The translations under genes were made by a program, and so were the position numbers. Shown in pieces: positions 1 through 64,000 of a stretch of 64,000 nucleotides of DNA. Under the pieces are notes generated by a model. That model was given only the letters and a program-made list of their open reading frames with translations. It was not told the origin of the DNA and ran no database searches. Numbering within the stretch: position 1 is the stretch's first letter; each line of letters begins with the position of its first letter. The stretch comes from Streptomyces sp. NBC_00335 (lineage in GTDB: Bacteria > Actinomycetota > Actinomycetes > Streptomycetales > Streptomycetaceae), in assembly GCF_036127095.1 (NCBI RefSeq), contig NZ_CP108006.1, positions 2,356,001 to 2,420,000 on the forward strand, written 5' to 3'.

Positions 1-422
1 ATGCGGCGGGCGGTCGCCTTGCGGCCCTTCACGCCCGGGACTTCGAGGTCCATGCCCTCGTCGTCGACGTCGAGGATGCGGGCGATCACTTCCCCGCCGT
101 CCGACGTCTGGAACTTCACGAGCCGGCCGATCGCCCGGATGTAGTGACGGTGCTCGGTCAGCGGGCGGTCGGCGCCCGGCGAGCTCACTTCGAGGACGTA
201 CTCGTCCTCGCCCATCGCGTCGGTCTCGTCCAGCAGGTCCGAGACCTCGCGGCTCAGCTCGGCGCACGCGTCCAGCTCCACGCCTTCGTCGGAGTCCACG
301 ATGATGCGCAGCATCCGGCGCTTGCCCGCCTTGGACGTCTCGATCTCTTCGAGGTCCAGGCCCTTGGCGGCGACGAGCGGCTCCAGCAATGCGCGCAGCC
401 TGTCGCTCTGGGTGGTGCTCAT
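1..422 (-). CDS. rimP: Ribosome maturation factor RimP (3' end cut by window)
   Basis: RimP assists late assembly of the 30S ribosomal subunit in the cytoplasm. Read on the minus strand from ATG at 422, the protein begins MSTTQSDRLRALLEPLVAAK and carries the family's typical N-domain (acidic stretch around LRIIVDSDEG, then EVSSPGADRPL near residue 80), followed by the start of the C-terminal SH3-like domain. About 140 codons are present and the gene runs off the window at base 1, so the C-terminus is missing. In most bacteria nusA follows rimP; here it would lie outside the window. The gene is divergent from the lipoprotein gene at 577, so 423-576 must hold both promoters; I could not assign convincing -10/-35 boxes there. 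Confidence 0.93.
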   Translation of the reverse strand, partial: MSTTQSDRLRALLEPLVAAKGLDLEEIETSKAGKRRMLRIIVDSDEGVELDACAELSREVSDLLDETDAMGEDEYVLEVSSPGADRPLTEHRHYIRAIGRLVKFQTSDGGEVIARILDVDDEGMDLEVPGVKGRKATARR

Positions 423-576
423 CCGGGTGACTCCTCGGCCGCGTGTGCTGTTGTGATTTCCGTCGTGCGTCAGGTCAAAGGGTATCCGGTCGCGGAGGGT
501 GTTGCCGTCCGCGCTGTGGACGGGGCCCCGGGTACCGTGATCACGCCCTGCCGGCCATCACCCTTAGGACGTCTCC

Positions 577-1149
577 GTGCCCGTGATCCTGCCGTCGCGA
601 AGAGGCCTGCTCGCCGGTGCCGCGGGCATCGCCGGAGCCGCGCTGCTCAGCGGTTGCTCCGATGGCGGGCCGCCCGCCGCGACCCCCGAGGTTCCACTCG
701 AACGGCGGATGCGCGAGACGGCCGTTCGTGAGAGCGAGCGACTGCTGGAACGTTACGACGCGACGACCGCGGCGCATCCGGCCCTCGCGCAGCGCCTCGC
801 ACCGCTGCGCGCCTCGGTCGCGGCGCACGCGGCGGCCCTCGCCGACGACGGGTCCCCGGCGGCCTCGCCGCCCTCCCGCTCCGCGAGCCCCTCCGCGGCC
901 TCCTCCCCCTCCTCCGTCCCGTCCGGCGCCGCGGCCGCCGCGCCGCCCCCTCCCGGCGCCGTGCCCGTCCCCCCGGCGCCCGCCGACGCGCTGACCGCCC
1001 TCGCGGGCGCCGAGCGGAGCCTGGCCGAGGCCCGGACGATCTCCCTGGCCGGCGCCCCCGGAGAGCTGGCCCGGATGCTCGCCTCGGTGGCGGCGTGCGG
1101 CCACGTGCACGCGTACCTGCTGACCTCGAACCCGGGAGCCTCCTCGTGA
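577..1149 (+). CDS. Twin-arginine lipoprotein of unknown function
   Basis: A 190-residue exported protein. The N-terminus has a twin-arginine pair (SRRGLLAG) followed by a hydrophobic stretch and a lipobox-like LLSGC around residues 24-28, so it is probably a Tat-exported lipoprotein anchored on the outer face of the membrane. The middle (residues about 90-135) is a low-complexity Ala/Ser/Pro linker and the rest is predicted helical. I recognise no enzyme family. Start GTG at 577 follows an AGGAC sequence. Its stop overlaps the GTG of the next gene (GTGA), which argues for translational coupling; that partner has a ferritin-like fold, so the two may work together. Confidence 0.8.
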   Translation: MPVILPSRRGLLAGAAGIAGAALLSGCSDGGPPAATPEVPLERRMRETAVRESERLLERYDATTAAHPALAQRLAPLRASVAAHAAALADDGSPAASPPSRSASPSAASSPSSVPSGAAAAAPPPPGAVPVPPAPADALTALAGAERSLAEARTISLAGAPGELARMLASVAACGHVHAYLLTSNPGASS

Positions 1150-1601
1150 CCTCCACCCCCTCCCCCGCCGGCCGGGTCCTGGAGGCCGCGCAGGCCGCGC
1201 TCGCCGCCGAGCACGCGGCCGCGTACGGCTACGGCGTCATCGGGGCCCGGACCTCGGCCGCCCGCTCCGCAGAGGCCCGTGAGGCGTACGGAGGCCACCT
1301 CGCGCGCCGCGACGCGCTCGCCCGTACCGTGCGTGAGCTGGGCGGTTCCCCCCGCCCGTCGGAGGCCGCGTACACCCTGCCGTTCACCGTCCGCACGCCC
1401 GCCGACGCCGAGCGGCTGGCCGCCGGGATCGAGGACCGGGTGGCGGGCGCGTACTCCGATCTGGTGCGCGCAGCCGAGGGCCGGTTGCGCCGCGAGGCGG
1501 CTGACGCGCTCACCGCCGCGGCCGTGCGCGCGGCACGCTGGCGTGGTGTCGGCGTAGCCTTCCCTGGGCTCACGGAACGCGCGGACACACCGCCGGCCTA
1601 G
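1146..1601 (+). CDS. DUF4439-type ferritin-like domain protein
   Basis: A 151-residue helical protein starting at GTG 1146, which overlaps the stop of the upstream lipoprotein gene by four bases (GTGA). The sequence has the pattern of the DUF4439 ferritin-like family of actinobacteria: a first helix with AAEHAAAYGYG near residues 19-29, then a second helix with EAYGGHLARRDAL, then two more helices. The Glu/His pairs resemble those of diiron four-helix bundles, but metal binding is inferred, not shown. There is no signal peptide, so it is likely cytoplasmic unless held by the lipoprotein. The function is unknown. Confidence 0.75.
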   Translation: MTSTPSPAGRVLEAAQAALAAEHAAAYGYGVIGARTSAARSAEAREAYGGHLARRDALARTVRELGGSPRPSEAAYTLPFTVRTPADAERLAAGIEDRVAGAYSDLVRAAEGRLRREAADALTAAAVRAARWRGVGVAFPGLTERADTPPA

Positions 1602-1710
1602 GTCGTCTCTTGGGGATCTTGCCGGTCAGGCCCGCAGGATCCGAGAGGGACGGCCTGACGCGCAACCATGCGCGACGAGCCCGGGCACAGCTGAAAGGGA
1701 CCACGCACGC

Positions 1711-2613
1711 ATGGCTTTCGAACCGCCGCAGCGGCTCCTACGGGCGCTCGGCGAGCTGCCGGAATCGGCGCACGTCTCGGACTGGCTGGGGCAGCTGCCC
1801 CGGCTGGCGGAGGGGGCGCTGGCCCGGCGCGGGGTGCACGCCCAGCGGGTGCAGGCCCCCGGCGGCCGCAGCAGCCTGGTCGTCCTCGTCCACTACGCCG
1901 ACGGAACCCCGGCCGCGCTGAAGCTGGCCCCGCCGGGGCTCCGGCCCGACCGTGAGCTGGCCGCGCTGGCGCACTGGGGCGGCTTCGGGGCGGTACGGGT
2001 CCTCGACACCCGCCATCACGAGGAGGACGGGGCGCTGCTGCTGGAGCGGCTGCACCCGGAGGTCTCGCTGCGCTCGCTGCCGGAGGCGAAGGCGCTGCTG
2101 GAGGCCTGCGGCACGCTGCGCAGACTGTGGGTGGCCCCGGCGCAGGGGCACGGCTGGGAGACCGTCGCCGAGCGGACCGCCGAGCAGGCCGAGGAGCTCC
2201 GCAAGGCTCCCCCGGAGGCGGCGGAGCTGGCCTCGGCGGCGCTGGCGGCCCGCGAGGAGCTGACGGCGGCGCCGGCCGAGGAACTGCTGCTGCACGGAGC
2301 CTTCCGGCAGGGCAAGGTCCTCTCCGGTGAGCGGGCTCCGTGGCTGGCGGTGGGCCCGGACCCGATGGTCGGCGAGCGGGCCTACGACCTGGCGCGGCTG
2401 GTACGGGACCGGCTGGAGGACCAGATGGCCTCCTCGGCGGGGGCCGCGGGCGCCCGGCGACGGGTGAACAAGCTGGCCGACGCCCTGGAGGTGGACCGGG
2501 ACCGGCTGCGGGGCTGGACGCTGTTCCGGGCCGTCGAATCGGGCAACCGGGCACTGGCCGCCGGCCGGCGGCGGGACGCGGAGCTGCTGCTGGAGTTCGC
2601 GGGCTGGTTGTAG
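1711..2613 (+). CDS. Aminoglycoside/hydroxyurea kinase-fold protein, probably a pseudokinase
   Basis: A 300-residue member of the aminoglycoside phosphotransferase APH(6)/hydroxyurea kinase family. The alignment landmarks are LLHGAFRQGKVL near residues 192-203 and WLAVGPDPMVGERAYDLARL near 211-230, which line up with the family's HGDLHxxNVL catalytic loop and the IDPKP..G..YD metal loop. At the catalytic loop the Asp is Ala, the second His is Arg and the Asn is Lys, and the metal-loop Asp-Pro pair is shifted. An active kinase needs the Asp and Asn, so phosphotransfer looks lost. A binding or regulatory role is possible. It stands alone, about 110 bp after the DUF4439 gene and 50 bp before the slipin gene. 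Start ATG 1711 follows a weak GAAAGGGA ribosome site. Confidence 0.82.
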   Translation: MAFEPPQRLLRALGELPESAHVSDWLGQLPRLAEGALARRGVHAQRVQAPGGRSSLVVLVHYADGTPAALKLAPPGLRPDRELAALAHWGGFGAVRVLDTRHHEEDGALLLERLHPEVSLRSLPEAKALLEACGTLRRLWVAPAQGHGWETVAERTAEQAEELRKAPPEAAELASAALAAREELTAAPAEELLLHGAFRQGKVLSGERAPWLAVGPDPMVGERAYDLARLVRDRLEDQMASSAGAAGARRRVNKLADALEVDRDRLRGWTLFRAVESGNRALAAGRRRDAELLLEFAGWL

Positions 2614-2663
2614 GGCATAACCCCTGTGGGGAGAGTGCTGCCCGGCAGGAGCAGGAGGCCGTC

Positions 2664-3629
2664 ATGGTCGAGGAACTGCTGACAGCCGGCGCCGTCGCGG
2701 GCGTCGGGATCGTGGCCTACCTGGGCGCCGCCTCCCGGGTGGTGAAGCAGTACGAGCGGGGCGTGGTCTTCCGCCTCGGCCGGCTGCGCGACGGCGTCCG
2801 GGGCCCGGGCTTCACCTTCGTGGTCCCGGGCTTCGACCGGCTGCGCAAGGTCAACATGCAGATCGTGACGATGCCGGTGCCCGCCCAGGAGGGCATCACC
2901 CGGGACAACGTCACGGTGCGGGTGGACGCGGTCGTGTACTTCAAGGTGGTGGACGCGGCCAGCGCGATCATCGAGGTCGAGGACTACCGCTTCGCCGTCT
3001 CGCAGATGGCGCAGACCTCGCTGCGGTCGATCATCGGCAAGTCCGACCTGGACGATCTGCTGTCCAACCGGGAGCAGCTCAACCAGGGCCTGGAGCTGAT
3101 GATCGACAGTCCGGCGGTGGGCTGGGGCGTCCAGATCGACCGGGTGGAGATCAAGGACGTGTCCTTGCCCGAGACGATGAAGCGGTCGATGGCGCGGCAG
3201 GCGGAGGCCGACCGGGAGCGGCGGGCGCGGATCATCAACGCGGACGCGGAGCTCCAGGCCTCGAAGAAGCTGGCGGAGGCGGCGGAGGTCATGTCGGAGC
3301 AGCCGGCGGCGCTTCAGCTGCGCCTGCTCCAGACGGTCGTCGCCGTCGCCGCGGAGAAGAACTCCACCCTCGTCCTCCCGTTCCCGGTGGAACTCCTCCG
3401 CTTCCTGGAACGCGCTGCCCCTGCGCCCACGGCGCCGCCGCCTGCGGCTCCTCCGCCCCCGGCTACCGCGGCCCCCGCTCCGGCGCCGCCGCCCCCGGGC
3501 ATCGCGGGCCCCGCTCCGGCGGTGGCGCCTGCGGACACCGATGCGGGGCTCGGCCCCGGGGCGGTCGCGGAGCCCTGCCTGGACGGGTCCCCGCCGCCGC
3601 CCCCGGCGGAGCCGGACGTGCGCGGGTAG
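2664..3629 (+). CDS. Slipin (SPFH/Band 7 stomatin-like protein)
   Basis: A 321-residue stomatin/prohibitin-family membrane scaffold. One hydrophobic segment (about residues 3-20) anchors it, followed directly by the SPFH/Band 7 domain (VKQYERGVVFRLGRL onward, to about residue 215) and a helical segment rich in Arg, Glu and Ala (MARQAEADRERRARI, about 175-210) typical of slipin oligomerisation. The last 75 residues are a Pro/Ala tail with no clear fold, an addition compared with usual slipins of about 250 residues. Start ATG 2664 has a strong AGGAGCAGGAGG ribosome site. No NfeD partner is adjacent, although many bacterial slipins have one. It is convergent with proS, with a dispersed repeat between. 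Confidence 0.9.
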   Translation: MVEELLTAGAVAGVGIVAYLGAASRVVKQYERGVVFRLGRLRDGVRGPGFTFVVPGFDRLRKVNMQIVTMPVPAQEGITRDNVTVRVDAVVYFKVVDAASAIIEVEDYRFAVSQMAQTSLRSIIGKSDLDDLLSNREQLNQGLELMIDSPAVGWGVQIDRVEIKDVSLPETMKRSMARQAEADRERRARIINADAELQASKKLAEAAEVMSEQPAALQLRLLQTVVAVAAEKNSTLVLPFPVELLRFLERAAPAPTAPPPAAPPPPATAAPAPAPPPPGIAGPAPAVAPADTDAGLGPGAVAEPCLDGSPPPPPAEPDVRG

Positions 3630-3640
3630 GCGCTGCGCGG

Positions 3641-3886
3641 AGCCGTCCCCCACCCGCCCTTCCACCGTTCCCGGGGGCCAGCCCCCGGACCCCCGCTCCT
3701 CAAACGCCGGAGGGCTGAATGCTCGCCGGCGCGAACTGGATTCGGCCGGTGCGGGCTGGATGGCGCGGAGCGCCATCTCAGCCTCGCCGGCGTTTGAGGC
3801 GCGGGGTCTGGGGCGGAGCCCCAGGGGGTCCGGGCAACGCCCGGGGAACGGGCGAAGGGCGGGTAGGGGAACTCCGCCCCGCAGGG
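3641..3886. repeat. Dispersed palindromic intergenic repeat, copy 1
   Basis: This gap between the convergent slipin and proS genes is filled by an element seen four times in the window. It has a left part (CACCCGCCCTTCCACCGTTC), inner inverted words CCTCAAACGCCGG and CCGGCGTTTGAGG, and a right part GAACGGGCGAAGGGCGGGTA. The left and right parts are inverted relative to each other, so the whole can fold into a long hairpin; it may act as a two-way terminator. Confidence 0.8.
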
Positions 3887-5590
3887 CTACGCGGGCGCGG
3901 TCAGGCGGGACAGGGCCTCCGTCAGGGGGAGTTCCTCGCGGGCGCCGGAGCGGCGGTCCTGGAGTTCCACCACGCCGTCCGCGGAGCGGCGGCCCGCGAC
4001 CAGGATCCACGGGACCCCGATCAGCTCCGCGTCGGTGAGCTTCACCCCGGGTGACAGGCCCGGCCGGTCGTCCAAGAGGATCCGCAGACCTGCCCCGGCC
4101 AGGGACTGCGCCGCAGACTCCGCGAGGGCGAGCGGCACCGCCTTGCCCGCCGCCACGACGTGGACGTCCGCCGGGGCCACCGCCGCCGGCCAGCACAGAC
4201 CCCGCTCGTCCGCCGTCTGCTCGGCCAGCGCCGCCACCGCACGGGAGACGCCGATCCCGTACGAGCCCATCGTGACCCGGACCGGCTTGCCCTCCTTGCC
4301 GAGGACGTCGAGCCCGAAGGCGTCCGCGTACTTCCGGCCGAGCTGGAAGATGTGCCCGATCTCGATCGCCCGGTCCAGGCGGAGCCCGGCCCCGCAGGCG
4401 GGGCAGGGGTCCCCCTCCTCGACGACGACCACGTCCAGGTACTGGTCCACCTCGAAGTCCCGCCCGCAGACCACGTTCCGGGCGTGCGTGTCGGCCTTGT
4501 TGGCCCCCGTCACCCAGCAGGTGCCCGGCGCGATGCGGGGGTCGGCGAGGTAGCGGACCTTCTCCAGGCCCTGCGGGCCCACGTAGCCGCGTACGAGATC
4601 GGGCCGGCCGGTGAAGTCCTCCGCCGTCACCAGCTCCACGACCGCCGGGGCCAGGTGCTCGCCGAGCTTGCCGAGGTCGACCTCGCGGTCGCCCGGTACG
4701 CCGACGGCGGTGATCTCTCCGTCGACCTTGACCAGGAGGTTCTTCAGCGTCGCGGAGGCGGGGACGCCCAGGTGCGCCGCCAGGGTCTCGATGGTGGGGG
4801 TGTCGGGGGTCGGGATCTCCTCCAGCGGGCCGTGCTCCCCCTCGGCCGGGGCCAAGGCGAAGGTCACGGCCTCCGTGTTGGCCGCGTAGCCGCAGGAGGG
4901 GCAGTCCGCGAAGGTGTCCTCGCCTGCCGGGGCCGGGGCCAGGAACTCCTCCGACGCCGAGCCGCCCATCGCGCCCGAGACCGCCGACACCACCCGGTGG
5001 TCGAGGCCCAGGCGCTCGAAGATGCGTACGTAGGCCTCGCGGTGGAGCCGGTAGGACTCCGCCAGGCCCTCGTCGGACACGTCGAAGGAGTACGAGTCCT
5101 TCATCTGGAACTCGCGGCCGCGCAGGACGCCCGAGCGGGGCCGCGCCTCGTCCCGGTACTTGGTCTGGATCTGGTACAGCATGACCGGCAGGTCCTTGTA
5201 GGACGTGCACTGGTCCTTGACCACGAGGGTGAAGATCTCCTCGTGGGTGGGGCCGAGCAGGTAGTCCGCGCCCTTGCGGTCCTTGAGCCGGAAGAGCAGG
5301 TCACCGTACTCCGACCAGCGCCCGCTGACCTCGTACGGCTCCTTCGGCAGCAGCGCAGGGAGCAGTACTTCCTGCGCCCCGATCCCGTCCATCTCCTCGC
5401 GGACGATGCGCGAGACGTTGTCCAGGACCCGCTTGCCGAGCGGCAGCCAGCTCCAGACCCCGGCGGAGCTGCGCCGGACGTAGCCGGCCCGGACCAGCAG
5501 GCGGTGGCTGAGGGTTTCCGCGTCGGCGGGGTCCTCGCGGAGGGTCTTGGCCATGAGGCGGGACATGCGCTGCACGTGTTGCGTTGACAT
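3887..5590 (-). CDS. proS: Prolyl-tRNA synthetase, bacterial type with editing domain
   Basis: Charges tRNA-Pro with proline in the cytoplasm. At 567 residues it is the long bacterial form. Class II landmarks are visible: the motif 1 region (residues about 45-85), GPTHEE at about 113-118, motif 2 [19 protein letters not shown] at about 143-161, an inserted editing domain that removes mischarged alanine (about 225-400), then the motif 3 region [15 protein letters not shown] near 450 and a C-terminal anticodon-binding domain. Start ATG 5590 is used because the preceding residues ([12 protein letters not shown]) match the family; ATG codons a few residues further in are alternatives. It stands as its own unit, with a GNAT gene 57 bp upstream on the same strand. 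Confidence 0.97.
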
Positions 5591-5647
5591 GACGGGAGGC
5601 TATCGGGGGCGCGGAGCCGCGCGGAAACGCTTTCCGGGCCTACGGGG

Positions 5648-6220
5648 TCAGGGTCTGCGCAGCGGCAGCGGGGCGCCCATGACGGCGTACGGGAGGCTCG
5701 CGCTCGGGAAGAGGACCTGGCGGGCGAGGTCCGTGTAGCCGAGGGAGTGGTAGAGGCCGCGGGCGGGGCTGTCGATGTCGATCGCGGAGAGGATCGAGCG
5801 CTCCTCGGCGGCGGTGTCGGTGATCCGGGTGATGAGGGCGCGGCCGACGCCCTTGCCCTGGAACCCGGGGTGCACGTGGAGTTCGGTGATCACGAAGGAG
5901 CCGTCGAGCCAGCCCTCGTGGCCGCCGGTCCGCAGGTAGGGCTCGACGATTCCGGACCACCAGTGCGTGCGGTCGTTGGGCATGCCGTAGACGAACCCGG
6001 CGAGCTCGCCGTCCTCGGTGAAGGCGCCGAGCGCGCGGGCGCCCCGGCAGGTCATGTGGCGCTGGACGATGTAGCGCCGGATGCCCACCTCCTCCTCGCT
6101 GAGCCCGAAGGCCATGGCCTGCACGCTCAGGGCCTCGTCGACCCGGGCGGCGAGGTCGAGGGGCCCGATGCGCAGTCCGGCGGGCCGGCCGGGGTCGTCT
6201 CCCGCGGGGGTTGGCATCAT
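5648..6220 (-). CDS. GNAT-family N-acetyltransferase
   Basis: A 190-residue GCN5-related acetyltransferase. The acetyl-CoA binding motif A is clear: ITELHVHPGFQGKGVGRALI, about residues 111-130, with the Q-x-x-G-x-G/A core. The remaining strands (AIDIDSPARGLYHSLGYTDL) match the C-terminal motif B. The acceptor cannot be read from sequence. Two adjacent ATG codons (6220, 6217) are possible starts, behind a weak AAGG. It lies 57 bp ahead of proS on the same strand and could be co-transcribed with it. Confidence 0.85.
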   Translation of the reverse strand: MMPTPAGDDPGRPAGLRIGPLDLAARVDEALSVQAMAFGLSEEEVGIRRYIVQRHMTCRGARALGAFTEDGELAGFVYGMPNDRTHWWSGIVEPYLRTGGHEGWLDGSFVITELHVHPGFQGKGVGRALITRITDTAAEERSILSAIDIDSPARGLYHSLGYTDLARQVLFPSASLPYAVMGAPLPLRRP

Positions 6221-6354
6221 GCGGCGACCTTACTGGCCGACCGCGGAGTCGAACAGGAAGATCGGAACAGGACTCTCGCATCGGCGCGCCCGGAGCGGAG
6301 GGACGGCTGTGCGGAGGAGCGGCGGTGCGGCTGTACTGCCGAGCGGCGGTCCGC

Positions 6355-7200
6355 TCAGAACAGCACGCTCATGAACGCGCCGACCTCGCGGAAGCCGACC
6401 CGGTGGTAGGAGGCGCGCGCGGCGGTGTTGAAGTCGTTGACGTAGAGGCTGACCACGGGGGCCACGTCCCGCAGGGCGTACGCGACGACGGCGGCCATCC
6501 CGGTTTCGGAGTGCCCGCGGCCGCGGAACTCGGGGGCCACCCAGACGCCCTGGATCTGGCAGGCGCGGGAGGTCGCGGCGCCGATCTCGGCCTTGAAGAC
6601 GACCTTGCCGTCCTGGACGCGGGCGAAGGAACGGCCGCCGGCGACCAGCTCGGCCACCCGGGCCTGGTAGAGCAGGCCGCCGTCGCCGGTCATCGGGGAG
6701 ATCCCGACCTCCTCGGTGAACATGGCCACGCAGGCGGGCATGATCAGGTCCATCTCGTCCTTGCGGATCCGGCGGACCCGGGGGTCGGCGGTCACCGCGG
6801 TGGACGGCTGCTCCATGACCATCAGGGGCTGGCAGGAGCGGACGTCGCGGGCCGGGCCCCAGCTCGGCTCCAGGAGCTGCCAGAGCAGCCCGGTGGCCTC
6901 GGCGGGGCCGACGATGGAGGAGCAGCGGCGTCCGGTGCGGCGGGCGCGGTCGGCGAAGGCCCGTACCGCGTCGGGTTCGGCGCAGACGGGCACCAGGTTG
7001 GCGCCGGCGTAGCAGAGCGAGCGGAGCTCTCCGTCGGCGTACCAGCCCCACATCTCGCCGCCCAGGCGCCACGGGTCGAGCCCGGCGATCTGGACCCGGG
7101 AGGTGACGAAGGCGTTCTGGACCGGCTCGCGGCCGAGGATGTCGAGCGCGGCCTCAAGGTCACGGGGCTCAAGGACCCGGGTGGTGGTCTGCGTCAACAC
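6355..7200 (-). CDS. GNAT-family acetyltransferase with long N-terminal half
   Basis: A 281-residue protein with a DUF4081-like N-terminal half (about 1-140) and a GNAT domain in the C-terminal half. The acetyl-CoA loop is IQGVWVAPEFRGRGHSETGM near residues 205-224, with R-G-R-G in place of the usual Q-x-x-G-x-G. Start GTG at 7200 (MLTQTTTRVLEPRDL) was chosen because the family begins this way and a GAGG lies about 8 bases upstream; TTG at 7197 is an alternative. The substrate is unknown. Its neighbours are the smaller GNAT gene downstream and ispG upstream, separated from ispG by a strong terminator. Confidence 0.85.
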   Translation of the reverse strand: MLTQTTTRVLEPRDLEAALDILGREPVQNAFVTSRVQIAGLDPWRLGGEMWGWYADGELRSLCYAGANLVPVCAEPDAVRAFADRARRTGRRCSSIVGPAEATGLLWQLLEPSWGPARDVRSCQPLMVMEQPSTAVTADPRVRRIRKDEMDLIMPACVAMFTEEVGISPMTGDGGLLYQARVAELVAGGRSFARVQDGKVVFKAEIGAATSRACQIQGVWVAPEFRGRGHSETGMAAVVAYALRDVAPVVSLYVNDFNTAARASYHRVGFREVGAFMSVLF

Positions 7201-7400
7201 TGGGGCCTCACCATGCAAGTCTGCTGATCTCCGCACTGTACCCGGACCGGCTCCGAGATGCCCCCGAGGCCCCCCGAGGCCCCTTGGAGGCCTCCCTGGC
7301 CGGTTCCGCCCGGTGGCGGGCCCGCGAGGGGCCCGCTCGCCGAGGACGCACAGGCCCACGGGCGCACGTACGGGGGCCGCGCGCCGAGGGCTCGACATGC

Positions 7401-7439
7401 CGACGGGCCCGCAACCGCACCTGCGGTTCGGGCCCGTCG
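7401..7439 (-). terminator. Intrinsic terminator downstream of ispG
   Basis: An 11-bp perfect outer stem (CGACGGGCCCG with CGGGCCCGTCG) continues, after one bulged base, into a 7-bp inner stem with a two-base loop. It begins 46 bp past the ispG stop. There is no clear U run, which is common for Streptomyces terminators. The rest of the 285-bp gap shows only GC-rich simple sequence. Confidence 0.8.
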
Positions 7440-7485
7440 TCGTTCGTCCAGCGGAGCTGCGCGCTTCCCTGCGGGGAGCTGTGGC

Positions 7486-8643
<1,158 letters not shown>

Positions 8644-8761
8644 CTGCTGTGCAACCCCAAGGTGTGGATATAGGTGCCGGGGATCGGCGGGCTCCAACGT
8701 CCGAGATTACGCCAACCGGCACGCCACCCGCGCATCGCCGGTGGTGCGCCACCCGAACGTA

Positions 8762-8792
8762 GGGAGCCGGGCACGATGAGTGCCCGGCTCCC
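8762..8792 (-). terminator. Intrinsic terminator downstream of rseP
   Basis: A 13-bp perfect stem (GGGAGCCGGGCAC with GTGCCCGGCTCCC) with a five-base loop, 95 bp past the rseP stop and 119 bp before the ispG start. It suggests that ispG has its own promoter in 8644-8761 even though it follows dxr and rseP on the same strand. Confidence 0.8.
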
Positions 8793-8886
8793 GCGCGGAT
8801 GATGTACGAGGCGCCGTGAGATCCCGCGCCGGTCGTTCGGCCGGGTGAGGTCCGGACGTTCGGTCAGGTGATCCGGGCGTTCGCGG

Positions 8887-10188
8887 TCAGGTGATCCTGA
8901 TGGGGTTCACCACGTCCGCGGCCAGCACCAGCAGCGTGAAGCAGACGAAGACGGCGGCCACCACGTACGCGGCGGGCATCAGCCTGGCCACGTCGAAGGG
9001 GCCCGGGTCCGCGCGCCGGAAGACCCGCGCGAAGGCGCGCCGCACCGATTCCCACAGGGCGCCGGCGATGTGCCCGCCGTCCAGGGGCAGCAGGGGCAGC
9101 ATGTTGAAGAGGAAGAGGGAGAGGTTGAAGTAGCCGAGGACGCCCAGCAGGAACGACGCCCGCTCCTCCTTCGGGATGTCCAGGGTCGCGATGTCGGCGC
9201 TGATCCGCGCCGCGCCGAGGAGGCCCATCGGGGAGTCGGCCTCCCGCTCGCCGCCGTTGAAGACGGCGTTCCACAGTCCCGGGATCTTGCCCGGGAGGTT
9301 GGCCAGGCCCTGCACGCTGGCCTCGACGACCTCCACGACGTGCTCCGCGGACTGGGTGAAGGTGAGCGGCGCGATCACGGACCTCGCGCTGACACCGAGG
9401 TACCCGGCCGACACGAACTCGCCCTTGACGAAGCCGCCGCGGCCGTCCGTCTTGCCGACGCGGTTCTCCACGAGGTTCGGGTGGACGTCGATCCTCTGCC
9501 CGTCGCGCAGGACGGTGAGGGTGGCGGGTCCGATGGTCTTGCGGATGTGCTCCTGGAGGGCGCCCCAGTCATCGACCGGCTTGCCGTCGAAGGCCACGAT
9601 CTTGTCGCCGACGTGCAGGCCCGCGGCCTTGCCCGGGGCCACCGGGTCGCCGTCCTCGCAGACCGTGCGCTTGTCGCTCTGCTTGAGGACGCAGTCGGCG
9701 ACGGTCTGGACCTGGGTGGTCGTCTGCTGCACCCCGAAGGTCATCCACACGCCGAAGAAGATCGCCATGGCCAGGACCAGGTTCATGAACGGTCCGGCGA
9801 ACATCACGATCACGCGCTTCCAGGGCTTGCGCGTGTAGAAGAGCCGCGACTCGTCGCCCGGCTCCAGTTCCTCGTACGCCGCCGAGCGCGCGTCCTCGAT
9901 CATCGAGCGGAACGGCGACGTGGAGCGGGCGGTGACCTTGCCGTCCTCGCCGGGCGGGAACATCCCGATCATGCGGATGTAGCCGCCCATCGGGATGGCC
10001 TTGAGCCCGTACTCGGTGTCGCCCTTCTTGCGCGACCAGATGGTCCGGCCGAAGCCGACCATGTACTGGGGCACGCGGATGCCGAAGAGCTTGGCCGTCG
10101 AGAGGTGCCCGAGCTCGTGCCAGGCGATGGAGAAGAGCAGCCCGACCACGAAGACGAGCATGCCGATCAGGCTGAGCAAGATGGTCAT
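8887..10188 (-). CDS. rseP: Site-2 intramembrane zinc metalloprotease (RseP/RasP family, M50)
   Basis: A membrane protease that cleaves transmembrane anchors, such as those of anti-sigma factors. The 433-residue protein starts with a membrane helix containing the zinc site HELGH at residues 24-28. A PDZ-type domain follows (about residues 165-260, [22 protein letters not shown]), and the C-terminal membrane part holds [12 protein letters not shown], the conserved LDG zinc motif. Its ATG overlaps the dxr stop by four bases (ATGA), so the two are translationally coupled. Pairing of dxr with an M50 protease is common in bacteria. The 3' end shows a short duplication around the stop codon. Confidence 0.93.
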
Positions 10189-11438
10189 GCGCGCGCCTCC
10201 ATTGCGGCCCGAGCCGCCATCTCCTGTGCCCGGGCCCGGGCCCAGGTCTCCGCTTCAAGGACGTCCCGGACCGTGAGGGAAGTTCCCCGGGCGGGCGTTC
10301 CGTGCTCATCGACCACGGCAGAGACCGTATCCATGATTGCTGTGAACGGGAGCCGACCGGCCAGAAAGGCCCCTACGCACTCCTCGTTCGCCGCATTGAA
10401 CACTGCGGGCGCGGTACCGCCCAGGGCGCCGACGTGCCGGGCCAGGCCCACCGCCGGGAAGGCCTCGGTGTCCAGCGGGAAGAACTCCCAGGTGGACGCC
10501 TTGGTCCAGTCGAAGGCGGTGGAAGCGTCCGGGACCCGCTGGGGCCAGCCGAGACCGATCGCGATCGGGCCGCGCATGTCCGGCGGGGTGGCCTGGGCCA
10601 GCGTGGAGCCGTCCGTGAACTCCACCATGGAGTGCACGTACGACTGCGGGTGGACCACGACCTCGATCCGCTCGAAGGGGATGTCGTAGAGCAGGTGCGC
10701 CTCGATGACCTCCAGCCCCTTGTTGACCAGGGTCGCCGAGTTCACGGTGATCACCGGGCCCATCGCCCAGGTCGGGTGGGCCAGCGCGTCCTGCACCGTG
10801 ACCGAGGCCAGCTCGGCGCGGGTGCGGCCGCGGAAGGGCCCGCCGGAGGCGGTCACCACGAGCTTGCGCACCTCGGCGCGGGTGCCGGCGGCGAGGGCCT
10901 GGAAGAGCGCCGCGTGCTCGGAGTCGACCGGGATGATCTGACCGGGCTTCGCCAGGGCCTTCACCAGCGGGCCGCCGACGATCAGCGACTCCTTGTTGGC
11001 GAGGGCCAGCGTCCGCCCGGCCTTCAGCGCGGCGAGGGTGGGCGCGAGCCCGATGGAACCGGTGATGCCGTTGAGCACGGTGTGGCACTCGGAGGCGGCG
11101 AGCTCGGTCGCCGCGTCCGGTCCGGCCAGGATCTCGGGCAGCGGCTCGCCGGCGCCGTACTCGGCGTCCAGCGCCTCCTTGAGGGCCGGTACGACGTCTT
11201 CGCGCGCGACGGCCACGGTCTTCACGCGCAGCAGCCGGGCCTGCTCGGCCAGCAGCGCGACCCGGCCGCCGGCGGCGGACAGGGCCGTGACCCGGAACCG
11301 GTCCGGGTTGCGCAGGGCCAGGTCGATGGCCTGGGTCCCGATGGACCCGGTGGAGCCGAGGATGACGATGTCCCGACGGCCGGCCGCGGGGTCGAAGAGG
11401 AGGTGCGGATCGGCGAGGGGGGATGGGCGGTCGCTCAT
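10185..11438 (-). CDS. dxr: 1-deoxy-D-xylulose 5-phosphate reductoisomerase
   Basis: Dxr converts DXP to methylerythritol phosphate with NADPH, the committed step of the MEP route. The 417-residue protein begins [15 protein letters not shown]. It shows the NADPH loop [15 protein letters not shown] (about residues 27-41), the central catalytic region with [14 protein letters not shown] (about 165-178), the phosphate-binding ASGGPFRG, and the C-terminal helical domain ([12 protein letters not shown]). ATG 11438 was chosen because the open frame continues far upstream without family similarity. It is followed by rseP with a four-base overlap, and the unknown helical gene lies 20 bp upstream. Confidence 0.95.
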
Positions 11439-11458
11439 GGACCCATTGTTGCCGCAAC

Positions 11459-12778
11459 TCAGGGGCGGCCGGACACGGAGCCCCCTTCCGTGACCCGAAG
11501 GAGAAGGTGCGGGAGCGTACCGGCGAAGTCCGGGAGGGTACTGGCCACCCGCCACCAGGCGTCCGGATCGGAGCCGAGGGCCAGCGCGAACAGCCGGTCG
11601 GCCTCGGCCCGCGCCGCGAGCACCGGGGCGGGCGGCTCGTGTCGGTCGGGGTGGTCCACCTCGCCCAGCCAGTGGTCCTCGTCCAGGGCCCAGCAGGCGG
11701 GCGCCTTGTGCCGGATCACGTCCTCGCCGGTGAGCAGCCCCCGGGCGAGGCAGTCGCGCACCCACCGGATGTCCTCCTGCACGGACTCCATGGGCACCGC
11801 GAGGCTCGCCAGGGCCAGTTCGCGGTCCACGCCCGCGACGGGCTCGGCCGGCCGGGGCGCCACGGAGCGCACCGCCTCGGCGAGCCCGGGGACGGGCGGC
11901 CCTTCGGCGGGCTCCTGCAGGGTGCCGCGCACGATCCGGGCCACCAGGACCGGCAGGGTGCCCGGGAAGGCGGGGGCGTGGCGCAGCAGCTCCGCCCAGA
12001 GCCGGGGGTCGTCGCGCAGGGGGCGCAGCGCGCGGGCGACGGCGGTGCGCATCCCCGTCCGCTCGGGCAGGCTCCAGCGCAGGCCGCGGGCCCCGGTCAG
12101 GCCGGTGAGCAGCAGGGTGCGGTGAGCGGGGGTCACGTGGGCGACGAGCTCCTCGTGCGTGACCCGGCCCATGCGCACGGCGCGGACGGCGGGCCGGTGC
12201 CAGGAGCGCTCGTCCGCCGCCGCGGTGGCGAGCAGCCCGTGGACGGTCTCCCGGGGCAGGTCCCCGACGAGGAGCAGGGCTTCGACGGAGCCGGCCGGGA
12301 GGGGGCTGCGGAGGTGTTCGGCGAGCAGCGGCTCCGGGTCCGCGTTGTGGCCGAGCGCCAGGATGTCCAGCGGGACCCGCGGCCCGCGCCGGCCGTGCCG
12401 GCGCAGCAGGCCGATGAGCTCGGCCGCGGTGAGCGGCCCCTCGCCGGGGTCCCGGCCGAGCTCGGCGCGGAGCACCGGCAGGAGTTCCTGCGGGGTCCGG
12501 CGGCGGGCGTACCGGGCGGGTCCGGGCAGGCCGGGCAGCGGCCGGCCCACGACGCGGGGGTTGCGGGCGACGTAGGTCCGGTCGGCCGTGCCTCCGTGGC
12601 GGAGCAGCAGGGTGACGGTCGAGGCCGCCAGCCATTCGTCCCGGCACAGGTACTTGAAGGCGGGCTCGTCGAGCCGGCCGATCATGTCGGTGACGACGTG
12701 GTCCGGTGCGTGGCGCAGCAGGTGCGCCACGCACCAGGCCAGCCGTCGGCTGGTGCGGTCTTCCTCGGCCGTCGGCAT
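11459..12778 (-). CDS. Conserved helical-repeat protein of unknown function
   Basis: A 439-residue protein I cannot assign to a named family. It is leucine-, alanine- and arginine-rich and reads as a chain of short amphipathic helices, such as ELLPVLRAELGRDP and EPLLAEHLRSPL, resembling HEAT/TPR-like solenoids. It has no signal peptide, membrane segment or catalytic motif. It lies 20 bp upstream of dxr on the same strand and might be co-transcribed with it. A run of GTAC-based hexamers lies just before its start. A protein-protein interaction role is a guess from the fold alone. Confidence 0.7.
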   Translation of the reverse strand: MPTAEEDRTSRRLAWCVAHLLRHAPDHVVTDMIGRLDEPAFKYLCRDEWLAASTVTLLLRHGGTADRTYVARNPRVVGRPLPGLPGPARYARRRTPQELLPVLRAELGRDPGEGPLTAAELIGLLRRHGRRGPRVPLDILALGHNADPEPLLAEHLRSPLPAGSVEALLLVGDLPRETVHGLLATAAADERSWHRPAVRAVRMGRVTHEELVAHVTPAHRTLLLTGLTGARGLRWSLPERTGMRTAVARALRPLRDDPRLWAELLRHAPAFPGTLPVLVARIVRGTLQEPAEGPPVPGLAEAVRSVAPRPAEPVAGVDRELALASLAVPMESVQEDIRWVRDCLARGLLTGEDVIRHKAPACWALDEDHWLGEVDHPDRHEPPAPVLAARAEADRLFALALGSDPDAWWRVASTLPDFAGTLPHLLLRVTEGGSVSGRP

Positions 12779-12805
12779 CGTTCTCGTCCGCCTCGCGCTG
12801 TGCTC

Positions 12806-12835
12806 GTACGGGTACCAGTACCCGTACCGGTACCC
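12806..12835. repeat. Five tandem GTACNN hexamers
   Basis: GTAC recurs exactly every six bases at 12806, 12812, 12818, 12824 and 12830, and once more in phase at 12848. The run ends 28 bp before the ATG of the unknown helical gene, in a 103-bp gap behind the acyl-CoA dehydrogenase gene. It could be a slippage-prone repeat in the 5' leader or a cluster of binding sites. Confidence 0.75.
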
Positions 12836-12881
12836 CTACTCATCCTCGTACATCTGTCCGATGTGCGGCGATGATTTCAGG

Positions 12882-14855
12882 TCAGCGCAGCGGACGGTGG
12901 ACGTTTTCGCGGGTGGAGGGGCCGGGAGCGGCGTCGGCGATCCACGGGCCGTCGCCCGAGGGGTCCAAAACGCCCTCCTCCAGCCAGGTGTAGGTGCCGT
13001 TCAGGACCCCGGCCACCACCTTGCGGTCCAGGTCGTCGGTGTTGTCCCAGAGCCGCCCGAAGAGCTCCTCCACGCGGAGCCGGGACTGCCGGCAGAAGGC
13101 GTCGGCCAGCTGGTAGGCCTCGCGGCCGTGCTCGCCGGAGGCCCGCAGGTGCTCGGCGCGCACGCAGGCGGCGCTCATCGCGAAGAGCTCGGCGCCGATG
13201 TCGACGATCCGGCCTAGGAAGCCCTGCTTGGTCTCCATCCGGCCCTGCCAGCGGGCCATGGCCATGAACGTCATGCGCGCGAGTTTGCGCGCCCCTCGTT
13301 CCACGTAGCGCAGATGGGTGGCGAGGTCGGGGTGACCGCTCGGGTGGAAGGCGCGGTAGGTGCCGGGGACCTGGCCGGGCCCGGTGGCCAGCTTGGGGAG
13401 CCAGCGCGCGTAGAACCCGGCGGCGCGGGCTCCCGCCTTCGCCTTGTCGCCCAGCGCCTTCTCCGGGTCGATCAGGTCGCCGGCCACCGACAGGTGGGCG
13501 TCCACGGCCTCGCGGGCGATCAGCAGGTGCATGATCTCGGTGGATCCCTCGAAGATCCGGTTGATGCGCAGGTCGCGGAGCATCTGCTCGGCGGGCACGG
13601 CCCGCTCGCCGCGGGCGGCGAGGGACTCGGCGGTCTCGAACCCGCGCCCGCCTCGGATCTGGACCAGCTCGTCGGCCATCAGGCAGGCCATCTCGGAGCC
13701 GTAGAGCTTGGCGAGGGCGGCCTCGATGCGGATGTCGTTGCGGTCCTCGTCGGCCATCTGGGAGGCCAGGTCGACCACGGCCTCCAGGGCGAAGGTGGTG
13801 GCCGCGATGAAGGAGATCTTGGCGCCGACGGCCTCGTGCAGGCCGACGGGCCGGCCCCACTGCTCGCGTACGCCGGACCATTCGCGGGCGATCTTCAGGC
13901 ACCACTTCCCCGCGCCCACGCACATGGCGGGCAGCGACAGCCGGCCGGTGTTCAGCGTGGTCAGCGCGATCTTCAGCCCGGCGCCCTCGGCGCCGATGCG
14001 CTGGGCCGCGGGGACCCTGACCCGGTGGAAGCGGGTGACGCCGTTCTCCAGGCCGCGCAGGCCCATGAAGGCGTTGCGGTGCTCGACGGTGATGCCGGGC
14101 GAGTCGGCCTCGACGACGAAGGCGGTGATCCCGCCGCGGTGGTTCTCGCTCTTGGGAACCCGGGCCATGACGACGAGCAGGTCGGCGACGACCCCGTTGG
14201 TGGTCCAGAGCTTCACGCCGTCCAGGACGTACGCGTCCTCCCCGTCCGGGACCGCCGTGGTGGCCAGGCGGGCCGGGTCGGAGCCGACGTCCGGCTCGGT
14301 GAGGAGGAAGGCGCTGATGGCGGTGGTCGCGCAGCGCGGCAGGTAGGCGTCCTTCTGCTCCTGCGTGCCGAACATCTTCAGCGGCTGGGGCACGCCGATC
14401 GACTGGTGGGCGGAGAGCAGGGCGCCGATGGCCGGGCTGACGGAGCCGACGAGGGCGAGCGCCTTGTTGTAGTACACCTGGGTGAGGCCGAGGCCCCCGT
14501 ACTTCGGGTCGATCTTCATGCCGAGCGCGCCGAGCTCCTTCAGCCCCCGCACGGTCTCGTCGGGGATCTTCGCCTCGCGCTCGATGCGCGCGCCGTCGAT
14601 CTCGGTCTCGCAGAACTCCCGCAGCCGGGCCAGGAAGGCCTCGCCGCGCCGGACGTCCTCCTCGGCGGGGAGCGGGTGGGGGTGGATCAGGTCGAGCCGG
14701 AACCGTCCGAGGAACAGTTCCTTGGCGAAGCTCGGCCGCTGCCAGTTCTGTTCCCGGGCCGCTTCCGCGACCTGCCGTGCCTCGTGCTCGGTCACCTTGG
14801 GCCGTACGGGCTGTGCGGGCTGGGTGTCGCTGTCGCCGGGCTGTGTTGCGGACAT
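12882..14855 (-). CDS. Long-form acyl-CoA dehydrogenase (VLCAD/ACAD9-like)
   Basis: An FAD-dependent enzyme that introduces a double bond into acyl-CoA thioesters. At 657 residues it is far longer than the usual 380-residue form and resembles the VLCAD/ACAD9 type: N-terminal helical domain with EAKIPDETVRGLKELGALGM (about 105-125), FAD contact region FLLTEPDVGSDPARLATT (about 190-208), a beta domain, and a C-domain with RINRIFEGSTEIMHLLIARE, whose Glu in FEG is the expected catalytic base. An extra helical domain of about 170 residues follows. Start ATG 14855 has GAGGTGAG about 10 bases upstream. It is not in an obvious beta-oxidation operon; the nearest gene encodes a type II thioesterase. 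Confidence 0.88.
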   Translation of the reverse strand: MSATQPGDSDTQPAQPVRPKVTEHEARQVAEAAREQNWQRPSFAKELFLGRFRLDLIHPHPLPAEEDVRRGEAFLARLREFCETEIDGARIEREAKIPDETVRGLKELGALGMKIDPKYGGLGLTQVYYNKALALVGSVSPAIGALLSAHQSIGVPQPLKMFGTQEQKDAYLPRCATTAISAFLLTEPDVGSDPARLATTAVPDGEDAYVLDGVKLWTTNGVVADLLVVMARVPKSENHRGGITAFVVEADSPGITVEHRNAFMGLRGLENGVTRFHRVRVPAAQRIGAEGAGLKIALTTLNTGRLSLPAMCVGAGKWCLKIAREWSGVREQWGRPVGLHEAVGAKISFIAATTFALEAVVDLASQMADEDRNDIRIEAALAKLYGSEMACLMADELVQIRGGRGFETAESLAARGERAVPAEQMLRDLRINRIFEGSTEIMHLLIAREAVDAHLSVAGDLIDPEKALGDKAKAGARAAGFYARWLPKLATGPGQVPGTYRAFHPSGHPDLATHLRYVERGARKLARMTFMAMARWQGRMETKQGFLGRIVDIGAELFAMSAACVRAEHLRASGEHGREAYQLADAFCRQSRLRVEELFGRLWDNTDDLDRKVVAGVLNGTYTWLEEGVLDPSGDGPWIADAAPGPSTRENVHRPLR

Positions 14856-14963
14856 GAGGGGGCTCACCTCGCCGCCGAGAGTGGGGGTGCTTACCGGTGG
14901 GTGCTACCAGTGAGTCGTACCCGTTTCGGGCGGCGGGGAAGCGGGGGTGAAAGAGGGACGGCC

Positions 14964-15689
14964 TCAGACGCCGTGACGTTCCACGGCCAGCCGGGCGACG
15001 CGCGCCGCGTGGGGGACGAGGTAGAAGTGGTCGCCGTCGAAGACGTGGGACGTGAAAGCGCCGGCGGTGACCGCGGACCACTTCTGCGCGGCCAGGGGGG
15101 TGACGCGGGGGTCGCGGTCCCCCGTGAGGGCCATGACGTCCGCGCGCAGCGGCGGAGCGTCCTCGCGGCGGCGGTAGGTGTCGATCAGGTGGAAGTCGTT
15201 GCGCACGATCGGCAGGAAGAGCTCGCGCAGGTCCGGGTCGTTCCAGACCGCCGCGTGGGGACCGCCCAGCGAGGTGACGGCCGCGATCAGATCCTCGTCG
15301 GTGCGCGGACGGACCACGCCGGCGGGCGCGGAGAGCCCGCGGCCCGAGACGCACAGGCGCGTGACGTGGTCCGCGCCCGCGGCTTCGAGGCGCAGGAGGC
15401 TCTCGTACGCCACAGCCGCGCCCATGCTGTGTCCGAGGAGCACCGTGGGCACGGGAGCCTCGGCCAGGAGTTCCCCGGCGATCTGCGGCGACAGGGCGTC
15501 CATCGCCGGGATCAGCGGTTCGCCGATGCGGCTTTCGCGTCCCGGGTAGCGCACTGCCACGACTTCGACCGAAGGATCCAGGTGCCGGGGCCAGTCGCGG
15601 AAGAAGCCCGCGCCGCCTCCGGCGTGCGGGAAGCACACCAGGCGCAGCGCGGGGTCTGCGACGGGACGGTGGCGGACCAGGTAGGACAC
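14964..15689 (-). CDS. Type II (editing) thioesterase, alpha/beta hydrolase
   Basis: Enzymes of this family remove wrong acyl groups from carrier proteins of polyketide or peptide synthases. The 241-residue reading from GTG 15689 (MSYLVRHRPVADPALRLVCF) shows FPHAGGGAGFF near 21-31, the nucleophile elbow GHSMGAA near 90-96, an Asp region at TGDRDPRV and the catalytic His in FDGDHFYLV near 215. That length is typical; a longer reading from 15767 adds a non-conserved arginine-rich stretch. No synthase lies within the window, so it is an orphan here, possibly serving carrier proteins encoded elsewhere. It stands between the acyl-CoA dehydrogenase and the aldehyde dehydrogenase terminator. Confidence 0.85.
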   Translation of the reverse strand: MSYLVRHRPVADPALRLVCFPHAGGGAGFFRDWPRHLDPSVEVVAVRYPGRESRIGEPLIPAMDALSPQIAGELLAEAPVPTVLLGHSMGAAVAYESLLRLEAAGADHVTRLCVSGRGLSAPAGVVRPRTDEDLIAAVTSLGGPHAAVWNDPDLRELFLPIVRNDFHLIDTYRRREDAPPLRADVMALTGDRDPRVTPLAAQKWSAVTAGAFTSHVFDGDHFYLVPHAARVARLAVERHGV

Positions 15690-15852
15690 GTGCGACTCGA
15701 TTCGTCGGCCGGAGATCGTCGGCCCGGCGCGTGGGGCCGCGCACCCGGGCGCCCACGACCCTGCCACACCGCGGCCGCGGCCTGCCGCTCAGGTGGGCCG
15801 GGGCCCCGGGGGCTCCCGGTGACGGGTCCCGGTGGACCCCACGGCAAAAGGA

Positions 15853-15889
15853 GACGGCCGGAGCCCCCGCACAGTAGGCTCCGGCCGTC
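15853..15889 (-). terminator. Intrinsic terminator downstream of the aldehyde dehydrogenase
   Basis: A 13-bp perfect stem (GACGGCCGGAGCC with GGCTCCGGCCGTC) with an 11-base loop, 25 bp beyond the aldehyde dehydrogenase stop. On the minus strand the stem is followed by TCTCCTTTTGCC, giving a short U run. Confidence 0.85.
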
Positions 15890-15913
15890 GGCTTGGTGGC
15901 CGTACGAGTTCGG

Positions 15914-17359
15914 TCAGATGTCGAGGCCGCTGAGGACCAGGACCCGCTCGTAGGTGTAGTCGTCCATCGCGTAGCGCACGCCCTCGCGGCCCACACCGGA
16001 CTGCTTGACGCCGCCGTACGGCATCTGGTCGGCGCGGTAGGAGGGGACGTCGCCGACGATCACGCCGCCGACCTCCAGCTCGCGGTGGGCGCGGAACGCG
16101 GTCTGGATGTTCCGCGTGAAGACGCCGGCCTGCAGACCGAACTTCGAGTCGTTGACCGCGGCGAAGGCCTCGTCGGTGTTCTCGACCCGGCGCAGGGTGA
16201 GGACCGGTCCGAAGACCTCCTCGGTGGCGAGGGTGACGCCCTCGGGCACCTCCGCGACGACGGTGGGCTCGTACGAGGCACCCTCGCGCTTGCCGCCCGT
16301 GAGCAGCTTGGCTCCGGCGGACACGGCCTCGTCGACCCAGGACTCGACCCGCTTGGCGGCGTCCTCGGAGACGAGGGGGCCGACGTCGGTGGCGGAGTCG
16401 TTCGGGTCGCCGGTGACCTGCTCGCGGACCTTGGCGACGACCTTCTCGACGAGGCGGTCGTAGACCGTCGCGTCGGCGATCACGCGCTGCACGCCGATGC
16501 AGGACTGGCCGGCCTGGTAGTTCGAGAAGGTCGCGATGCGGGTCGCGGCCCAGTCGAGGTCGGCCTCGGAGGACCAGTCCTCCAGGACCACGGCCGCGGC
16601 GTTGCCGCCGAGCTCCAGGGTGCAGTGCTTGTGGGGCACGGCCTGCTGGATGGCGTAGCCGACCTTGTCCGAACCGGTGAAGGAGATGACGGGCAGGCGC
16701 TCGTCCTTGACCAGCTCCGGCATCTTGTCGTTGGCGACGGGGAGCACGGACCAGGAACCGGCCGGCAGGTCGGTCTCGGCGAGCAGCTCGCCGAGGATCA
16801 GACCGGAGAGCGGGGTGGCCGGGGCCGGCTTCAGGATGATCGGCGCGCCGACGGCGATGGCGGGGGCCACCTTGTGGGCGCACAGGTTCAGCGGGAAGTT
16901 GAAGGGCGCGATGCCCAGGACCGGACCCTTGACGAAGCGGCGGGTCAGGGCCAGGCGGCCGACGCCACCGGCGTCGGTGTCCAGGCGCTGGGCCTCTCCG
17001 CCGTTGAAGCGGCGGGCCTCTTCGGAAGCGAAGCGGAACACGGACACCGCACGGCCGACCTCACCGCGGGCCCACTTGATCGGCTTGCCGTTCTCGGCGG
17101 AGATCAGCAGCGCGATCTCCTCGGTGCGCTCAGCGAGCCGGCGGGCGACGTGGGCCAGGGCCTCGGCGCGCACGTGGGCCGGGGTGGCGGAGAACTCCGC
17201 GGTCACGGCGTACGCGGCGGCCACGGCCTCTTCGACCTGGGCGTCGGTCGGGACGCTCACGGTACCTACGAGGCGGCCGTCCCACGGGGAGTGGACGTCG
17301 AAGCTGTCGTCGCCCGTGGCCTGGCGGCCGGCGAGCCAGAAGGCGTGGGTGGAAGTCAT
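15914..17359 (-). CDS. NAD(P)-dependent aldehyde dehydrogenase, candidate succinate-semialdehyde dehydrogenase
   Basis: A 481-residue aldehyde dehydrogenase with the full catalytic set: the Asn of APFNFPLNL, a cofactor loop near FTGSDKVG, the general-base Glu in LELGGN and the nucleophile Cys287 in QAGQSCIGV. The exact substrate cannot be read from sequence. Its place next to a PucR regulator and near gabT makes succinate semialdehyde, the product of GABA transamination, a good candidate; the subfamily also resembles GapN- and lactaldehyde-type enzymes, so this is moderate confidence only. Start ATG 17359 is conserved in context. Its promoter must lie in 17360-17596, where I see no clear consensus boxes. 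Confidence 0.85.
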   Translation of the reverse strand: MTSTHAFWLAGRQATGDDSFDVHSPWDGRLVGTVSVPTDAQVEEAVAAAYAVTAEFSATPAHVRAEALAHVARRLAERTEEIALLISAENGKPIKWARGEVGRAVSVFRFASEEARRFNGGEAQRLDTDAGGVGRLALTRRFVKGPVLGIAPFNFPLNLCAHKVAPAIAVGAPIILKPAPATPLSGLILGELLAETDLPAGSWSVLPVANDKMPELVKDERLPVISFTGSDKVGYAIQQAVPHKHCTLELGGNAAAVVLEDWSSEADLDWAATRIATFSNYQAGQSCIGVQRVIADATVYDRLVEKVVAKVREQVTGDPNDSATDVGPLVSEDAAKRVESWVDEAVSAGAKLLTGGKREGASYEPTVVAEVPEGVTLATEEVFGPVLTLRRVENTDEAFAAVNDSKFGLQAGVFTRNIQTAFRAHRELEVGGVIVGDVPSYRADQMPYGGVKQSGVGREGVRYAMDDYTYERVLVLSGLDI

Positions 17360-17596
17360 GCTGATCCCGGCCCTTCGGAGTGTGTGCGGTGGGTCCTTGT
17401 CCCCTCCACCGTAGGACTCCGCCGGGGATTCGGCGTTTGTCCGGGGTGGAGTACGTGCGTGGCGCGGCGCGCCGCTTTGTCAGTGTCGGGGCGGCCGCCG
17501 CCCGTGCGGGGCCCTGCCGGGGGCTTGTACGGGCCCCGAGCGGCCCTGCTGCGCGGGGCGGGCGGGGCTCGGCTGCGCCGCGCTGGCCCCCGCTGC

Positions 17597-17766
17597 GCGG
17601 GGCGGTGTCCCCTACCCGCCCTTCGCCCGTTCCCTGGGGCTCCGCCCCAGACCCCGCGCCTCAAACGCCGGCGAGGCTGGATCTTCCAGCCCGTCCGGCG
17701 TTTGAGGACCGGGTCCGGGCAGCGCCCGGGGAACGGGCGAAGGGCGGGTAGGGGACACCGCCCCGC
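17597..17766. repeat. Dispersed palindromic intergenic repeat, copy 2, with perfect 38-bp arms
   Basis: The arms at 17597-17634 and 17729-17766 are exact inverted copies over 38 bp. Inside them lie the inverted words CCTCAAACGCCGG and CCGGCGTTTGAGG. It sits in the 470-bp gap between the pucR stop (17830) and the aldehyde dehydrogenase start (17359), so it may terminate pucR transcription. The rest of that gap (17360-17596) is GC-rich with no gene that I can support. Confidence 0.9.
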
Positions 17767-17829
17767 AGGGCCGAACCACCCGCACCCGCCACCGCCGGAC
17801 GGAGTCCGCGCAGCGGTGCGAGGAGCGCG

Positions 17830-19407
17830 TCAGGAAGGACTGGTGGCCTTCAGGGCGAGCCACAGCTCCATGCGGACGTCCGGGTCGTCCAGGGAGCGGC
17901 CGAGGATCTCCTCCACGCGGCGCATGCGGTAGCGCAGGGTGTGGCGGTGGACACCGAGGTCGGCCGCCGCCGCGTCCCACTGGCCGTGGCGGGAGAGCCA
18001 CGCCTGCAGGGAGGCCACCAGGTCGCCCCGGCCCTTCTCGTCGTGCTCGCGCAGCGCCCGCAGCGTGCCGTCCGCGAAGGCCCGTACCGCGTCGTCGGCG
18101 AGCAGGGGCAGGACCGAGCCCGCAGCCATGTCCTCGTGTTCGACCATGGGGCGGCCGCGCCGCCGGGCCACGGCCAGGGCCTGGTCGGCCTGTTTGAAGG
18201 CCGCCGCCACGCCGGAGGCCACCGCGGGCGCCGACAGGCCGAGGACCAGCTCGTCCGGCTCCGGTTCGCCCGACTCCCGGCCGCGCCGGGATTCCAGGGC
18301 CTCCGCGTGTTCCGCGCACGCCTGGACCGCCGACCCCCCGTCGGCCGCCAGGACCACCAGCCGGCCGGGCTCCGGCACCACCAGCAGGGTCTCCCCCGTG
18401 CGCGCCGCCGCCGACTCCACGGCGTCGGCCAGCAGCGCCAGGCCCTCCGGCTGGGCCGTGCCCGCCAGGGCCGGTTCCGCCACGAGGATCCGGAACGGCG
18501 CGTCGAGCAGGGCCCCGTACAGGTCCCCGGCCACGGCCTGGGCGTGCTCCGCCTGGCCGGCGAGCAGCATGCGCAGTACGGCGGCGCCGAGCCGGGACTC
18601 CGCGTCGTGCAGGGAGCGGGAGCGTTCGGTGGTGAGGGTCAGCAGGGCCACCGCGGAGTGGACGGCGTACCGCTCCGCCGTGCCGAGCGGGGCCCCGGTA
18701 CCGACCGCGAGGGCTCCGCGGGCCCGCCGCCCGGTGCCCAGCGACTGGAGTTCGACCCGGTCCTCGGAGCCGCCGACCACGGCGCTGGCCGGGGCGGGCC
18801 GCTCCCGCAGCCGTTCCACGTCGGGGGTGAGCCGGGCGGCCCGGCGCGCGGCCCAGTCGGGCGCGGCCGCGACGACGGCGCCCGAGGTGTCGTACAGGGC
18901 GGCCCAGCCGTGCACGTGCGCCGCCAGCTTCGTCAGCAGCTCGGCGGGCCCGTCGGCCGACAGAGCGGCCCGGGTCAGCTCGCGCTGCGCCTCGAAGCCC
19001 GCGGTCACGGCCCGGTACTGGTCGGCGGCGAGGGCGGCGGAGACGGCCTTGCTGATGGCGAGGAACGGGGTGCGCCGGGGTACCTCCAGCAGCGGCAGGT
19101 CCTCGGCGGTGGCGGCTTCCACGAGCGCCTCGGGCACGGCGTCGTAGTTCACGCCGATGGCGAAGCCGATGCCGACGACCCCGGCCGCCGCGAGCCTGCG
19201 GACGTAGCGGCGCATCTCCTCGGGGTCCTCCGCGTCCAGCTTCATCGCGGTGATGAGGAGGAGCTCCCCGCCCTCCATGTAGGGGACGGGGTCGGCGAGC
19301 TCACTGACGTGGGCCCAGCGGACGGGGGTGTCGAGGCGGCCCTCCCCGGCCCGGACGCTCAGTTTGAGCGCCGAGTGCTGGACGAGCGAGGCGAGGGTGA
19401 GCGGCAT
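17830..19407 (-). CDS. PucR-family transcriptional regulator
   Basis: A 525-residue regulator with the N-terminal PucR sensor-like domain (about residues 8-125, LDTPVRWAHVSELADPVPYM onward), a long middle region, and a C-terminal HTH_30 DNA-binding domain (about 455-520, with WDAAAADLGVHRHTLRYRMR). Members control purine, amino-acid or GABA use. Position next to the aldehyde dehydrogenase, and with gabT further upstream, suggests control of GABA/semialdehyde catabolism, but this is inference. The start ATG 19407 gives the family's usual N-terminus MPLTLASLVQHSALKLSVRA. A dispersed repeat ends the gene. Confidence 0.9.
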   Translation of the reverse strand: MPLTLASLVQHSALKLSVRAGEGRLDTPVRWAHVSELADPVPYMEGGELLLITAMKLDAEDPEEMRRYVRRLAAAGVVGIGFAIGVNYDAVPEALVEAATAEDLPLLEVPRRTPFLAISKAVSAALAADQYRAVTAGFEAQRELTRAALSADGPAELLTKLAAHVHGWAALYDTSGAVVAAAPDWAARRAARLTPDVERLRERPAPASAVVGGSEDRVELQSLGTGRRARGALAVGTGAPLGTAERYAVHSAVALLTLTTERSRSLHDAESRLGAAVLRMLLAGQAEHAQAVAGDLYGALLDAPFRILVAEPALAGTAQPEGLALLADAVESAAARTGETLLVVPEPGRLVVLAADGGSAVQACAEHAEALESRRGRESGEPEPDELVLGLSAPAVASGVAAAFKQADQALAVARRRGRPMVEHEDMAAGSVLPLLADDAVRAFADGTLRALREHDEKGRGDLVASLQAWLSRHGQWDAAAADLGVHRHTLRYRMRRVEEILGRSLDDPDVRMELWLALKATSPS

Positions 19408-19571
19408 GGGTACCGGGGCGCCTTAGGTCGAGGAGGGGGTTCGGCGGCGAGGTGCCGACGGAGGATTCTCGCCGTGGACCACCACCGCGGATTTCGCCGT
19501 GTCGTACGAACGGCTCTCTTGATTCTGCCACCCCGTACGGGTTCGCCTCCTCCCGGCGACGCCCCCCACCT

Positions 19572-22004
19572 TCAGTCCTGCCCCCCGAGCCGCACCAGCA
19601 GCGGGGCGGCCCGCTCGCCGCGGACGGAGGTGAGGGAGAGCACGGCGTGGCCGGGGGGCACGGTGTTGGCAAGGGCCGAGGCCGACCACCGCTCCCGCTC
19701 CACGTTCCGCACGGTGACCGCATCCGTGGTGACGGCCTTGCCCGTGATCACCTTGCGCACGGCGTGCACGGCCCGGGTGAAGGGCTGGTCGGCATAGACC
19801 GTCCGGCTCGTGACGTCCCGCGTCTCGACCAACTCGGTTCCCCAGGCATCGGCGAACCACTTGCCGTCCCAGGTGGTGACCCCGGAAAAGGCCACCCGGC
19901 AACCGACCGATCCGAGGAGCGGGGTGCGCAGCCCTTCCGGTACGTCTTCCAGGGTGCGCAGCGCCAGCAAGACCCCCGCGTTGGCCGAACGGAGTCCCTG
20001 CATGCTGCGCACGGCCTCGGCGGTGACGGCGTGCGAAGCGTCGTCGAGGGCCAGGAGGGCGAACAGCGAGCGGTCGGCGCGGGCCGCGGCCGCCGCGTTG
20101 AACTGGGCGAGGAGCAGCCGGGCCAGCATCCGGGAAGCGTCCGGATGACCGCGCTCCGGGAGGTCCACACGCACCCGCACCGGGTGTTCCAGGGCGCGGA
20201 GGGAGAAGGGCCGTCCGCCGCCGGTGGTGTCGAAGAAGCCGTGGAACGCCGGCCGGTCGAGCAGGGCCGCCCTGTCGGCGAGAGCCGGTCCCGGGTCTCC
20301 GTGGACGCCGTGCTGCCGCGCCCGGGCATCGAGCTCGCGCAGCATGGCCTGCTGCCCGGAACGCTCCAGCTCGTGACGCAGCGCCTCGAGCGCCGCAGGC
20401 AGCAGCTCGAGCAGCGCACGCAGCTCGGGCACGGTCGGGAAGCGGCCGTACGCGGCATGGAACGGGCCGAGGATCTGGGCGAGCGCCGTCGCCGACCGGC
20501 GTACGTCGACGCCCGGCAGGTCGCCCACGAAGGCTTCCGCGAGGAAGGAAGCCGCCTCGTCGGAGTCGGCCGTCCCGCCGTAGAGGTCGAGATCGTGGAC
20601 GGACTCCGGGTCGCCCAGGCGCACCACGATGTCGTAGGCGTCGTCGGGTCCGAGTCGGGTTCCCGCGGCGCCGACGGCGATCACGGCCGCCTGCCCGGCC
20701 AGCGCCTGGAGGGCCAGCGACTCCACCACCGGCCTGACCAGCCGGTGGGTCTTGCCCGAGCCCGAGGGGCCGACGGCGAGGACCGACGTGCCCAGCACAG
20801 CGGGGTCGAGGGCCAGCCCGGTCCCGCGGCGCTCGTGAGGGTTCGGCTCGACGCCTGTGACCCGGCCGAGCCAGACCTGCCCGACGGTCAGGTCGTGGGA
20901 GGCGGCACGAACAGGCAGATCACGGGCTCCCGACGGATGGCCGCAGGCGGCCGCACCCTTGGCCCGTACGGCTTCCTCGAAAGCGGGGCGCCGCGAGGGA
21001 TCGGCCCTCACGGACTCCCAGGCCCGCCGGATCCGTGCGTGGTCGACGTCGTTCATCCGCCCCTGGTGGACTTCTGCCGCCAGCCGGTCCGCGGTCGCCG
21101 CCAGCCCGGCGGCACGCAATTGCGGCCAGCCGGCCGGCGAGTCCGGGCCATCCAGGTCCACTGCCTGCGGGGCATCGGCAGGAACGGCAGAGGAGCGGAG
21201 GCCGTTCAGCAAGGCAGCCCAGCCGCCGAGGCGGGCGAAGTAGAGGCCGACGGGTGCGTAGATCAGTACGTAGAGAACATTCGTGACCACCGCACCGCCC
21301 GTTTCGCCGAGCTCCGGATACGGCAGGTGTCCGAAGGCCAGCGGATAGACCATGAGGATCGGGGTCGGGTTCTGGATCAGCCAAACGACGACGAAGGCTC
21401 CTGCCGCGGCACCCACCGCGCGCTGCCAAGGGCCGCGGGCAGCAATCAGCTGGTCGAAGGCGGTCCGCCAGCCTCCCAGCTTGGCAAAGCCGAGGAACAG
21501 GCCCACGGTAACCAGCAGCTCGTAGAACTCACGGGCCGCCATGCCCCTGTGGTCGATCGGCTCCTTGACGAGATTGCCCTTCCACCAACTGTCGGGGGTG
21601 AAGTAATGGAGCGGGGATCCTTCGATATCGAAGGGGAGGCTCTTATCGAGGAAGGCCTGCCAGCACACGAAGAAGACGAGGAATGAGACGACGACCCGCG
21701 TGATCAGCACCCGGCCGTTGGTGTCCTGCTTCGGTGCGGCCGGAATGTAGGCGTAGCGCCAGATGCCGGGCTTCGCCTCAGGTCGCGGGGCGCTCAGCCA
21801 AGCGGCGAAGGGAGTCGCTGCGGGACTTGTGGTCACGCCTGCGGCACTCCCCGGCGCGTACCCAGGCGGTGGCGGGGCCGTGACCGGTCGCGGCGGCGTG
21901 GGCGGCGGGCCGGCTGGCCGGGGGATGTGGGGACCGCCGGCCCCCACATCGGGCGAGCCGCCGTAACTGCCGCGGTCCCCGCCGTGCGTGCCGTCGGTGT
22001 CCAT
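19572..22004 (-). CDS. Membrane-anchored P-loop ATPase of TraG/VirD4-FtsK type
   Basis: An 810-residue protein. Residues 1-75 are Pro/Gly-rich and disordered; about 100-290 hold four hydrophobic segments (VVVSFLVFFVCWQAF; FYELLVTVGLFLGF; AVGAAAGAFVVVWLI; VVTNVLYVLIYAPVGLYFA); the rest is a cytosolic ATPase with Walker A GPSGSGKTHR near residue 415 and a Walker B-like FALLALDDASHAV near 665. The layout (membrane segments, then a single motor domain) is that of type IV coupling and FtsK-like proteins. No relaxase, other conjugation gene or att site is nearby, so it is a chromosomal gene of unknown function rather than a visible mobile element. It is divergent from gabT. Confidence 0.75.
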   Translation of the reverse strand: MDTDGTHGGDRGSYGGSPDVGAGGPHIPRPAGPPPTPPRPVTAPPPPGYAPGSAAGVTTSPAATPFAAWLSAPRPEAKPGIWRYAYIPAAPKQDTNGRVLITRVVVSFLVFFVCWQAFLDKSLPFDIEGSPLHYFTPDSWWKGNLVKEPIDHRGMAAREFYELLVTVGLFLGFAKLGGWRTAFDQLIAARGPWQRAVGAAAGAFVVVWLIQNPTPILMVYPLAFGHLPYPELGETGGAVVTNVLYVLIYAPVGLYFARLGGWAALLNGLRSSAVPADAPQAVDLDGPDSPAGWPQLRAAGLAATADRLAAEVHQGRMNDVDHARIRRAWESVRADPSRRPAFEEAVRAKGAAACGHPSGARDLPVRAASHDLTVGQVWLGRVTGVEPNPHERRGTGLALDPAVLGTSVLAVGPSGSGKTHRLVRPVVESLALQALAGQAAVIAVGAAGTRLGPDDAYDIVVRLGDPESVHDLDLYGGTADSDEAASFLAEAFVGDLPGVDVRRSATALAQILGPFHAAYGRFPTVPELRALLELLPAALEALRHELERSGQQAMLRELDARARQHGVHGDPGPALADRAALLDRPAFHGFFDTTGGGRPFSLRALEHPVRVRVDLPERGHPDASRMLARLLLAQFNAAAAARADRSLFALLALDDASHAVTAEAVRSMQGLRSANAGVLLALRTLEDVPEGLRTPLLGSVGCRVAFSGVTTWDGKWFADAWGTELVETRDVTSRTVYADQPFTRAVHAVRKVITGKAVTTDAVTVRNVERERWSASALANTVPPGHAVLSLTSVRGERAAPLLVRLGGQD

Positions 22005-22271
22005 GTAACCCCTGCCCCCTGCCCGTTACCGCGCTGCCCAGCGCTGCCCTGCACCACGCTGCGCGCTCAATCTAGTGGCCGTCGCCGCCCCGCGGCCCGT
22101 ACCCCGTCATGATCCACAGGACATGCGCGGATTCCTTCCTATGGCCGTCACGGACAAGGACACGCGGGCACCACTCCCGAACGGAGCATGCAGGACCACG
22201 CCTCCCGGGCCTAGCCTGCGGACAAAGACACAAGTGCGTCCGAAAACACCCCCACCCCCCAGGAGCCCCCT

Positions 22272-23606
22272 ATGACCGCTGTCCCGCAGGAGCGCCGCAT
22301 CGTCACCGCGATCCCCGGCCCCAAGTCGCAGGAGCTTCAGGCCCGCCGTCTGTCGACGGTGGCCGGTGGCGTGGGCTCCGTGCTTCCCGTCTTCACGGCC
22401 CGCGCGGGTGGCGGCATCATCGAGGACGTCGACGGCAACCGCATGATCGACTTCGGTTCCGGCATCGCCGTGACCTCGGTCGGCGCCTCCGCCGAGGCCG
22501 TCGTGCGCCGCGCCGCCGCGCAGCTCGCCGACTTCACCCACACCTGTTTCATGGTGACCCCCTACGAGGGCTACGTGGAGGTCTGCGAGGCCCTCGCCGA
22601 GCTCACCCCGGGTGACCACGCCAAGAAGTCGGCGCTGTTCAACTCCGGCGCCGAGGCCGTCGAGAACGCCGTCAAGATCGCCCGTTCGTACACCAAGCGC
22701 CAGGCCGTCGTCGTCTTCGACCACGGCTACCACGGCCGTACGAACCTCACGATGGCCCTGACCTCGAAGAACATGCCGTACAAGCAGGGCTTCGGCCCGT
22801 TCGCCCCCGAGGTCTACCGCGTCCCGGTCGCCTACGGCTACCGCTGGCCGACCGGCGCCGAGAACTGCGGCCCCGAGGCCGCCGCCCAGGCGATCGACAA
22901 CATCGTGAAGCAGATCGGCGCCGAGAACGTCGCCGCGATCATCATCGAGCCGGTCCTCGGCGAGGGCGGCTTCATCGAGCCGGCCAAGGGCTTCCTGCCG
23001 GCGATCGTGAAGTTCGCCAACGACAACGGCATCGTCTTCGTCGCCGACGAGATCCAGTCCGGCTTCTGCCGCACCGGCCAGTGGTTCGCGTGCGAGGACG
23101 AGGGCATCGTCCCCGACCTCATCACGACCGCCAAGGGCATCGCGGGCGGCCTGCCGCTCGCCGCCGTGACCGGCCGCGCCGAGATGATGGACTCCGTGCA
23201 CGGCGGCGGCCTGGGCGGCACCTACGGCGGCAACCCGGTGGCCTGCGCCGGTGCGCTCGGCTCCATCGAGACCATGAAGGAGCTCGACCTCAACGCCGCG
23301 GCGAAGAAGATCGAGTCCGTCATGAAGGCCCGCCTGACGGCCATCCAGGAGAAGTACGACATCGTCGGCGACATCCGCGGCCGCGGCGCCATGATCGCGA
23401 TCGAGCTCGTCAAGGACCCCTCCTCCAAGACCCCGAACCCGGAGGCGGCCGCCGCGCTCGCCAAGGCCTGCCACGCCGAGGGCGTCCTCGTCCTCACCTG
23501 CGGCACCTACGGCAACGTGCTCCGCTTCCTGCCGCCGCTCGTCATCGGCGAGGACCTGCTGAACGAGGGCCTGGACGTCATCGAGGCCGCGTTCGCGACC
23601 CTCTGA
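22272..23606 (+). CDS. gabT: 4-aminobutyrate aminotransferase
   Basis: A PLP-dependent class III aminotransferase that moves the amino group of GABA to 2-oxoglutarate, giving succinate semialdehyde and glutamate. The 444-residue protein carries NSGAEAVENAVKIAR near 120-135 (cofactor phosphate region), EPVLGEGGFIEP near 225-236, the VADEIQSGFCRTG cofactor region and Lys288 in TTAKGIAGGLPL as the Schiff-base lysine. Start ATG 22272 has AGGAG at the right distance. It stands alone between a divergent ATPase gene and a phosphatase gene, but connects functionally with both polyamine sets (aldehyde to GABA) and the aldehyde dehydrogenase at 15914-17359. Confidence 0.95.
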   Translation: MTAVPQERRIVTAIPGPKSQELQARRLSTVAGGVGSVLPVFTARAGGGIIEDVDGNRMIDFGSGIAVTSVGASAEAVVRRAAAQLADFTHTCFMVTPYEGYVEVCEALAELTPGDHAKKSALFNSGAEAVENAVKIARSYTKRQAVVVFDHGYHGRTNLTMALTSKNMPYKQGFGPFAPEVYRVPVAYGYRWPTGAENCGPEAAAQAIDNIVKQIGAENVAAIIIEPVLGEGGFIEPAKGFLPAIVKFANDNGIVFVADEIQSGFCRTGQWFACEDEGIVPDLITTAKGIAGGLPLAAVTGRAEMMDSVHGGGLGGTYGGNPVACAGALGSIETMKELDLNAAAKKIESVMKARLTAIQEKYDIVGDIRGRGAMIAIELVKDPSSKTPNPEAAAALAKACHAEGVLVLTCGTYGNVLRFLPPLVIGEDLLNEGLDVIEAAFATL

Positions 23607-23771
23607 TCGAACGTCTGACACAGGCGCTAGAACGCGGGGACGCGATCCTCGATCACCGCGCGGTCACTACCGCGGGTAACGGGCGGGCGCTGTGAAGAAG
23701 GTGTGGGGGGCCGATGGCGGGAGCGTTTTCCTGCTGTCGGTCCCCCTTTCGCTGCCGTACGGTTTCTGCAG

Positions 23772-24605
23772 ATGAGTGAGACACCCCGCTTCCGGGAAAT
23801 CGGAGGCGACACCAGTACCGGGCTTCCCCAGCGCCGCACTGGGCATGCGTTCGCGCACACTCCTCAGCGATCGGACGGCCGCACGCCCCAAACCCCCCGG
23901 GGCGCCCGGCAACCCGATCCGGCCGGCCGCCCCGGAACCACCCCCCCTGTTCCGGGGCGGCCGGCCACTCTCCTCTACGGCCTGGGCGCACTCTGCGTCA
24001 CGCTCTTCGCCCTGATCACCTGGCAGGTCCTCGTGTCCGGCCCCCTGCTGGTCCCGGACGCCGCCCTCAGCCGGGCCCTCGTGCGCACCGTCCCCGACGC
24101 GGTCACCCAGCGCCTCTCCGACTTCGGCAACGTGCCGGTCGCGGTCCCCGTCCTGCTCCTCGCGGTCCTCTACGCCGTCCGGCGCGGCAACCGCCGGGGC
24201 GCGGCGGCCGCGACGCTGGCCATGGCCCTGGTGCCGGCCCTGGTCGTCCCGCTGAAGGAGTGGACCGGCCGGCCGGGCCCCCTGGAGCCCTGGGCCTCCG
24301 GCTACTACCCCTCGGGCCACACGGCCACCGCGTACGTGGCGTACGTGGGCGCGGCCCTGCTCGTGCGCCCGTACACCCGGGGCCGCTGGCCCCTGCTCCT
24401 CGCGGCCGCCCTCACCGCCCTGACGGCGACGGGGCTGATCCTGCGCGGCTACCACTGGCCCCTGGACGTCCTGGCCAGCCTCCTGATGTGCACGCCGCTG
24501 CTGCTCGCGGTGCGCGCCGCCCGTAACGCGGCGGCGGGGCCGGGGCACGTGCGCCCCGGCCCCGCCGTGTCCGGTGGTGACGGCGCCGGTCAGCCGCCGA
24601 AGTAG
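23772..24605 (+). CDS. PAP2-superfamily membrane phosphatase
   Basis: A 277-residue lipid-phosphatase-like protein with about six membrane segments after a 60-residue polar N-terminus. The three PAP2 motifs are present: KEWTGRPGP (K-x6-RP), YYPSGHTATA (PSGH) and LRGYHWPLDVLAS (R-x5-H-x3-D). It probably dephosphorylates a lipid or prenyl phosphate such as undecaprenyl diphosphate at the outer membrane face. ATG 23772 was chosen: a TACGGT -10-like box at 23758-23763 would start transcription almost at this ATG, so it may be leaderless; a longer reading from 23703 has no support. Its last 16 bases overlap the 3' end of the convergent chitinase gene. Confidence 0.87.
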   Translation: MSETPRFREIGGDTSTGLPQRRTGHAFAHTPQRSDGRTPQTPRGARQPDPAGRPGTTPPVPGRPATLLYGLGALCVTLFALITWQVLVSGPLLVPDAALSRALVRTVPDAVTQRLSDFGNVPVAVPVLLLAVLYAVRRGNRRGAAAATLAMALVPALVVPLKEWTGRPGPLEPWASGYYPSGHTATAYVAYVGAALLVRPYTRGRWPLLLAAALTALTATGLILRGYHWPLDVLASLLMCTPLLLAVRAARNAAAGPGHVRPGPAVSGGDGAGQPPK

Positions 24606-26452
24606 GCGTCGAAGTTCTTCGAGAACTCCCAGTTGCCGAAGCGGTCCCAGTTGATCGACCAGGTCATCAGGCCGCGCAGGGCGGGCCAGGTGCCGTGGGT
24701 CTGGTACGTCCCGCAGCTGGTCTTCTTCGTCAGGCAGTCCAGTGCCTTGTTGACCTCCGCCGGGGAGGTGTGGCCGTTGCCCGCGTTGGTCGTGGCCGGC
24801 AGGCCGATGGCGACCTGGTCCGCGCGCAGGGCCGGGAAGACGCGGGCGGTGTTGCCGGCCACCGGGAAGCCGGTGAGCAGCATGTCCGTCATGGCGATGT
24901 GGAAGTCGGCTCCGCCCATGGAGTGGTACTGGTTGTCGAGGCCCATGATCGAGCCCGAGTTGTAGTCCTGGACGTGGAGCAGGGTGAGGTCGTCGCGCAG
25001 GGCGTGGATGACCGGGAGGTAGGCGCCGGCGCGCGGGTCCTGGCCGCCCCAGGGGCCGGATCCGTAGTACTGGTAGCCGAGCTGGACGAAGAAGGTCTCG
25101 GGGGCCATCGTCAGGATGAAGTCCGGGCCGTACTTGGCCTTCAGGGTCTTCACGGCCGAGATCAGGTTGACGATCACCGGGGTGGTGGGGGCGCGGAAGT
25201 CGGTGTCGCCCGTGGCCAGGGAGAGGGAGTGGCCCTCGAAGTCGATGTCGAGGCCGTTGAGTCCGTACTCGTCGATGATCTTGCCGACGGAGGAGACGAA
25301 GGTGTCGCGGGCGGCCGTGGTGCCCAGCTGGACCTGGCCGTTCTGGCCGCCGATGGAGATCAGGACCTTCTTGCCCGCGGCCTGCTTGGCCTTGATGGCC
25401 GCCTTGAACTCCGCGGCCGATTCGACGGTCGGGCACTCGCTGACCGGGCAGAGCTGGAAGCGGATGTCGCCGGAGGTGACCGAGGTGGGCTCGCCGAAGG
25501 CCAGGTTGATGACGTCCCACGAGGCGGGTACGTCGGCCATCCGGACGTAGCCGGAGCCGTTGGCGAAGCTGGAGTGCAGGTAGCCGACCAGGGCGTGGGC
25601 GGGCAGCCCCGGGTTGCCGGGGTTGCCGCCGCCACCGGGCGTGGTCACGGGGACGGCCGCGCTCTTGGCGGATTCGCCGGCCGCGTTGACCGCGCTGACC
25701 TGGAAGGAGTAGGTCGTGGAGGCGGTGAGGCCGGTGACCGTCGCCGAGGTGGTGCTGACGGTGGTCGGGTTCGCGCCGTCCCGGTAGACCTTGTACGAGG
25801 TGGCCCCGGTCGCGGCCGCCCAGGAGAGGCCGACGGTGGTGGAGGAAGGGGCCGACGCGGTGAGCCCGGTGGGGGCGGCCGGGATCTGGGGGCCGGGTCC
25901 GGAGCCGCCGGGGTCGGGGCCGACGAGGGTCACGTCGTCGGTGAACTGCGGCGGCTGGCCGTACCAGCCCTGCGTGTACACGGTCACCGAGGTGGTGCTC
26001 GCGCCGGTACGGAAGCTCGTGCTCAGCTGCTTCCAGGCACCCGGGGTCTGCGTCCAGGTCTGCGGGTCCGTGGTCCCGGTGCCGGTCGCGCCGAGGTAGA
26101 CGTACGCGCCCTGCACCCAGGCGCTCAGCGTGTACGCGGAGTCGGGCTTGACGGTGACGGTCTGGGAGCAGCGGGCGTTGTCCTGCCCGGCCGGGGTGCC
26201 CTTGAGGGCGGAAGCGCCGCCGTGCACCGGGGTGCTGACGGCGGCTCCGCTGCCGGCCGAGCAGCTCCAGCCGTCGAGGCCGACTTCGAAGCCGCCGTTG
26301 CGGATGAGGTCGGCGTCGGCCGCCGCGGCGGGCTGGCCTGCGACGAGGAGGCCGGCCGCCGCGAGGGCGGCGGCGGTAAGGAGGGACAGCGCGGAGCGCA
26401 TGACGGTGGGTCTGGCGGGGCGGGTGGGGCCGGCAGGACGAGTGGGGCGCAC
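24590..26452 (-). CDS. Secreted GH18 chitinase with carbohydrate-binding and FnIII domains
   Basis: A 620-residue secreted chitinase. A signal peptide (arginine-rich start, hydrophobic core AALAAAGLLVAG, cleavage after PAAAA) precedes a CBM4/9-like binding domain (about 45-180), a fibronectin III domain (about 195-280), a Gly/Pro linker and a GH18 domain (about 290-620). The GH18 signature NGLDIDFE has its catalytic acid at Glu406, and YNSGS and MTWSINWD are further substrate-site motifs. Start GTG 26452 has GGAGG eight bases upstream; ATG 26401 is a weaker alternative. It degrades chitin to oligomers for uptake. A DasR-type operator lies in its promoter. The stop overlaps the convergent phosphatase gene. 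Confidence 0.95.
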   Translation of the reverse strand: MRPTRPAGPTRPARPTVMRSALSLLTAAALAAAGLLVAGQPAAAADADLIRNGGFEVGLDGWSCSAGSGAAVSTPVHGGASALKGTPAGQDNARCSQTVTVKPDSAYTLSAWVQGAYVYLGATGTGTTDPQTWTQTPGAWKQLSTSFRTGASTTSVTVYTQGWYGQPPQFTDDVTLVGPDPGGSGPGPQIPAAPTGLTASAPSSTTVGLSWAAATGATSYKVYRDGANPTTVSTTSATVTGLTASTTYSFQVSAVNAAGESAKSAAVPVTTPGGGGNPGNPGLPAHALVGYLHSSFANGSGYVRMADVPASWDVINLAFGEPTSVTSGDIRFQLCPVSECPTVESAAEFKAAIKAKQAAGKKVLISIGGQNGQVQLGTTAARDTFVSSVGKIIDEYGLNGLDIDFEGHSLSLATGDTDFRAPTTPVIVNLISAVKTLKAKYGPDFILTMAPETFFVQLGYQYYGSGPWGGQDPRAGAYLPVIHALRDDLTLLHVQDYNSGSIMGLDNQYHSMGGADFHIAMTDMLLTGFPVAGNTARVFPALRADQVAIGLPATTNAGNGHTSPAEVNKALDCLTKKTSCGTYQTHGTWPALRGLMTWSINWDRFGNWEFSKNFDAYFGG

Positions 26453-26527
26453 AACTGCCTCCGGTGCATGGGGGGATGGAGCCGGGCCGCTGGTGGGGAA
26501 GCGGTGGGGGAAGGCACAGCGGCGCCC

Positions 26528-26556
26528 AAGATGGTCCAGACCAATGCCCTTGTCAA
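26528..26556 (-). promoter_or_regulatory. Chitinase promoter with DasR-type (dre) operator
   Basis: On the minus strand a perfect -35 TTGACA (26556-26551) is followed 17 bp later by CATCTT as a weak -10. Between them lies TGGTCTGGACCA (26543-26532), a one-base variant of the DasR site core TGGTCTAGACCA and of the 12-bp repeat known from Streptomyces chitinase promoters. This predicts repression by DasR and release by N-acetylglucosamine-derived phosphates. The -35 overlaps the last codon of the upstream gene. Confidence 0.8.
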
Positions 26557-27017
26557 GACTTCCCGCCTCCCCGCCCCACGACGCGTGCCGCCGCCTCGTG
26601 CATCGCGAGTTCCAGCACCGCCGGATCGGTGAGCGTGCCCTGCCCGTCCGGGACCACCAGCCAGCGGACCCCGCCCGTGGCCCGGCCGGGGTACGGGACC
26701 ACGATCCAGGTCCCGTGCCCGGCTCCCCGTACGCCCGTCCCGAGCCAGCGGGACGCCGTGCCCGGGGGCACGAAAAAGCCCAGCCTGGAGTCGCCGAAGT
26801 CGGCGAGCACCGGGCCGGGCCGCTCCAGCAGCGCGTCCAGTACTTCGAGGGTGGTGTGCCCCAGCTCCCCCGGCAGGATCAGCACGTCCCACCGGCGGCC
26901 GGCGGGCAGGAGGGCGACCCCGAGGGGGTTGCGCTCCCACTCCCACCGGCAGGCGTCCGGATCGGGCGCCACCGAGACCAGCCAGTCCACTGCCGTTTTG
27001 TCCCCCGGGATCGTCAT
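26553..27017 (-). CDS. Small protein resembling actinobacterial prim-pol N-terminal-like proteins, function unknown
   Basis: A 154-residue protein with WDVLILPGELGHTTLEVLDAL (41-62 region), VLADFGDSRLGFFVPPGTASRW (about 69-90) and a C-terminal GVRWLVVPDGQGTLTDPAVLEL. These strands resemble Streptomyces proteins labelled bifunctional DNA primase/polymerase N-terminal, but no catalytic acidic residues are evident and I would not call it a polymerase. An inverted repeat, TGTGAG with CTCACA (27038-27059), lies 20-42 bp upstream and could be an operator. The chitinase promoter overlaps its 3' end. Confidence 0.65.
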   Translation of the reverse strand: MTIPGDKTAVDWLVSVAPDPDACRWEWERNPLGVALLPAGRRWDVLILPGELGHTTLEVLDALLERPGPVLADFGDSRLGFFVPPGTASRWLGTGVRGAGHGTWIVVPYPGRATGGVRWLVVPDGQGTLTDPAVLELAMHEAAARVVGRGGGKS

Positions 27018-27129
27018 CGCCCGGCCTCCGCTCTCTGTGTGAGGTGAAGCGTTCTCACAGGAGAGAGCGGGGCCGGGCGCAGGTATGACGCGGGTTTCGT
27101 TACTCCGTGGTAGTGAAGCAGGTCACACT

Positions 27130-27154
27130 GCCCGGGGCGATGTGCGCCCGGGGC
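27130..27154 (-). terminator. Hairpin downstream of the polyamine operon
   Basis: Arms GCCCGGGGCG and CGCCCGGGGC pair over nine of ten positions around a five-base loop, 58 bp past the stop of the FAD oxidoreductase gene, the last of the polyamine operon. Confidence 0.6.
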
Positions 27155-27212
27155 GTGCGGAGGTCGCTTACCCGATCAGCGCACCGGCACGCCGGCGCGC
27201 CACCGTCCGGGC

Positions 27213-28631
27213 TCAGCTGTCGAAGCCGAGACCGAAGCGGTCCAGCGTCTTGAGCCACAGGTTGCGGTGCCCGCCCATCCGGTCCGCCCGGGCCAGCGAC
27301 CACTTCGTCATCGTGATGCCGGTCCAGGCGAAGGGCTCCGGCGGGAAGGGCATCGGCTTCGAGCGGACCATCTCCAGCTCCGTGCGCTCGGTCTTCTCCC
27401 CCGCCAGGAGGTCGAGCATCACGTCGGCTCCGAAGCGGGTGGCTCCGACGCCCAGTCCGGTGAAGCCGGCCGCGTAGGCCACCTTGCCCGCGTGCGCGGT
27501 GCCGAAGAAGGCGGAGAAGCGCGAGCAGGTGTCGATCGCCCCGCCCCAGGCGTGGCTGAATTTCACCCCTTCCAGCTGCGGGAAGCAGGTGAAGAAGTGC
27601 TCGGCGAGCTTGAGGTACGTCTCGGGCCGGTGGTCGTGCTCGGCGTCGAGCTTGCCGCCGTACGGGTAGATCGCGTCGTAGCCGCCCCACAGGATCCGCC
27701 GGTCGGGGGTGATCCGGAAGTAGTGGAACTGGTTGGCGCTGTCGCCGAGGCCCTGCCGGTTCTTCCAGCCGACCGAGGCGAGCTGCTCCTCGGTCAGCTG
27801 CTCGGTCATCAGCGCGTAGTCGTAGACCGGGACGGTCAGCGGGCGCACCCGCTTGACCAGCGACGGGAAGATGTTGGTGCCCAGCGCCACCCGGCGGGCG
27901 AAGATCCGCCCGTACGGGGTGCGCACGGCCATCCCGGCTCCCGAGCCGGTCAGGTCCAGCCCGCGCGTGTTCTCGTAGATCCGTACGCCCAGCTCCATGC
28001 AGGCCCGCTTCAGGCCCCAGGCGAGCTTCGCCGGGTTGAGCATGGCGACGCCGTCGCGGTCCCAGATCCCGCCGAGGAAGGTCGGGGAGTCGACCTCGGC
28101 CCGTACGGCGTCCGCATCCAGCCATTCGGAGCGGCCGGCGAGGCCGAGCCGCTCGGCCTCGGCGTGGAACTCGCGGAGCTCCGCGACCTGGTGCGGCTCG
28201 GTGGCCACGTCGATCTCGCCGCTGCGTTCGAAGTCGCAGTCGATGCCGTAGCGGGCGACCGCCTCCTCGATGGCGTCGAGGTTCCGGGCTCCGAGGTCTT
28301 CCAGCTTGGCGAGCTCGTCCGGCCAGCGGGCCATCCCGTTGGCGAGGCCGTGGGTGAGGGAGGCGGCGCAGAAGCCTCCGTTGCGGCCCGAGGCGGCCCA
28401 GCCCGCCTCGTGGCCCTCGATCAGTACGACGTCCCGGGCGGGGTCGCGCTCCTTGGCGAGCAACGCGGTCCACAGGCCGCTGTAGCCGCCGCCGATGACG
28501 AGCAGGTCGCAGTGCTCGTCCCCGGTGAGGGCGGGCTCGGCGGCGGGCTTGCCGGGGTCGTCCAGCCAGTACGAGACCGGCTTCGCTTCGGAAAGAGATC
28601 GTGCAGCGGTGCGCATGGCGTCTGGGGCCAT
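27213..28631 (-). CDS. FAD-dependent amine oxidoreductase (PuuB-like)
   Basis: A 472-residue DAO-superfamily flavoprotein. The FAD dinucleotide site is LLVIGGGYSGLWTALLAKE (about residues 43-61), followed by ASGRNGGF, typical of the gamma-glutamylputrescine oxidase/glycine oxidase group, and a C-terminal FAD contact GFTGLGVGATRFGA. It probably oxidises a (gamma-glutamylated) polyamine to the aldehyde used by the dehydrogenase at the operon's start. ATG 28631 was chosen over TTG 28640 because the GGGAG upstream is too close to the latter. It is the last gene of the operon, 22 bp after the second permease gene. Confidence 0.85.
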   Translation of the reverse strand: MAPDAMRTAARSLSEAKPVSYWLDDPGKPAAEPALTGDEHCDLLVIGGGYSGLWTALLAKERDPARDVVLIEGHEAGWAASGRNGGFCAASLTHGLANGMARWPDELAKLEDLGARNLDAIEEAVARYGIDCDFERSGEIDVATEPHQVAELREFHAEAERLGLAGRSEWLDADAVRAEVDSPTFLGGIWDRDGVAMLNPAKLAWGLKRACMELGVRIYENTRGLDLTGSGAGMAVRTPYGRIFARRVALGTNIFPSLVKRVRPLTVPVYDYALMTEQLTEEQLASVGWKNRQGLGDSANQFHYFRITPDRRILWGGYDAIYPYGGKLDAEHDHRPETYLKLAEHFFTCFPQLEGVKFSHAWGGAIDTCSRFSAFFGTAHAGKVAYAAGFTGLGVGATRFGADVMLDLLAGEKTERTELEMVRSKPMPFPPEPFAWTGITMTKWSLARADRMGGHRNLWLKTLDRFGLGFDS

Positions 28632-28653
28632 GTCTTCCAACTCCCTACAGGTG

Positions 28654-29460
28654 TTACTTGGGCTGTGCTTTCTTGCGGCGGTTGGCGACCATCTGGCCGG
28701 CCAGCACCACCAGGACCGCGATGACGAACATCGCGGTGCCGATGACGTTGATCTGTACAGGCGTACCGCGCTGGGCCGATCCCCACACGAACATGGGGAA
28801 GGTGACGGTGTTGCCCGAGTTGAAGTTGGTGATGATGAAGTCGTCGAAGGAGAGCGCGAAGGAGAGCAGCGCGCCCGCCGCGATGCCGGGGGCCGCGATC
28901 GGCAGGGTGACGCGCAGGAAGGTCTGCACGGGTCCGGCGTAGAGATCGCGGGCCGCTTCCTCCAGGCGGGGGTCCATGGAGAGCACCCGGGCCTTGACGG
29001 CGGCGACGACGAAGCTGAGGCAGAACATGACGTGGGCGATCAGGATCGTCCAGAAGCCGAGCTGGATGCCCATGTTGAGGAAGAGGGCCAGCAGGGACGC
29101 GGCCATCACGATCTCGGGCATGGCCATCGGCAGGAAGATCAGCGAGTTGACCGCGCCGCGACCGCGGAAGCGGTAGCGGACCATCGCGAAGGCGATCGCG
29201 GTGCCCAGCACGGTCGCGCCGATGGTGGACCACAGCGCGATCTGCAGCGACAGGGACAGCGACCCGCACATGTCGGCGACCCCGCAGGGGTCCTTCCACG
29301 CGTCGAGGGAGAACTCCTGCCAGGCGTAGTTGAACCGCCCGGTGGGGTTGTTGAAGGAGAAGACCGTGACGACGACGTTCGGCAGGATCAGGTACGCGAG
29401 CGTGCCGAGCCCCGCGATCACGACGAAATGGCTGCGCAGCCAGGTGGTGGCGCTCTTCAT
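28654..29460 (-). CDS. Polyamine ABC transporter permease (PotC type)
   Basis: A 268-residue inner-membrane permease with about six membrane segments. The ATPase-docking EAA loop reads EEAARDLYAGPVQTFLRVTL, followed by PIAAPGI. With the PotB-type permease it forms the channel for putrescine/spermidine uptake. Its ATG overlaps the stop of the upstream permease gene (ATGA), so they are made together. Confidence 0.9.
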   Translation of the reverse strand: MKSATTWLRSHFVVIAGLGTLAYLILPNVVVTVFSFNNPTGRFNYAWQEFSLDAWKDPCGVADMCGSLSLSLQIALWSTIGATVLGTAIAFAMVRYRFRGRGAVNSLIFLPMAMPEIVMAASLLALFLNMGIQLGFWTILIAHVMFCLSFVVAAVKARVLSMDPRLEEAARDLYAGPVQTFLRVTLPIAAPGIAAGALLSFALSFDDFIITNFNSGNTVTFPMFVWGSAQRGTPVQINVIGTAMFVIAVLVVLAGQMVANRRKKAQPK

Positions 29461-30389
29461 CAGACCAGGTCCTCCGTCCCCGCTCGGCGGATGTAGATGG
29501 TGACCATGACGAGCACGATGGCCATGAGGATGAAGGACAGGGCGGCCGCGGTCGGGTAGTCGAGGATGCGCAGGTACTGCGACTGGATGACGTTGCCGAT
29601 CATGCGGGTGTCCGTGGAGCCGAGCAGTTCGGCGTTGACGTAGTCGCCGCTCGCCGGGATGAAGGTGAGCAGGGTTCCGGAGACCACGCCCGGCATGGAC
29701 AGCGGGAAGGTCACCTTGCGGAAGACCGTGGCGGGACGGGCGTACAGGTCCCCGGCCGCCTCGTGGAGGCGGGTGTCGATGCGCTCCAGCGAGGTGTAGA
29801 GCGGAAGGATCATGAAGGGGAGGAAGTTGTACGTCAGACCGCAGACGACCGCGAGCGGCGTGGCGAGCACGCGGTCGCCCTCGGTCATGCCGAGCCAGCT
29901 GGTGACGTCCAGGAAGCCGACCGTGTTGAGCACGTCGACCACCGGGCCGCCGTCGGCCAGGATCGTCTTCCAGGCGAGGGTGCGGATCAGGAAGCTGGTG
30001 AAGAACGGGGCGATGACCAGCACCAGCAGCAGGTTGCGCCAGCGGCCCGCCTTGAAGGCGATCAGGTAGGCCAGCGGATAGCCCAGCAGCAGGCACAGCG
30101 CGGTCGCGGTGCCGGCGTAGAGCAGGGAGCGCAGGAACTGCGGGTAGTACTCGGTGAAGGCGTCCCAGTAGGTCTGGAAGTGCCAGGTGACCTTGAAGCC
30201 CTCTTCGAGGGAGCCGGTCTGCACCGAGGTCGAGGCCTGGTAGATCATCGGCAGCACGAAGAAGACGAGCAGCCACAGGATGCCCGGGAGCAGCAGCCAG
30301 TACGGGACCAGGCGCTTCTTCAGGGACGGCTTGTGGACCGGGGGCTCGGCGGATACTGCGACCTCGGGCAGGGTCGCGGGGGCCGTCAC
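29460..30389 (-). CDS. Polyamine ABC transporter permease (PotB type)
   Basis: A 309-residue permease: a cytosolic N-terminus of about 30 residues, then six membrane segments starting at LLLPGILWLLVFFVLPMIY. The EAA loop is HEAAGDLYARPATVFRKVTF. Start GTG 30389 overlaps the stop of the ATPase gene (GTGA), and its own stop overlaps the next permease's ATG, giving a tightly coupled ATPase-permease-permease set. Confidence 0.9.
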   Translation of the reverse strand: MTAPATLPEVAVSAEPPVHKPSLKKRLVPYWLLLPGILWLLVFFVLPMIYQASTSVQTGSLEEGFKVTWHFQTYWDAFTEYYPQFLRSLLYAGTATALCLLLGYPLAYLIAFKAGRWRNLLLVLVIAPFFTSFLIRTLAWKTILADGGPVVDVLNTVGFLDVTSWLGMTEGDRVLATPLAVVCGLTYNFLPFMILPLYTSLERIDTRLHEAAGDLYARPATVFRKVTFPLSMPGVVSGTLLTFIPASGDYVNAELLGSTDTRMIGNVIQSQYLRILDYPTAAALSFILMAIVLVMVTIYIRRAGTEDLV

Positions 30390-31537
30390 GCTCCCTCCCC
30401 GACCGTCTCGATGCCCGCGTCGATGTCCTGGGCCGCGTCGAGACCGAAGGTGTGGTCCGGGTTCCAGTGCAGTATCACGTCGGCGCCGGGGGTGAGGCGG
30501 GCGTCGCGCTCGATGTTCTGCACGTACACCTCCAGCTCCGGGCAGACCGGGCTGTCGATGACGAACTGGGTGGAGACTCCGATGAAGGAGGAGGCCACGA
30601 TCTTGCCGGCGACCTTGTTGCGGCCGGTCTCGATGGTGTCCTCGGCGTCCGCGTGGACCAGGGAGATCTTCTCCGGGCGCACCCCGACCAGCAGCTTGCC
30701 GCCGGCGCGGGGCGTGGTCGAACATCGCGACGCCGGGACGCGCAGCTTGGTACCGGCCGAGGAGACCACGACGTCGGACGCGCCGGCTTCCAGGACCTCG
30801 GCCTCGATGAGGTTGGAGGTGCCGAGGAAGTTCGCCACGAAGGTCGTCTTCGGGTTCTCGTAGAGCTCGGCGGGGGCACCGAGCTGCTCGACGCGGCCGC
30901 CGTTCATCACGGCGACCGTGTCGGCCATGGTCATGGCCTCCTCCTGGTCGTGCGTGACGTGCACGAAGGTGATGCCGACCTCGGTCTGGATCCGCTTGAG
31001 CTCCAGCTGCATCTGGCGGCGCAGCTTGAGGTCGAGGGCGCCGAGCGGCTCGTCGAGGAGCAGTACCTGCGGGTGGTTGATGAGCGCGCGGGCGACGGCG
31101 ACGCGCTGCTGCTGGCCGCCGGAGAGCTGGTGGGGCTTGCGCCGGGAGAACTGGCCGAGCTGGACCAGCTCCAGCATGTCGTCGACCTGCTTCTTGACCG
31201 ACTTGATGCCGCGGCGGCGCAGCCCGAAGGCGATGTTCTCCGAGACGTCGAGGTGCGGGAAGAGGGCGTAGCTCTGGAAGACCGTGTTGACCGGGCGCTT
31301 GTACGGCGGCAGGTGGGTGACCTCGCGGTCGCCGAGGCTGACGGTGCCGGTGGAGGGCTCCTCCAGGCCGGCGATCATGCGCAGGGTGGTGGTCTTCCCG
31401 CAGCCCGAGGCGCCGAGCAGGGCGAAGAAGGACCCCTGGGGGATGGTGAGATCCAGCGGGTGCACGGCGGTGAAGGATCCGTAGTGCTTGCTGATCCCGG
31501 CGAGGCGGACGTCGCCGCCTTCGGTCTTGTCAGTCAT
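30386..31537 (-). CDS. Polyamine ABC transporter ATPase (PotA type)
   Basis: A 383-residue ABC ATPase that powers polyamine import. It has Walker [10 protein letters not shown] (about residues 42-50), the Q-loop [10 protein letters not shown], the signature [15 protein letters not shown] (about 138-152), Walker [13 protein letters not shown] and the H-loop His in [10 protein letters not shown], then a TOBE domain from about 285 onward that binds ligands or regulates. Start ATG 31537 gives [20 protein letters not shown]. It lies 83 bp after the binding-protein gene. Confidence 0.93.
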
Positions 31538-31620
31538 GGGCCTGGGCCTTCGGTGGTGTGTCGTGGAAGGGGCAGGTGCCGGTTCGGGTGTCTTCGCCGG
31601 TGGGGGCGCGGCGGGACCCG

Positions 31621-32871
31621 TCAGGCTCCGATGAGCTTGGCGAACTTCTCCTCGTACGCCGTCTCTTCCTCGCTGGTGAGGGAGCGGAAGGCGTGCGACT
31701 TGGCGGCCATCGCCTTGTCGGGAACGATCAGGACGTTGTCCGCGAGCTCCGGGTCGATCTTGGCCAGCTCGTCCTTGACGCCCTCGACGGGGCAGACGTA
31801 GCTGATGTAGGCGGCCAGCTGGGCGGCGACCGGGGGCTCGTAGTAGTAGTCGATGAGCCGCTCGGCGTTGGCCTTGTGCCCGGCCTTCACGGGGACCAGC
31901 AGGTTGTCGCTGGAGGTGATGTAGCCGGGCGCCGGGATCGCGTACTGGATGTCCGGGTTGCCGGCCTGCAGCTGGATGACGTCGCCGGCCCAGGCCAGGC
32001 AGGCTGCGAGGTCGCCCTTGTCGAGGTCCGCGGTGTAGTCGTTGCCGGTGAAGCGGCGGATCTGCTTCTTGTCCACGCCCTTCTGGAGCCGGCCGATCGC
32101 CTCGTCGTAGTCGGCGTCGGTGAACTTCGCCGGGTCCTTGCCCTGGTCGAGCAGGGTCATGCCGACGCTGTCGCGCATCTCGGTGAGGAAACCGACGCGG
32201 CCCTTGAGGGAGGGGTCGTCCAGCATCTGCGTGACGGAGTCGACCTTCTTCCCGCCGGTCGCCTTGGTGTTGTAGGCGATGACGGTGTTGATGCCGGTCC
32301 ACGGGTAGCTGTACGCGCGGCCCGGGTCCCAGTCGGGGCTGCGGAACTGCGGGATCAGGTTGGCGTAGGCGTGCGGGAGCCGGGAGGGGTCCAGCTTCTG
32401 CGCCCAGCCGAGCCGGATGATGCGCGAAGCGAGCCAGTCGGTGACGACGATCAGGTCACGGCCGGTGTCCTGGCCCGCCGCGAGCTGCGGCTTGATCTTG
32501 CCGAAGAACTCGACGTTGTCGTTGATGTCCTCGGTGTACTTGACCTTGATGCCGGTCCGCTTGGTGAACTCCTCCAGCGTGGGACGGGACTTCTCGTCCT
32601 CACTGGTGTCCATGTACTCGGTCCAGTTGGAGAAGTTGATCTCCTTCTCCTGAGCCGAGTGGTCGTCGGAGGCCGCGGCGGTGCCCTCCGCGCGCTTGGC
32701 CGGCGGAATGCCGCAGCCGGCCAGCGCGGACAGGCCGCCGAGGGTGAGCGCTCCGACTCCGGAGGCGCGCAGCACGGAGCGGCGGGTGAGGGCGCCGCGC
32801 CCGGTGGTGAGGCTGCGCCGCATAGCGGCGAGTTGCGCCGCCGAGAGGCGGTCGGGCTCGAACTGCTCCAT
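31621..32871 (-). CDS. Polyamine-binding Tat lipoprotein (PotD type)
   Basis: A 416-residue substrate-binding lipoprotein. A twin-arginine pair in TRRSVLRASG at about 29-38 and a lipobox-like LAGC near 50-53 point to Tat export and lipid anchoring. The mature part follows the PotD pattern: NFSNWTEYMD at the start, VVTDWLASRIIRLGWAQKLD, and RRFTGNDYTADLDKGDLAAC. It delivers putrescine/spermidine to the PotB/PotC permeases encoded downstream. It is 51 bp from the aldehyde dehydrogenase gene. A second paralogue without a transporter is at 43135-44313. Confidence 0.92.
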   Translation of the reverse strand: MEQFEPDRLSAAQLAAMRRSLTTGRGALTRRSVLRASGVGALTLGGLSALAGCGIPPAKRAEGTAAASDDHSAQEKEINFSNWTEYMDTSEDEKSRPTLEEFTKRTGIKVKYTEDINDNVEFFGKIKPQLAAGQDTGRDLIVVTDWLASRIIRLGWAQKLDPSRLPHAYANLIPQFRSPDWDPGRAYSYPWTGINTVIAYNTKATGGKKVDSVTQMLDDPSLKGRVGFLTEMRDSVGMTLLDQGKDPAKFTDADYDEAIGRLQKGVDKKQIRRFTGNDYTADLDKGDLAACLAWAGDVIQLQAGNPDIQYAIPAPGYITSSDNLLVPVKAGHKANAERLIDYYYEPPVAAQLAAYISYVCPVEGVKDELAKIDPELADNVLIVPDKAMAAKSHAFRSLTSEEETAYEEKFAKLIGA

Positions 32872-32922
32872 GGGAGGTGCCCTTTCGGGATGGGTGCGGG
32901 CCGCTGGTCGGGCGGCTACTGG

Positions 32923-34449
32923 TTATCTGTCCCCGAAGATCGTGCGGTGCCAGTCCTTCGCCGCCACCGCGGTGTTGTCGTACATCACGTGCTTGACCTG
33001 CGTGTACTCCTCGAAGGAGTAGGTGCTCATGTCCTTTCCGAAGCCACTGGCCTTGTAGCCCCCGTGCGGCATCTCGCTGATGATCGGGATGTGGTCGTTG
33101 ACCCAGACGCAGCCCGCCTGGATCTCGCGGGTGGCGCGGTTCGCCCGGTACACGTCACGGCTCCAGGCGGAGGCGGCGAGACCGTACGGGGTGTCGTTGG
33201 CCAGCGCGATGCCCTCGTCGTCGGTGTCGAAGGGCAGGACCACCAGGACCGGCCCGAAGATCTCGGACTGGACCACCTCGCTGTCCTGGGCGGCGCCGGA
33301 GATCAGCGTGGGCCGGTAGTACGCACCGTCCGCGAGCTCCCCGCCGGGGATCTCCCCACCGGTGACGACGGTGGCGTACGCGCGGGCGCGCTCGACGAAG
33401 CCGGCGACCCGGTCGCGGTGGGCGTGCGAGACCAGCGGGCCCAGGTCGGTCGACGGATCGAAGGGGTCTCCGACGCGGACGGTCTCCATCAGCTCGGCGA
33501 CCCGGGCGACGAAGGCGTCGTGGAGGGGGCGCTGGACGTAGGCACGGGTGGCGGCCGTGCAGTCCTGGCCGGTGTTGATCAGGGAGGCGGCGACGGCTCC
33601 GTTGGCGGCGGCCTCCAGATCGGCGTCGTCGAAGACGAGGAAGGGGGCCTTGCCGCCGAGCTCCAGGTGGAGCCGCTTGACGGTGGCGGTGGCGATCTCG
33701 GCGACCCGCTTGCCGATGGCGGTGGAGCCGGTGAAGGAGGTCATGACCACGTCCGGGTGGCCCACCAGGTGCTCGCCCGCGTCCCGGCCGGCGCCGGTGA
33801 CGATGTTGACCACGCCGTCGGGCAGGCCCGCGTCCTTGGCCGCCTGGGCGAACATCAGGGAGGTCAGCGGGGTGAGCTCGGCGGGCTTGAGGACGATGGT
33901 GTTGCCCGCGGCGATCGCCGGGAGGATCTTCCAGGCGGCCATCTGCAGCGGATAGTTCCACGGCGCGATGGAACCGACGACCCCGATCGCCTCGCGGCGT
34001 ACGTACGAGGTGTGGTCCCCGGAGTACTCGCCCGCGGCCTGCCCCTGGAGGTGGCGCGCGGCGCCCGCGAAGAAGGCGGTGTTGTCGATCGTCCCCGGGA
34101 CGTCGAACTCGGTCGACAGCTTGACCGGCTTGCCGCACTGCAGGGACTCCGCGTACGCGAACTCCTCGGCCCGCTCGGCCAGCACTGCGGCCAGCCGGTG
34201 CAGCGCGTCGGAGCGCTCCCCGGGGGTGGCCCCCGACCAGCCGGGGAAGGCCCGCTTGGCGGCGGCGACGGCGGCGTCCACGTCGGCGGTGGAGGCCAGC
34301 TCGTAAGTGAGCACCCCCTCGCCCGTGGCGGGGTCGACCACGGTGTGTGACCGACCCGAGGTGCCGGGCCGCAGCTGCCCGTCGATGTACTGCGCGCCTT
34401 CGGCGAATCGGTCCTTGACCTGGACCTTGACCTGGAAGCGGTTGCCCAT
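32923..34449 (-). CDS. Aldehyde dehydrogenase of the polyamine operon (gamma-aminobutyraldehyde type)
   Basis: A roughly 508-residue NAD-dependent aldehyde dehydrogenase. Landmarks are APWNYPLQM, the cofactor region SFTGSTAIGK, LELGGKAP with the general base, and Cys297 in GQDCTAATRA. Its family and its place at the head of the potABCD-like operon point to 4-aminobutyraldehyde or its gamma-glutamyl form. GTG 34452 or ATG 34449 may start it; ATG is chosen. An 18-bp palindrome lies 29 bp upstream. A paralogue is at 44432-45871. Confidence 0.92.
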   Translation of the reverse strand: MGNRFQVKVQVKDRFAEGAQYIDGQLRPGTSGRSHTVVDPATGEGVLTYELASTADVDAAVAAAKRAFPGWSGATPGERSDALHRLAAVLAERAEEFAYAESLQCGKPVKLSTEFDVPGTIDNTAFFAGAARHLQGQAAGEYSGDHTSYVRREAIGVVGSIAPWNYPLQMAAWKILPAIAAGNTIVLKPAELTPLTSLMFAQAAKDAGLPDGVVNIVTGAGRDAGEHLVGHPDVVMTSFTGSTAIGKRVAEIATATVKRLHLELGGKAPFLVFDDADLEAAANGAVAASLINTGQDCTAATRAYVQRPLHDAFVARVAELMETVRVGDPFDPSTDLGPLVSHAHRDRVAGFVERARAYATVVTGGEIPGGELADGAYYRPTLISGAAQDSEVVQSEIFGPVLVVLPFDTDDEGIALANDTPYGLAASAWSRDVYRANRATREIQAGCVWVNDHIPIISEMPHGGYKASGFGKDMSTYSFEEYTQVKHVMYDNTAVAAKDWHRTIFGDR

Positions 34450-34477
34450 CACGCTCTCACGCTCTCCGTAGCTACAG

Positions 34478-34495
34478 TTCGAGCTACAGCTCGAA
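34478..34495 (-). promoter_or_regulatory. 18-bp palindromic operator upstream of the polyamine operon
   Basis: TTCGAGCT-AC-AGCTCGAA is a perfect inverted repeat with eight-base arms, 29 bp ahead of the first start codon of the operon. A second partial copy, GCTACAGTTCGA, overlaps it, so it also looks like a tandem half-site. No regulator gene is adjacent to identify the protein that binds. Confidence 0.7.
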
Positions 34496-34643
34496 TTGAG
34501 TGCCGATCCTGGCAGAGGTACACCCCTCGGCCAAGTGATTCCGTTGTTGCCTTTTGATTACGCGACGGAATCGGTCGACCATGTGTCGAGGCGCGCCCGA
34601 AATCCCGTACGAAGTGTCCGGTGCTCCTGCGAGACTCACATGC

Positions 34644-35195
34644 ATGGAGATGATCGAGGAACTGATCGGGCAGGTCAGCCGGGGTGAGAGGCTGAAGTTC
34701 CTGCCGTTCTGGGGACACCGTCCGCGACCCGACGGCACGCTCGGACCGAGCTGCCTCAGTCAGTGGTGGCCGTCCGAGTTCACCGTGGGTGACGTGCGGT
34801 ACGCGACCGCCGAGCACTGGATGATGGCCGGAAAGGCGCGCCTGTTCGAAGATCCCGAAGCCGAGCGGGCGGCGCTGGAGGCGAAGACTCCGGCCGAGGC
34901 GAAGAAGGCCGGGCGGCTGGTGCGCGGCTTCGACAACGCGGTGTGGGAGCGGGAGCGGTTCGCGCTGGTGGTGGAGGGCAGCGTGCACAAGTTCGGCTCC
35001 GATCCGGCGCTGGCCTCGTACCTGCTCTCGACCGGGAACCGGGTCCTGGTGGAGGCCAGCCCGATGGACCGGATCTGGGGCATAGGGCTGGCCGCCGACG
35101 ACGAGCGCGCGCTGGACCCGGCGCGCTGGCGCGGCCTGAACCTGCTGGGCTTCGCGCTCATGGAGGCGCGCGAGCGGCTGCGGGCGGGGCTTTAA
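34644..35195 (+). CDS. NADAR-domain protein (YbiA-like)
   Basis: A 183-residue NADAR protein. The fold's hallmarks are visible: FLPFWGH near residues 18-24, CLSQWWPSEFTV with the conserved aromatic pair, the helix AEHWMMAGKARLFED, and WERERFALVVEGSVHKFG. NADAR proteins cleave N-glycosidic bonds, including ADP-ribose on guanine and intermediates of riboflavin synthesis; which applies here is unknown. ATG 34644 (MEMIEELIGQVSRGERLKFL) was chosen from family alignment; the upstream residues are not conserved. It ends 41 bp before the first Y-RNA-like unit and may belong to that locus, but that is inference. Confidence 0.87.
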   Translation: MEMIEELIGQVSRGERLKFLPFWGHRPRPDGTLGPSCLSQWWPSEFTVGDVRYATAEHWMMAGKARLFEDPEAERAALEAKTPAEAKKAGRLVRGFDNAVWERERFALVVEGSVHKFGSDPALASYLLSTGNRVLVEASPMDRIWGIGLAADDERALDPARWRGLNLLGFALMEARERLRAGL

Positions 35196-35223
35196 TCGCT
35201 CGCGGCCGCCGGGGGTGTGCGTC

Positions 35224-35229
35224 TAGCGT
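35224..35229 (+). promoter_or_regulatory. Candidate -10 box for the Y-RNA array
   Basis: TAGCGT lies seven to eight bases before the first paired base of unit 1 (35237), the right distance for a start there. I see no good -35. Confidence 0.45.
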
Positions 35230-35236
35230 GATCCTT

Positions 35237-35370
35237 GTCCAGGTGCGCAGGCGCGACCTACTTCGACTCATAATCGGGCGGCCGCGGGTTCGAGTCCCGT
35301 CACCGGCTTCGGGCCGGTGTAGCTCAGTTGGTAGAGCACCTTGTGGTTTCGCCGACCTCGATCTCTGGAC
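35237..35370 (+). ncRNA. Y-RNA-like unit 1 with permuted tRNA-like module (YrlA type)
   Basis: A bulged stem closes the unit: GTCCAG (35237-35242) pairs with CTGGAC (35365-35370), then GGCG (35250-35253) with CGCC (35350-35353) and ACC with GGT. The 5' strand holds GTGCGCAGGC-N6-TACTTC and the 3' strand GCCGACCTCGATCT. The apex has a tRNA T arm (GCGGG/CCCGT with loop TTCGAGT, 35284-35300), then a closed acceptor stem CACCGGC-TTCGG-GCCGGTG (35301-35319) and a D arm GCTC/GAGC with loop AGTTGGTA (35322-35337). The tRNA order is thus permuted. This matches the known Ro60-binding bacterial Y RNAs that mimic tRNA. The helix joining the two parts is weak here. Confidence 0.85.
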
Positions 35371-35383
35371 ACCCACGTTCGCA

Positions 35384-35452
35384 CCTCCCGGTGCGCAGGC
35401 CACGGCTACTTCTTCCACGAAACAACGCCGCGGCCACTTCTTCCTCGGGAGG
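35384..35452 (+). ncRNA. Y-RNA-like unit 2 without tRNA-like module
   Basis: CCTCCCG (35384-35390) pairs with CGGGAGG (35446-35452). Then comes GTGCGCAGGC-N6-TACTTC in the same spacing as units 1 and 3. GGCC pairs with GGCC (35398-35401 with 35432-35435) and CGGC with GCCG (35403-35406 with 35427-35430) around an A-C mismatch. The apex is a 20-base loop with no T, D or acceptor arm. The 3' strand is GCCACTTCTTCCTCGGG, close to the 3' motif of the others. It may extend outward by a bulged CACG/CGTG pairing. Expression is not shown. Confidence 0.65.
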
Positions 35453-35461
35453 CGCACGTGC

Positions 35462-35598
35462 GGAGTGCCCGGTGCGCAGGCAACGGTTACTTCCGGATCA
35501 ACGTGTCGCGGGTTCGAGTCCCGCCCGGCTCCGGCCGGTAGCTCAGTTGGGTAGAGCAGTCGACACAGTCCGTCGCCGACTTCGATCTCGGGCATTCC
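35462..35598 (+). ncRNA. Y-RNA-like unit 3 with permuted tRNA-like module (YrlA type)
   Basis: A 10-bp closing stem (35462-35471 with 35589-35598, one G-U) shares no sequence with unit 1's, so the pairing is kept while the bases differ. GTGCGCAGGC-N6-TACTTC and GCCGACTTCGATCT repeat exactly. GGC/GCC and ACGG/CCGT form the inner stem with an A-C mismatch as in unit 2. The apex has GTGTC/GACAC as an anticodon-stem equivalent, T arm GCGGG/CCCGC with loop TTCGAGT (35508-35524), closed acceptor CCGGC-TCCG-GCCGG (35525-35538) and D arm GCTC/GAGC (35541-35557). It ends 46 bp before the rsr start. Confidence 0.87.
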
Positions 35599-35611
35599 GC
35601 ACGTCACGCCT

Positions 35612-35638
35612 CCCCCGCTTTCCACTGAATTCGGGGGG
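35612..35638 (+). promoter_or_regulatory. Hairpin covering the rsr ribosome binding site
   Basis: CCCCCG (35612-35617) can pair with CGGGGG (35632-35637). The G run is the only Shine-Dalgarno-like sequence for the rsr ATG at 35645. The hairpin could mask translation or serve as a terminator for the RNA array. Confidence 0.5.
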
Positions 35639-35644
35639 ATTCAC

Positions 35645-37273
35645 ATGGCTCGTTTCAACCTGCTCCGCTCCAAGGCGCCGCCCACCGCACCCGCGGCGTC
35701 CACCGCACCCACCTCACCGGTCCGCTCGACCGGCCGCCGCGCCGCCAACGCGCAGGGCAGCCCCGGCTTCGTCCGCGATCCGCGCTCCGAGCTGTTCCTG
35801 CTCGCCGTCGCCAACTTCGTGACGCAGCAGACCGCCTACGAGTCCGGCGGGGCCCGCGACGACCGGTTCGGCGCGCTCGTGCGCACCCTTGCCGTGGAGG
35901 ATCCCGAGTGGACCGCCGGCCTGCTCGGCTGGCTGCGCCGCGACGGCAACATGCGGACGGCTTCGCTCGTCGGAGCCGCCGAGTACGTCAAGGCGCGGCT
36001 CGACGCCGGAGCGACCGGGGGGCCCTCGAACCGGCAGGTCGTGGACTCCGTACTGCTGCGCGCGGACGAGCCCGGCGAGCTGCTCGCCTACTGGACCGCC
36101 ACGTACGGGCGGGGCGTGCCCAAGCCCGTCAAGCGCGGGATCGCCGACGCGGTGCGCCGCCTCTACTCCGGCAACGCGCTGCTGAAGTACGACACCGCCT
36201 CCCGGGGATACCGCTTCGGCGACGTCCTCAACCTCGTGCACGCCTCCCCCGACCCGGACAAGCCCTGGCAGGGCGAGCTGTTCCGGCACGCCCTCGACCG
36301 CCGGCACAACCCGGAGACCGCCGAGGTCCCGCCGGGCAACCGCACCCTGCTCGCGCACCGGGCCCTGATGGAGCTGCCCGTCGCGGAGCGCCGGGCCGTG
36401 GTCACCGCCCCGGACGGCGCCGAGCGGCTCGCCGCGGCGGGCATGACCTGGGAGGCGTTGGCCGGCTGGCTGCAGGGGCCGATGGACGCGGCCGCCTGGG
36501 AGGCGGTCATCCCGTCCATGGGCGCGATGGCGCTGCTGCGCAACCTGCGCAACTTCGACCAGGCCGGAGTCTCGGACGAGGTCGCCGAGCGGGTCGCGGC
36601 GAAGATCTCCGACCCGGAGACCGTCGCCCGGGCCCGGCAGTTCCCCTTCCGCTACCTGGCCGCCCACCAGCACGCGCCCTCGCTGCGCTGGGCGTACCCG
36701 CTGGAGCGGGCGCTGGGCCACTCCCTGGCCCACGTACCGGCGCTGCCGGGGCGGACGCTGGTCCTGGTGGACCGGTCCGGGTCGATGTGGGCTCCGCTGT
36801 CGGACCGCTCGCAGCTCAACCGGGCCGACGCGGCGGCCGTCTTCGGCACGGCGCTGGCGCTGCGCGCCGAGGACGCGGACCTGGTGCAGTTCGGCTCCAC
36901 GAGCAAGGCGGTCGACTACCGGCGGGGAGAGTCGGTGCTGAAGGTGCTGGAGCGGTTCGAGGACCTCGGCGGCACCTGCACGACCAAGGCGGTGGCCGCG
37001 CACTACGCGGGGCACGACCGGGTCCTGATCGTCACCGACGAGCAGACCACGTACTCCTACGGCGGCGATCCGACGGCCCTGGTGCCGGACACGGTCCCCG
37101 TCTACACCTGGAACCTCGCCGGGTACCGGGTGGGCCACGCGCCCTCCGGGTCCTCGAACCGGCACACCTTCGGCGGGCTCACCGACGCGGCCTTCCGCAT
37201 GGTGTCCCTGATCGAGGACGGCCGGGACGCCAGGTGGCCCTGGGAGACCGGTCGGGCGGACGCGGCCGCCTGA
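35645..37273 (+). CDS. rsr: Ro60 orthologue (TROVE-domain RNA-binding protein)
   Basis: A 542-residue Ro60/Rsr protein that binds Y RNA and misfolded or fragmented RNA and guides exonucleases such as PNPase. The TROVE domain (about residues 45-345) shows its HEAT-like helices, with LRRDGNMRTASLVGAAEYV, LLRNLRNFDQAG and FPFRYLAAHQHAPSLRWA. The C-terminal von Willebrand A-like domain (about 365-520) has a complete metal site: Asp376 in DRSGSMWAPLS, the Thr in GGTCTTKAV and the Asp of VTDEQT. The N-terminus is basic and Pro/Ala-rich. Three Y-RNA-like units precede it on the same strand, which supports a dedicated RNP. Confidence 0.95.
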   Translation: MARFNLLRSKAPPTAPAASTAPTSPVRSTGRRAANAQGSPGFVRDPRSELFLLAVANFVTQQTAYESGGARDDRFGALVRTLAVEDPEWTAGLLGWLRRDGNMRTASLVGAAEYVKARLDAGATGGPSNRQVVDSVLLRADEPGELLAYWTATYGRGVPKPVKRGIADAVRRLYSGNALLKYDTASRGYRFGDVLNLVHASPDPDKPWQGELFRHALDRRHNPETAEVPPGNRTLLAHRALMELPVAERRAVVTAPDGAERLAAAGMTWEALAGWLQGPMDAAAWEAVIPSMGAMALLRNLRNFDQAGVSDEVAERVAAKISDPETVARARQFPFRYLAAHQHAPSLRWAYPLERALGHSLAHVPALPGRTLVLVDRSGSMWAPLSDRSQLNRADAAAVFGTALALRAEDADLVQFGSTSKAVDYRRGESVLKVLERFEDLGGTCTTKAVAAHYAGHDRVLIVTDEQTTYSYGGDPTALVPDTVPVYTWNLAGYRVGHAPSGSSNRHTFGGLTDAAFRMVSLIEDGRDARWPWETGRADAAA

Positions 37274-37507
37274 CGGCTCGGCGCGAGGGGCCGGGCCGGG
37301 ACGTGGGCGCCCCGGCCCGGCCCGGCCCGGCGGCGTCTGCCCCGGCAGCGGCGCCCAGGGTCTCGCGACTCGGGGCTCTGACCGGTCATACGGCGCCCCC
37401 TCTCGTACGGCCATGCTGAGCGCTCCCTCCGACAAGCCCCTTCGGCGGTGCGGGTCCTGCCTACGATGAAGCCGTTCCATCCGCACGCGTCCTTCGGAGG
37501 CACCCTC

Positions 37508-38533
37508 ATGTCCGACCTGCACCCCTTCATTGCGGGGCTGCCCAAGGCCGAACTGCACGTCCACCACGTCGGCTCGGCCTCCCCCCGCATCGTGGCCGAA
37601 CTCGCCTCCCGGCACCCCGACTCCAAGGTCCCCACGGACCCCGAGGCCATCGCCGACTACTTCACCTTCACCGACTTCGCGCACTTCATCGAGGTCTACC
37701 TCTCCGTCGTCGACCTGGTCCGCACCCCCGACGACGTGCGCCACCTCACCTTCGAGATCGCCCGCGACATGGCCCGGCAGAACATCCGGTACGCCGAGCT
37801 CACCATCACCCCGTACTCCTCCACCCGCCGCGGAATCGAGGAGAAGGCCTTCATGGAGGCCATCGAGGACGCCCGCAAGGCCGCCGAGACCGAGCTCGGC
37901 GTGATCCTGCGCTGGTGCTTCGACATCCCCGGCGAAGCCGGCGAGGAAGCCGCCGCCGAGACCGCCCGCCTCGCCGTGGACCTGCGCCCCGAGGGCCTGG
38001 TCTCCTTCGGCCTGGGCGGCCCCGAGGTCGGGGTGCCGCGCCCGCAGTTCAAGCCGTACTTCGACGCCGCCCGCGCCGCCGGACTGCACAGCGTGCCGCA
38101 CGCCGGCGAGACCACCGGCCCCGAGACCATCTGGGACGCGATCCGCGAGCTGGGCGCCGAGCGCATCGGCCACGGCACCAGCGCCACCCGGGACCCGGAG
38201 CTGCTCGCCTACCTCGCCGAGCACCGCATCGCGCTGGAGGTCTGCCCCACCTCCAACATCGCCACCCGCGCCGTCGCCACCCTCGACGAGCACCCCGTCA
38301 AGGAGATGGTGGCGGCCGGCGTGCTCGTCACCATCAACAGCGACGACCCGCCGATGTTCGGCTCCGACCTCAACAACGAGTACGCGGTGGCCGCGCGGCT
38401 GCTGGACCTCGACGAGCGCGGTCTCGCCCAGCTCGCGAAGAACGCCGTCGAGGCCTCCTTCCTGGACCAGGCCGGCAAGGCGAAGCTCACCGCCGAGATC
38501 GACACGTACACCTCCGCCTGGCTCGCTTCCTGA
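37508..38533 (+). CDS. Adenosine-deaminase-family enzyme, probably aminodeoxyfutalosine deaminase
   Basis: A 341-residue amidohydrolase of the adenosine deaminase family. Visible active-site elements are the first zinc pair HVH in KAELHVHHVGSA (13-24), the His of PHAGE near 199-203, GHGTSA near 224-229 and the NSDDPPMF zinc/substrate Asp region near 279-286. The position-19-21 sequence HHVGSAS differs from the HLEGTL-like segment of true adenosine deaminases. Streptomyces enzymes of this subgroup were shown to deaminate 6-amino-6-deoxyfutalosine in menaquinone synthesis, and the locus order agrees with the known gene. Start ATG 37508 follows CGGAGG. The 234-bp gap before it holds CCCGG repeats and a TACGAT -10-like box at 37462-37467. 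Confidence 0.85.
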   Translation: MSDLHPFIAGLPKAELHVHHVGSASPRIVAELASRHPDSKVPTDPEAIADYFTFTDFAHFIEVYLSVVDLVRTPDDVRHLTFEIARDMARQNIRYAELTITPYSSTRRGIEEKAFMEAIEDARKAAETELGVILRWCFDIPGEAGEEAAAETARLAVDLRPEGLVSFGLGGPEVGVPRPQFKPYFDAARAAGLHSVPHAGETTGPETIWDAIRELGAERIGHGTSATRDPELLAYLAEHRIALEVCPTSNIATRAVATLDEHPVKEMVAAGVLVTINSDDPPMFGSDLNNEYAVAARLLDLDERGLAQLAKNAVEASFLDQAGKAKLTAEIDTYTSAWLAS

Positions 38534-38553
38534 CGGCTGCGCAGAATGGGTGC

Positions 38554-39243
38554 ATGCGCACCCTGACTGCCGTAGGCCACCGCGGGGATCCCTACCGCGT
38601 CCGCGAGAACACCCTGCCCTCGATCCGCTCCGCCTTCGACCGGGGGGCGAACGCGGTGGAGATCGACGTGCGGACGACCCGCGACGGGGTGCCCGTACTG
38701 CTCCACGACGAGGACCTCCAGCGGCTGTGGGGCCATGACGTACGGCTCGAAGACGTCACGGCCCCGCAGCTGCGGGAGCTGACGGACGGCGGGATCCCGA
38801 CGCTGCGCGACGCCCTGCTGGCCGCCGGAGCGGGCCGGGTCATGATCGATCTGCCGGGTGCGACGGCCGAGACCGTACGGACCGTCGTCGGTCAGGTCCG
38901 CGAGTGCGGGGCCCGCGACCGTACGTACTACTGCGCGGGTCCGGCCACCATGCTGGCGGTCCGAGCCGCCGATCCGGGCGCCGAGATCGCGCTGACGTGG
39001 ACCACCCTGGCTCCCCCGCGCCGGGTGCTGATCGAAGCGGTGGCCCCGACCTGGCTCAACTACCGCTTCGGGCTGGTCGGCCCGGAGCTGGTCGACGCCC
39101 TGCACCGGGACGGCCTGCTGGTGTCGGCCTGGACCCCGGACACGAAGCGCGCGATGCGTGCGCTGGTCAGGGCCGGGGTGGACTCGATCACGACGAACCG
39201 GGTGGACGCGCTGGGAGCCGTACGGGCCGAGCTCGGCCGGTGA
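38554..39243 (+). CDS. Glycerophosphodiester phosphodiesterase family protein
   Basis: A 229-residue GDPD TIM-barrel. HRGDPYRVRENTLPS (about residues 9-23) supplies the catalytic His-Arg and Glu-Asn, VEIDVRTTRDGVPVLLHDE (about 36-54) the metal-binding Glu and Asp and second His. It probably hydrolyses glycerophosphodiesters to glycerol 3-phosphate and an alcohol. No signal peptide, so cytoplasmic. Start ATG 38554 lies 20 bp after the deaminase stop. Its stop overlaps the histidine kinase start (GTGA), so the three following genes are coupled. Confidence 0.88.
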   Translation: MRTLTAVGHRGDPYRVRENTLPSIRSAFDRGANAVEIDVRTTRDGVPVLLHDEDLQRLWGHDVRLEDVTAPQLRELTDGGIPTLRDALLAAGAGRVMIDLPGATAETVRTVVGQVRECGARDRTYYCAGPATMLAVRAADPGAEIALTWTTLAPPRRVLIEAVAPTWLNYRFGLVGPELVDALHRDGLLVSAWTPDTKRAMRALVRAGVDSITTNRVDALGAVRAELGR

Positions 39244-40463
39244 GCCGCGCTCGACTGGTGAAGCGTGCCTGGGGGGAGCTCGGAGCGTGGATCCGGCGGG
39301 CCGGTCCGCGCCGGCAGGACCTGGGGCTGACGCTGCTGGTGCAACTGGCCGTCACGATGCCGTTCGTGGTGCCCCGGTCGGCCGATCTGCCGCCCGCGGA
39401 CTGGGCCTCGTACGCGATGACCACGCTCGGCGTGCTCCCGCTGATCTGGCGGCGGCGGGCCCCGGTCGCGGTGCTGGCCGCGATCCTGCTGGTCGGCGGC
39501 GCGTACAAACTGACCATCGACGGACCGGGGCAGCCACTTCCGTACGCGGGGCTGATCGCCTTCTACACGGTCGCCCTGCTGTGCACGGCCCGGGTCCGGA
39601 TGGGGGTCGGCTGGATCGCGGTCCTCACGGTCTCCCTGTCGGTCGGGTGGAACACCGCCACCGCGCGCGAACTGCTCTTCACCCTCTTCGTCTCGGGCGC
39701 GGCCTACGCGCTGGGCCGGCTCCAGCACACCCGGCAGGCTTACACGGCGGCCCTCCTGGACCGGGCCGCCCAGCTGGAGCGGGCCAACAGGATCGAGGCG
39801 GAACAGGCGGCCGCCCGCGAACGGGCCCGGATCGCGCGGGAGATGCACGACATCCTCTCGCACGCGGTGAGCATCATGATCGTGCAGGCGGAGGCCGGCC
39901 CGGTGGCCGTACGCAGGGCCCCCGAGCGGGCCGAGGCCGCGTTCGAGGCCATCGCGGAGACGGGCCGCGACGCGATGGCCCAACTCCGCACGATGCTGGG
40001 CGTGCTGCGCACCGACGAGGCGGCGCCGCGCTCCCCGCAGCCCGGCATCGGGGAGCTCGCGGGGCTGCTGGAGCGGGTCCGGGGCAGCGGCCTGGAGGTG
40101 ACCTACGAGCGCACGGGCCCGGTGCGCGCCCTGCCGGCGGCGCTGGAGGCGACGGTGCACCGGGTGGTGCAGGAGGCGCTGACCAATGTGGTCAAGCACG
40201 CCGGGGCTGCGGCGGTGGCCGTGCGCCTGGAGTACGGGGAGCGGGAGCTCACCGTGACGGTCACGGACGACGGGCGGGGGCCGGGTGTTCTGCCGCGCAC
40301 GGGCTCCGTACCGGGGGCGCGACCGGGCGGGCACGGCCTGATCGGGATCCGGGAGCGGGCCGCCGCCCACGGCGGGACCGCGCGGTCGGGCCCCCGCCCG
40401 GACGGCACAGGCTTCGAAGTGCGGGTCGTCCTTGTAACGTCGGGCGCGGAGGTGGGGAAGTGA
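39240..40463 (+). CDS. NarL-type sensor histidine kinase
   Basis: A 407-residue sensor kinase with about six membrane segments in the first 165 residues and almost no external loop, suggesting it senses a membrane-related signal. The phosphorylated His lies in AREMHDILSHAVS near residue 203 (HisKA_3), followed by an ATPase domain with VQEALTNVVKHAGA, VTDDGRGPG and GHGLIGIRERAAAHGG. GTG 39240 overlaps the GDPD stop and its stop overlaps the response regulator's GTG. Its signal is unknown. Confidence 0.9.
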   Translation: MSRARLVKRAWGELGAWIRRAGPRRQDLGLTLLVQLAVTMPFVVPRSADLPPADWASYAMTTLGVLPLIWRRRAPVAVLAAILLVGGAYKLTIDGPGQPLPYAGLIAFYTVALLCTARVRMGVGWIAVLTVSLSVGWNTATARELLFTLFVSGAAYALGRLQHTRQAYTAALLDRAAQLERANRIEAEQAAARERARIAREMHDILSHAVSIMIVQAEAGPVAVRRAPERAEAAFEAIAETGRDAMAQLRTMLGVLRTDEAAPRSPQPGIGELAGLLERVRGSGLEVTYERTGPVRALPAALEATVHRVVQEALTNVVKHAGAAAVAVRLEYGERELTVTVTDDGRGPGVLPRTGSVPGARPGGHGLIGIRERAAAHGGTARSGPRPDGTGFEVRVVLVTSGAEVGK

Positions 40464-41149
40464 CGATCCGTGTGGTGGTGGCCGACGACCAGGAACTGGT
40501 GCGCAGCGGCTTCGCGATGATCCTGGACGTCCAGGAGGACATCGAGGTGGTGGCGGAGGTCGGGGACGGGGCGGCGGCGGTCGCGGCGGTACGGTCCCTC
40601 GCGCCCGACGTGGCACTGCTGGACGTGCGGATGCCCGTGCTGGACGGGATCGAGGCGTGCCGGGAGATCTCGGGGACGAGTTCCTGCCGGACGGTGATGC
40701 TGACGACCTTCGACTCGGACGAGTACGTGTACGAGGCGCTGCACGCGGGGGCCAGCGGGTTCCTGCTCAAGGACGTGCGGCGGGACGATCTGGTGCACGC
40801 CGTACGGGTGGTGGCGGCGGGCGAGTCCCTGCTGGCGCCTTCGGTGGCCCGGCGGCTGATCGCGGAGTACACGGCGGCGACGGCCCGGCCGGCGGCCGGG
40901 GAGGCGCTGTCCGCGGAGCGGCTGGAGGTCCTGACGGCCCGGGAGCGGGAGACGCTGCTCCACCTGGGGCGGGGGCTGTCGAACGCGGAGCTCGCGGTGG
41001 AGCTGATGGTGAGCGAGCACACGGTCAAATCGCATGTGGGCAACGTGCTGTCGAAGCTGGGGCTGCGGGACCGGATCCAGGCGGTGATCTGCGCGTACGA
41101 GACGGGTCTGATAGCGGCTGGCTCTTCGGTATCTCCCTCTGGGGAGTGA
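40460..41149 (+). CDS. LuxR/NarL-family response regulator
   Basis: A 229-residue response regulator. The receiver domain has the acidic pair near residue 10 (VVADDQELVRSG), phosphorylation Asp55 in LLDVRMP and the signalling Thr/Lys near MLTTFD and LLKDV. The LuxR-type helix-turn-helix is at about 160-225 (LTARERETLLHLGRGLSNAEL). GTG 40460 has GGAGGTGGGG upstream and overlaps the kinase stop. A direct repeat downstream (41169-41216) might be one of its targets. Confidence 0.93.
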   Translation: MTIRVVVADDQELVRSGFAMILDVQEDIEVVAEVGDGAAAVAAVRSLAPDVALLDVRMPVLDGIEACREISGTSSCRTVMLTTFDSDEYVYEALHAGASGFLLKDVRRDDLVHAVRVVAAGESLLAPSVARRLIAEYTAATARPAAGEALSAERLEVLTARERETLLHLGRGLSNAELAVELMVSEHTVKSHVGNVLSKLGLRDRIQAVICAYETGLIAAGSSVSPSGE

Positions 41150-41168
41150 GACGGGTCGTATCTCCTCG

Positions 41169-41216
41169 CTCTCGGTGGTGAGTTGTCGTACCGGCAAAGA
41201 CCCCTCTCGGTGGTGA
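41169..41216. repeat. Two direct copies of CTCTCGGTGGTGA, 35 bp apart
   Basis: Identical 13-base words at 41169-41181 and 41204-41216 stand in the promoter gap between the response regulator and the serine hydrolase gene. They could be regulator sites. Confidence 0.6.
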
Positions 41217-41295
41217 TCCGCAACTACCCCTGTGACCAGCAGCATTGAGGTCATCGGGGCGAAAGTCGCCCGGAGAGCCGACAGGGGGATCCACC

Positions 41296-42504
41296 ATGAA
41301 CCGAGCGACCCGCACGCTGATCGCCACCGCCCTGGTCCTGGGCGTCGCGGCCGGACCGGCCGCCGCCCACGCCGGGTCGGCGGGGGCGTCCGCCCCGGCC
41401 GCGAGCTCCGCGACGCAGGGGCCCGCGCCGCTGGTCTCCACCCCGCCGAACGCCACGGCGCTGGAGCAGGCGATCGCCGGGCTCGGCGCCGGGCACAAGG
41501 AGGCGACGGCCGCGCTGGTACGAGTGGGCGGCGCGAGCGGCGCCTGGCGGGGCAGTTCCGGCGTCGCGGACATCCGCACCGGGCGTGCGGCCATCGAGGA
41601 GGGCCGGTTCCGGGCCGGCTCGGTGACCAAGGTCTTCACCTCGGCGGTGGTGCTCCAGCTCGCGGCCGAGGGCAAGCTGGACCTCGACGGGCCGGTCCGC
41701 CGGTACCTGCCCGGGACGATCCCCGAGGCGTACGGCGCGGTCACGGTCCGGCAGCTGCTCAACCACACCAGCGGGATACCGGCGGCCGACGGTCCGGGCG
41801 ACTCCTTCGAGGCGCAGTGGGAGCACCGCTTCGACGTGACCGATCCGCACGACCAGATCGCCGACGCGGTGGCCAAGAGCCCCGAGTTCGTCCCGGGCAC
41901 GGTCCAGCACTACCTGAACATCAACTACACGGTGCTGGGCGTGCTGATCGAGAAGGTGACGGGCACGACGTACGAGAAGGCGGTCGCCTCTCGGGTCCTG
42001 AAGCCGCTGGGGCTGCGGGACACCTCGTTCCCGGGCCGTTTCCAGACCCGCATACCGGGTCGCCACAACCACGGGTACCAGGCGGTGACGCGCGAGGACG
42101 GTTCCACGGAGCTTCGGGACGTGACCGAGTGGAACTCCTCGGACCGGTGGGCGGCGGGCGACATCATCTCCACCACGGCCGATCTGGAGCGGTTCACCTT
42201 CGCCCTGTTCAGCGGACGCCTCGTGCCGGCGGCGCAGCTCGAGGAGATGTTCACGGTCCCCGGGGTGAAGGACTTCGCCACGGGCAAGGCCGCGACGATG
42301 ACGGCCGGTTTGTCGCGGATCAAGCTGCCCGACGGCACGGTCGCCTGGGGCAAGTCGGGTGGCCGGCACGGGTACAACACGGCGATAGGCGGGACCCGCG
42401 ACCTGTCCCGCACCCTCGTGTACTCGGTCAACGCGACCGATGCCAAGGGCCAGGACATGAACTCGGTCGCCCTCGCCGTCGTCATGGCCGCCTTCGCCAA
42501 GTAG
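41296..42504 (+). CDS. Exported serine hydrolase (S12 beta-lactamase/DD-peptidase fold)
   Basis: A 402-residue secreted protein: signal peptide (MNRATRTLIATALVLGVAAG) with likely cleavage after AAAHA, then an S12 serine hydrolase domain. Active-site motifs are SVTK (Ser-x-x-Lys) near residue 115, YLN near 208, and KSGGRHGY near 355. It may be a DD-carboxypeptidase, an esterase or a beta-lactamase; the sequence does not decide. Start ATG 41296 follows AGGGGGAT. It lies directly downstream of the two-component system and could be its target. Confidence 0.87.
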   Translation: MNRATRTLIATALVLGVAAGPAAAHAGSAGASAPAASSATQGPAPLVSTPPNATALEQAIAGLGAGHKEATAALVRVGGASGAWRGSSGVADIRTGRAAIEEGRFRAGSVTKVFTSAVVLQLAAEGKLDLDGPVRRYLPGTIPEAYGAVTVRQLLNHTSGIPAADGPGDSFEAQWEHRFDVTDPHDQIADAVAKSPEFVPGTVQHYLNINYTVLGVLIEKVTGTTYEKAVASRVLKPLGLRDTSFPGRFQTRIPGRHNHGYQAVTREDGSTELRDVTEWNSSDRWAAGDIISTTADLERFTFALFSGRLVPAAQLEEMFTVPGVKDFATGKAATMTAGLSRIKLPDGTVAWGKSGGRHGYNTAIGGTRDLSRTLVYSVNATDAKGQDMNSVALAVVMAAFAK

Positions 42505-42511
42505 CGCGTAC

Positions 42512-43057
42512 TCAGCCCCGGGCTGCGGCCAGGTCCGTTGCCGGGTCCGTGGCCGGGTCCGACGCCGCAGCCGTGGCCAGGTCCCGATCGGGGTCCACCG
42601 GCATGGCCTCCAGGCGCTTGATCATGCGACGCAGGGCCAGCAGGGGGATCACCCCGAAGACGCCGAAGGAGATGTCGATCAGCGACCAGTAGAGGGGGAT
42701 CCCCCGGATGGGCCCGCAGATCAGGGCCAGCGGAATGATGCCGGCGCAGGCGATCATGCCGGCCTCGACGATCCAGACGTTGCGGACGGGGTCTCGGTGG
42801 ACTCCGTAGAAGAACACCGCGATCACCAGGTGGGCGAAGGCGAGCCAGTCCGTGCCGTAGAGGAGGAAGGGGTACTCGGAGTCCGCCCGCTCCAGGCCGT
42901 CGCCGACACGGCGCAGCCACTCGTTGTCCACCAGGGCATTGGCCCAGTGGAGTTCGCTCACCAGGGGAAAGGCGGTGAGTCCGCTCAGCACGAGGCAGAC
43001 GAGGAACAGGGCAAGCCAGGCACGGATCCGCCGCAGAAGGGCGCTTCTCTCGCTCAT
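42512..43057 (-). CDS. Small four-helix membrane protein of unknown function
   Basis: A 181-residue integral membrane protein with four hydrophobic segments (LFLVCLVLSGLTAFPLV; WLAFAHLVIAVFFYGV; GMIACAGIIPLALICG; ISFGVFGVIPLLAL) and a repetitive C-terminus of Asp-Pro-Ala-Thr units. I know no function. ATG 43057 (MSERSALL) was chosen because AGG lies nine bases upstream; the longer starts at 43087 and 43096 sit inside the double palindrome. It is convergent with the serine hydrolase gene, 7 bp apart. Confidence 0.75.
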   Translation of the reverse strand: MSERSALLRRIRAWLALFLVCLVLSGLTAFPLVSELHWANALVDNEWLRRVGDGLERADSEYPFLLYGTDWLAFAHLVIAVFFYGVHRDPVRNVWIVEAGMIACAGIIPLALICGPIRGIPLYWSLIDISFGVFGVIPLLALRRMIKRLEAMPVDPDRDLATAAASDPATDPATDLAAARG

Positions 43058-43079
43058 GAAAGGGAGCCTACCCAGTTTT

Positions 43080-43115
43080 CTGAACATGTTCAGCATAATT
43101 GCTGAACATGTTCAG
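43080..43115 (-). promoter_or_regulatory. Two perfect 14-bp palindromes CTGAACATGTTCAG, 22 bp centre to centre
   Basis: Copies at 43080-43093 and 43102-43115 are identical and perfectly symmetric, separated by eight AT-rich bases (CATAATTG). The 22-bp centre spacing places two dimers on the same face of DNA. They lie 23-58 bp ahead of the membrane-protein start and probably act as its operator. No regulator gene is adjacent. Confidence 0.8.
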
Positions 43116-43134
43116 TTCCGCCGCAAGATCGTGA

Positions 43135-44313
43135 TCAGAGCCCGACGATGCCGTTCCAGCGCTTGGCGAAGGAAGAGCGCTCGGCGGAGGAGATGTCGCG
43201 GGCCACGACGAGCCGCTTGCGCATGTCCTCGTCGGGGAAGATCAGCGGGTTCTCGGCCAGTTCGGCGGTCTCCTGGTCGTCGGAGGCGGCCAGCACCTCG
43301 CGGGCGGCCGGGACCGGGCAGACGTAGTTGACGTAGGCGGCGAGCAGCGCGGCCACCTCCGGGTCGTAGTAGTAGTCGATCAGGGCTTCCGCATTGGCCT
43401 TGTGCCGGGCCAGGTTGGGGACGAGCAGGCTCTCCGCCCAGAGCTCGCCGCCCTCCTCGGGAACCACGAACTCGATGTCGGGGTTGTCGGCCTGGAGCTG
43501 GATCACGTCTCCGGAGTAGGCCTGGCAGGCCAGTACGTCGCCCTTGCCGAGATCGGAGGTGTAGTCGTTGCCGGTGAAGCGGCGGATGTGCTTCTTCTTC
43601 ACCATGCTCTCGACCTGGTCGCACACCCGGTGGAAGTCGGATTCGGTCCACTTGGTCACGTCGACGCCGTTGCCCTGCATCAGCAGGGAGAAGGACTCGT
43701 CGAGACCGGAGAAGAGCGTGACCTTGCCGGCCAGGTCCGGGTGCCACAGGTCCTTGACGGACTTGATCTCCCGGCCGAGCGCCTTGCGGTTGTAGGCGAT
43801 GCCGGTGATCCCCGACTGCCAGGGGACGGTGTGCAGCCGGCCCTCGTCGAAGGCCGGGGAGCGCAGCTGCGGGTCCAGGTGCTTGGCCACGTTCGCCTGC
43901 GCCGAGCGGTCCATCTTCTGGGCCCAGCCCAGGCGGACGAAGCGGGCGGCCATCCAGTCGCTGACCACGACCAGGTCGTGTCCGGTCTGCTGGCGGTTCA
44001 TCAGGGACGGGCTGATCTTGCCGAAGAACTCGTCGTTGTCGTTGATCTCCTCGGTGTACCGGACCTCGATGCCGGTCTTCTCCGCGAAGGCGTCCAGCGT
44101 CGGGCGCCGGCTCTCGTCCTCTTCGTCGGTGTCGATGTAGAGGGGCCAGTTGGAGAAGGAGACGCTCCGGTCGCTCTCGGAGTGGTCCTGACCCTCCCGT
44201 CGGCTCTCGGGGACGTACGCGGCGGGGACACCACAGCCGGGAAGGGCGGCCAGCAGGCCCACGGCACCGAGGCCGCGCAGCGCCGCGCGACGGGAAAAGG
44301 CGAGTTCAGGCAT
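43135..44313 (-). CDS. Second polyamine-binding Tat lipoprotein (PotD type)
   Basis: A 392-residue PotD-like binding protein. It has a twin-arginine SRRAALRGLG near residues 7-16 and lipobox LPGC near 25-28, then NWPLYIDTDEE, VVSDWMAARFVRLGWAQKMD and RRFTGNDYTSDLGKGDVLAC like its paralogue at 31621-32871. It has no permease or ATPase genes of its own nearby, so it probably shares the transporter of the first set or acts as a scavenging receptor. ATG 44313 was chosen because an upstream hairpin (44339-44373) overlaps the alternative start at 44355. Confidence 0.87.
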   Translation of the reverse strand: MPELAFSRRAALRGLGAVGLLAALPGCGVPAAYVPESRREGQDHSESDRSVSFSNWPLYIDTDEEDESRRPTLDAFAEKTGIEVRYTEEINDNDEFFGKISPSLMNRQQTGHDLVVVSDWMAARFVRLGWAQKMDRSAQANVAKHLDPQLRSPAFDEGRLHTVPWQSGITGIAYNRKALGREIKSVKDLWHPDLAGKVTLFSGLDESFSLLMQGNGVDVTKWTESDFHRVCDQVESMVKKKHIRRFTGNDYTSDLGKGDVLACQAYSGDVIQLQADNPDIEFVVPEEGGELWAESLLVPNLARHKANAEALIDYYYDPEVAALLAAYVNYVCPVPAAREVLAASDDQETAELAENPLIFPDEDMRKRLVVARDISSAERSSFAKRWNGIVGL

Positions 44314-44338
44314 GGGACGAGCCTGGTGGAACGCCAAA

Positions 44339-44373
44339 GGGCGGGCAATAGACATGTTGTCTACTGCCCGCCC
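44339..44373 (-). terminator. Hairpin between aldehyde dehydrogenase and second potD-like gene
   Basis: 15-bp arms with one mismatch (GGGCGGGCAATAGAC with GTCTACTGCCCGCCC) around a five-base loop. It lies 58 bp past the dehydrogenase stop and 26 bp ahead of the binding protein ATG, so it is a terminator or an attenuator. Confidence 0.75.
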
Positions 44374-44431
44374 CTTCAAGGCTGTGACCTGGTCAATGCG
44401 GCGGCCGGCAGGCCGCCCGCCCGGCCTTCGG

Positions 44432-45871
44432 TCAGCCGCCGAGCGAGGTCATGACGTGCTTGATGCGCGTGTAGTCCTCGAAGCCGTAGGCGGAGAGGTC
44501 CTTGCCGTAGCCGGACTTCTTGTATCCGCCGTGGGGCATCTCGGCGACGAGCGGGATGTGGGTGTTGATCCACACGCAGCCGAAGTCGAGGTTCTTGGAC
44601 ATCCGCATCGCGCGGCCGTGGTCCTTGGTCCACACGGACGAGGCGAGGGCGAACTCGACGTCGTTCGCGTACGCCAGGGCCTGATCCTCGTCCGTGAAGG
44701 ACTGGACCGTGATGACGGGGCCGAAGACCTCGTTCTGGATGATCTCGTCGTCCTGCTTGAGGCCGGAGACCACGGTCGGGGCGTAGAAGTAGCCCTTCTC
44801 GCCGACCTGGTGGCCGCCCGCCTCGACCTTGGCGTGGGCGGGGAGGCGCTCGATGAAGCCCGCGACCTGCTTGAGCTGGTTCGGGTTGTTCAGCGGGCCG
44901 TAGAGCACGTCCTCGTCGTCCGGCTGGCCGGTCTTGGTGTCGGCCGCGTTCTTGGCCAGCGCCGCGACGAACTCGTCGTGGATCGACTCGTGGACCAGGA
45001 CGCGACAGGCGGCCGTACAGTCCTGGCCGGCGTTGAAGAAGCCCGCGACCGCGATGTCCTCGGCGGCCTTGGCGATGTCGGCGTCCTCGAAGACCACGAC
45101 GGGAGCCTTGCCACCGAGCTCCAGGTGGACGCGCTTGACGTCCTTGGAGGCGCTCTCGGCGACCTGCATGCCCGCGCGCACCGAGCCGGTGATGGAGGCC
45201 ATCGCCGGAGTGCTGTGCTCGACCATGGCCCGGCCGGTCTCGCGGTCGCCGCAGACGACGTTGAAGACGCCCTTGGGCAGGATCGAGCCGATGATCTCGG
45301 CCATCAGGATGGTGGAGGCCGGGGTGGTGTCCGAGGGCTTGAGGACCACGGTGTTGCCCGCGGCGATGGCCGGGGCGAACTTCCAGACGGCCATCATCAT
45401 CGGGTAGTTCCACGGCGCGACCTGGGCGCAGACGCCGACCGGCTCACGGCGGACGATGGAGGTCATGCCCTCCATGTACTCGCCGGCCGAACGGCCCTCG
45501 AGCAGGCGGGCGGCACCGGCGAAGAAGCGGATCTGGTCCACCATCGGCGGCAGCTCCTCGCTGGCCGTGAGGCCGAGCGGCTTGCCGGTGTTCTCCGACT
45601 CGGTGGCGACCAGCTCGTCCGCGCGCGCCTCGAAGGCGTCCGCGATCTTCAGCAGTGCCTTCTGGCGCTCGGAGGGGGTCGCGTCGCGCCACGCCGGGAA
45701 GGCGGCCGCGGCCGCGGCCATGGCGGCGTCGACGTCCGCCTGGCCGGAGAGGGGGGCGGTCGCGTACGCCTCGCCCGTGGCGGGGTTGACCACCTCGGTG
45801 GTCCGCCCGTCGGCGGCGTCCTTGAACTCCCCGCCGATGTAGTTGCGCAGACGACGCAGTTCGGTGGTCAC
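44432..45871 (-). CDS. Gamma-aminobutyraldehyde dehydrogenase
   Basis: A 479-residue NAD-dependent aldehyde dehydrogenase: APWNYPMMM, SITGSVRAG in the cofactor loop, LELGGKAP and nucleophile Cys285 in GQDCTAACRV. The family and the setting (polyamine-binding protein, aminotransferase) support oxidation of 4-aminobutyraldehyde to GABA. GTG 45871 was chosen because AGGAG stands ten bases upstream; GTG 45880 is too close. It is divergent from the Lrp-type regulator gene, which probably controls both sides. Confidence 0.92.
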   Translation of the reverse strand: MTTELRRLRNYIGGEFKDAADGRTTEVVNPATGEAYATAPLSGQADVDAAMAAAAAAFPAWRDATPSERQKALLKIADAFEARADELVATESENTGKPLGLTASEELPPMVDQIRFFAGAARLLEGRSAGEYMEGMTSIVRREPVGVCAQVAPWNYPMMMAVWKFAPAIAAGNTVVLKPSDTTPASTILMAEIIGSILPKGVFNVVCGDRETGRAMVEHSTPAMASITGSVRAGMQVAESASKDVKRVHLELGGKAPVVVFEDADIAKAAEDIAVAGFFNAGQDCTAACRVLVHESIHDEFVAALAKNAADTKTGQPDDEDVLYGPLNNPNQLKQVAGFIERLPAHAKVEAGGHQVGEKGYFYAPTVVSGLKQDDEIIQNEVFGPVITVQSFTDEDQALAYANDVEFALASSVWTKDHGRAMRMSKNLDFGCVWINTHIPLVAEMPHGGYKKSGYGKDLSAYGFEDYTRIKHVMTSLGG

Positions 45872-45999
45872 TACAGCCACACTCCTGTGCTCACATGTCC
45901 AATGGTTGAGACAACTACCAAGCCTAGCCTCTCGGACACCGTTTTCGACAGGCCCACACAGCACGAACTACGGAATCGGTGAGATCTGACTCCCGAAAC

Positions 46000-46015
46000 A
46001 ACGAATTACATCGTT
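46000..46015 (+). promoter_or_regulatory. Inverted repeat upstream of the Lrp-type regulator
   Basis: AACGA-ATTACA-TCGTT is a 16-bp perfect inverted repeat in an unusually AT-rich spot, 27 bp ahead of the regulator start, within the divergent promoter region shared with the dehydrogenase. Autoregulation by the Lrp protein is likely but inferred. Confidence 0.55.
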
Positions 46016-46042
46016 CTCGCCTTGCGGAACAGACGACTCCTC

Positions 46043-46546
46043 GTGCACAGTGAGGTCGTGGTCAGTCGAAGCGCAGATTCCAGGAACAGACAACCGTCCC
46101 CTTCGGTCGATGCTGTGTCCCTGGCGATCATCGAGCAACTGCAAGAGGACGGTCGTCGTCCTTACGCGGCGATCGGCAAGGCCGTGGGCCTGTCCGAAGC
46201 AGCGGTGCGCCAGCGAGTACAGAAGCTGCTCGACCAGGGCGTCATGCAGATCGTCGCCGTCACCGACCCGCTCACCGTGGGGCTCCGGCGCCAGGCGATG
46301 GTCGGCATCAACGTCGAGGGAGACCTCGACCCGGTGGCCGACGCGCTGACCGCGATGGCCGAGTGCGAGTACGTGGTGATGACCGCGGGCTCGTTCGACC
46401 TGATGGTGGAAATCGTCTGCGAGGACGACGACCACCTGCTGGAAACGATCAACAAGAAGATCCGCGCGCTCCCCGGCGTGCGATCAACCGAAAGCTTCGT
46501 TTACCTGAAGCTGAAGAAGCAGACCTACATGTGGGGAACGCGATAG
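46043..46546 (+). CDS. Lrp/AsnC-family transcriptional regulator
   Basis: A 167-residue feast/famine regulator: helix-turn-helix with YAAIGKAVGLSEAAVRQRVQ (about residues 42-61) and the ligand-binding RAM domain (VGINVEGDLDPVADAL, YVVMTAGSFDLMVEI). GTG 46043 was chosen from family N-termini; 46058 is an alternative. It lies between the divergent dehydrogenase and the aminotransferase whose start follows its stop by two bases, so it probably regulates this second polyamine set. Confidence 0.9.
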   Translation: MHSEVVVSRSADSRNRQPSPSVDAVSLAIIEQLQEDGRRPYAAIGKAVGLSEAAVRQRVQKLLDQGVMQIVAVTDPLTVGLRRQAMVGINVEGDLDPVADALTAMAECEYVVMTAGSFDLMVEIVCEDDDHLLETINKKIRALPGVRSTESFVYLKLKKQTYMWGTR

Positions 46547-46548
46547 CC

Positions 46549-47910
46549 GTGAGCCAGGACCTCTCCAAGACCGCCTACGACCACCTGTGGATGCACTTCA
46601 CCCGCATGTCGTCGTACGAGAACTCGCCCGTACCCACCATCGTGCGGGGCGAGGGCACCTACATCTTCGACGACAAGGGCAAGCGCTACCTCGACGGCCT
46701 CGCGGGCCTGTTCGTGGTCAACGCCGGTCACGGCCGCAAGGAACTGGCCGAGGTCGCCTACAAGCAGGCGCAGGAACTCGCGTTCTTCCCCATCTGGTCG
46801 TACGCGCACCCCAAGGCCGTCGAGCTCGCCGAGCGCCTCGCGCACTACGCCCCGGGCGACCTGAACAAGGTCTTCTTCACCACCGGTGGCGGCGAGGCCG
46901 TCGAGACCGCCTGGAAGCTCGCGAAGCAGTACTTCAAGCTGCAGGGCAAGCACACCAAGTACAAGGTCATCTCGCGTGCGGTCGCCTACCACGGCACCCC
47001 GCAGGGCGCCCTGTCCATCACCGGTCTGCCGGCCCTCAAGGCCCCCTTCGAGCCGCTGGTCCCCGGCGCGCACAAGGTGGTCAACACCAACATCTACCGC
47101 GCCCCGATCTACGGCGACGACCCCGAGGCCTACGGCCGCTGGTGCGCCGACCAGATCGAGCAGGAGATCCTGTTCGAGGGCGCCGACACCGTCGCCGCCG
47201 TCTTCCTGGAGCCGGTGCAGAACGCCGGTGGCTGCTTCCCGCCGCCGCCCGGCTACTTCCAGCGCGTCCGCGAGATCTGCGACGAGTACGACGTCCTGCT
47301 CGTCTCCGACGAGACGATCTGCGCGTTCGGCCGTCTGGGCACGATGTTCGCCTGTGACAAGTTCGACTACATCCCGGACATGATCACCTGCGCGAAGGGC
47401 ATGACCTCGGGCTACTCCCCGATCGGTGCCTGCATCATCTCGGACCGCCTCGCCGAGCCGTTCTACAAGGGTGACAACACCTTCCTGCACGGCTACACCT
47501 TCGGCGGACACCCCGTGTCCTCCGCGGTGGCGCTCGCCAACCTCGACATCTTCGACAAGGAAGGCCTCAACCAGCACGTGCTGGACAACGAGGACGCCTT
47601 CCGCGCGACGCTGGAGAAGCTGCACGACCTGCCGATCGTCGGCGACGTCCGCGGCAACGGCTACTTCTACGGCATCGAGCTCGTCAAGGACAAGGTCACC
47701 AAGGAGTCCTTCACGGACGAGGAGACGGAGCGCGTGCTCTACGGCTTCCTCTCCAAGGCGCTCTTCGAGAACGGCCTGTACTGCCGCGCCGACGACCGTG
47801 GCGACCCGGTCATCCAGCTGGCCCCGCCGCTGACCGCCGACCAGGGCACCTTCGACGAGATCGAGGGCATCCTGCGCCGCGTGCTCACCGAGGCCTGGAC
47901 CAAGCTCTAA
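46549..47910 (+). CDS. Class III aminotransferase, probably putrescine/polyamine aminotransferase
   Basis: A 453-residue PLP aminotransferase resembling SpuC/beta-alanine-pyruvate types. FFTTGGGEAVETAWKLAKQY near residues 107-126 binds the cofactor phosphate, EPVQNAGGCFPPP and VSDETICAFGRLG follow, and Lys283 in TCAKGMTSGYSP forms the Schiff base. It likely turns putrescine or a gamma-glutamyl polyamine into an aldehyde for the divergent dehydrogenase. GTG 46549 was chosen because GGGGA lies about 12 bases upstream; GTG 46531 would overlap the regulator. A terminator follows. Confidence 0.9.
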   Translation: MSQDLSKTAYDHLWMHFTRMSSYENSPVPTIVRGEGTYIFDDKGKRYLDGLAGLFVVNAGHGRKELAEVAYKQAQELAFFPIWSYAHPKAVELAERLAHYAPGDLNKVFFTTGGGEAVETAWKLAKQYFKLQGKHTKYKVISRAVAYHGTPQGALSITGLPALKAPFEPLVPGAHKVVNTNIYRAPIYGDDPEAYGRWCADQIEQEILFEGADTVAAVFLEPVQNAGGCFPPPPGYFQRVREICDEYDVLLVSDETICAFGRLGTMFACDKFDYIPDMITCAKGMTSGYSPIGACIISDRLAEPFYKGDNTFLHGYTFGGHPVSSAVALANLDIFDKEGLNQHVLDNEDAFRATLEKLHDLPIVGDVRGNGYFYGIELVKDKVTKESFTDEETERVLYGFLSKALFENGLYCRADDRGDPVIQLAPPLTADQGTFDEIEGILRRVLTEAWTKL

Positions 47911-47956
47911 CCAGCCCGCGTCCTCCCACCGTCCCGCAGGCGGCAAACTGCCGGAC

Positions 47957-48009
47957 CACACGGCCCGGATCCTCCGTTCGAGTGAGAACGCGGGGGTCCG
48001 GGCCGTGTG
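47957..48009 (+). terminator. Intrinsic terminator downstream of the aminotransferase
   Basis: A 13-bp perfect stem (CACACGGCCCGGA with TCCGGGCCGTGTG), extendable inward, 47 bp past the stop, followed by CTGTCACC. Confidence 0.85.
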
Positions 48010-48104
48010 CTGTCACCATCCAAGACGTTCATCTCTTTACATCTCATTGCGGCGCCAGTGACCAAGCGGGCTCCGCTTCGTTCCCCCGGACGGAGGTGTA
48101 CGCC

Positions 48105-48905
48105 ATGGTGGCTCCACGGGACAACGCTCCGCCGGACAACGCTCCGCCGGACAAGATCCCGCCCCAGGACGATCTGCTCTGGGCACGGTCCCTTCACTAC
48201 TCCCACAGCGGTTCGCCGGGACTCATCGGGGTCTCGATCGGCGTCCGCGCGGGAGAGATCCTCGCCGTCACCGGCCCGCGGGGCAGCGGCAAGACCACGC
48301 TGCTGCACTGCCTGTCCGGACAGCTGCGGCCCGAGCAGGGCGAGGTCTGGTTCAACAGCGTCCCCGTGCACACCATGGGGACCCTGACCCGCGAGCGGCT
48401 GCGCCGCGACCGCTTCGGCTGGATCGGCCCCGAGCCGCGGCTGCTGCCCGAGCTCCGGGTCTGGGAGAACGCCGCCCTGCCGCTGCTGATCGCGGGCGTG
48501 CCCCACCGCACGGCCAAACGGGCCGCCTGCGAATGGCTGGACCGCCTCGACATCGGCGCCTTCGCCCGCAAGCACCCCGGCGCCCTCAACCGGGCCGAGT
48601 CCCAGCGCGTCGCCCTCGCCCGCGCCCTCGCGAACCTGCCCGCCGTGATCTTCGCCGACGAGCCGACCGCTCCCCTGCACCGGGCCGAGCGCTCCCTGCT
48701 GCTGCGCACCCTCACCACGGCCGCCCGCTCCCACGGCATCACCGTGCTGCTCGCCACCCACGAGGAGGAGACCGCGGCCGTCGCCGACCGGCACTTCGCC
48801 CTGCTCGACGGCCGCCCGGCCGCCGCGGCGGTCGCTGCCGGGCTCCCCCCTACCTCCATCCCCCAGCCCCCGGAGGACCAGGCCGCGTGCTCGCTCTCCG
48901 CCTAG
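48105..48905 (+). CDS. ABC transporter ATPase with degenerate signature motif
   Basis: A 266-residue ATPase of the LolD/MacB-like export class. Walker A is GPRGSGKTT (about 56-64) and Walker B AVIFADEPT (about 184-192), with the H-loop His in LLATHEEET. The ABC signature, normally LSGGQ, reads LNRAESQRVALARAL, lacking both glycines, so ATP sandwiching may be altered. Residues 5-17 come from a 15-bp tandem repeat encoding DNAPP. Start ATG 48105 has CGGAGG upstream. The next gene, a membrane protein, overlaps it by 19 bp. Confidence 0.85.
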   Translation: MVAPRDNAPPDNAPPDKIPPQDDLLWARSLHYSHSGSPGLIGVSIGVRAGEILAVTGPRGSGKTTLLHCLSGQLRPEQGEVWFNSVPVHTMGTLTRERLRRDRFGWIGPEPRLLPELRVWENAALPLLIAGVPHRTAKRAACEWLDRLDIGAFARKHPGALNRAESQRVALARALANLPAVIFADEPTAPLHRAERSLLLRTLTTAARSHGITVLLATHEEETAAVADRHFALLDGRPAAAAVAAGLPPTSIPQPPEDQAACSLSA

Positions 48906-49960
48906 CCCGCGGCTCCCGGCCGCTGGTCCAATTGCGCCGACTGCTCGTCGCCGCCGCTTCGGCCGGCAGCGGCTTCCTGCTGCTGTACGTGCTCGCACAG
49001 GCCACGGCCCGGCCCGCCGGATCGTTCCCTCAGCTGCTGTGGGCCCTGGTCCCCCTCGCCGTCACCGTCCAGTTCGCCGTCGCGGTGGCCCGTACCGACC
49101 CCGCGACCCGCCCCCTCGAAGGGCTGGACGCCGCCGGGCTGGGACCCCTACGACTCACCCTGGTCGCGACGATCTCCACCGCCGTGGCCTGCGCCCTCGG
49201 CAGCGCCGTGGCCCTGGTCGTCTTCCTCCATCTGCGCGGGGACGTGACCGGGCTGCCCTTCGACGGCGCCGGGTCGCGGCTGCTCCACGGCGACCAGCCC
49301 CTGCCCGTGGCGGCCGCCCTCACCCTGCTGGCCCTGCTCCCGCTGGCCGCCTCGATCGCCACCGCCCTCGCCCTGCGCCCGCACCCCCGGCCCGCGCCGC
49401 AGACCGCACTGCCCTGGGGCATCGCCCTCACCGCCTGCGGACTCGCCGCACTGGCCTACTCCCGCCCCGGCGGAGCCGCCATGCCGACGGGCTGGGCACT
49501 GACCGCCCTCGGACTCGCCCTCGCCGGCCCGGGCCTCGCCTACGCCTGCGGGGCGCTCGTCCAGGCCGTCCGCCCGGGCGCGCTCCGGCTGCTGGCCGGG
49601 CGGGCCCTCCAGGAGGAGGCCCCCCGGCTGGGCGCACCCCTCGGTGTCCTGTGCGCCGTCGCGGCGGGCGCCCTCAGCGCCGTGGCCCTGCGCGATCACG
49701 GCGGACTCCAGGTCCCGCTCGGCCCGCTGACCGCGCCCGCCGCCGCTCTGGTGACGCTGTGCGCGGCCGCCACCCTGCTCACCTCCGCGGTCGAAGTCCG
49801 CCAGGCCAGGGCCGCCACCCGCGAGACCCTGACCGGGCTCGGCGCCCCGGGCAAGGTCCTGCGTACGGCCGCGACCGTACGGGCCACCGCGCTGGTGGCG
49901 GTGTGCCTGCCGCTCAGCTGGGGTGTGTCACAGCTGACGTCGCTGGCATTGACCCGCTGA
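48887..49960 (+). CDS. Integral membrane partner of the ABC ATPase
   Basis: A 357-residue hydrophobic protein with about nine membrane segments (for example AASAGSGFLLLYVLAQ; LLWALVPLAVTVQFAV; LTLVATISTAVACALG; LGVLCAVAAGALSAVAL). It shows no substrate-binding or FtsX signature that I can name, but overlap with the ATPase gene makes it the probable permease. GTG 48887 follows CGGAGGACCA. Its substrate is unknown. Confidence 0.75.
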   Translation: MLALRLARGSRPLVQLRRLLVAAASAGSGFLLLYVLAQATARPAGSFPQLLWALVPLAVTVQFAVAVARTDPATRPLEGLDAAGLGPLRLTLVATISTAVACALGSAVALVVFLHLRGDVTGLPFDGAGSRLLHGDQPLPVAAALTLLALLPLAASIATALALRPHPRPAPQTALPWGIALTACGLAALAYSRPGGAAMPTGWALTALGLALAGPGLAYACGALVQAVRPGALRLLAGRALQEEAPRLGAPLGVLCAVAAGALSAVALRDHGGLQVPLGPLTAPAAALVTLCAAATLLTSAVEVRQARAATRETLTGLGAPGKVLRTAATVRATALVAVCLPLSWGVSQLTSLALTR

Positions 49961-49979
49961 GCCGGGCAGCCCTTAGGGT
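49949..49979 (+). promoter_or_regulatory. Promoter of the LOG-family gene, probably leaderless
   Basis: TTGACC at 49949-49954 and TAGGGT at 49974-49979 with a 19-bp spacer. Transcription should begin close to the ATG at 49987, so the mRNA would lack a leader; no ribosome site is visible. Confidence 0.6.
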
Positions 49980-49986
49980 GGGCCGA

Positions 49987-51096
49987 ATGGTCAACCCACA
50001 CATCGAGACCGATACCGAGATCGAGACCCTCGCCGAGTTCGACCGGGTCGTGGCCCGCGGCTCGCTCAGCGGGTACCGGATCCAGTCGGTCAACCTGCTG
50101 GAGCGGACCTTCGCCCTCCTGTCCGCCGACACCTCGGCCGCCGTGTTCCTGGGCTGCCCGATGGAACCGGACGCCTCGGTCAAGGTGCGCGCGGACGGCG
50201 CCCTGGTCTTCCCGCCCGTCCCGGACCTCCCCTTCAACCCCTACCGGGGCCTGCTCTACACGGCCGAGGAACTCTTCACCGGACTCTCCGCGGGCTACGA
50301 GGCCACGCCCGACTCCGAGGCGTACGCCTGGTTCCAGGAGACCAAGGCTGACGGCGACATCTACTCCTCGATGCTGCGCTCCATCCACGACGACGCCATC
50401 TCCGACGCCCTCGACGAACACCTCGTCGGCGCCCGCGTGGTCGGTGTGATGGGCGGCCACGCCATGGCCCGCGGCGGCGACGCCTACCGGGGTGCGGCCG
50501 AGCTCGGCCGGACGCTGACCCGCTCCGGTCTGACCGTGGCCACCGGCGGCGGTCCCGGCGCGATGGAGGCGGCCAACCTCGGCGCGTACCTCTCGACGGC
50601 CCCCGACGAGGCCCTGCCCGAAGCCCTGCGGATGCTGGCCAAGGCCCCTTCCTTCACCCCGTCCGTCTCCGACTGGGCGCGCGCGGCCTTCGCCGTACGG
50701 GAACGCTGGCCGGCGATCACGGGCGGCGACTCGGTGGGCATCCCGACCTGGTTCTACGGACACGAGCCGCCGAACCCCTTCGCCGGACACATCGCGAAGT
50801 ACTTCGCGAACGCCACCCGGGAGGACGGGCTGCTCGCCCGCTCCAACGCGGGCGTGGTGTTCCTGCCGGGCGCGGCCGGCACCGTCCAGGAGATCTTCGA
50901 CAACGCGACGCCCAACCACTACGAGTCCCGCGGCGAGCCGACCCCGATGATCCTGGTCGACCGCGCCCACTGGACCGAACGGCTGCCTGCCTGGCCGCTG
51001 CTCCAGTCACTCGCCCGGGGCCGGGCGATGGAGTCCCGGATCGCCCTGGTCGACTCGGTTTCAGAGGTTCCGGCGGCCCTCGCAGCCATGAGCTGA
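49987..51096 (+). CDS. LOG-family protein (cytokinin-activating type fold), long form
   Basis: A 369-residue LOG protein. The Rossmann core has VVGVMGGHAMARGG, TGGGPGAMEAAN (the conserved GG-x-G-x-M-E) and VFLPGAAGTVQEIF, a variant of the PGGxGTxxE motif with Ala for the second Gly. LOG enzymes cleave nucleoside monophosphates to free base and ribose 5-phosphate; whether the Gly-to-Ala change matters is unknown. It has about 140 extra N-terminal residues compared with the short form of about 190. Start ATG 49987 is backed by the promoter spacing. Confidence 0.87.
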   Translation: MVNPHIETDTEIETLAEFDRVVARGSLSGYRIQSVNLLERTFALLSADTSAAVFLGCPMEPDASVKVRADGALVFPPVPDLPFNPYRGLLYTAEELFTGLSAGYEATPDSEAYAWFQETKADGDIYSSMLRSIHDDAISDALDEHLVGARVVGVMGGHAMARGGDAYRGAAELGRTLTRSGLTVATGGGPGAMEAANLGAYLSTAPDEALPEALRMLAKAPSFTPSVSDWARAAFAVRERWPAITGGDSVGIPTWFYGHEPPNPFAGHIAKYFANATREDGLLARSNAGVVFLPGAAGTVQEIFDNATPNHYESRGEPTPMILVDRAHWTERLPAWPLLQSLARGRAMESRIALVDSVSEVPAALAAMS

Positions 51097-51139
51097 CCTG
51101 GACAACCTGACCCGGTCAGGCAACTTCTCTCCCCTTTTC

Positions 51140-51183
51140 CACGTCTGGAAGAGGTACGCACTACGTAAAACCTGCCAGACGTG
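51140..51183 (+). other. Leader hairpin before the DMT permease gene
   Basis: CACGTCTGG pairs with CCAGACGTG over nine perfect bases, with a further AGGT/ACCT inside. It lies 43 bp after the LOG stop and 14 bp before the permease GTG. It may be a terminator of the LOG gene or part of a leader that controls the permease. Confidence 0.55.
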
Positions 51184-51197
51184 AACGGAGCCCTCGG

Positions 51198-52091
51198 GTG
51201 CTCATAGGCCTGCTCACCGCCATCGCGGCGTCCATCTGCTACGGCACGGGATCCGTCCTGCAAGCCGTGGGCTCACGGCGGGCGGCCCGGATGTCGCCCA
51301 CCGCCGCCGGGGTCACCCAGCACGGCGGCCCGAACCTCAGCTCGACGGCGAAGGCCGCGATGACCTGGGAGTTCATCGTCGGCACCATCCTGGACTTCGT
51401 GGGCTTCGGGCTGGGCGCCCTGGCCGCCCGCCTCCTGCCGCTCTTCCTCTCTCAGACGGTCATCAGCGCCAACCTGGTGATCACGGCCGTGCTGAGCGTG
51501 AAGATGCTCGGCATCCGGCTGACCCGCAAGGAATGGACCTCCATCGGGGTCGTCTGTGCGGCACTGGTCCTGCTCGCGACCGCGGCGGGCCACGAGGGCG
51601 GCCACTACGCTCCGGCGTCCACGCACTGGTGGCTCCTGGGCGTGACCGTACTGATCATCGTGGGCGGCACGGTGGCGGTACGTTTCCTCGGCGCCCGGGC
51701 CGCGATCCTGGCGGGCCTGCTGTCGGGTCTGGCGTTCGGCGCGCTGGGCGTCGGGGTCCGCATCCTCAACGGCGTGGAGCCGTTCTCGTTCCCGTCCCTC
51801 CTCGCCGACCCGGCCCTGTACGCCATCGTCCTGGCGGGGGTCGGCGGCATGTACCTGCACACCGTGGCGCTCCAGATCGGCTCGGTGAACGGCGCCACCG
51901 CGGCCCTGGTGGTCGGCGAAACCGTGCTCCCCGGCGCGATCGGCGTCCTCTGGCTCGGCGACGCGTCCCGCCCCGGCATGGCCTGGCTGGCGGTCCTCGG
52001 CTTCGTCCTGGCGGTAGCCGGCGCGGTGGCAGTCGCCTGGTACGGCAACCACGAGGACGCACACGGAGACGTCCCCACCCCGGTCGGCTGA
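51198..52091 (+). CDS. DMT-superfamily integral membrane protein
   Basis: A 297-residue membrane protein with about nine segments and an internal repeat typical of the drug/metabolite transporter superfamily (EamA/NIPA-like): LIGLLTAIAASICYGTGSVLQ and LAGVGGMYLHTVALQIGSVN are matching half-motifs. The substrate cannot be read. GTG 51198 follows ACGGAG. It is convergent with the thiamine transporter genes, with a repeat copy between them. Confidence 0.82.
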   Translation: MLIGLLTAIAASICYGTGSVLQAVGSRRAARMSPTAAGVTQHGGPNLSSTAKAAMTWEFIVGTILDFVGFGLGALAARLLPLFLSQTVISANLVITAVLSVKMLGIRLTRKEWTSIGVVCAALVLLATAAGHEGGHYAPASTHWWLLGVTVLIIVGGTVAVRFLGARAAILAGLLSGLAFGALGVGVRILNGVEPFSFPSLLADPALYAIVLAGVGGMYLHTVALQIGSVNGATAALVVGETVLPGAIGVLWLGDASRPGMAWLAVLGFVLAVAGAVAVAWYGNHEDAHGDVPTPVG

Positions 52092-52121
52092 AACCCGGGG
52101 AAGCACCGGGGCTGGTCGCTT

Positions 52122-52256
52122 TCAGCCGTCCGGCATTTGAGGACCGGGGTCTGGGGCGGAGCCCGGACCCCTCAGCCCGTCCGGCGCTTGAGGACCGGGT
52201 CAGGGCCGGCCCTGGGAACGGTGGAAGGGCGGGTAGGGGAACTCCGCCCCGCGCAG
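52122..52256. repeat. Dispersed intergenic repeat, copy 3
   Basis: It contains two direct units beginning CAGCCGTCCGGCATTTGAGG and CAGCCCGTCCGGCGCTTGAG and ends with GGAAGGGCGGGTAGGGGAAC, like the right part of copies 1 and 2. It fills most of the 236-bp convergent gap between the DMT permease and thiQ; the rest repeats the word CCGCGCAGCGGCA. Confidence 0.8.
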
Positions 52257-52327
52257 CGGCAGGGGCCACCACGCGGACTGCTCCCCCGCGCAGCGGCAAG
52301 GGTCGCTGCGCGGGACTCCGCCCGGCC

Positions 52328-53350
52328 CTACTCCCCCGCCAGCACGACCACCTCGCCCGGGGCGAACTCCACCTCGACCCGGTCCCCGACCGCCGGCGCC
52401 CCCTCAAGCCCGCACTCCGCCTCGAGCACGGGCCCCACCTCGGGCCGCAGCGACAGCGCAACATGCGTCCCCCGAAAGGTCCGCGACACCACCTCGCACC
52501 CCAGCCCCCCGGGCGCCAGCACCACCCCCGCCGGCCGGATCAGCACACGATGATCCCCCGACGGCGACCCGGCCGGAACCGGCACCTTGCCCCACGGCGT
52601 CACGGCCACCCCGGCGGAAAGCACCGCACGCACCACGTTCTCGAAGCCCAGGAACCGCGCCACGAACTCCGACGCCGGCCGCTGCCACACCTCCAGCGGG
52701 GTCCCCGCCTGCGCGATCCGCCCGTCCCGCATCACGACCACCCGGTCGGCCAGCGCGAACGCCTCGCCCTGGTCGTGCGTGACGGCCAGTACGGTCGTGC
52801 CCAGCCGCGAGAACAGCCCCTGCAACTCCACCACGAGCCGCTCCCGCAGCCCCCGGTCCAGCTGCCCGAGCGGCTCGTCCAGCATCAGCAGCCGCGGCGA
52901 AGGCGCCAGCGCCCGCGCCAGCGCGACCCGTTGCTGCTCGCCGCCGGACAGCGAGGCCACCGCCCGGCCCTGCGCCCCGGGCAGCCCGACCAGCTCCAGG
53001 AGCTCGGTGACCCGCGCCTCGGAGGACTGCTTCGAAGCACCCCGCATCCGCAGCCCGAAGGCGACGTTCCCGCCCACGTCCCGGTGCGGGAACAGCTGGT
53101 GGTCCTGGAACATCAGGCCCACCCCCCGCCGGTGTACGGGCACTGCGGCCTGGTCGGCGCCGCCCAGGAGCACCCTCCCGCCGGCGACGGGCTGGAGCCC
53201 GGCCACCACCCGCAGCAGGGTGGACTTGCCGCTCCCGCTCGGCCCCAGCACGCACACGATCTCGTGCTCGGCGACCGCCAGGTCCACGGCGTCCACGACC
53301 GCGCGCTCACCGAAGCGGACCGACACCCCTTCCAGCTGAAGCAGGGTCAT
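52328..53350 (-). CDS. thiQ: Thiamine ABC transporter ATPase
   Basis: A 340-residue ABC ATPase: Walker A GPSGSGKST (about 36-44), Q-loop MFQDHQLFPHRD, signature LSGGEQQRVALARAL, Walker B LLMLDEPLGQLD and H-loop HDQGEA, then a TOBE-like C-terminal domain. By itself it could serve iron, sulfate or thiamine; the TPP riboswitch upstream of the operon makes thiamine the best assignment. Its ATG overlaps the permease stop. Confidence 0.88.
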   Translation of the reverse strand: MTLLQLEGVSVRFGERAVVDAVDLAVAEHEIVCVLGPSGSGKSTLLRVVAGLQPVAGGRVLLGGADQAAVPVHRRGVGLMFQDHQLFPHRDVGGNVAFGLRMRGASKQSSEARVTELLELVGLPGAQGRAVASLSGGEQQRVALARALAPSPRLLMLDEPLGQLDRGLRERLVVELQGLFSRLGTTVLAVTHDQGEAFALADRVVVMRDGRIAQAGTPLEVWQRPASEFVARFLGFENVVRAVLSAGVAVTPWGKVPVPAGSPSGDHRVLIRPAGVVLAPGGLGCEVVSRTFRGTHVALSLRPEVGPVLEAECGLEGAPAVGDRVEVEFAPGEVVVLAGE

Positions 53351-55020
53351 CAGAACTCTCCGGAGGTCTTGTCGGGCCGCAGCCGCTCCAGCAGGAGCAG
53401 GGACACCGCGCACGTCAGCATCAGGATCGTGCTCAGGGCCATCGCCTGGCCGTAGTTCATCTCCCCGGCCCGCCCCAGCAGTCGCGCCACGGCGACCGGC
53501 AGCGTCGGATGGTCGGGCCGCGCGATGAAGACGGTCGCCCCGAACTCCCCGAGGGACACGGCGAAGGCGAAGCCCGCCGCGATCAGCAGGGCCCGCCGCA
53601 CCATCGGCAGGTCCACCTCCCGCCAGGCCCGCAGCGGTGAGGCGCCGAGCACGGCGGCGGCCTCCCGCAGCCGTCCGTCGACCGCGCGGAGCACCGGCAG
53701 CATGGTCCGTACGACGAAGGGAACGCCCACCAGCGCCTGCGCCAACGGCACCAGGATCCACGAGGTCCGCAGGTCCAGCGGGGGCTCGTCGAGGGTGATG
53801 AGGAAGCCGAAGCCGACGGTCACGGCCGACACCCCCAGCGGGAGCATCAGCAGGGCGTCGAAGCCCCGTACGAAACGGCCCGCGCGCCGGGTCAGCGCCG
53901 CGGCGGCGAGCCCGCCGACGACGAGCGCGATGGCGGTGGCGGCGAGCGCGTACTGCAGGGAGTTCCAGATCGCCTCCAGCGGCGGCACCAGGAAGGTACC
54001 GCCGCCGGCGCCGACTTCCTGGAGCGCCCGGTAGAAGCCGAACCCGTACCCGCCGGGGGCGTCGAGGGAGCGTTCGACGAGCACGGCGAGCGGCGCCACG
54101 ATCAGCAGCGCCACCGTCAGCAGCACCCCGCCGAGCAGGGTGCGCTGGGCCCAGCCGCGCGGCCGGTGCGTGGTCCGTCCCGGGTCGACGAGCCGCAGTG
54201 CGGTCTCCCGCTTGCGCACGGTCCAGGCGTGCACGCCGAGGATCGCGCCGATGGCCGCGAACTGCACCATCGTCAGCACGGCGGCCGTCGGCAGGTCCAG
54301 GAGCTGCGCGGTCTGCCGGTACACCTCCACCTCCAGCGTGGAGTACGCGGGCCCGCCCAGGATCTGCACGACGCCGAAGGAGGAGAACGTGAACAGGAAC
54401 ACCATCAGCGAGGCGGCGGCCACCGCCGGCACCAGCGCGGGCAGCGTCACGCGCCGCCAGGCGGCGAACCGCCCGGCGCCGAGCACCCGGGCGGCCTCTT
54501 CCTGCCGTGGATCGAGCTGCGCCCACAGGCCGCCGACCGTGCGGATGACGACGGCGTAGTTGAAGAAGACGTGCGCGAGCAGGATCGCCCATACGGTCGT
54601 GTCGAGGCGGATCCCCCACACCTCGTCCAGCAGACCGTTCCGCCCCACCAGCGCGAGGAACGCGGTGCCGACCACGACGGTCGGCAGCACGAACGGCACC
54701 GTCACGAGCGCCCGCAGCACCTGCTTGCCGGGGAACTCGAAGCGCGCGAAGACGTACGCGCCGGGGAGTGCGATCAGGAGCGTGAGCGCCGTGGACGCGA
54801 GCGCCTGCCAGGTGGTGAACCAGAGCACGTCGCCGATGTCGGGCCGGGCCAGCACCTCGCCGATCCGGCCGAACTGCCAGCCGGTGTCGGTCTTGAGCCC
54901 GCGCCCGACGATCGCGGCCACGGGGTACGCGAAGAACAGCCCGAAGAAGACGAGCGGCACGGCCATCAGACCGAGCCTGACGGCCGTGGCCCGCCCGCTC
55001 TCCTTCGGTACGGAACTCAA
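53350..55020 (-). CDS. thiP: Thiamine ABC transporter permease (fused double permease)
   Basis: A 556-residue permease of ThiP/FbpB type, two six-helix halves fused in one chain. Each half has an EAA loop: EEAARVLGAGRFAAWRRVTL and REAAAVLGASPLRAWREVDL. With the ATPase and binding protein it imports thiamine or its phosphates. The start is uncertain: TTG 55020 follows AGGACGG six bases after the binding protein's stop. Its stop overlaps the thiQ ATG. Confidence 0.88.
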   Translation of the reverse strand: MSSVPKESGRATAVRLGLMAVPLVFFGLFFAYPVAAIVGRGLKTDTGWQFGRIGEVLARPDIGDVLWFTTWQALASTALTLLIALPGAYVFARFEFPGKQVLRALVTVPFVLPTVVVGTAFLALVGRNGLLDEVWGIRLDTTVWAILLAHVFFNYAVVIRTVGGLWAQLDPRQEEAARVLGAGRFAAWRRVTLPALVPAVAAASLMVFLFTFSSFGVVQILGGPAYSTLEVEVYRQTAQLLDLPTAAVLTMVQFAAIGAILGVHAWTVRKRETALRLVDPGRTTHRPRGWAQRTLLGGVLLTVALLIVAPLAVLVERSLDAPGGYGFGFYRALQEVGAGGGTFLVPPLEAIWNSLQYALAATAIALVVGGLAAAALTRRAGRFVRGFDALLMLPLGVSAVTVGFGFLITLDEPPLDLRTSWILVPLAQALVGVPFVVRTMLPVLRAVDGRLREAAAVLGASPLRAWREVDLPMVRRALLIAAGFAFAVSLGEFGATVFIARPDHPTLPVAVARLLGRAGEMNYGQAMALSTILMLTCAVSLLLLERLRPDKTSGEF

Positions 55021-55025
55021 CCGTC

Positions 55026-56123
55026 CTACTTCACGACGAGCGCGGTCCACGCCTTGACCCACTGGTCGCGGTTCTTGGCGATGGCCTCCGGGGCGACCGT
55101 CTCGGGCTTCTCGATGACGACGCCGTGCTTGGTGAACAGCTCCGGCACCGCCGCGTCCTTGGTCACCGGGTTCACGAACATCTGGAGCGGCATGTCCTCC
55201 TGGAACTTCTTGGAGATCAGGAAGTCCAGGAGCGCCTTGCCGCCCTCCTCGTTCTTCGCGCCCTTGAGCAGACCCGCGAACTCGGTCTGGCGGAAGCACG
55301 TGCCCGTCGCGACGCCCGTGGGGGCCTCGGCCGGCTGCGGCTCGCCGAAGAGCACCTCGACCGGCGGGCTGGAGGCGTAGGAGACGACCAGCGGCCGGTC
55401 GCCCTTGGCCTTCTTTCCGCCCGCCGAGCCGGAGAAGCGCTCGTTGTAGGCCTGCTCCCAGCCGTCGACGACCTCGACGCCGTTGGCCTTGAGCTTGCTC
55501 CAGTAGTCCTTCCAGCCCTCGTCGCCGTACTTGCCGACGGAGGCGAGGAGGAAGCCGAGGCCGGGCGAGGAGGTCGCGGCGTTCTCGGTGACCAGCAGGT
55601 TCTTGTACTCCGGCTTGATCAGGTCGTCCAGCGTCTGCGGCGGGGCGATCTTCTTGTCGGCGAAGTAGGCCTTGTCGTAGTTCACGCAGATGTCGCCGGA
55701 GTCGACGGGGGTGACCCGGTGCTCCTTGTCGGCCACGAACTCGGGCTTCACCTCGGCCAGCCCCTTGGCCTCGTACGGCGTGAAGATGCCGTTGTCGAGG
55801 GCACGGGAGAGGAGCGTGTTGTCCACGCCGAAGAAGACGTCGCCGCGCGGGGAGCCCTTGGTGAGGATCTCCTGGTTCAGGGCGGCGCCCGCGTCGCCCG
55901 ACTTCAGGACCTTGACGGTGTAGCCGCTCTGCTGCTCGAACTCCTTGAGGACCGTGTCGGTCACGTTGAAGGAGTCGTGCGAGACGAGGGTGATCGTCTT
56001 GGACTTCGGAGCGGCGCTCGCCCCGGCGGACTTGTCCTTGGCATCGCTGCCGCAGGCGCTGAGCGTGGTGACGCCGAGCGCGGCCACGAGCGCGATGCCC
56101 GCCATCTTCTTGGTGGTGCTCAT
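55026..56123 (-). CDS. thiB: Thiamine-binding lipoprotein
   Basis: A 365-residue periplasmic-type binding lipoprotein: signal peptide with lipobox LSAC near residues 21-24, then TITLVSHDSFNVTDTVLKEF, VFFGVDNTLLSRALDNGIF and PVDSGDICVNYDKAYF, which fit ThiB/TbpA. It captures thiamine or thiamine (di)phosphate outside the cell. ATG 56123 has AGGAGG at ideal spacing. The leader carries a TPP riboswitch and terminator, so expression should rise when thiamine diphosphate is low. Confidence 0.92.
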   Translation of the reverse strand: MSTTKKMAGIALVAALGVTTLSACGSDAKDKSAGASAAPKSKTITLVSHDSFNVTDTVLKEFEQQSGYTVKVLKSGDAGAALNQEILTKGSPRGDVFFGVDNTLLSRALDNGIFTPYEAKGLAEVKPEFVADKEHRVTPVDSGDICVNYDKAYFADKKIAPPQTLDDLIKPEYKNLLVTENAATSSPGLGFLLASVGKYGDEGWKDYWSKLKANGVEVVDGWEQAYNERFSGSAGGKKAKGDRPLVVSYASSPPVEVLFGEPQPAEAPTGVATGTCFRQTEFAGLLKGAKNEEGGKALLDFLISKKFQEDMPLQMFVNPVTKDAAVPELFTKHGVVIEKPETVAPEAIAKNRDQWVKAWTALVVK

Positions 56124-56160
56124 TGGTGCATTCCTCCTGGGATGTCCAGGAGAAGACGCG

Positions 56161-56200
56161 GCCCTGCCCGGCGCTCTGTGGAGCGGACGCCGGGCAGGGC
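56161..56200 (-). terminator. Riboswitch-controlled terminator of thiBPQ
   Basis: GCCCTGCCCGGCG and CGCCGGGCAGGGC form a 13-bp perfect stem between the riboswitch and the thiB start, with an inner CTC/GAG. The thiB ribosome site lies outside it, so it most likely stops transcription rather than translation. Confidence 0.8.
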
Positions 56201-56218
56201 GCAACAGCTTGAGTGGTG

Positions 56219-56312
56219 ACCGAACTTCCTACCCCGAATGACCGGGGCGAGGTTCAGAGGGTCTGCGGTGACGGTTACCGCACTCTCAGCGCTGTGGCGC
56301 TCCCCTGTCGGA
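56219..56312 (-). promoter_or_regulatory. TPP (thi-box) riboswitch
   Basis: On the minus strand the conserved TPP-sensing elements follow in order: GGGGAGCGCC (56306-56297), GCTGAGA (56290-56284), ACCCTCTGAACCTC (56262-56249) and CGGGGTAGGAAGTTCGG (56236-56220). These match the consensus GGGGTGCC, GCTGAGA, ACCC-TGAACCTGAT and GTAGGGAA. The promoter must lie in the 60-bp gap after rlmN; CATATT at 56317-56312 is a possible -10. Confidence 0.93.
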
Positions 56313-56375
56313 ATATGAAATTGGTTTCGGCCACAGGGTACCCCGTGGCCGAATGCGAACCTCAACTGGCGGAAA

Positions 56376-57488
56376 TCAGCGCTCCGAGGCGGCGAGCTGG
56401 CCGCACGCGCCGTCGATCTCCTGGCCACGGGTGTCGCGGACGGTCACCGGCACGCCGTGGCGGGCGATGGCGTCAACGAAGGCCTTCTCGTCCTCGGGCC
56501 GCGAAGCGGTCCACTTCGAGCCCGGCGTCGGGTTCAGCGGGATCAGGTTGACGTGCACGCGCTTGCCCTTGAGCAGCTTGCCGAGCAGGTCGCCGCGCCA
56601 GGCCTGGTCGTTGATGTCGCGGATCAGGGCGTACTCGATGGAGATCCGGCGGCCGGACTTCTCCGCGTACTCCCAGGCCGCGCCGAGCACCTCGCGGACG
56701 TTCCAGCGGGTGTTCACGGGGACCAGGGTGTCGCGCAGCTCGTCGTCCGGGGCGTGCAGGGAGACGGCGAGGCGGCACTTGAAGCCCTCGTCGGCGAAGC
56801 GCAGCATCGCCGGGACCAGACCCACGGTGGAGACGGTGATCCCGCGCTGGGACAGGCCCAGGCCATCGGGCTCCGGGTCGGTGAGGCGGCGGATGGCGCC
56901 GACGACGCGGTTGTAGTTGGCGAGCGGCTCACCCATGCCCATGAAGACGATGTTCGACAGCCGGGCGGGCCCGCCGGGGACCTCGCCGTCGCGCAGGGCG
57001 CGCATGCCGTCGACGATCTGGTGCACGATCTCGGCGGTCGACAGGTTGCGGTCGAGGCCCGCCTGGCCGGTGGCGCAGAACGGGCAGTTCATTCCGCAGC
57101 CGGCCTGCGAGGAGATGCACATGGTGACCCGGTCCGGGTAGCGCATCAGCACCGACTCGACGAGCGTGCCGTCGTGCAGCTTCCACAGGGTCTTGCGGGT
57201 GGTGTCGTCGTCGCACGAGATGTGGCGCAGGACGTTCATCAGGTCCGGCAGCAGCTCCTGCTGGAGCTTCTCGCGGGAGGCGGCCGGGATGTCGGTCCAC
57301 TCGGCCGGGTCGTGCGCGTACCGGGCGAAGTAGTGCTGGGAGAGCTGCTTGGCCCGGAAGGGCTTCTCGCCGATCGCGGCGACCGCCTCCCGGCGCTCCT
57401 CGGGGGTGAGGTCGGCGAGGTGCCGGGGCGGCTTCTTCGCTCCACGAGGGGCGACGAAAGTGAGCTCTCCCGGGACTGGGCGGGCCAT
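56376..57488 (-). CDS. rlmN: Dual-specificity RNA methyltransferase RlmN
   Basis: A 370-residue radical-SAM enzyme that methylates C2 of A2503 in 23S rRNA and of A37 in some tRNAs. The cluster motif CGMNCPFC (residues about 129-136) coordinates [4Fe-4S]; the second catalytic Cys lies in EIDGACGQL near the C-terminus, and [15 protein letters not shown] holds the SAM-binding GMGE. Start ATG 57488 ([16 protein letters not shown]) is family-typical. It follows cdsA but a terminator lies between. Confidence 0.96.
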
Positions 57489-57511
57489 GGCAGGTACTCC
57501 TTGTAAGACGA

Positions 57512-57539
57512 AAGGCGCGCCGCAGAAGCAGCGCGCCTT
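57512..57539 (-). terminator. Intrinsic terminator downstream of cdsA
   Basis: AAGGCGCGC and GCGCGCCTT form a nine-base perfect stem with a ten-base loop between the cdsA stop and the rlmN start; on the minus strand it ends in a CCTTTCGT run. Confidence 0.8.
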
Positions 57540-57581
57540 CCAAGAGTAACCGCCCTACCTGCACGGGCGCCTTTTCGCAGG

Positions 57582-58661
57582 TCAGCCCGTGCCCACGAAC
57601 GCCGCCAGCAGCAGCCAGACCACCGGGGCCGTCGGAAGCAGGGAATCCAGCCGGTCCATGATGCCGCCGTGACCCGGCAGCAGCGTGCCCATGTCCTTGA
57701 TCCCGAGATCCCGCTTGATCATGGATTCCCCGAGGTCGCCGAGCGTGGCGCTGACCGCGACGGCGAGGCCGAGCACCAGGCCCTGCCACCAGACGCCCCC
57801 GTCGATCAGGAACTCCATGCACAGCGCGCCGGCGCCCATCGCGAAGGCCACCGCTCCGAAGAGCCCCTCGCGGGTCTTTCCTGGGCTGATGCGCGGGGCG
57901 AGCTTGGTCTTGCCGAAGCGCCAGCCGACCGCGTAGGCCCCGGTGTCGCTGACCACCGTCAGGAGCAGGAAGGTGATCACCCGCTGCGGCCCGTCGTCGG
58001 CGGTGAGCAGCATCGCGACGAAGGTGGCCAGGAAAGGCACGTAGAACGCCGCGAAGGCGCCCGCCGTGACGTCCTTGAGGTAGTCCTCGGGCGGCTCGGT
58101 CATCCGCCAGACGAGGACCGCCAGCACCGTCAGCGCCATGGCCACCCAGGCACCCTCGGCCCCGCGGACGTATCCGGCGATGACCATGGCCGCGCCGCCG
58201 ATGGCGAGCGGGACCAGCGGGGCCTTGATGCCCTTCTTCTCCTGCAGCCGGGAGGTGAGCTCCCACAGGCCGACGACGACCGCCACGACGACGACGCCGA
58301 CGAAGACCGCCTTGACGATGAGCAGCGAAGCGAAGATCACCGCACCGAGGCCCACTCCGACCCCTATGGCGGCACGCAGGTCCCGCCCGGCACGCTTCTT
58401 CTGAGGCGGTGGCGAGGCGTCCTGCGGTGCCGGCGAAGGCGGAGTCGGCGGGGGGCTGGGCATGGGCTCCTGCGGCGGTGTATCGGCGCGGAAGAGGGGG
58501 CCGCCGTCAGCGGCGGCCCCCCGATCGCGTGCTTCCCGGTCGTCGAAGTCACGGCCGGCGGCATCGGGCACGATGGGCATGGGCCGAGTGTGCGGGCCCA
58601 CCAGCGCATCGTAGGCGGGACCCGCCGGAACCGGCTCCGGCTGCCAGGAAGTGTCGTTCAT
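57582..58661 (-). CDS. cdsA: CDP-diacylglycerol synthase (phosphatidate cytidylyltransferase)
   Basis: Makes CDP-diacylglycerol from phosphatidate and CTP, the precursor of all bacterial phospholipids. The 359-residue protein has an unusually long Pro-rich cytosolic N-terminus (about residues 1-95), then about eight membrane segments. The family signature SMIKRDLGIKDMGTLLPGHG continues as GIMDRLDS near residues 312-340. Its ATG overlaps the frr stop (ATGA), so frr and cdsA are translationally coupled. Confidence 0.95.
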   Translation of the reverse strand: MNDTSWQPEPVPAGPAYDALVGPHTRPMPIVPDAAGRDFDDREARDRGAAADGGPLFRADTPPQEPMPSPPPTPPSPAPQDASPPPQKKRAGRDLRAAIGVGVGLGAVIFASLLIVKAVFVGVVVVAVVVGLWELTSRLQEKKGIKAPLVPLAIGGAAMVIAGYVRGAEGAWVAMALTVLAVLVWRMTEPPEDYLKDVTAGAFAAFYVPFLATFVAMLLTADDGPQRVITFLLLTVVSDTGAYAVGWRFGKTKLAPRISPGKTREGLFGAVAFAMGAGALCMEFLIDGGVWWQGLVLGLAVAVSATLGDLGESMIKRDLGIKDMGTLLPGHGGIMDRLDSLLPTAPVVWLLLAAFVGTG

Positions 58662-59218
58662 CAGACTTCGAGGAGCTCGGCTTCCTTGTGCTTCAGGAGC
58701 TCGTCCACCTGCGCGACGTACTTCGCGGTGGTGTCGTCGAGCTCCTTCTCGGCGCGGCGCACCTCGTCCTCGCCGGCTTCCTTGTCCTTGACGAGCTTGT
58801 CGAGGGCGTCCTTCGCCTTGCGGCGGATGGCGCGGATCGACACCTTGGAGTCCTCGGCCTTGGTGCGCGCGACCTTGATGTACTCCTTGCGGCGGTCCTG
58901 CGTCAGCTCGGGGAAGGTCACCCGGATGATGCTGCCGTCGTTGCTGGGGTTGACGCCCAGGTCGGAGTCGCGGATGGCCGTCTCGATGTTGCGCAGGGCG
59001 CTCTTGTCGAACGGGGTCACGATCGCCATGCGCGGCTCGGGGACCGAGAAGGAGGCGAGCTGGTTGATGGGCGTGATGGCGCCGTAGTACTCCGCCACGA
59101 TCTTGTTGAACATCGCCGGGTGCGCACGACCGGTGCGAATCGCGGCGAAGTCTTCCTTGGCGACGACGACGGCCTTTTCCATCTTCTCCTCGGCCTCGAG
59201 GAGGATCTCTTCGGTCAC
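58661..59218 (-). CDS. frr: Ribosome recycling factor
   Basis: A 185-residue recycling factor that splits post-termination ribosomes with EF-G. The two-domain pattern is visible: three-helix bundle residues [20 protein letters not shown] at the N-terminus and C-terminal [23 protein letters not shown] 59218 was chosen because AGGAG lies six bases upstream and the length equals the Streptomyces protein; ATG 59233 would add five residues. It follows pyrH by 52 bp. Confidence 0.96.
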
Positions 59219-59270
59219 CACGTGCTCCTGCATGTCAGAAATGGATGGTTCAGGCGGACGGGGGGCCTGC

Positions 59271-60050
59271 TCAGGCCCGGGTGCCCTGGTCGCTCACGAG
59301 CGTGCCGATCTTCTCACCCTTGACGGCTCGCGCGATATTGCCCTCGGCGAGCAGCTCGAAGACCAGGATCGGCAGCTTGTTGTCGCGGCACAGCGTGATG
59401 GCGGTGGCATCGGCGACCTTGAGGTCGCGCGACAGCACCTCGCTGTACTCCAGCGCGTCGAACTTCACGGCGTCCGGGTTCTTCTTCGGGTCGGAGTCGT
59501 AGACCCCGTCGACGCCGTTCTTGCCCATGAGCAGGGCTTCCGCGTCGATTTCCAGGGCGCGCTGGGCGGCCGTGGTGTCGGTGGAGAAGTAGGGCATGCC
59601 CATGCCGGCGCCGAAGATGACCACGCGGCCCTTCTCCAGGTGGCGCACGGCGCGCAGCGGAATGTACGGCTCGGCGACCTGGCCCATGGTGATGGCCGTC
59701 TGGACGCGGGAGTCGATGCCTTCCTTCTCCAGGAAGTCCTGGAGGGCGAGGCAGTTCATGACCGTGCCGAGCATGCCCATGTAGTCGGACCGGGCCCGGT
59801 CCATGCCGCGCTGCTGGAGTTCGGCGCCGCGGAAGAAGTTGCCTCCGCCGATCACGATCGCGATCTCCGCGCCGTCGCGGACCACCGCGGCGATCTCGCG
59901 GGCGATGGCGTGGACCACGTCGGGGTCGACGCCGAGTCCTCCGCCACCGGAGAAGGCCTCGCCCGACAGCTTCAGCATGAAGCGGCGGCCCTTCTTGTCC
60001 TGGTCGCTCTTGTCGTCGGAAGCGGTGTGGGTGTCCACGCCCTGATTCAT
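59271..60050 (-). CDS. pyrH: UMP kinase
   Basis: A 259-residue hexameric uridylate kinase that phosphorylates UMP to UDP and is feedback-inhibited by [11 protein letters not shown] (near 27-34) and [10 protein letters not shown] (near 66-75) bind the phosphates, and the acceptor region [17 protein letters not shown] and [12 protein letters not shown] follow. ATG 60050 has GGAG eight bases upstream. It follows tsf after a strong terminator, so pyrH-frr-cdsA may have its own promoter or depend on read-through. Confidence 0.96.
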
Positions 60051-60078
60051 GGAGATCTCCTCGTGCACATACGAAGAA

Positions 60079-60123
60079 GGCCATTGCCGGTGGGTCCTCG
60101 CGGTTCCCTCTACGGCAATGGCC
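60079..60123 (-). terminator. Intrinsic terminator downstream of tsf
   Basis: GGCCATTGCCG and CGGCAATGGCC form an 11-bp perfect stem; on the minus strand TTCTTCGT follows. A second, smaller hairpin (CGGTCGCCC..GGGCGACTG) precedes it in the gap. Confidence 0.85.
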
Positions 60124-60212
60124 TCCTCGTCAGATCTGCGGTCGCCCTGCGCGAACGCGGGCGACTGCTTCAGACCCTACCGGGGTCCGGTGTCCGTCGC
60201 GTACGGACGGAC

Positions 60213-61049
60213 TCAGATGCCGACCTTGATGCGCGAGAAGCGCACCAGGGTGACACCGGCCTCGTCCAGAACCTTCTGGACGGACTTCTTGGCGTCCAGG
60301 GCGTAGGCCTGGCCAAGCAGCGTGTTGTCGCGGAAGAAGCCGTTGACACGACCCTCGACGATCTTCGGCAGCGCGGCCTCCGGCTTGCCCTCGGCGCGGG
60401 TGACCTCTTCGGCCACGCGACGCTCGGACTCGACGACCTCGGCCGGAACGTCCTCGGCGGAGAGCCACTTCGGCGCGAACGCGGCGATGTGCTGCGCGAC
60501 GCCGCGGGCGACCTCGGCGTTCTCCTTGTCGAGCTCGACCAGGACGCCGATCTGGAACGGCAGGTCGGGCATCGTGCGGTGCATGTACGCCGAGACGTAA
60601 CCGCCGGTGAACTGCGCGAAGCGGTCCAGGACGATCTTCTCGCCGAGGTTGGCGTTGGCCTCGTCGACGAACGCCTGCACGGTCTTGCCGGGGGCGATCT
60701 CGGACGCCAGGAGCGCCTCGGTGTCGGCCGGCGAGGTCGCGGCGATGTGGTTGGCCAGCTCGTTGGTGACCGCAAGGAACTTGTCGCCCTTGGCGACGAA
60801 GTCCGTCTCGCACTTCAGCTCGACGAGGACACCGGAGGTGTTGTCGTCGGAGATGACGGAAACGACGGCACCGTTCTCGGCAGAACGGCCTTCGCGCTTG
60901 GCGACGCCCTTCTGACCCTTGATACGGAGTGCCTCGACGGCCTTGTCGACGTCACCGTCGGCCTCGACCAGCGCGTTCTTGCAGTCCAGCATGCCGACGC
61001 CGGTGAGCTCGCGGAGCTTCTTGACGTCAGCGGCGGTGTAGTTCGCCAT
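60213..61049 (-). CDS. tsf: Translation elongation factor Ts
   Basis: A 278-residue guanine-nucleotide exchange factor for EF-Tu. The N-terminal UBA-like domain MANYTAADVKKLRELTGVGM with MLDCKNAL is characteristic, followed by the two core subdomains (KCETDFVAKGDKF, then HIAAFAPKWL). It lies 139 bp after rpsB on the same strand, the usual rpsB-tsf pair. Confidence 0.97.
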   Translation of the reverse strand: MANYTAADVKKLRELTGVGMLDCKNALVEADGDVDKAVEALRIKGQKGVAKREGRSAENGAVVSVISDDNTSGVLVELKCETDFVAKGDKFLAVTNELANHIAATSPADTEALLASEIAPGKTVQAFVDEANANLGEKIVLDRFAQFTGGYVSAYMHRTMPDLPFQIGVLVELDKENAEVARGVAQHIAAFAPKWLSAEDVPAEVVESERRVAEEVTRAEGKPEAALPKIVEGRVNGFFRDNTLLGQAYALDAKKSVQKVLDEAGVTLVRFSRIKVGI

Positions 61050-61150
61050 GAGTCTGTGATTCTCTCTCGAAGTCGTAGATCTACGGGTGAACGGCGGAGG
61101 AGGCGCGCTCGTGGCGCGGCTCCCCCGCCGTCATCGTCCGTGCTGTGAGT

Positions 61151-61172
61151 GCCCGGCGTTCACGCGCCGGGC
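61151..61172 (-). terminator. Hairpin between rpsB and tsf
   Basis: GCCCGGCG and CGCCGGGC form an eight-base stem with a six-base loop 16 bp after the rpsB stop. It may partly terminate or attenuate expression of tsf relative to rpsB. Confidence 0.6.
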
Positions 61173-61188
61173 GCCCTCAGTGGGTGGG

Positions 61189-62115
61189 TCAGGCCTGCTC
61201 GGCGTCGGCGGCCGGAGCCTCGACGACGGCCTCGGCGACAACCTCGGCCTCGGCGGCCGGAGCAGCCTCGGCCTCGACGGCGGGGGCGTCGACAACAGCC
61301 TCGGCGGCCGGAGCGGCCTCGGCGTCGTCGGCCTTCTTGTCACCCTCGAGCAGGTCGCGCTCCCACTCGGCGAGCGGCTCGGCGGCGGCCTTCTCGCCCG
61401 GCTTCGAGTCGCCAGTGGCGGCACCGGAACGGGCGATGAGGCCCTCGGCGACGGCGTCGGCGATCACGCGGGTGAGCAGGGTGACGGAGCGGATCGCGTC
61501 GTCGTTGCCCGGGATCTTGTAGTCGACCTCGTCGGGGTCGCAGTTGGTGTCGAGGATCGCGACGACCGGGATGTGGAGCTTGCGCGCCTCACCGACGGCG
61601 ATGTGCTCCTTCTTGGTGTCGACGATCCAGACGGCGCTGGGGACCTTCGACATCTCGCGGATACCACCGAGGGTCTTCTCCAGCTTGATCTTCTCGCGAG
61701 AGAGGACCAGGAGCTCCTTCTTGGTGAGACCCGAGGCGGCGACGTCCTCGAAGTCGATCGCCTCAAGCTCCTTCAGACGCTGAAGGCGCTTGTAGACGGT
61801 GGAGAAGTTGGTGAGCATGCCACCCAGCCACCGCTGGTTGACGTAGGGCATACCAACGCGCGTCGCCTGCTCGGCGATGGCCTCCTGGGCCTGCTTCTTG
61901 GTACCGACGAACATGATGGAACCGCCGTGGGCGACGGTCTCCTTCACGAACTCGTAGGCGCGGTCGATGTACGACAGCGACTGCAGCAGGTCGATGATGT
62001 AGATGCCGTTGCGCTCCGTGAAGATGAAGCGCTTCATCTTCGGGTTCCAACGGCGGGTCTGGTGACCGAAGTGGACGCCGCTTTCCAGCAGCTCCCGCAT
62101 CGTTACGACGGCCAT
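61189..62115 (-). CDS. rpsB: 30S ribosomal protein S2
   Basis: A 308-residue S2 protein. The conserved body ([60 protein letters not shown]) is followed by an unusual acidic Ala/Glu/Asp-rich tail of about 55 residues, common in actinobacteria. ATG 62115 has AGGAG six bases upstream; ATG 62121 is too close. It heads the rpsB-tsf set and is divergent from the M23 gene; TACACT at 62269-62264 is a possible -10, giving a leader of about 140 bases in which S2 autoregulation might act. Confidence 0.97.
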
Positions 62116-62367
62116 GGCCATCTCCTTGTTTTCTCGGTTTGGTTCCTGACGCCCCTGTCGCGCCCTGCCCCCGTAGAGGGGACCGAGAGACGCTGTCACC
62201 TGGCCCTGAGGGGCCGGTGCTGGGGCGTGCGAAGTCGACCCGGTGACCCGGATCGCCACAAGAAGTGTACGGGACCCGGTGGTATGCCGGATGACGCGGT
62301 TGTCCACAGCTCCCCGCCCGTCCACAGGCCCGCCCGGGACCGGCTCCTGAAGCGGAACCATTCCCCC

Positions 62368-62883
62368 ATGACGAAGCTGCTGCTCACCCTGCTCCTGGCC
62401 CTGGGCCTGACCCTGACCCCGGCTCCGACGAAGCCCGGGTCGCCGGGGCCGGCCCCGGGCGGACGCCCGCTCCCGTCCCCCCTGACGGTGATCCGCTGGT
62501 GGGACCCGCCCCCGACCCCGTACGCGGCGGGCCACCGCGGGGTGGACCTGGCGGCCCCGGTGGGCACGGAGCTCCGCGCGGTCGGTCCGGGCCGGGTCCA
62601 CTTCGCCGGCCCGGTCGCGGGCCGCGGGGTCCTCTCGCTGACCCTCCCGAACGGCCTGCGCACGACGTACGAACCGGTCCGCCCCCTGGTGGCACAGGGC
62701 GCCGAGGTCACGACGGGCCAGGTGGTGGCCCTCCTCACGGACGGCCCCCACTGCCCCCGCTCATGCCTCCACTGGGGCCTCCTCCACCAGGAGACCTACC
62801 TCAACCCCCTGAAACTCCTCCCCCACCCAACCCCCCGCCTACTCCCCCTGCCCCACCCGAGCTTTCAGCCGCCGGGCGCTTGA
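62368..62883 (+). CDS. Secreted M23-type peptidase-like protein with altered HxH motif
   Basis: A 171-residue protein with a short signal peptide ([13 protein letters not shown]) and a LytM/M23 fold. The first zinc motif is present as [10 protein letters not shown] (H-x3-D), and the second, normally HLH, reads CLHWG, so one His is Cys. The zinc ligands may remain, but the catalytic His is changed. It either cuts peptidoglycan with altered chemistry or only binds or regulates the wall. ATG 62368 was chosen; longer readings have no signal peptide. Its 3' end overlaps the start of repeat copy 4. Confidence 0.8.
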
Positions 62884-63027
62884 GACCGGGGTCAGGGCAC
62901 TTCCAGCCGTCCGGCGCTTGAGGACCGGGGTCCGGGCACTTCCAGCCGTCCGGCGCTTGAGGACCGGGGTCTGGGGCGGAGCCCTGGGAACGGTCGAAGG
63001 GCGGGTAGGGGACGGCCCCGCAGGGCA
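62862..63027. repeat. Dispersed repeat, copy 4, with a 39-bp tandem array
   Basis: Three head-to-tail units of 38-39 bp begin at 62862, 62900 and 62939 with CTTTCAGCC or CTTCCAGCCGTCCGGCGCTT; the last runs into the GGGCGGGTAGGGGACGGCCC end shared with copies 1-3. The first unit overlaps the end of the M23 gene, so the repeat encodes its last residues. It lies between convergent M23 and TetR genes. Confidence 0.85.
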
Positions 63028-63105
63028 TCGCACCCACCACACCGTCACGACCTGGGGCCGGCCCCCGGACTGGAGGCTCGGCCAGAGCCGGAAGCCGGGG
63101 CCGGG

Positions 63106-63687
63106 TCAGCCCCCGACGCCCCGCAGCGCCATCGCCACCGCCGCATCCGTGACAACGCCGGGATCCTCCCCCGCGCCACCCTCGATCCGCCGGACGGCGG
63201 CGTCCACCACACCCTGAAGCAGCATCGCGGCCAGCCTCGGCTCCGCCTGCCCCAGCGCGCCCAACGCCTCCACGATCATCGCGATCAGGCTCCCGTGCGC
63301 CGCACGGATCTTCTCCCGCGCCCCGGCGTCCAGCTCGCTCGCCGAGATCGCCACCACCGCCCGGTGCCGCTTGTCCCCCACCAGCCCCAGCTGGCAGCGC
63401 ACGTACGCCTCGATCTTCGCCTCCGGCGCCTCCGCCTCGGACATGGCCGCCTCGATCTCGGCCGCCCACACGGGGAAGTCCACCGCGCACAGCTCTTCGA
63501 CGACGGCCGCGCGGGATCGGAAGTACTCGTACACGGAGGACCGGGCGAGGCCGGTGCGCTCGGCGAGGGCGGGGAAGGTCAGCGCTTCCGTCCCCCCTTC
63601 GGACAGCAGGGAACGCGCGGCGTCCAACAGGGCGCCGCGCTGCATCGACCGGTGCTCGGCCACGGAGGCCGCTCGAATCCTGGGCAC
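63106..63687 (-). CDS. TetR-family transcriptional regulator
   Basis: A 193-residue repressor-like protein with the TetR helix-turn-helix ALTFPALAERTGLARSSVYE (about residues 35-54) and a helical ligand-binding part. Its ligand and targets are unknown. The 74-bp gap between its start and the whiG end shows no other gene. No effector gene lies adjacent except the wall protein gene convergent with it. Confidence 0.88.
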   Translation of the reverse strand: MPRIRAASVAEHRSMQRGALLDAARSLLSEGGTEALTFPALAERTGLARSSVYEYFRSRAAVVEELCAVDFPVWAAEIEAAMSEAEAPEAKIEAYVRCQLGLVGDKRHRAVVAISASELDAGAREKIRAAHGSLIAMIVEALGALGQAEPRLAAMLLQGVVDAAVRRIEGGAGEDPGVVTDAAVAMALRGVGG

Positions 63688-63761
63688 GCGTCCACTCTAC
63701 GGATGTACCGCAAGGCCGGCGCACGCTCTCGGCCTCCGCCCCCGCGCACCGGGCCCCCGGT

Positions 63762-64000
63762 TCAGCGCCCGACGTCCGCCAGCTTCGCGCGCAGCTGCAG
63801 GACGGACTTCGTGTGGATCTGGCTGACGCGGCTCTCGGTGACCCCGAGGACGTTGCCGATCTCGGCGAGCGTGAGGCCCTCGTAGTAGTAGAGGGTCACC
63901 ACCGTCTTCTCCCGCTCGGGCAGCGTGTTGATGGCCCGCGCCAGCAGCCGCCGCAACTCCCGGTCCTCGGCGACCTCCACCGGGTTGTCCGCGGCGGTGT
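63762..64000 (-). CDS. whiG: Sporulation sigma factor WhiG (C-terminal part)
   Basis: The last 79 codons of a sigma factor of the FliA/WhiG type. Region 4 with its helix-turn-helix ([20 protein letters not shown], about 26-45 residues before the end) and the end [12 protein letters not shown] match WhiG, which starts aerial-hypha sporulation in Streptomyces. The beginning lies beyond the window. The position next to rpsB-tsf-pyrH-frr-cdsA agrees with the whiG locus known from S. coelicolor. Confidence 0.95.

Follow-up and report, generated by a model that had tools for sequence, protein, structure and literature searches.

What is the tRNA-like domain of bacterial Y RNAs for? The locus described here bears on this question. 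The window, by which we mean the whole 64-kb stretch of DNA that was analysed, comes from a Streptomyces genome of about 9.0 Mb and holds, directly 5' of a Ro60/TROVE gene, three consecutive units on the + strand, here called A, B and C. The units are Y RNAs, a known kind of RNA, and it is very probable that the region as a whole is a Ro60-linked array of Y RNAs with permuted tRNA domains. Three tandem Y-RNA-like units at this place were what the original prediction had proposed, and all three are present, each with its motif and basal stem; the predicted limits, 35237-35598, were close and are corrected here to 35236-35604. The array fills the space between a NADAR-domain gene (34554-35195) and the Ro60 gene (rsr, 35645-37273, + strand, 542 aa), which starts 40 nt past the end of unit C. 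That the downstream gene encodes Ro60 was confirmed by its TROVE domain (PF05731, 57.1 bits, E 2.4e-15) and by TROVE chains in the PDB (E 8e-29), the closest solved chains being those of the TROVE proteins 9kop and 9l5y.

The units are recognised by a repeated motif. Perfect copies of GTGCGCAGGC-N6-TACTTC lie on the + strand at 35243, 35391 and 35472, with the identical spacing that had been claimed, and no further copy was found in the 64-kb window when up to three mismatches were allowed (three copies, as compared to a mean of 0.69 in shuffled sequences; 3 of 100 shuffles reach three). The related 3' motif, GCCGACYTCGATCT, is exact in unit A (35351) and unit C (35575) as predicted, but it is degenerate in the unit B of the window, GGCCACTTCTTCCT, where most relatives of unit B have a CTTGATCT-like form. 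In all three units the 5' and 3' ends are paired in a stem that is followed by a conserved unpaired region, a feature of bacterial Y RNAs. The basal stems are TGTCCAG/CTGGACA in unit A (35236-35242/35365-35371) and CCTCCCG/CGGGAGG in unit B, 7 bp each, and in unit C a stem of 16 bp, including one G-U, between 35456-35471 and 35589-35604. Stems of 6, 7 and 10 bp had been expected, so the pairing was right and the lengths were slightly low. The different stem sequences of the three units had also been interpreted as covariation, which is not correct; they are differences among paralogues, and from species to species the stems at the base of A and B are almost constant. ARAGORN found no tRNA in the window.

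Real compensatory changes have to be sought between species. The loci compared were the best 80 of 299 confirmed relatives, 79 Streptomyces and one [Kitasatospora] papulosa, and the sample therefore leans to close kin. With the window included, the 81 loci comprise at least 45 complete ABC arrays, 15 BC, 8 AC, 6 AB, 4 A and 3 others; the first figure is a lower bound, since loci filed as AC may hide a diverged B, as was seen in L004. L034, L049 and L064 were counted as ABC. In L034 and L049 this sets aside one spurious extra B each, and in L064 a B row that had been classed with C was left out of the counts of unit C (69 units). The first "B" of L045 is probably a decayed A. The alignments contain 63 copies of A, 61 of B (some near-identical or doubtful rows omitted) and the 38 of 69 copies of C that share a common layout. 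Both sides of the pair have changed in 13 of 37 pairs in unit A (63 cells, 16.6 in shuffles), in 24 of 45 in unit C (159 cells, 51.1 in shuffles) and in 5 of 16 in unit B (17 cells, 6.4 in shuffles, with 1 of 500 shuffles reaching 17), in controls that leave the relatedness among the sequences in place. The covariation sits in the basal stem of unit C and in the inner helices. When the structures were slid along the alignments of the three units, 34-64% of the cells were paired, as compared to 92-96% in place. Counted as further pair types there is no excess in unit B (10, 11.0 in shuffles), and unit A is barely above its controls (25 as compared to 22.8; 38 of 500 shuffles). In each unit the inner helix has one pair that is open in most copies (40 of 63 copies of A, 45 of 61 of B and 22 of 38 of C), and the outermost basal pair of unit A is open in 47 of 63. 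The structures are thus kept in other Streptomyces with compensatory changes in the alignments, as had been anticipated.

The genes around the array are less constant. The NADAR-domain gene, an adenosine deaminase and an aldehyde dehydrogenase were considered as fixed neighbours, and each of them was matched in 18 of the 80 relatives within flanks of up to 3 kb, which means that they are not constant partners of the array; in the window it is the NADAR-domain gene that lies immediately upstream.

To which family do the units belong? At gathering scores Rfam had no match at the array. The comparison with the YrlA covariance model that had been suggested came out in part: in a relaxed search YrlA (RF02553) matched unit C with 55.9 bits (E 5e-12) and unit A with 37.4 bits (E 1.1e-6). 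Neither reached the gathering score, which is 69 bits, and unit B gave no match. No other Y RNA family was among the seven matches of the relaxed search up to E 10. The highest YrlA score among 12 more loci, taken from Streptomyces, other actinomycetes and phages, was 53.9 bits, again short of the gathering score. The units are therefore relatives of YrlA by architecture and position, outside the limits of the curated family. Elsewhere in the window, at 23770-23875, Scr5676 (Streptomyces RNA 5676) matched above its cut-off with 62.9 bits, an ordinary finding.

As predicted, there are two structural classes. Units A and C contain the circularly permuted domain of the YrlA type, with T arm, acceptor hairpin and D arm, and unit B does not. 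The D and T loops, the sites of tRNA-type modifications in YrlA, are there in the sequence. In tRNA numbering, the order in A and C is anticodon side, variable loop, T arm, acceptor strand, short loop, acceptor strand, U8-A9 and D arm. YrlA of Salmonella and others is similar in its place beside Ro60/Rsr, in the Ro60-binding stem and in the permuted tRNA-like domain, which corresponds to that of unit C and to the body of unit A. The differences are that unit A adds a complete anticodon arm where the Rfam consensus has a closing helix, that unit C swaps its tRNA type between close species, partly with a long variable arm, and that the units stand in tandem arrays and score below the Rfam cut-off. 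A 2014 study by Chen reportedly placed likely Y RNAs close to Ro60 in over 250 species of bacteria and phages, and in every species one or more of them had a tRNA-like domain; a multi-unit Streptomyces locus may thus already stand in its tables. In the open-licence literature on Ro60, TROVE, Y RNA and permuted tRNA we found no mention of Streptomyces Y RNAs, and the passages found there mention neither an anticodon arm nor a changing triplet or tRNA type in Y RNAs. Provisionally, the anticodon arm of unit A, the type switching of unit C and the arrays of up to five units elsewhere go beyond any description that we found. According to the available part of the source, the Y RNA 6CU1 superposes on tRNAs with circular permutation (PMC11472068). 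Actinobacterial precedents exist in mycobacteria, likened here by description and not by sequence: excerpts mention a Y-like RNA of M. smegmatis (PMC4726728), a predicted yrlA in some mycobacteria (PMC9569102), and TROVE proteins of M. smegmatis and of a mycobacteriophage (PMC8628891). The Deinococcus Y RNA that works with Rsr and PNPase (RYPER) is, in the part of PMC8394870 at hand, similarly a Ro60-bound RNA with a separate effector part.

Unit B (35384-35452, + strand; alignment A2) is a short Y RNA without a tRNA-like domain and without a match in Rfam. Its model, R2, matches unit B in the own genome at E 1.2e-11, and the sole other match there at E <= 0.01 is a weak one on unit C. Unit B would represent the minimal Ro60-binding form. 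It is reminiscent of YrlB of Salmonella, which we take to lack the tRNA-like domain and which is likewise short beside a tRNA-like unit, a likeness of description and not of sequence. In the part of the source available, YrlB is the second Y RNA of the Salmonella operon rsr-yrlBA-rtcBA (PMC7790460).

Unit C (35456-35604, + strand; alignment A3) has a permuted tRNA-like domain with an open anticodon loop, through which the chain exits while the strands 39-43 and 27-31 are paired. The 39-43 strand, at 35498-35502, pairs with 35559-35563; this helix is 95.8% paired in the alignment and has changed on both sides in 4 of 5 pairs, and the copy in the window has one C-A mismatch. The T arm follows at 35508-35524 (100% paired), then the acceptor-like hairpin at 35525-35538, which is 5 bp long here and 7 bp in many relatives, and the D arm at 35541-35557, which is 100% paired and invariant in the 38 sequences. 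When compared with the 61 different tRNA sequences of this genome, both halves of the unit C in the window fit tRNA-Lys(CTT) best, with a joint score of 37 and 33 for the next. In L001 unit C scores 43 for Lys and 33 for the next isotype, and in L014 and L030 it scores 44 for Arg(ACG) and 31 and 27, respectively, for the next. Many copies have no clear pointer to a single isotype.

The tRNA type of unit C changes between species. By the wording of the D arm, 46 of the 69 units are of a standard type, 15 are Leu-like, 7 are fMet-like and 1 is different, and some 10 of the 15 Leu-like units clearly have a long variable arm. At least 14 changes between the standard, fMet-like and Leu-like types are needed on the Ro60 tree, a quick tree with 24 of 78 inner branches starred; if the starred branches alone are trusted, at least 5 changes are needed for the Leu type and at least 4 for the fMet type. 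The labels are overall more clustered on the tree than shuffled ones (21 changes as compared to 32.3), and the fMet label alone is not more clustered than shuffled labels. The changes can be seen in sister or near pairs of different type, with flank and core separated by fixed offsets. L014 and L021 are alike in 35 of 39 columns of the 5' flank and in 57 of 81 columns of the core, and L011 and L015 in 38 of 39 and 47 of 83, whereas the cores of two pairs of the same type are alike in 74 of 80 and 66 of 70 columns. The 3' flanks in the comparison also differ, with 38 of 52 columns alike. Between L014 and L021 the swap is partial, T arm and acceptor being common to both, D arm and variable region different. 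Recombination with the arrays of other species would be the simplest route for such switching, and capture from tRNA genes is possible.

Unit A (35236-35371, + strand; alignment A1) carries a complete circularly permuted tRNA-like domain. From the inner helix (35250-35258/35345-35353) the chain enters an anticodon-like arm at 35262-35278, UUCGA-CUCAUAA-UCGGG, with a 5-bp stem, a 7-nt loop, U33, A38 and the triplet CAU. It continues through a T arm at 35284-35300 (100% of the cells paired in 63 sequences), a 7-bp acceptor-like hairpin with a short loop and no CCA at 35301-35319 (99.8% paired, 4 pairs changed on both sides) and a D arm at 35322-35337 (98.4% paired, no pair changed on both sides). 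The permutation opens unit A between its D stem and its anticodon stem, which means that the complete anticodon arm is displayed. An arm with 5 bp, a 7-nt loop, U33 and A38 is present in 57 of the 63 copies of A and in none of the 69 copies of C, of which 6 reach 4 bp. Its helix is 99.3% paired in the 63 copies of A, with CG/GC and AU/GC exchanges, and the RNAalifold consensus includes 4 of the 5 pairs. Folded as a single sequence, the unit A of the window forms neither the anticodon arm nor the inner helix, and its z-score is -1.22 (25 of 200 shuffles as good), as compared to -2.05 for B and -3.99 for C; the alignments were therefore relied on instead. The idea that the units are clean copies of single tRNAs is true of some C units and untrue of most A units, which have no clear pointer to one isotype.

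The loop of the arm is almost fixed and its triplet is not. A set of 59 arms was selected by three features, U33, A38 and a stem of 4 bp or more; among the 60 A copies with stems of that length, this excluded only L015, which has a loop of 6 nt. C32 is also invariant in this set, the inner three pairs of the stem are CCA/UGG, CGA/UCG or CCG/CGG, and the two outer pairs are almost constantly U-G in Streptomyces. Position 37 is C or G in 13 of the 59 arms. The triplet takes ten forms, CAU (19), CUU (14), GAU (9), GUU (8), UCU (3), CCA (2) and four that occur once, and at least 31 changes are needed on the Ro60 tree, a number that comes from the selected arms and has no shuffled control. In the unfiltered columns, positions 32, 33, 36, 37 and 38 need 1, 0, 4, 10 and 0 changes, and positions 34 and 35 need 19 each, exceeded only by one acceptor-loop column (20) among the columns filled in at least 50 rows.

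Does an enzyme read this triplet? The near-fixed frame and the fast-changing triplet make unit A a direct test of that question. The units may instead be ordinary tethers or gates of the YrlA type, placing Ro60 beside PNPase or a similar exonuclease, with a likeness to tRNA that serves folding, modification and stability only and an arm that has no reader of its triplet. We judge this reading to fall a little short of an even chance. It agrees with the roles of bacterial Y RNAs as far as they are summarised in the accessible text of PMC8394870 and PMC7790460. The arm can also be lost altogether, as in L018, L046 and L074. The pace of change at positions 34 and 35 is similar to that of columns in the acceptor loop, the variable loop and the D loop (20, 18 and 18 changes), so that a plain lack of constraint could explain the change of the triplet. 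But a hairpin that acts as a spacer would not need a near-fixed C32, U33 and A38, nor would it need an exact 7-nt loop on a 5-bp stem, and the same arm geometry recurs in other families and in some phages. Fast change at 34 and 35 can be read as lack of constraint and as selection alike, and the fixed frame of the loop is the stronger fact.

By analogy with YrlA, the tRNA-like domain may bring tRNA-binding enzymes to Ro60 or keep them off. The specific role that we prefer, although we hold it to be less likely than not, is that the tRNA mimics are kept on Ro60 to serve as decoys or sensors, aimed at enzymes whose substrate is the anticodon loop of tRNAs, and anticodon letters that change fast within a complete mock arm may mean that these RNAs serve as tRNA decoys. 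The tRNA-like domain of YrlA has been suggested as a possible competitive inhibitor of an anticodon nuclease, and no fragments of YrlA were detected, according to the available part of PMC7790460. A unit that displays a real anticodon arm fits this idea better than the YrlA consensus does. In the portion of PMC7824862 that is available, anticodon cleavage is treated as a defence, and some jumbo phages have a TROVE protein with a tRNA-like partner. The array offers natural variants: units that have or lack the anticodon arm, units that have or lack the tRNA-like domain, and sister species whose tRNA types differ. Streptomyces are genetically tractable, and their phages contain related RNAs.

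How tightly are the units tied to Ro60? We used 345 genomes of the class, 44 of them with TROVE, and counted those in which the unit A model matched over its full length at E <= 1e-8. These were 39 of the 44 TROVE-positive genomes and none of the 301 others; within the genus they were 17 of 17 with TROVE and none of 16 without. Partial matches, from position 27 to about 104-109 of the model, occur in TROVE-negative genomes too. In four genomes a full-length match lies on another contig or far from TROVE (G101:C5:161567-161701, G291:C4:23292-23423, G330:C7:43549-43688, locus L184, and G182:C1:7011385-7011539), which raises the question whether these four are stand-alone Y RNAs.

The array probably has a single promoter. 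About 7 nt before unit A stands a -10-like box, TAGCGT (35224-35229, + strand), with the consensus C.ccTA..GTgat upstream of the 63 copies of A, a candidate known from its sequence only. A TA..GT box was also observed by eye before B in 13 of 14 rows shown, from the 16 loci where B comes first. The gaps are short, 11-26 nt between A and B and 1-7 nt between B and C, the latter with 9 further nt of the C stem counted in, and together with the one conserved box before A they point to one transcript that needs cutting. From the promoter, A, B and C, perhaps together with the Ro60 leader, would be transcribed as one precursor and then cut into three RNAs. Judging from the known class, each of these probably contacts Ro60 with its basal stem and with the internal loop GGUGCGNAGG/GACYUCGAUCU, which is conserved. 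A possible hairpin, CCCCCG/CGGGGG (35612-35638, + strand), may cover the ribosome-binding site of Ro60, and a similar arrangement of C-rich stretch and GGGGG precedes Ro60 in several of the 10 relatives shown.

The box and the hairpin could also belong to a cis-acting leader of the Ro60 mRNA, in which case the region would serve autoregulation and not give rise to separate RNAs. The inner stem of unit C lies only 39-94 nt from the Ro60 start, on the same strand, and there is just one promoter-like box. This explanation is nevertheless improbable: every unit is closed on itself, the units are lost separately (loci that lack the full set of three have various subsets), and the matches in the four genomes named above are off the contig or far from TROVE. 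A leader and separate RNAs are compatible, and the one does not exclude the other.

That the units are permuted tRNA genes, processed into working tRNAs, is very improbable. tRNA genes with the 3' half before the 5' half are found in red algae and some archaea. The order of the halves is the same here and unit A has a complete set of tRNA arms; an RtcB-family protein is also encoded in the same genome, but about 1.2 Mb from the array. Against working tRNAs, the acceptor strands are joined by a few nucleotides, with neither a discriminator nor a CCA in the sequence, and a stem of the Ro60 type is attached. Furthermore, unit C has no closed anticodon loop, unit B lacks any tRNA part, relatives differ freely in the triplet, and the genome has a normal tRNA set. 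Decayed tRNA genes or chance resemblance could be suspected because of a partial match of the unit A model, limited to its positions 27-104, at the place where two tandem tRNAs of the own genome adjoin (5860015-5860092). In our reading they are refuted by the compensatory changes, by full-length matches found only in TROVE genomes and by the exact repeats of the motif, and have practically no probability left.

We return to the Ro60-linked array, which extends beyond the genus. Arms and units were read in 19 loci outside Streptomyces, two further Streptomyces loci not being among them. At least one anticodon-like arm (4-5 bp, U33, A38) was found in 12 of the 19, in the families f14, f17 and f18, and none in 7, among them four loci of f19. 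Examples are L175, with UUCCU-CUCUCAA-AGGAG and a D arm like that of tRNA-Glu, and L181 (G013), with UUCGA-CUGCGGA-UCGAA, which is fully Watson-Crick. The Y RNA of L181 (minus strand, 1350-1750) lies, as judged by eye, inside an apparent bacterial tRNA-gene cluster about 3 kb from TROVE. The largest arrays, of five units, are those of L172 and L174, and arrays of four were read in L170, L171, L173, L176 and L209; all of these loci are in f17 except L209 (f18). By eye, three of the four units of L173 (minus strand, 1300-2250) have no T loop, and two of these have a long GC-rich hairpin instead, a third structural class. A reduced tRNA-like form, with the T loop 8 nt after TACTTC and no anticodon arm, was observed as the fourth unit of L174 and L172 and as the third unit of L170, L171 and L209.

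Phages have such arrays as well. A relative of Ro60 was found in 83 of 50,697 phage records, and in all nine phages fetched the unit A model has one or more full-length matches at E <= 0.05; even the weakest of the nine best matches reached 2.7e-7. When seven of them were scanned for the motif, three had five units, two had four and two had three, and an anticodon-like arm was present in three of the seven, once with 5 bp and twice with 4 bp. The arm of Gordonia phage VanLee reads UUCGC-CUUCUAA-GCGGG. It is conceivable, and as a whole rather unlikely, that Ro60 in actinomycetes and in their phages is loaded with a variable collection of between one and five Y RNAs, mostly permuted tRNA mimics, in which tRNA type and anticodon are swapped rapidly in a frozen loop frame while the Ro60 stem stays constant, as a repertoire of decoys or sensors against anticodon nucleases. 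On this speculative reading the tRNA types that are swapped would be Lys, Arg, fMet, Leu, Glu and others. The conflict behind the repertoire might, just as doubtfully, be one with toxins, phage defence or developmental tRNA cleavage.

The Ro60 gene is located inside a tRNA cluster in five of the nine phages. In VanLee, an annotated tRNA-Arg(tct) (L224, 2141-2212) coincides with a unit at 2140-2277, and some tRNA annotations in phages may accordingly be Y RNAs. Annotations that overlap matches to the unit A model were also observed in LuckySocke (L221, 2218-2363, tRNA-Ser(gct)) and GiJojo (L229, 2189-2335, tRNA-Arg(cct)). In the phage tRNA clusters beside Ro60, matches to manA-RNA were seen at 4528-4691 of L223 (49.7) and 4416-4648 of L221 (47.8), just under the Rfam cut-off of 55.2.
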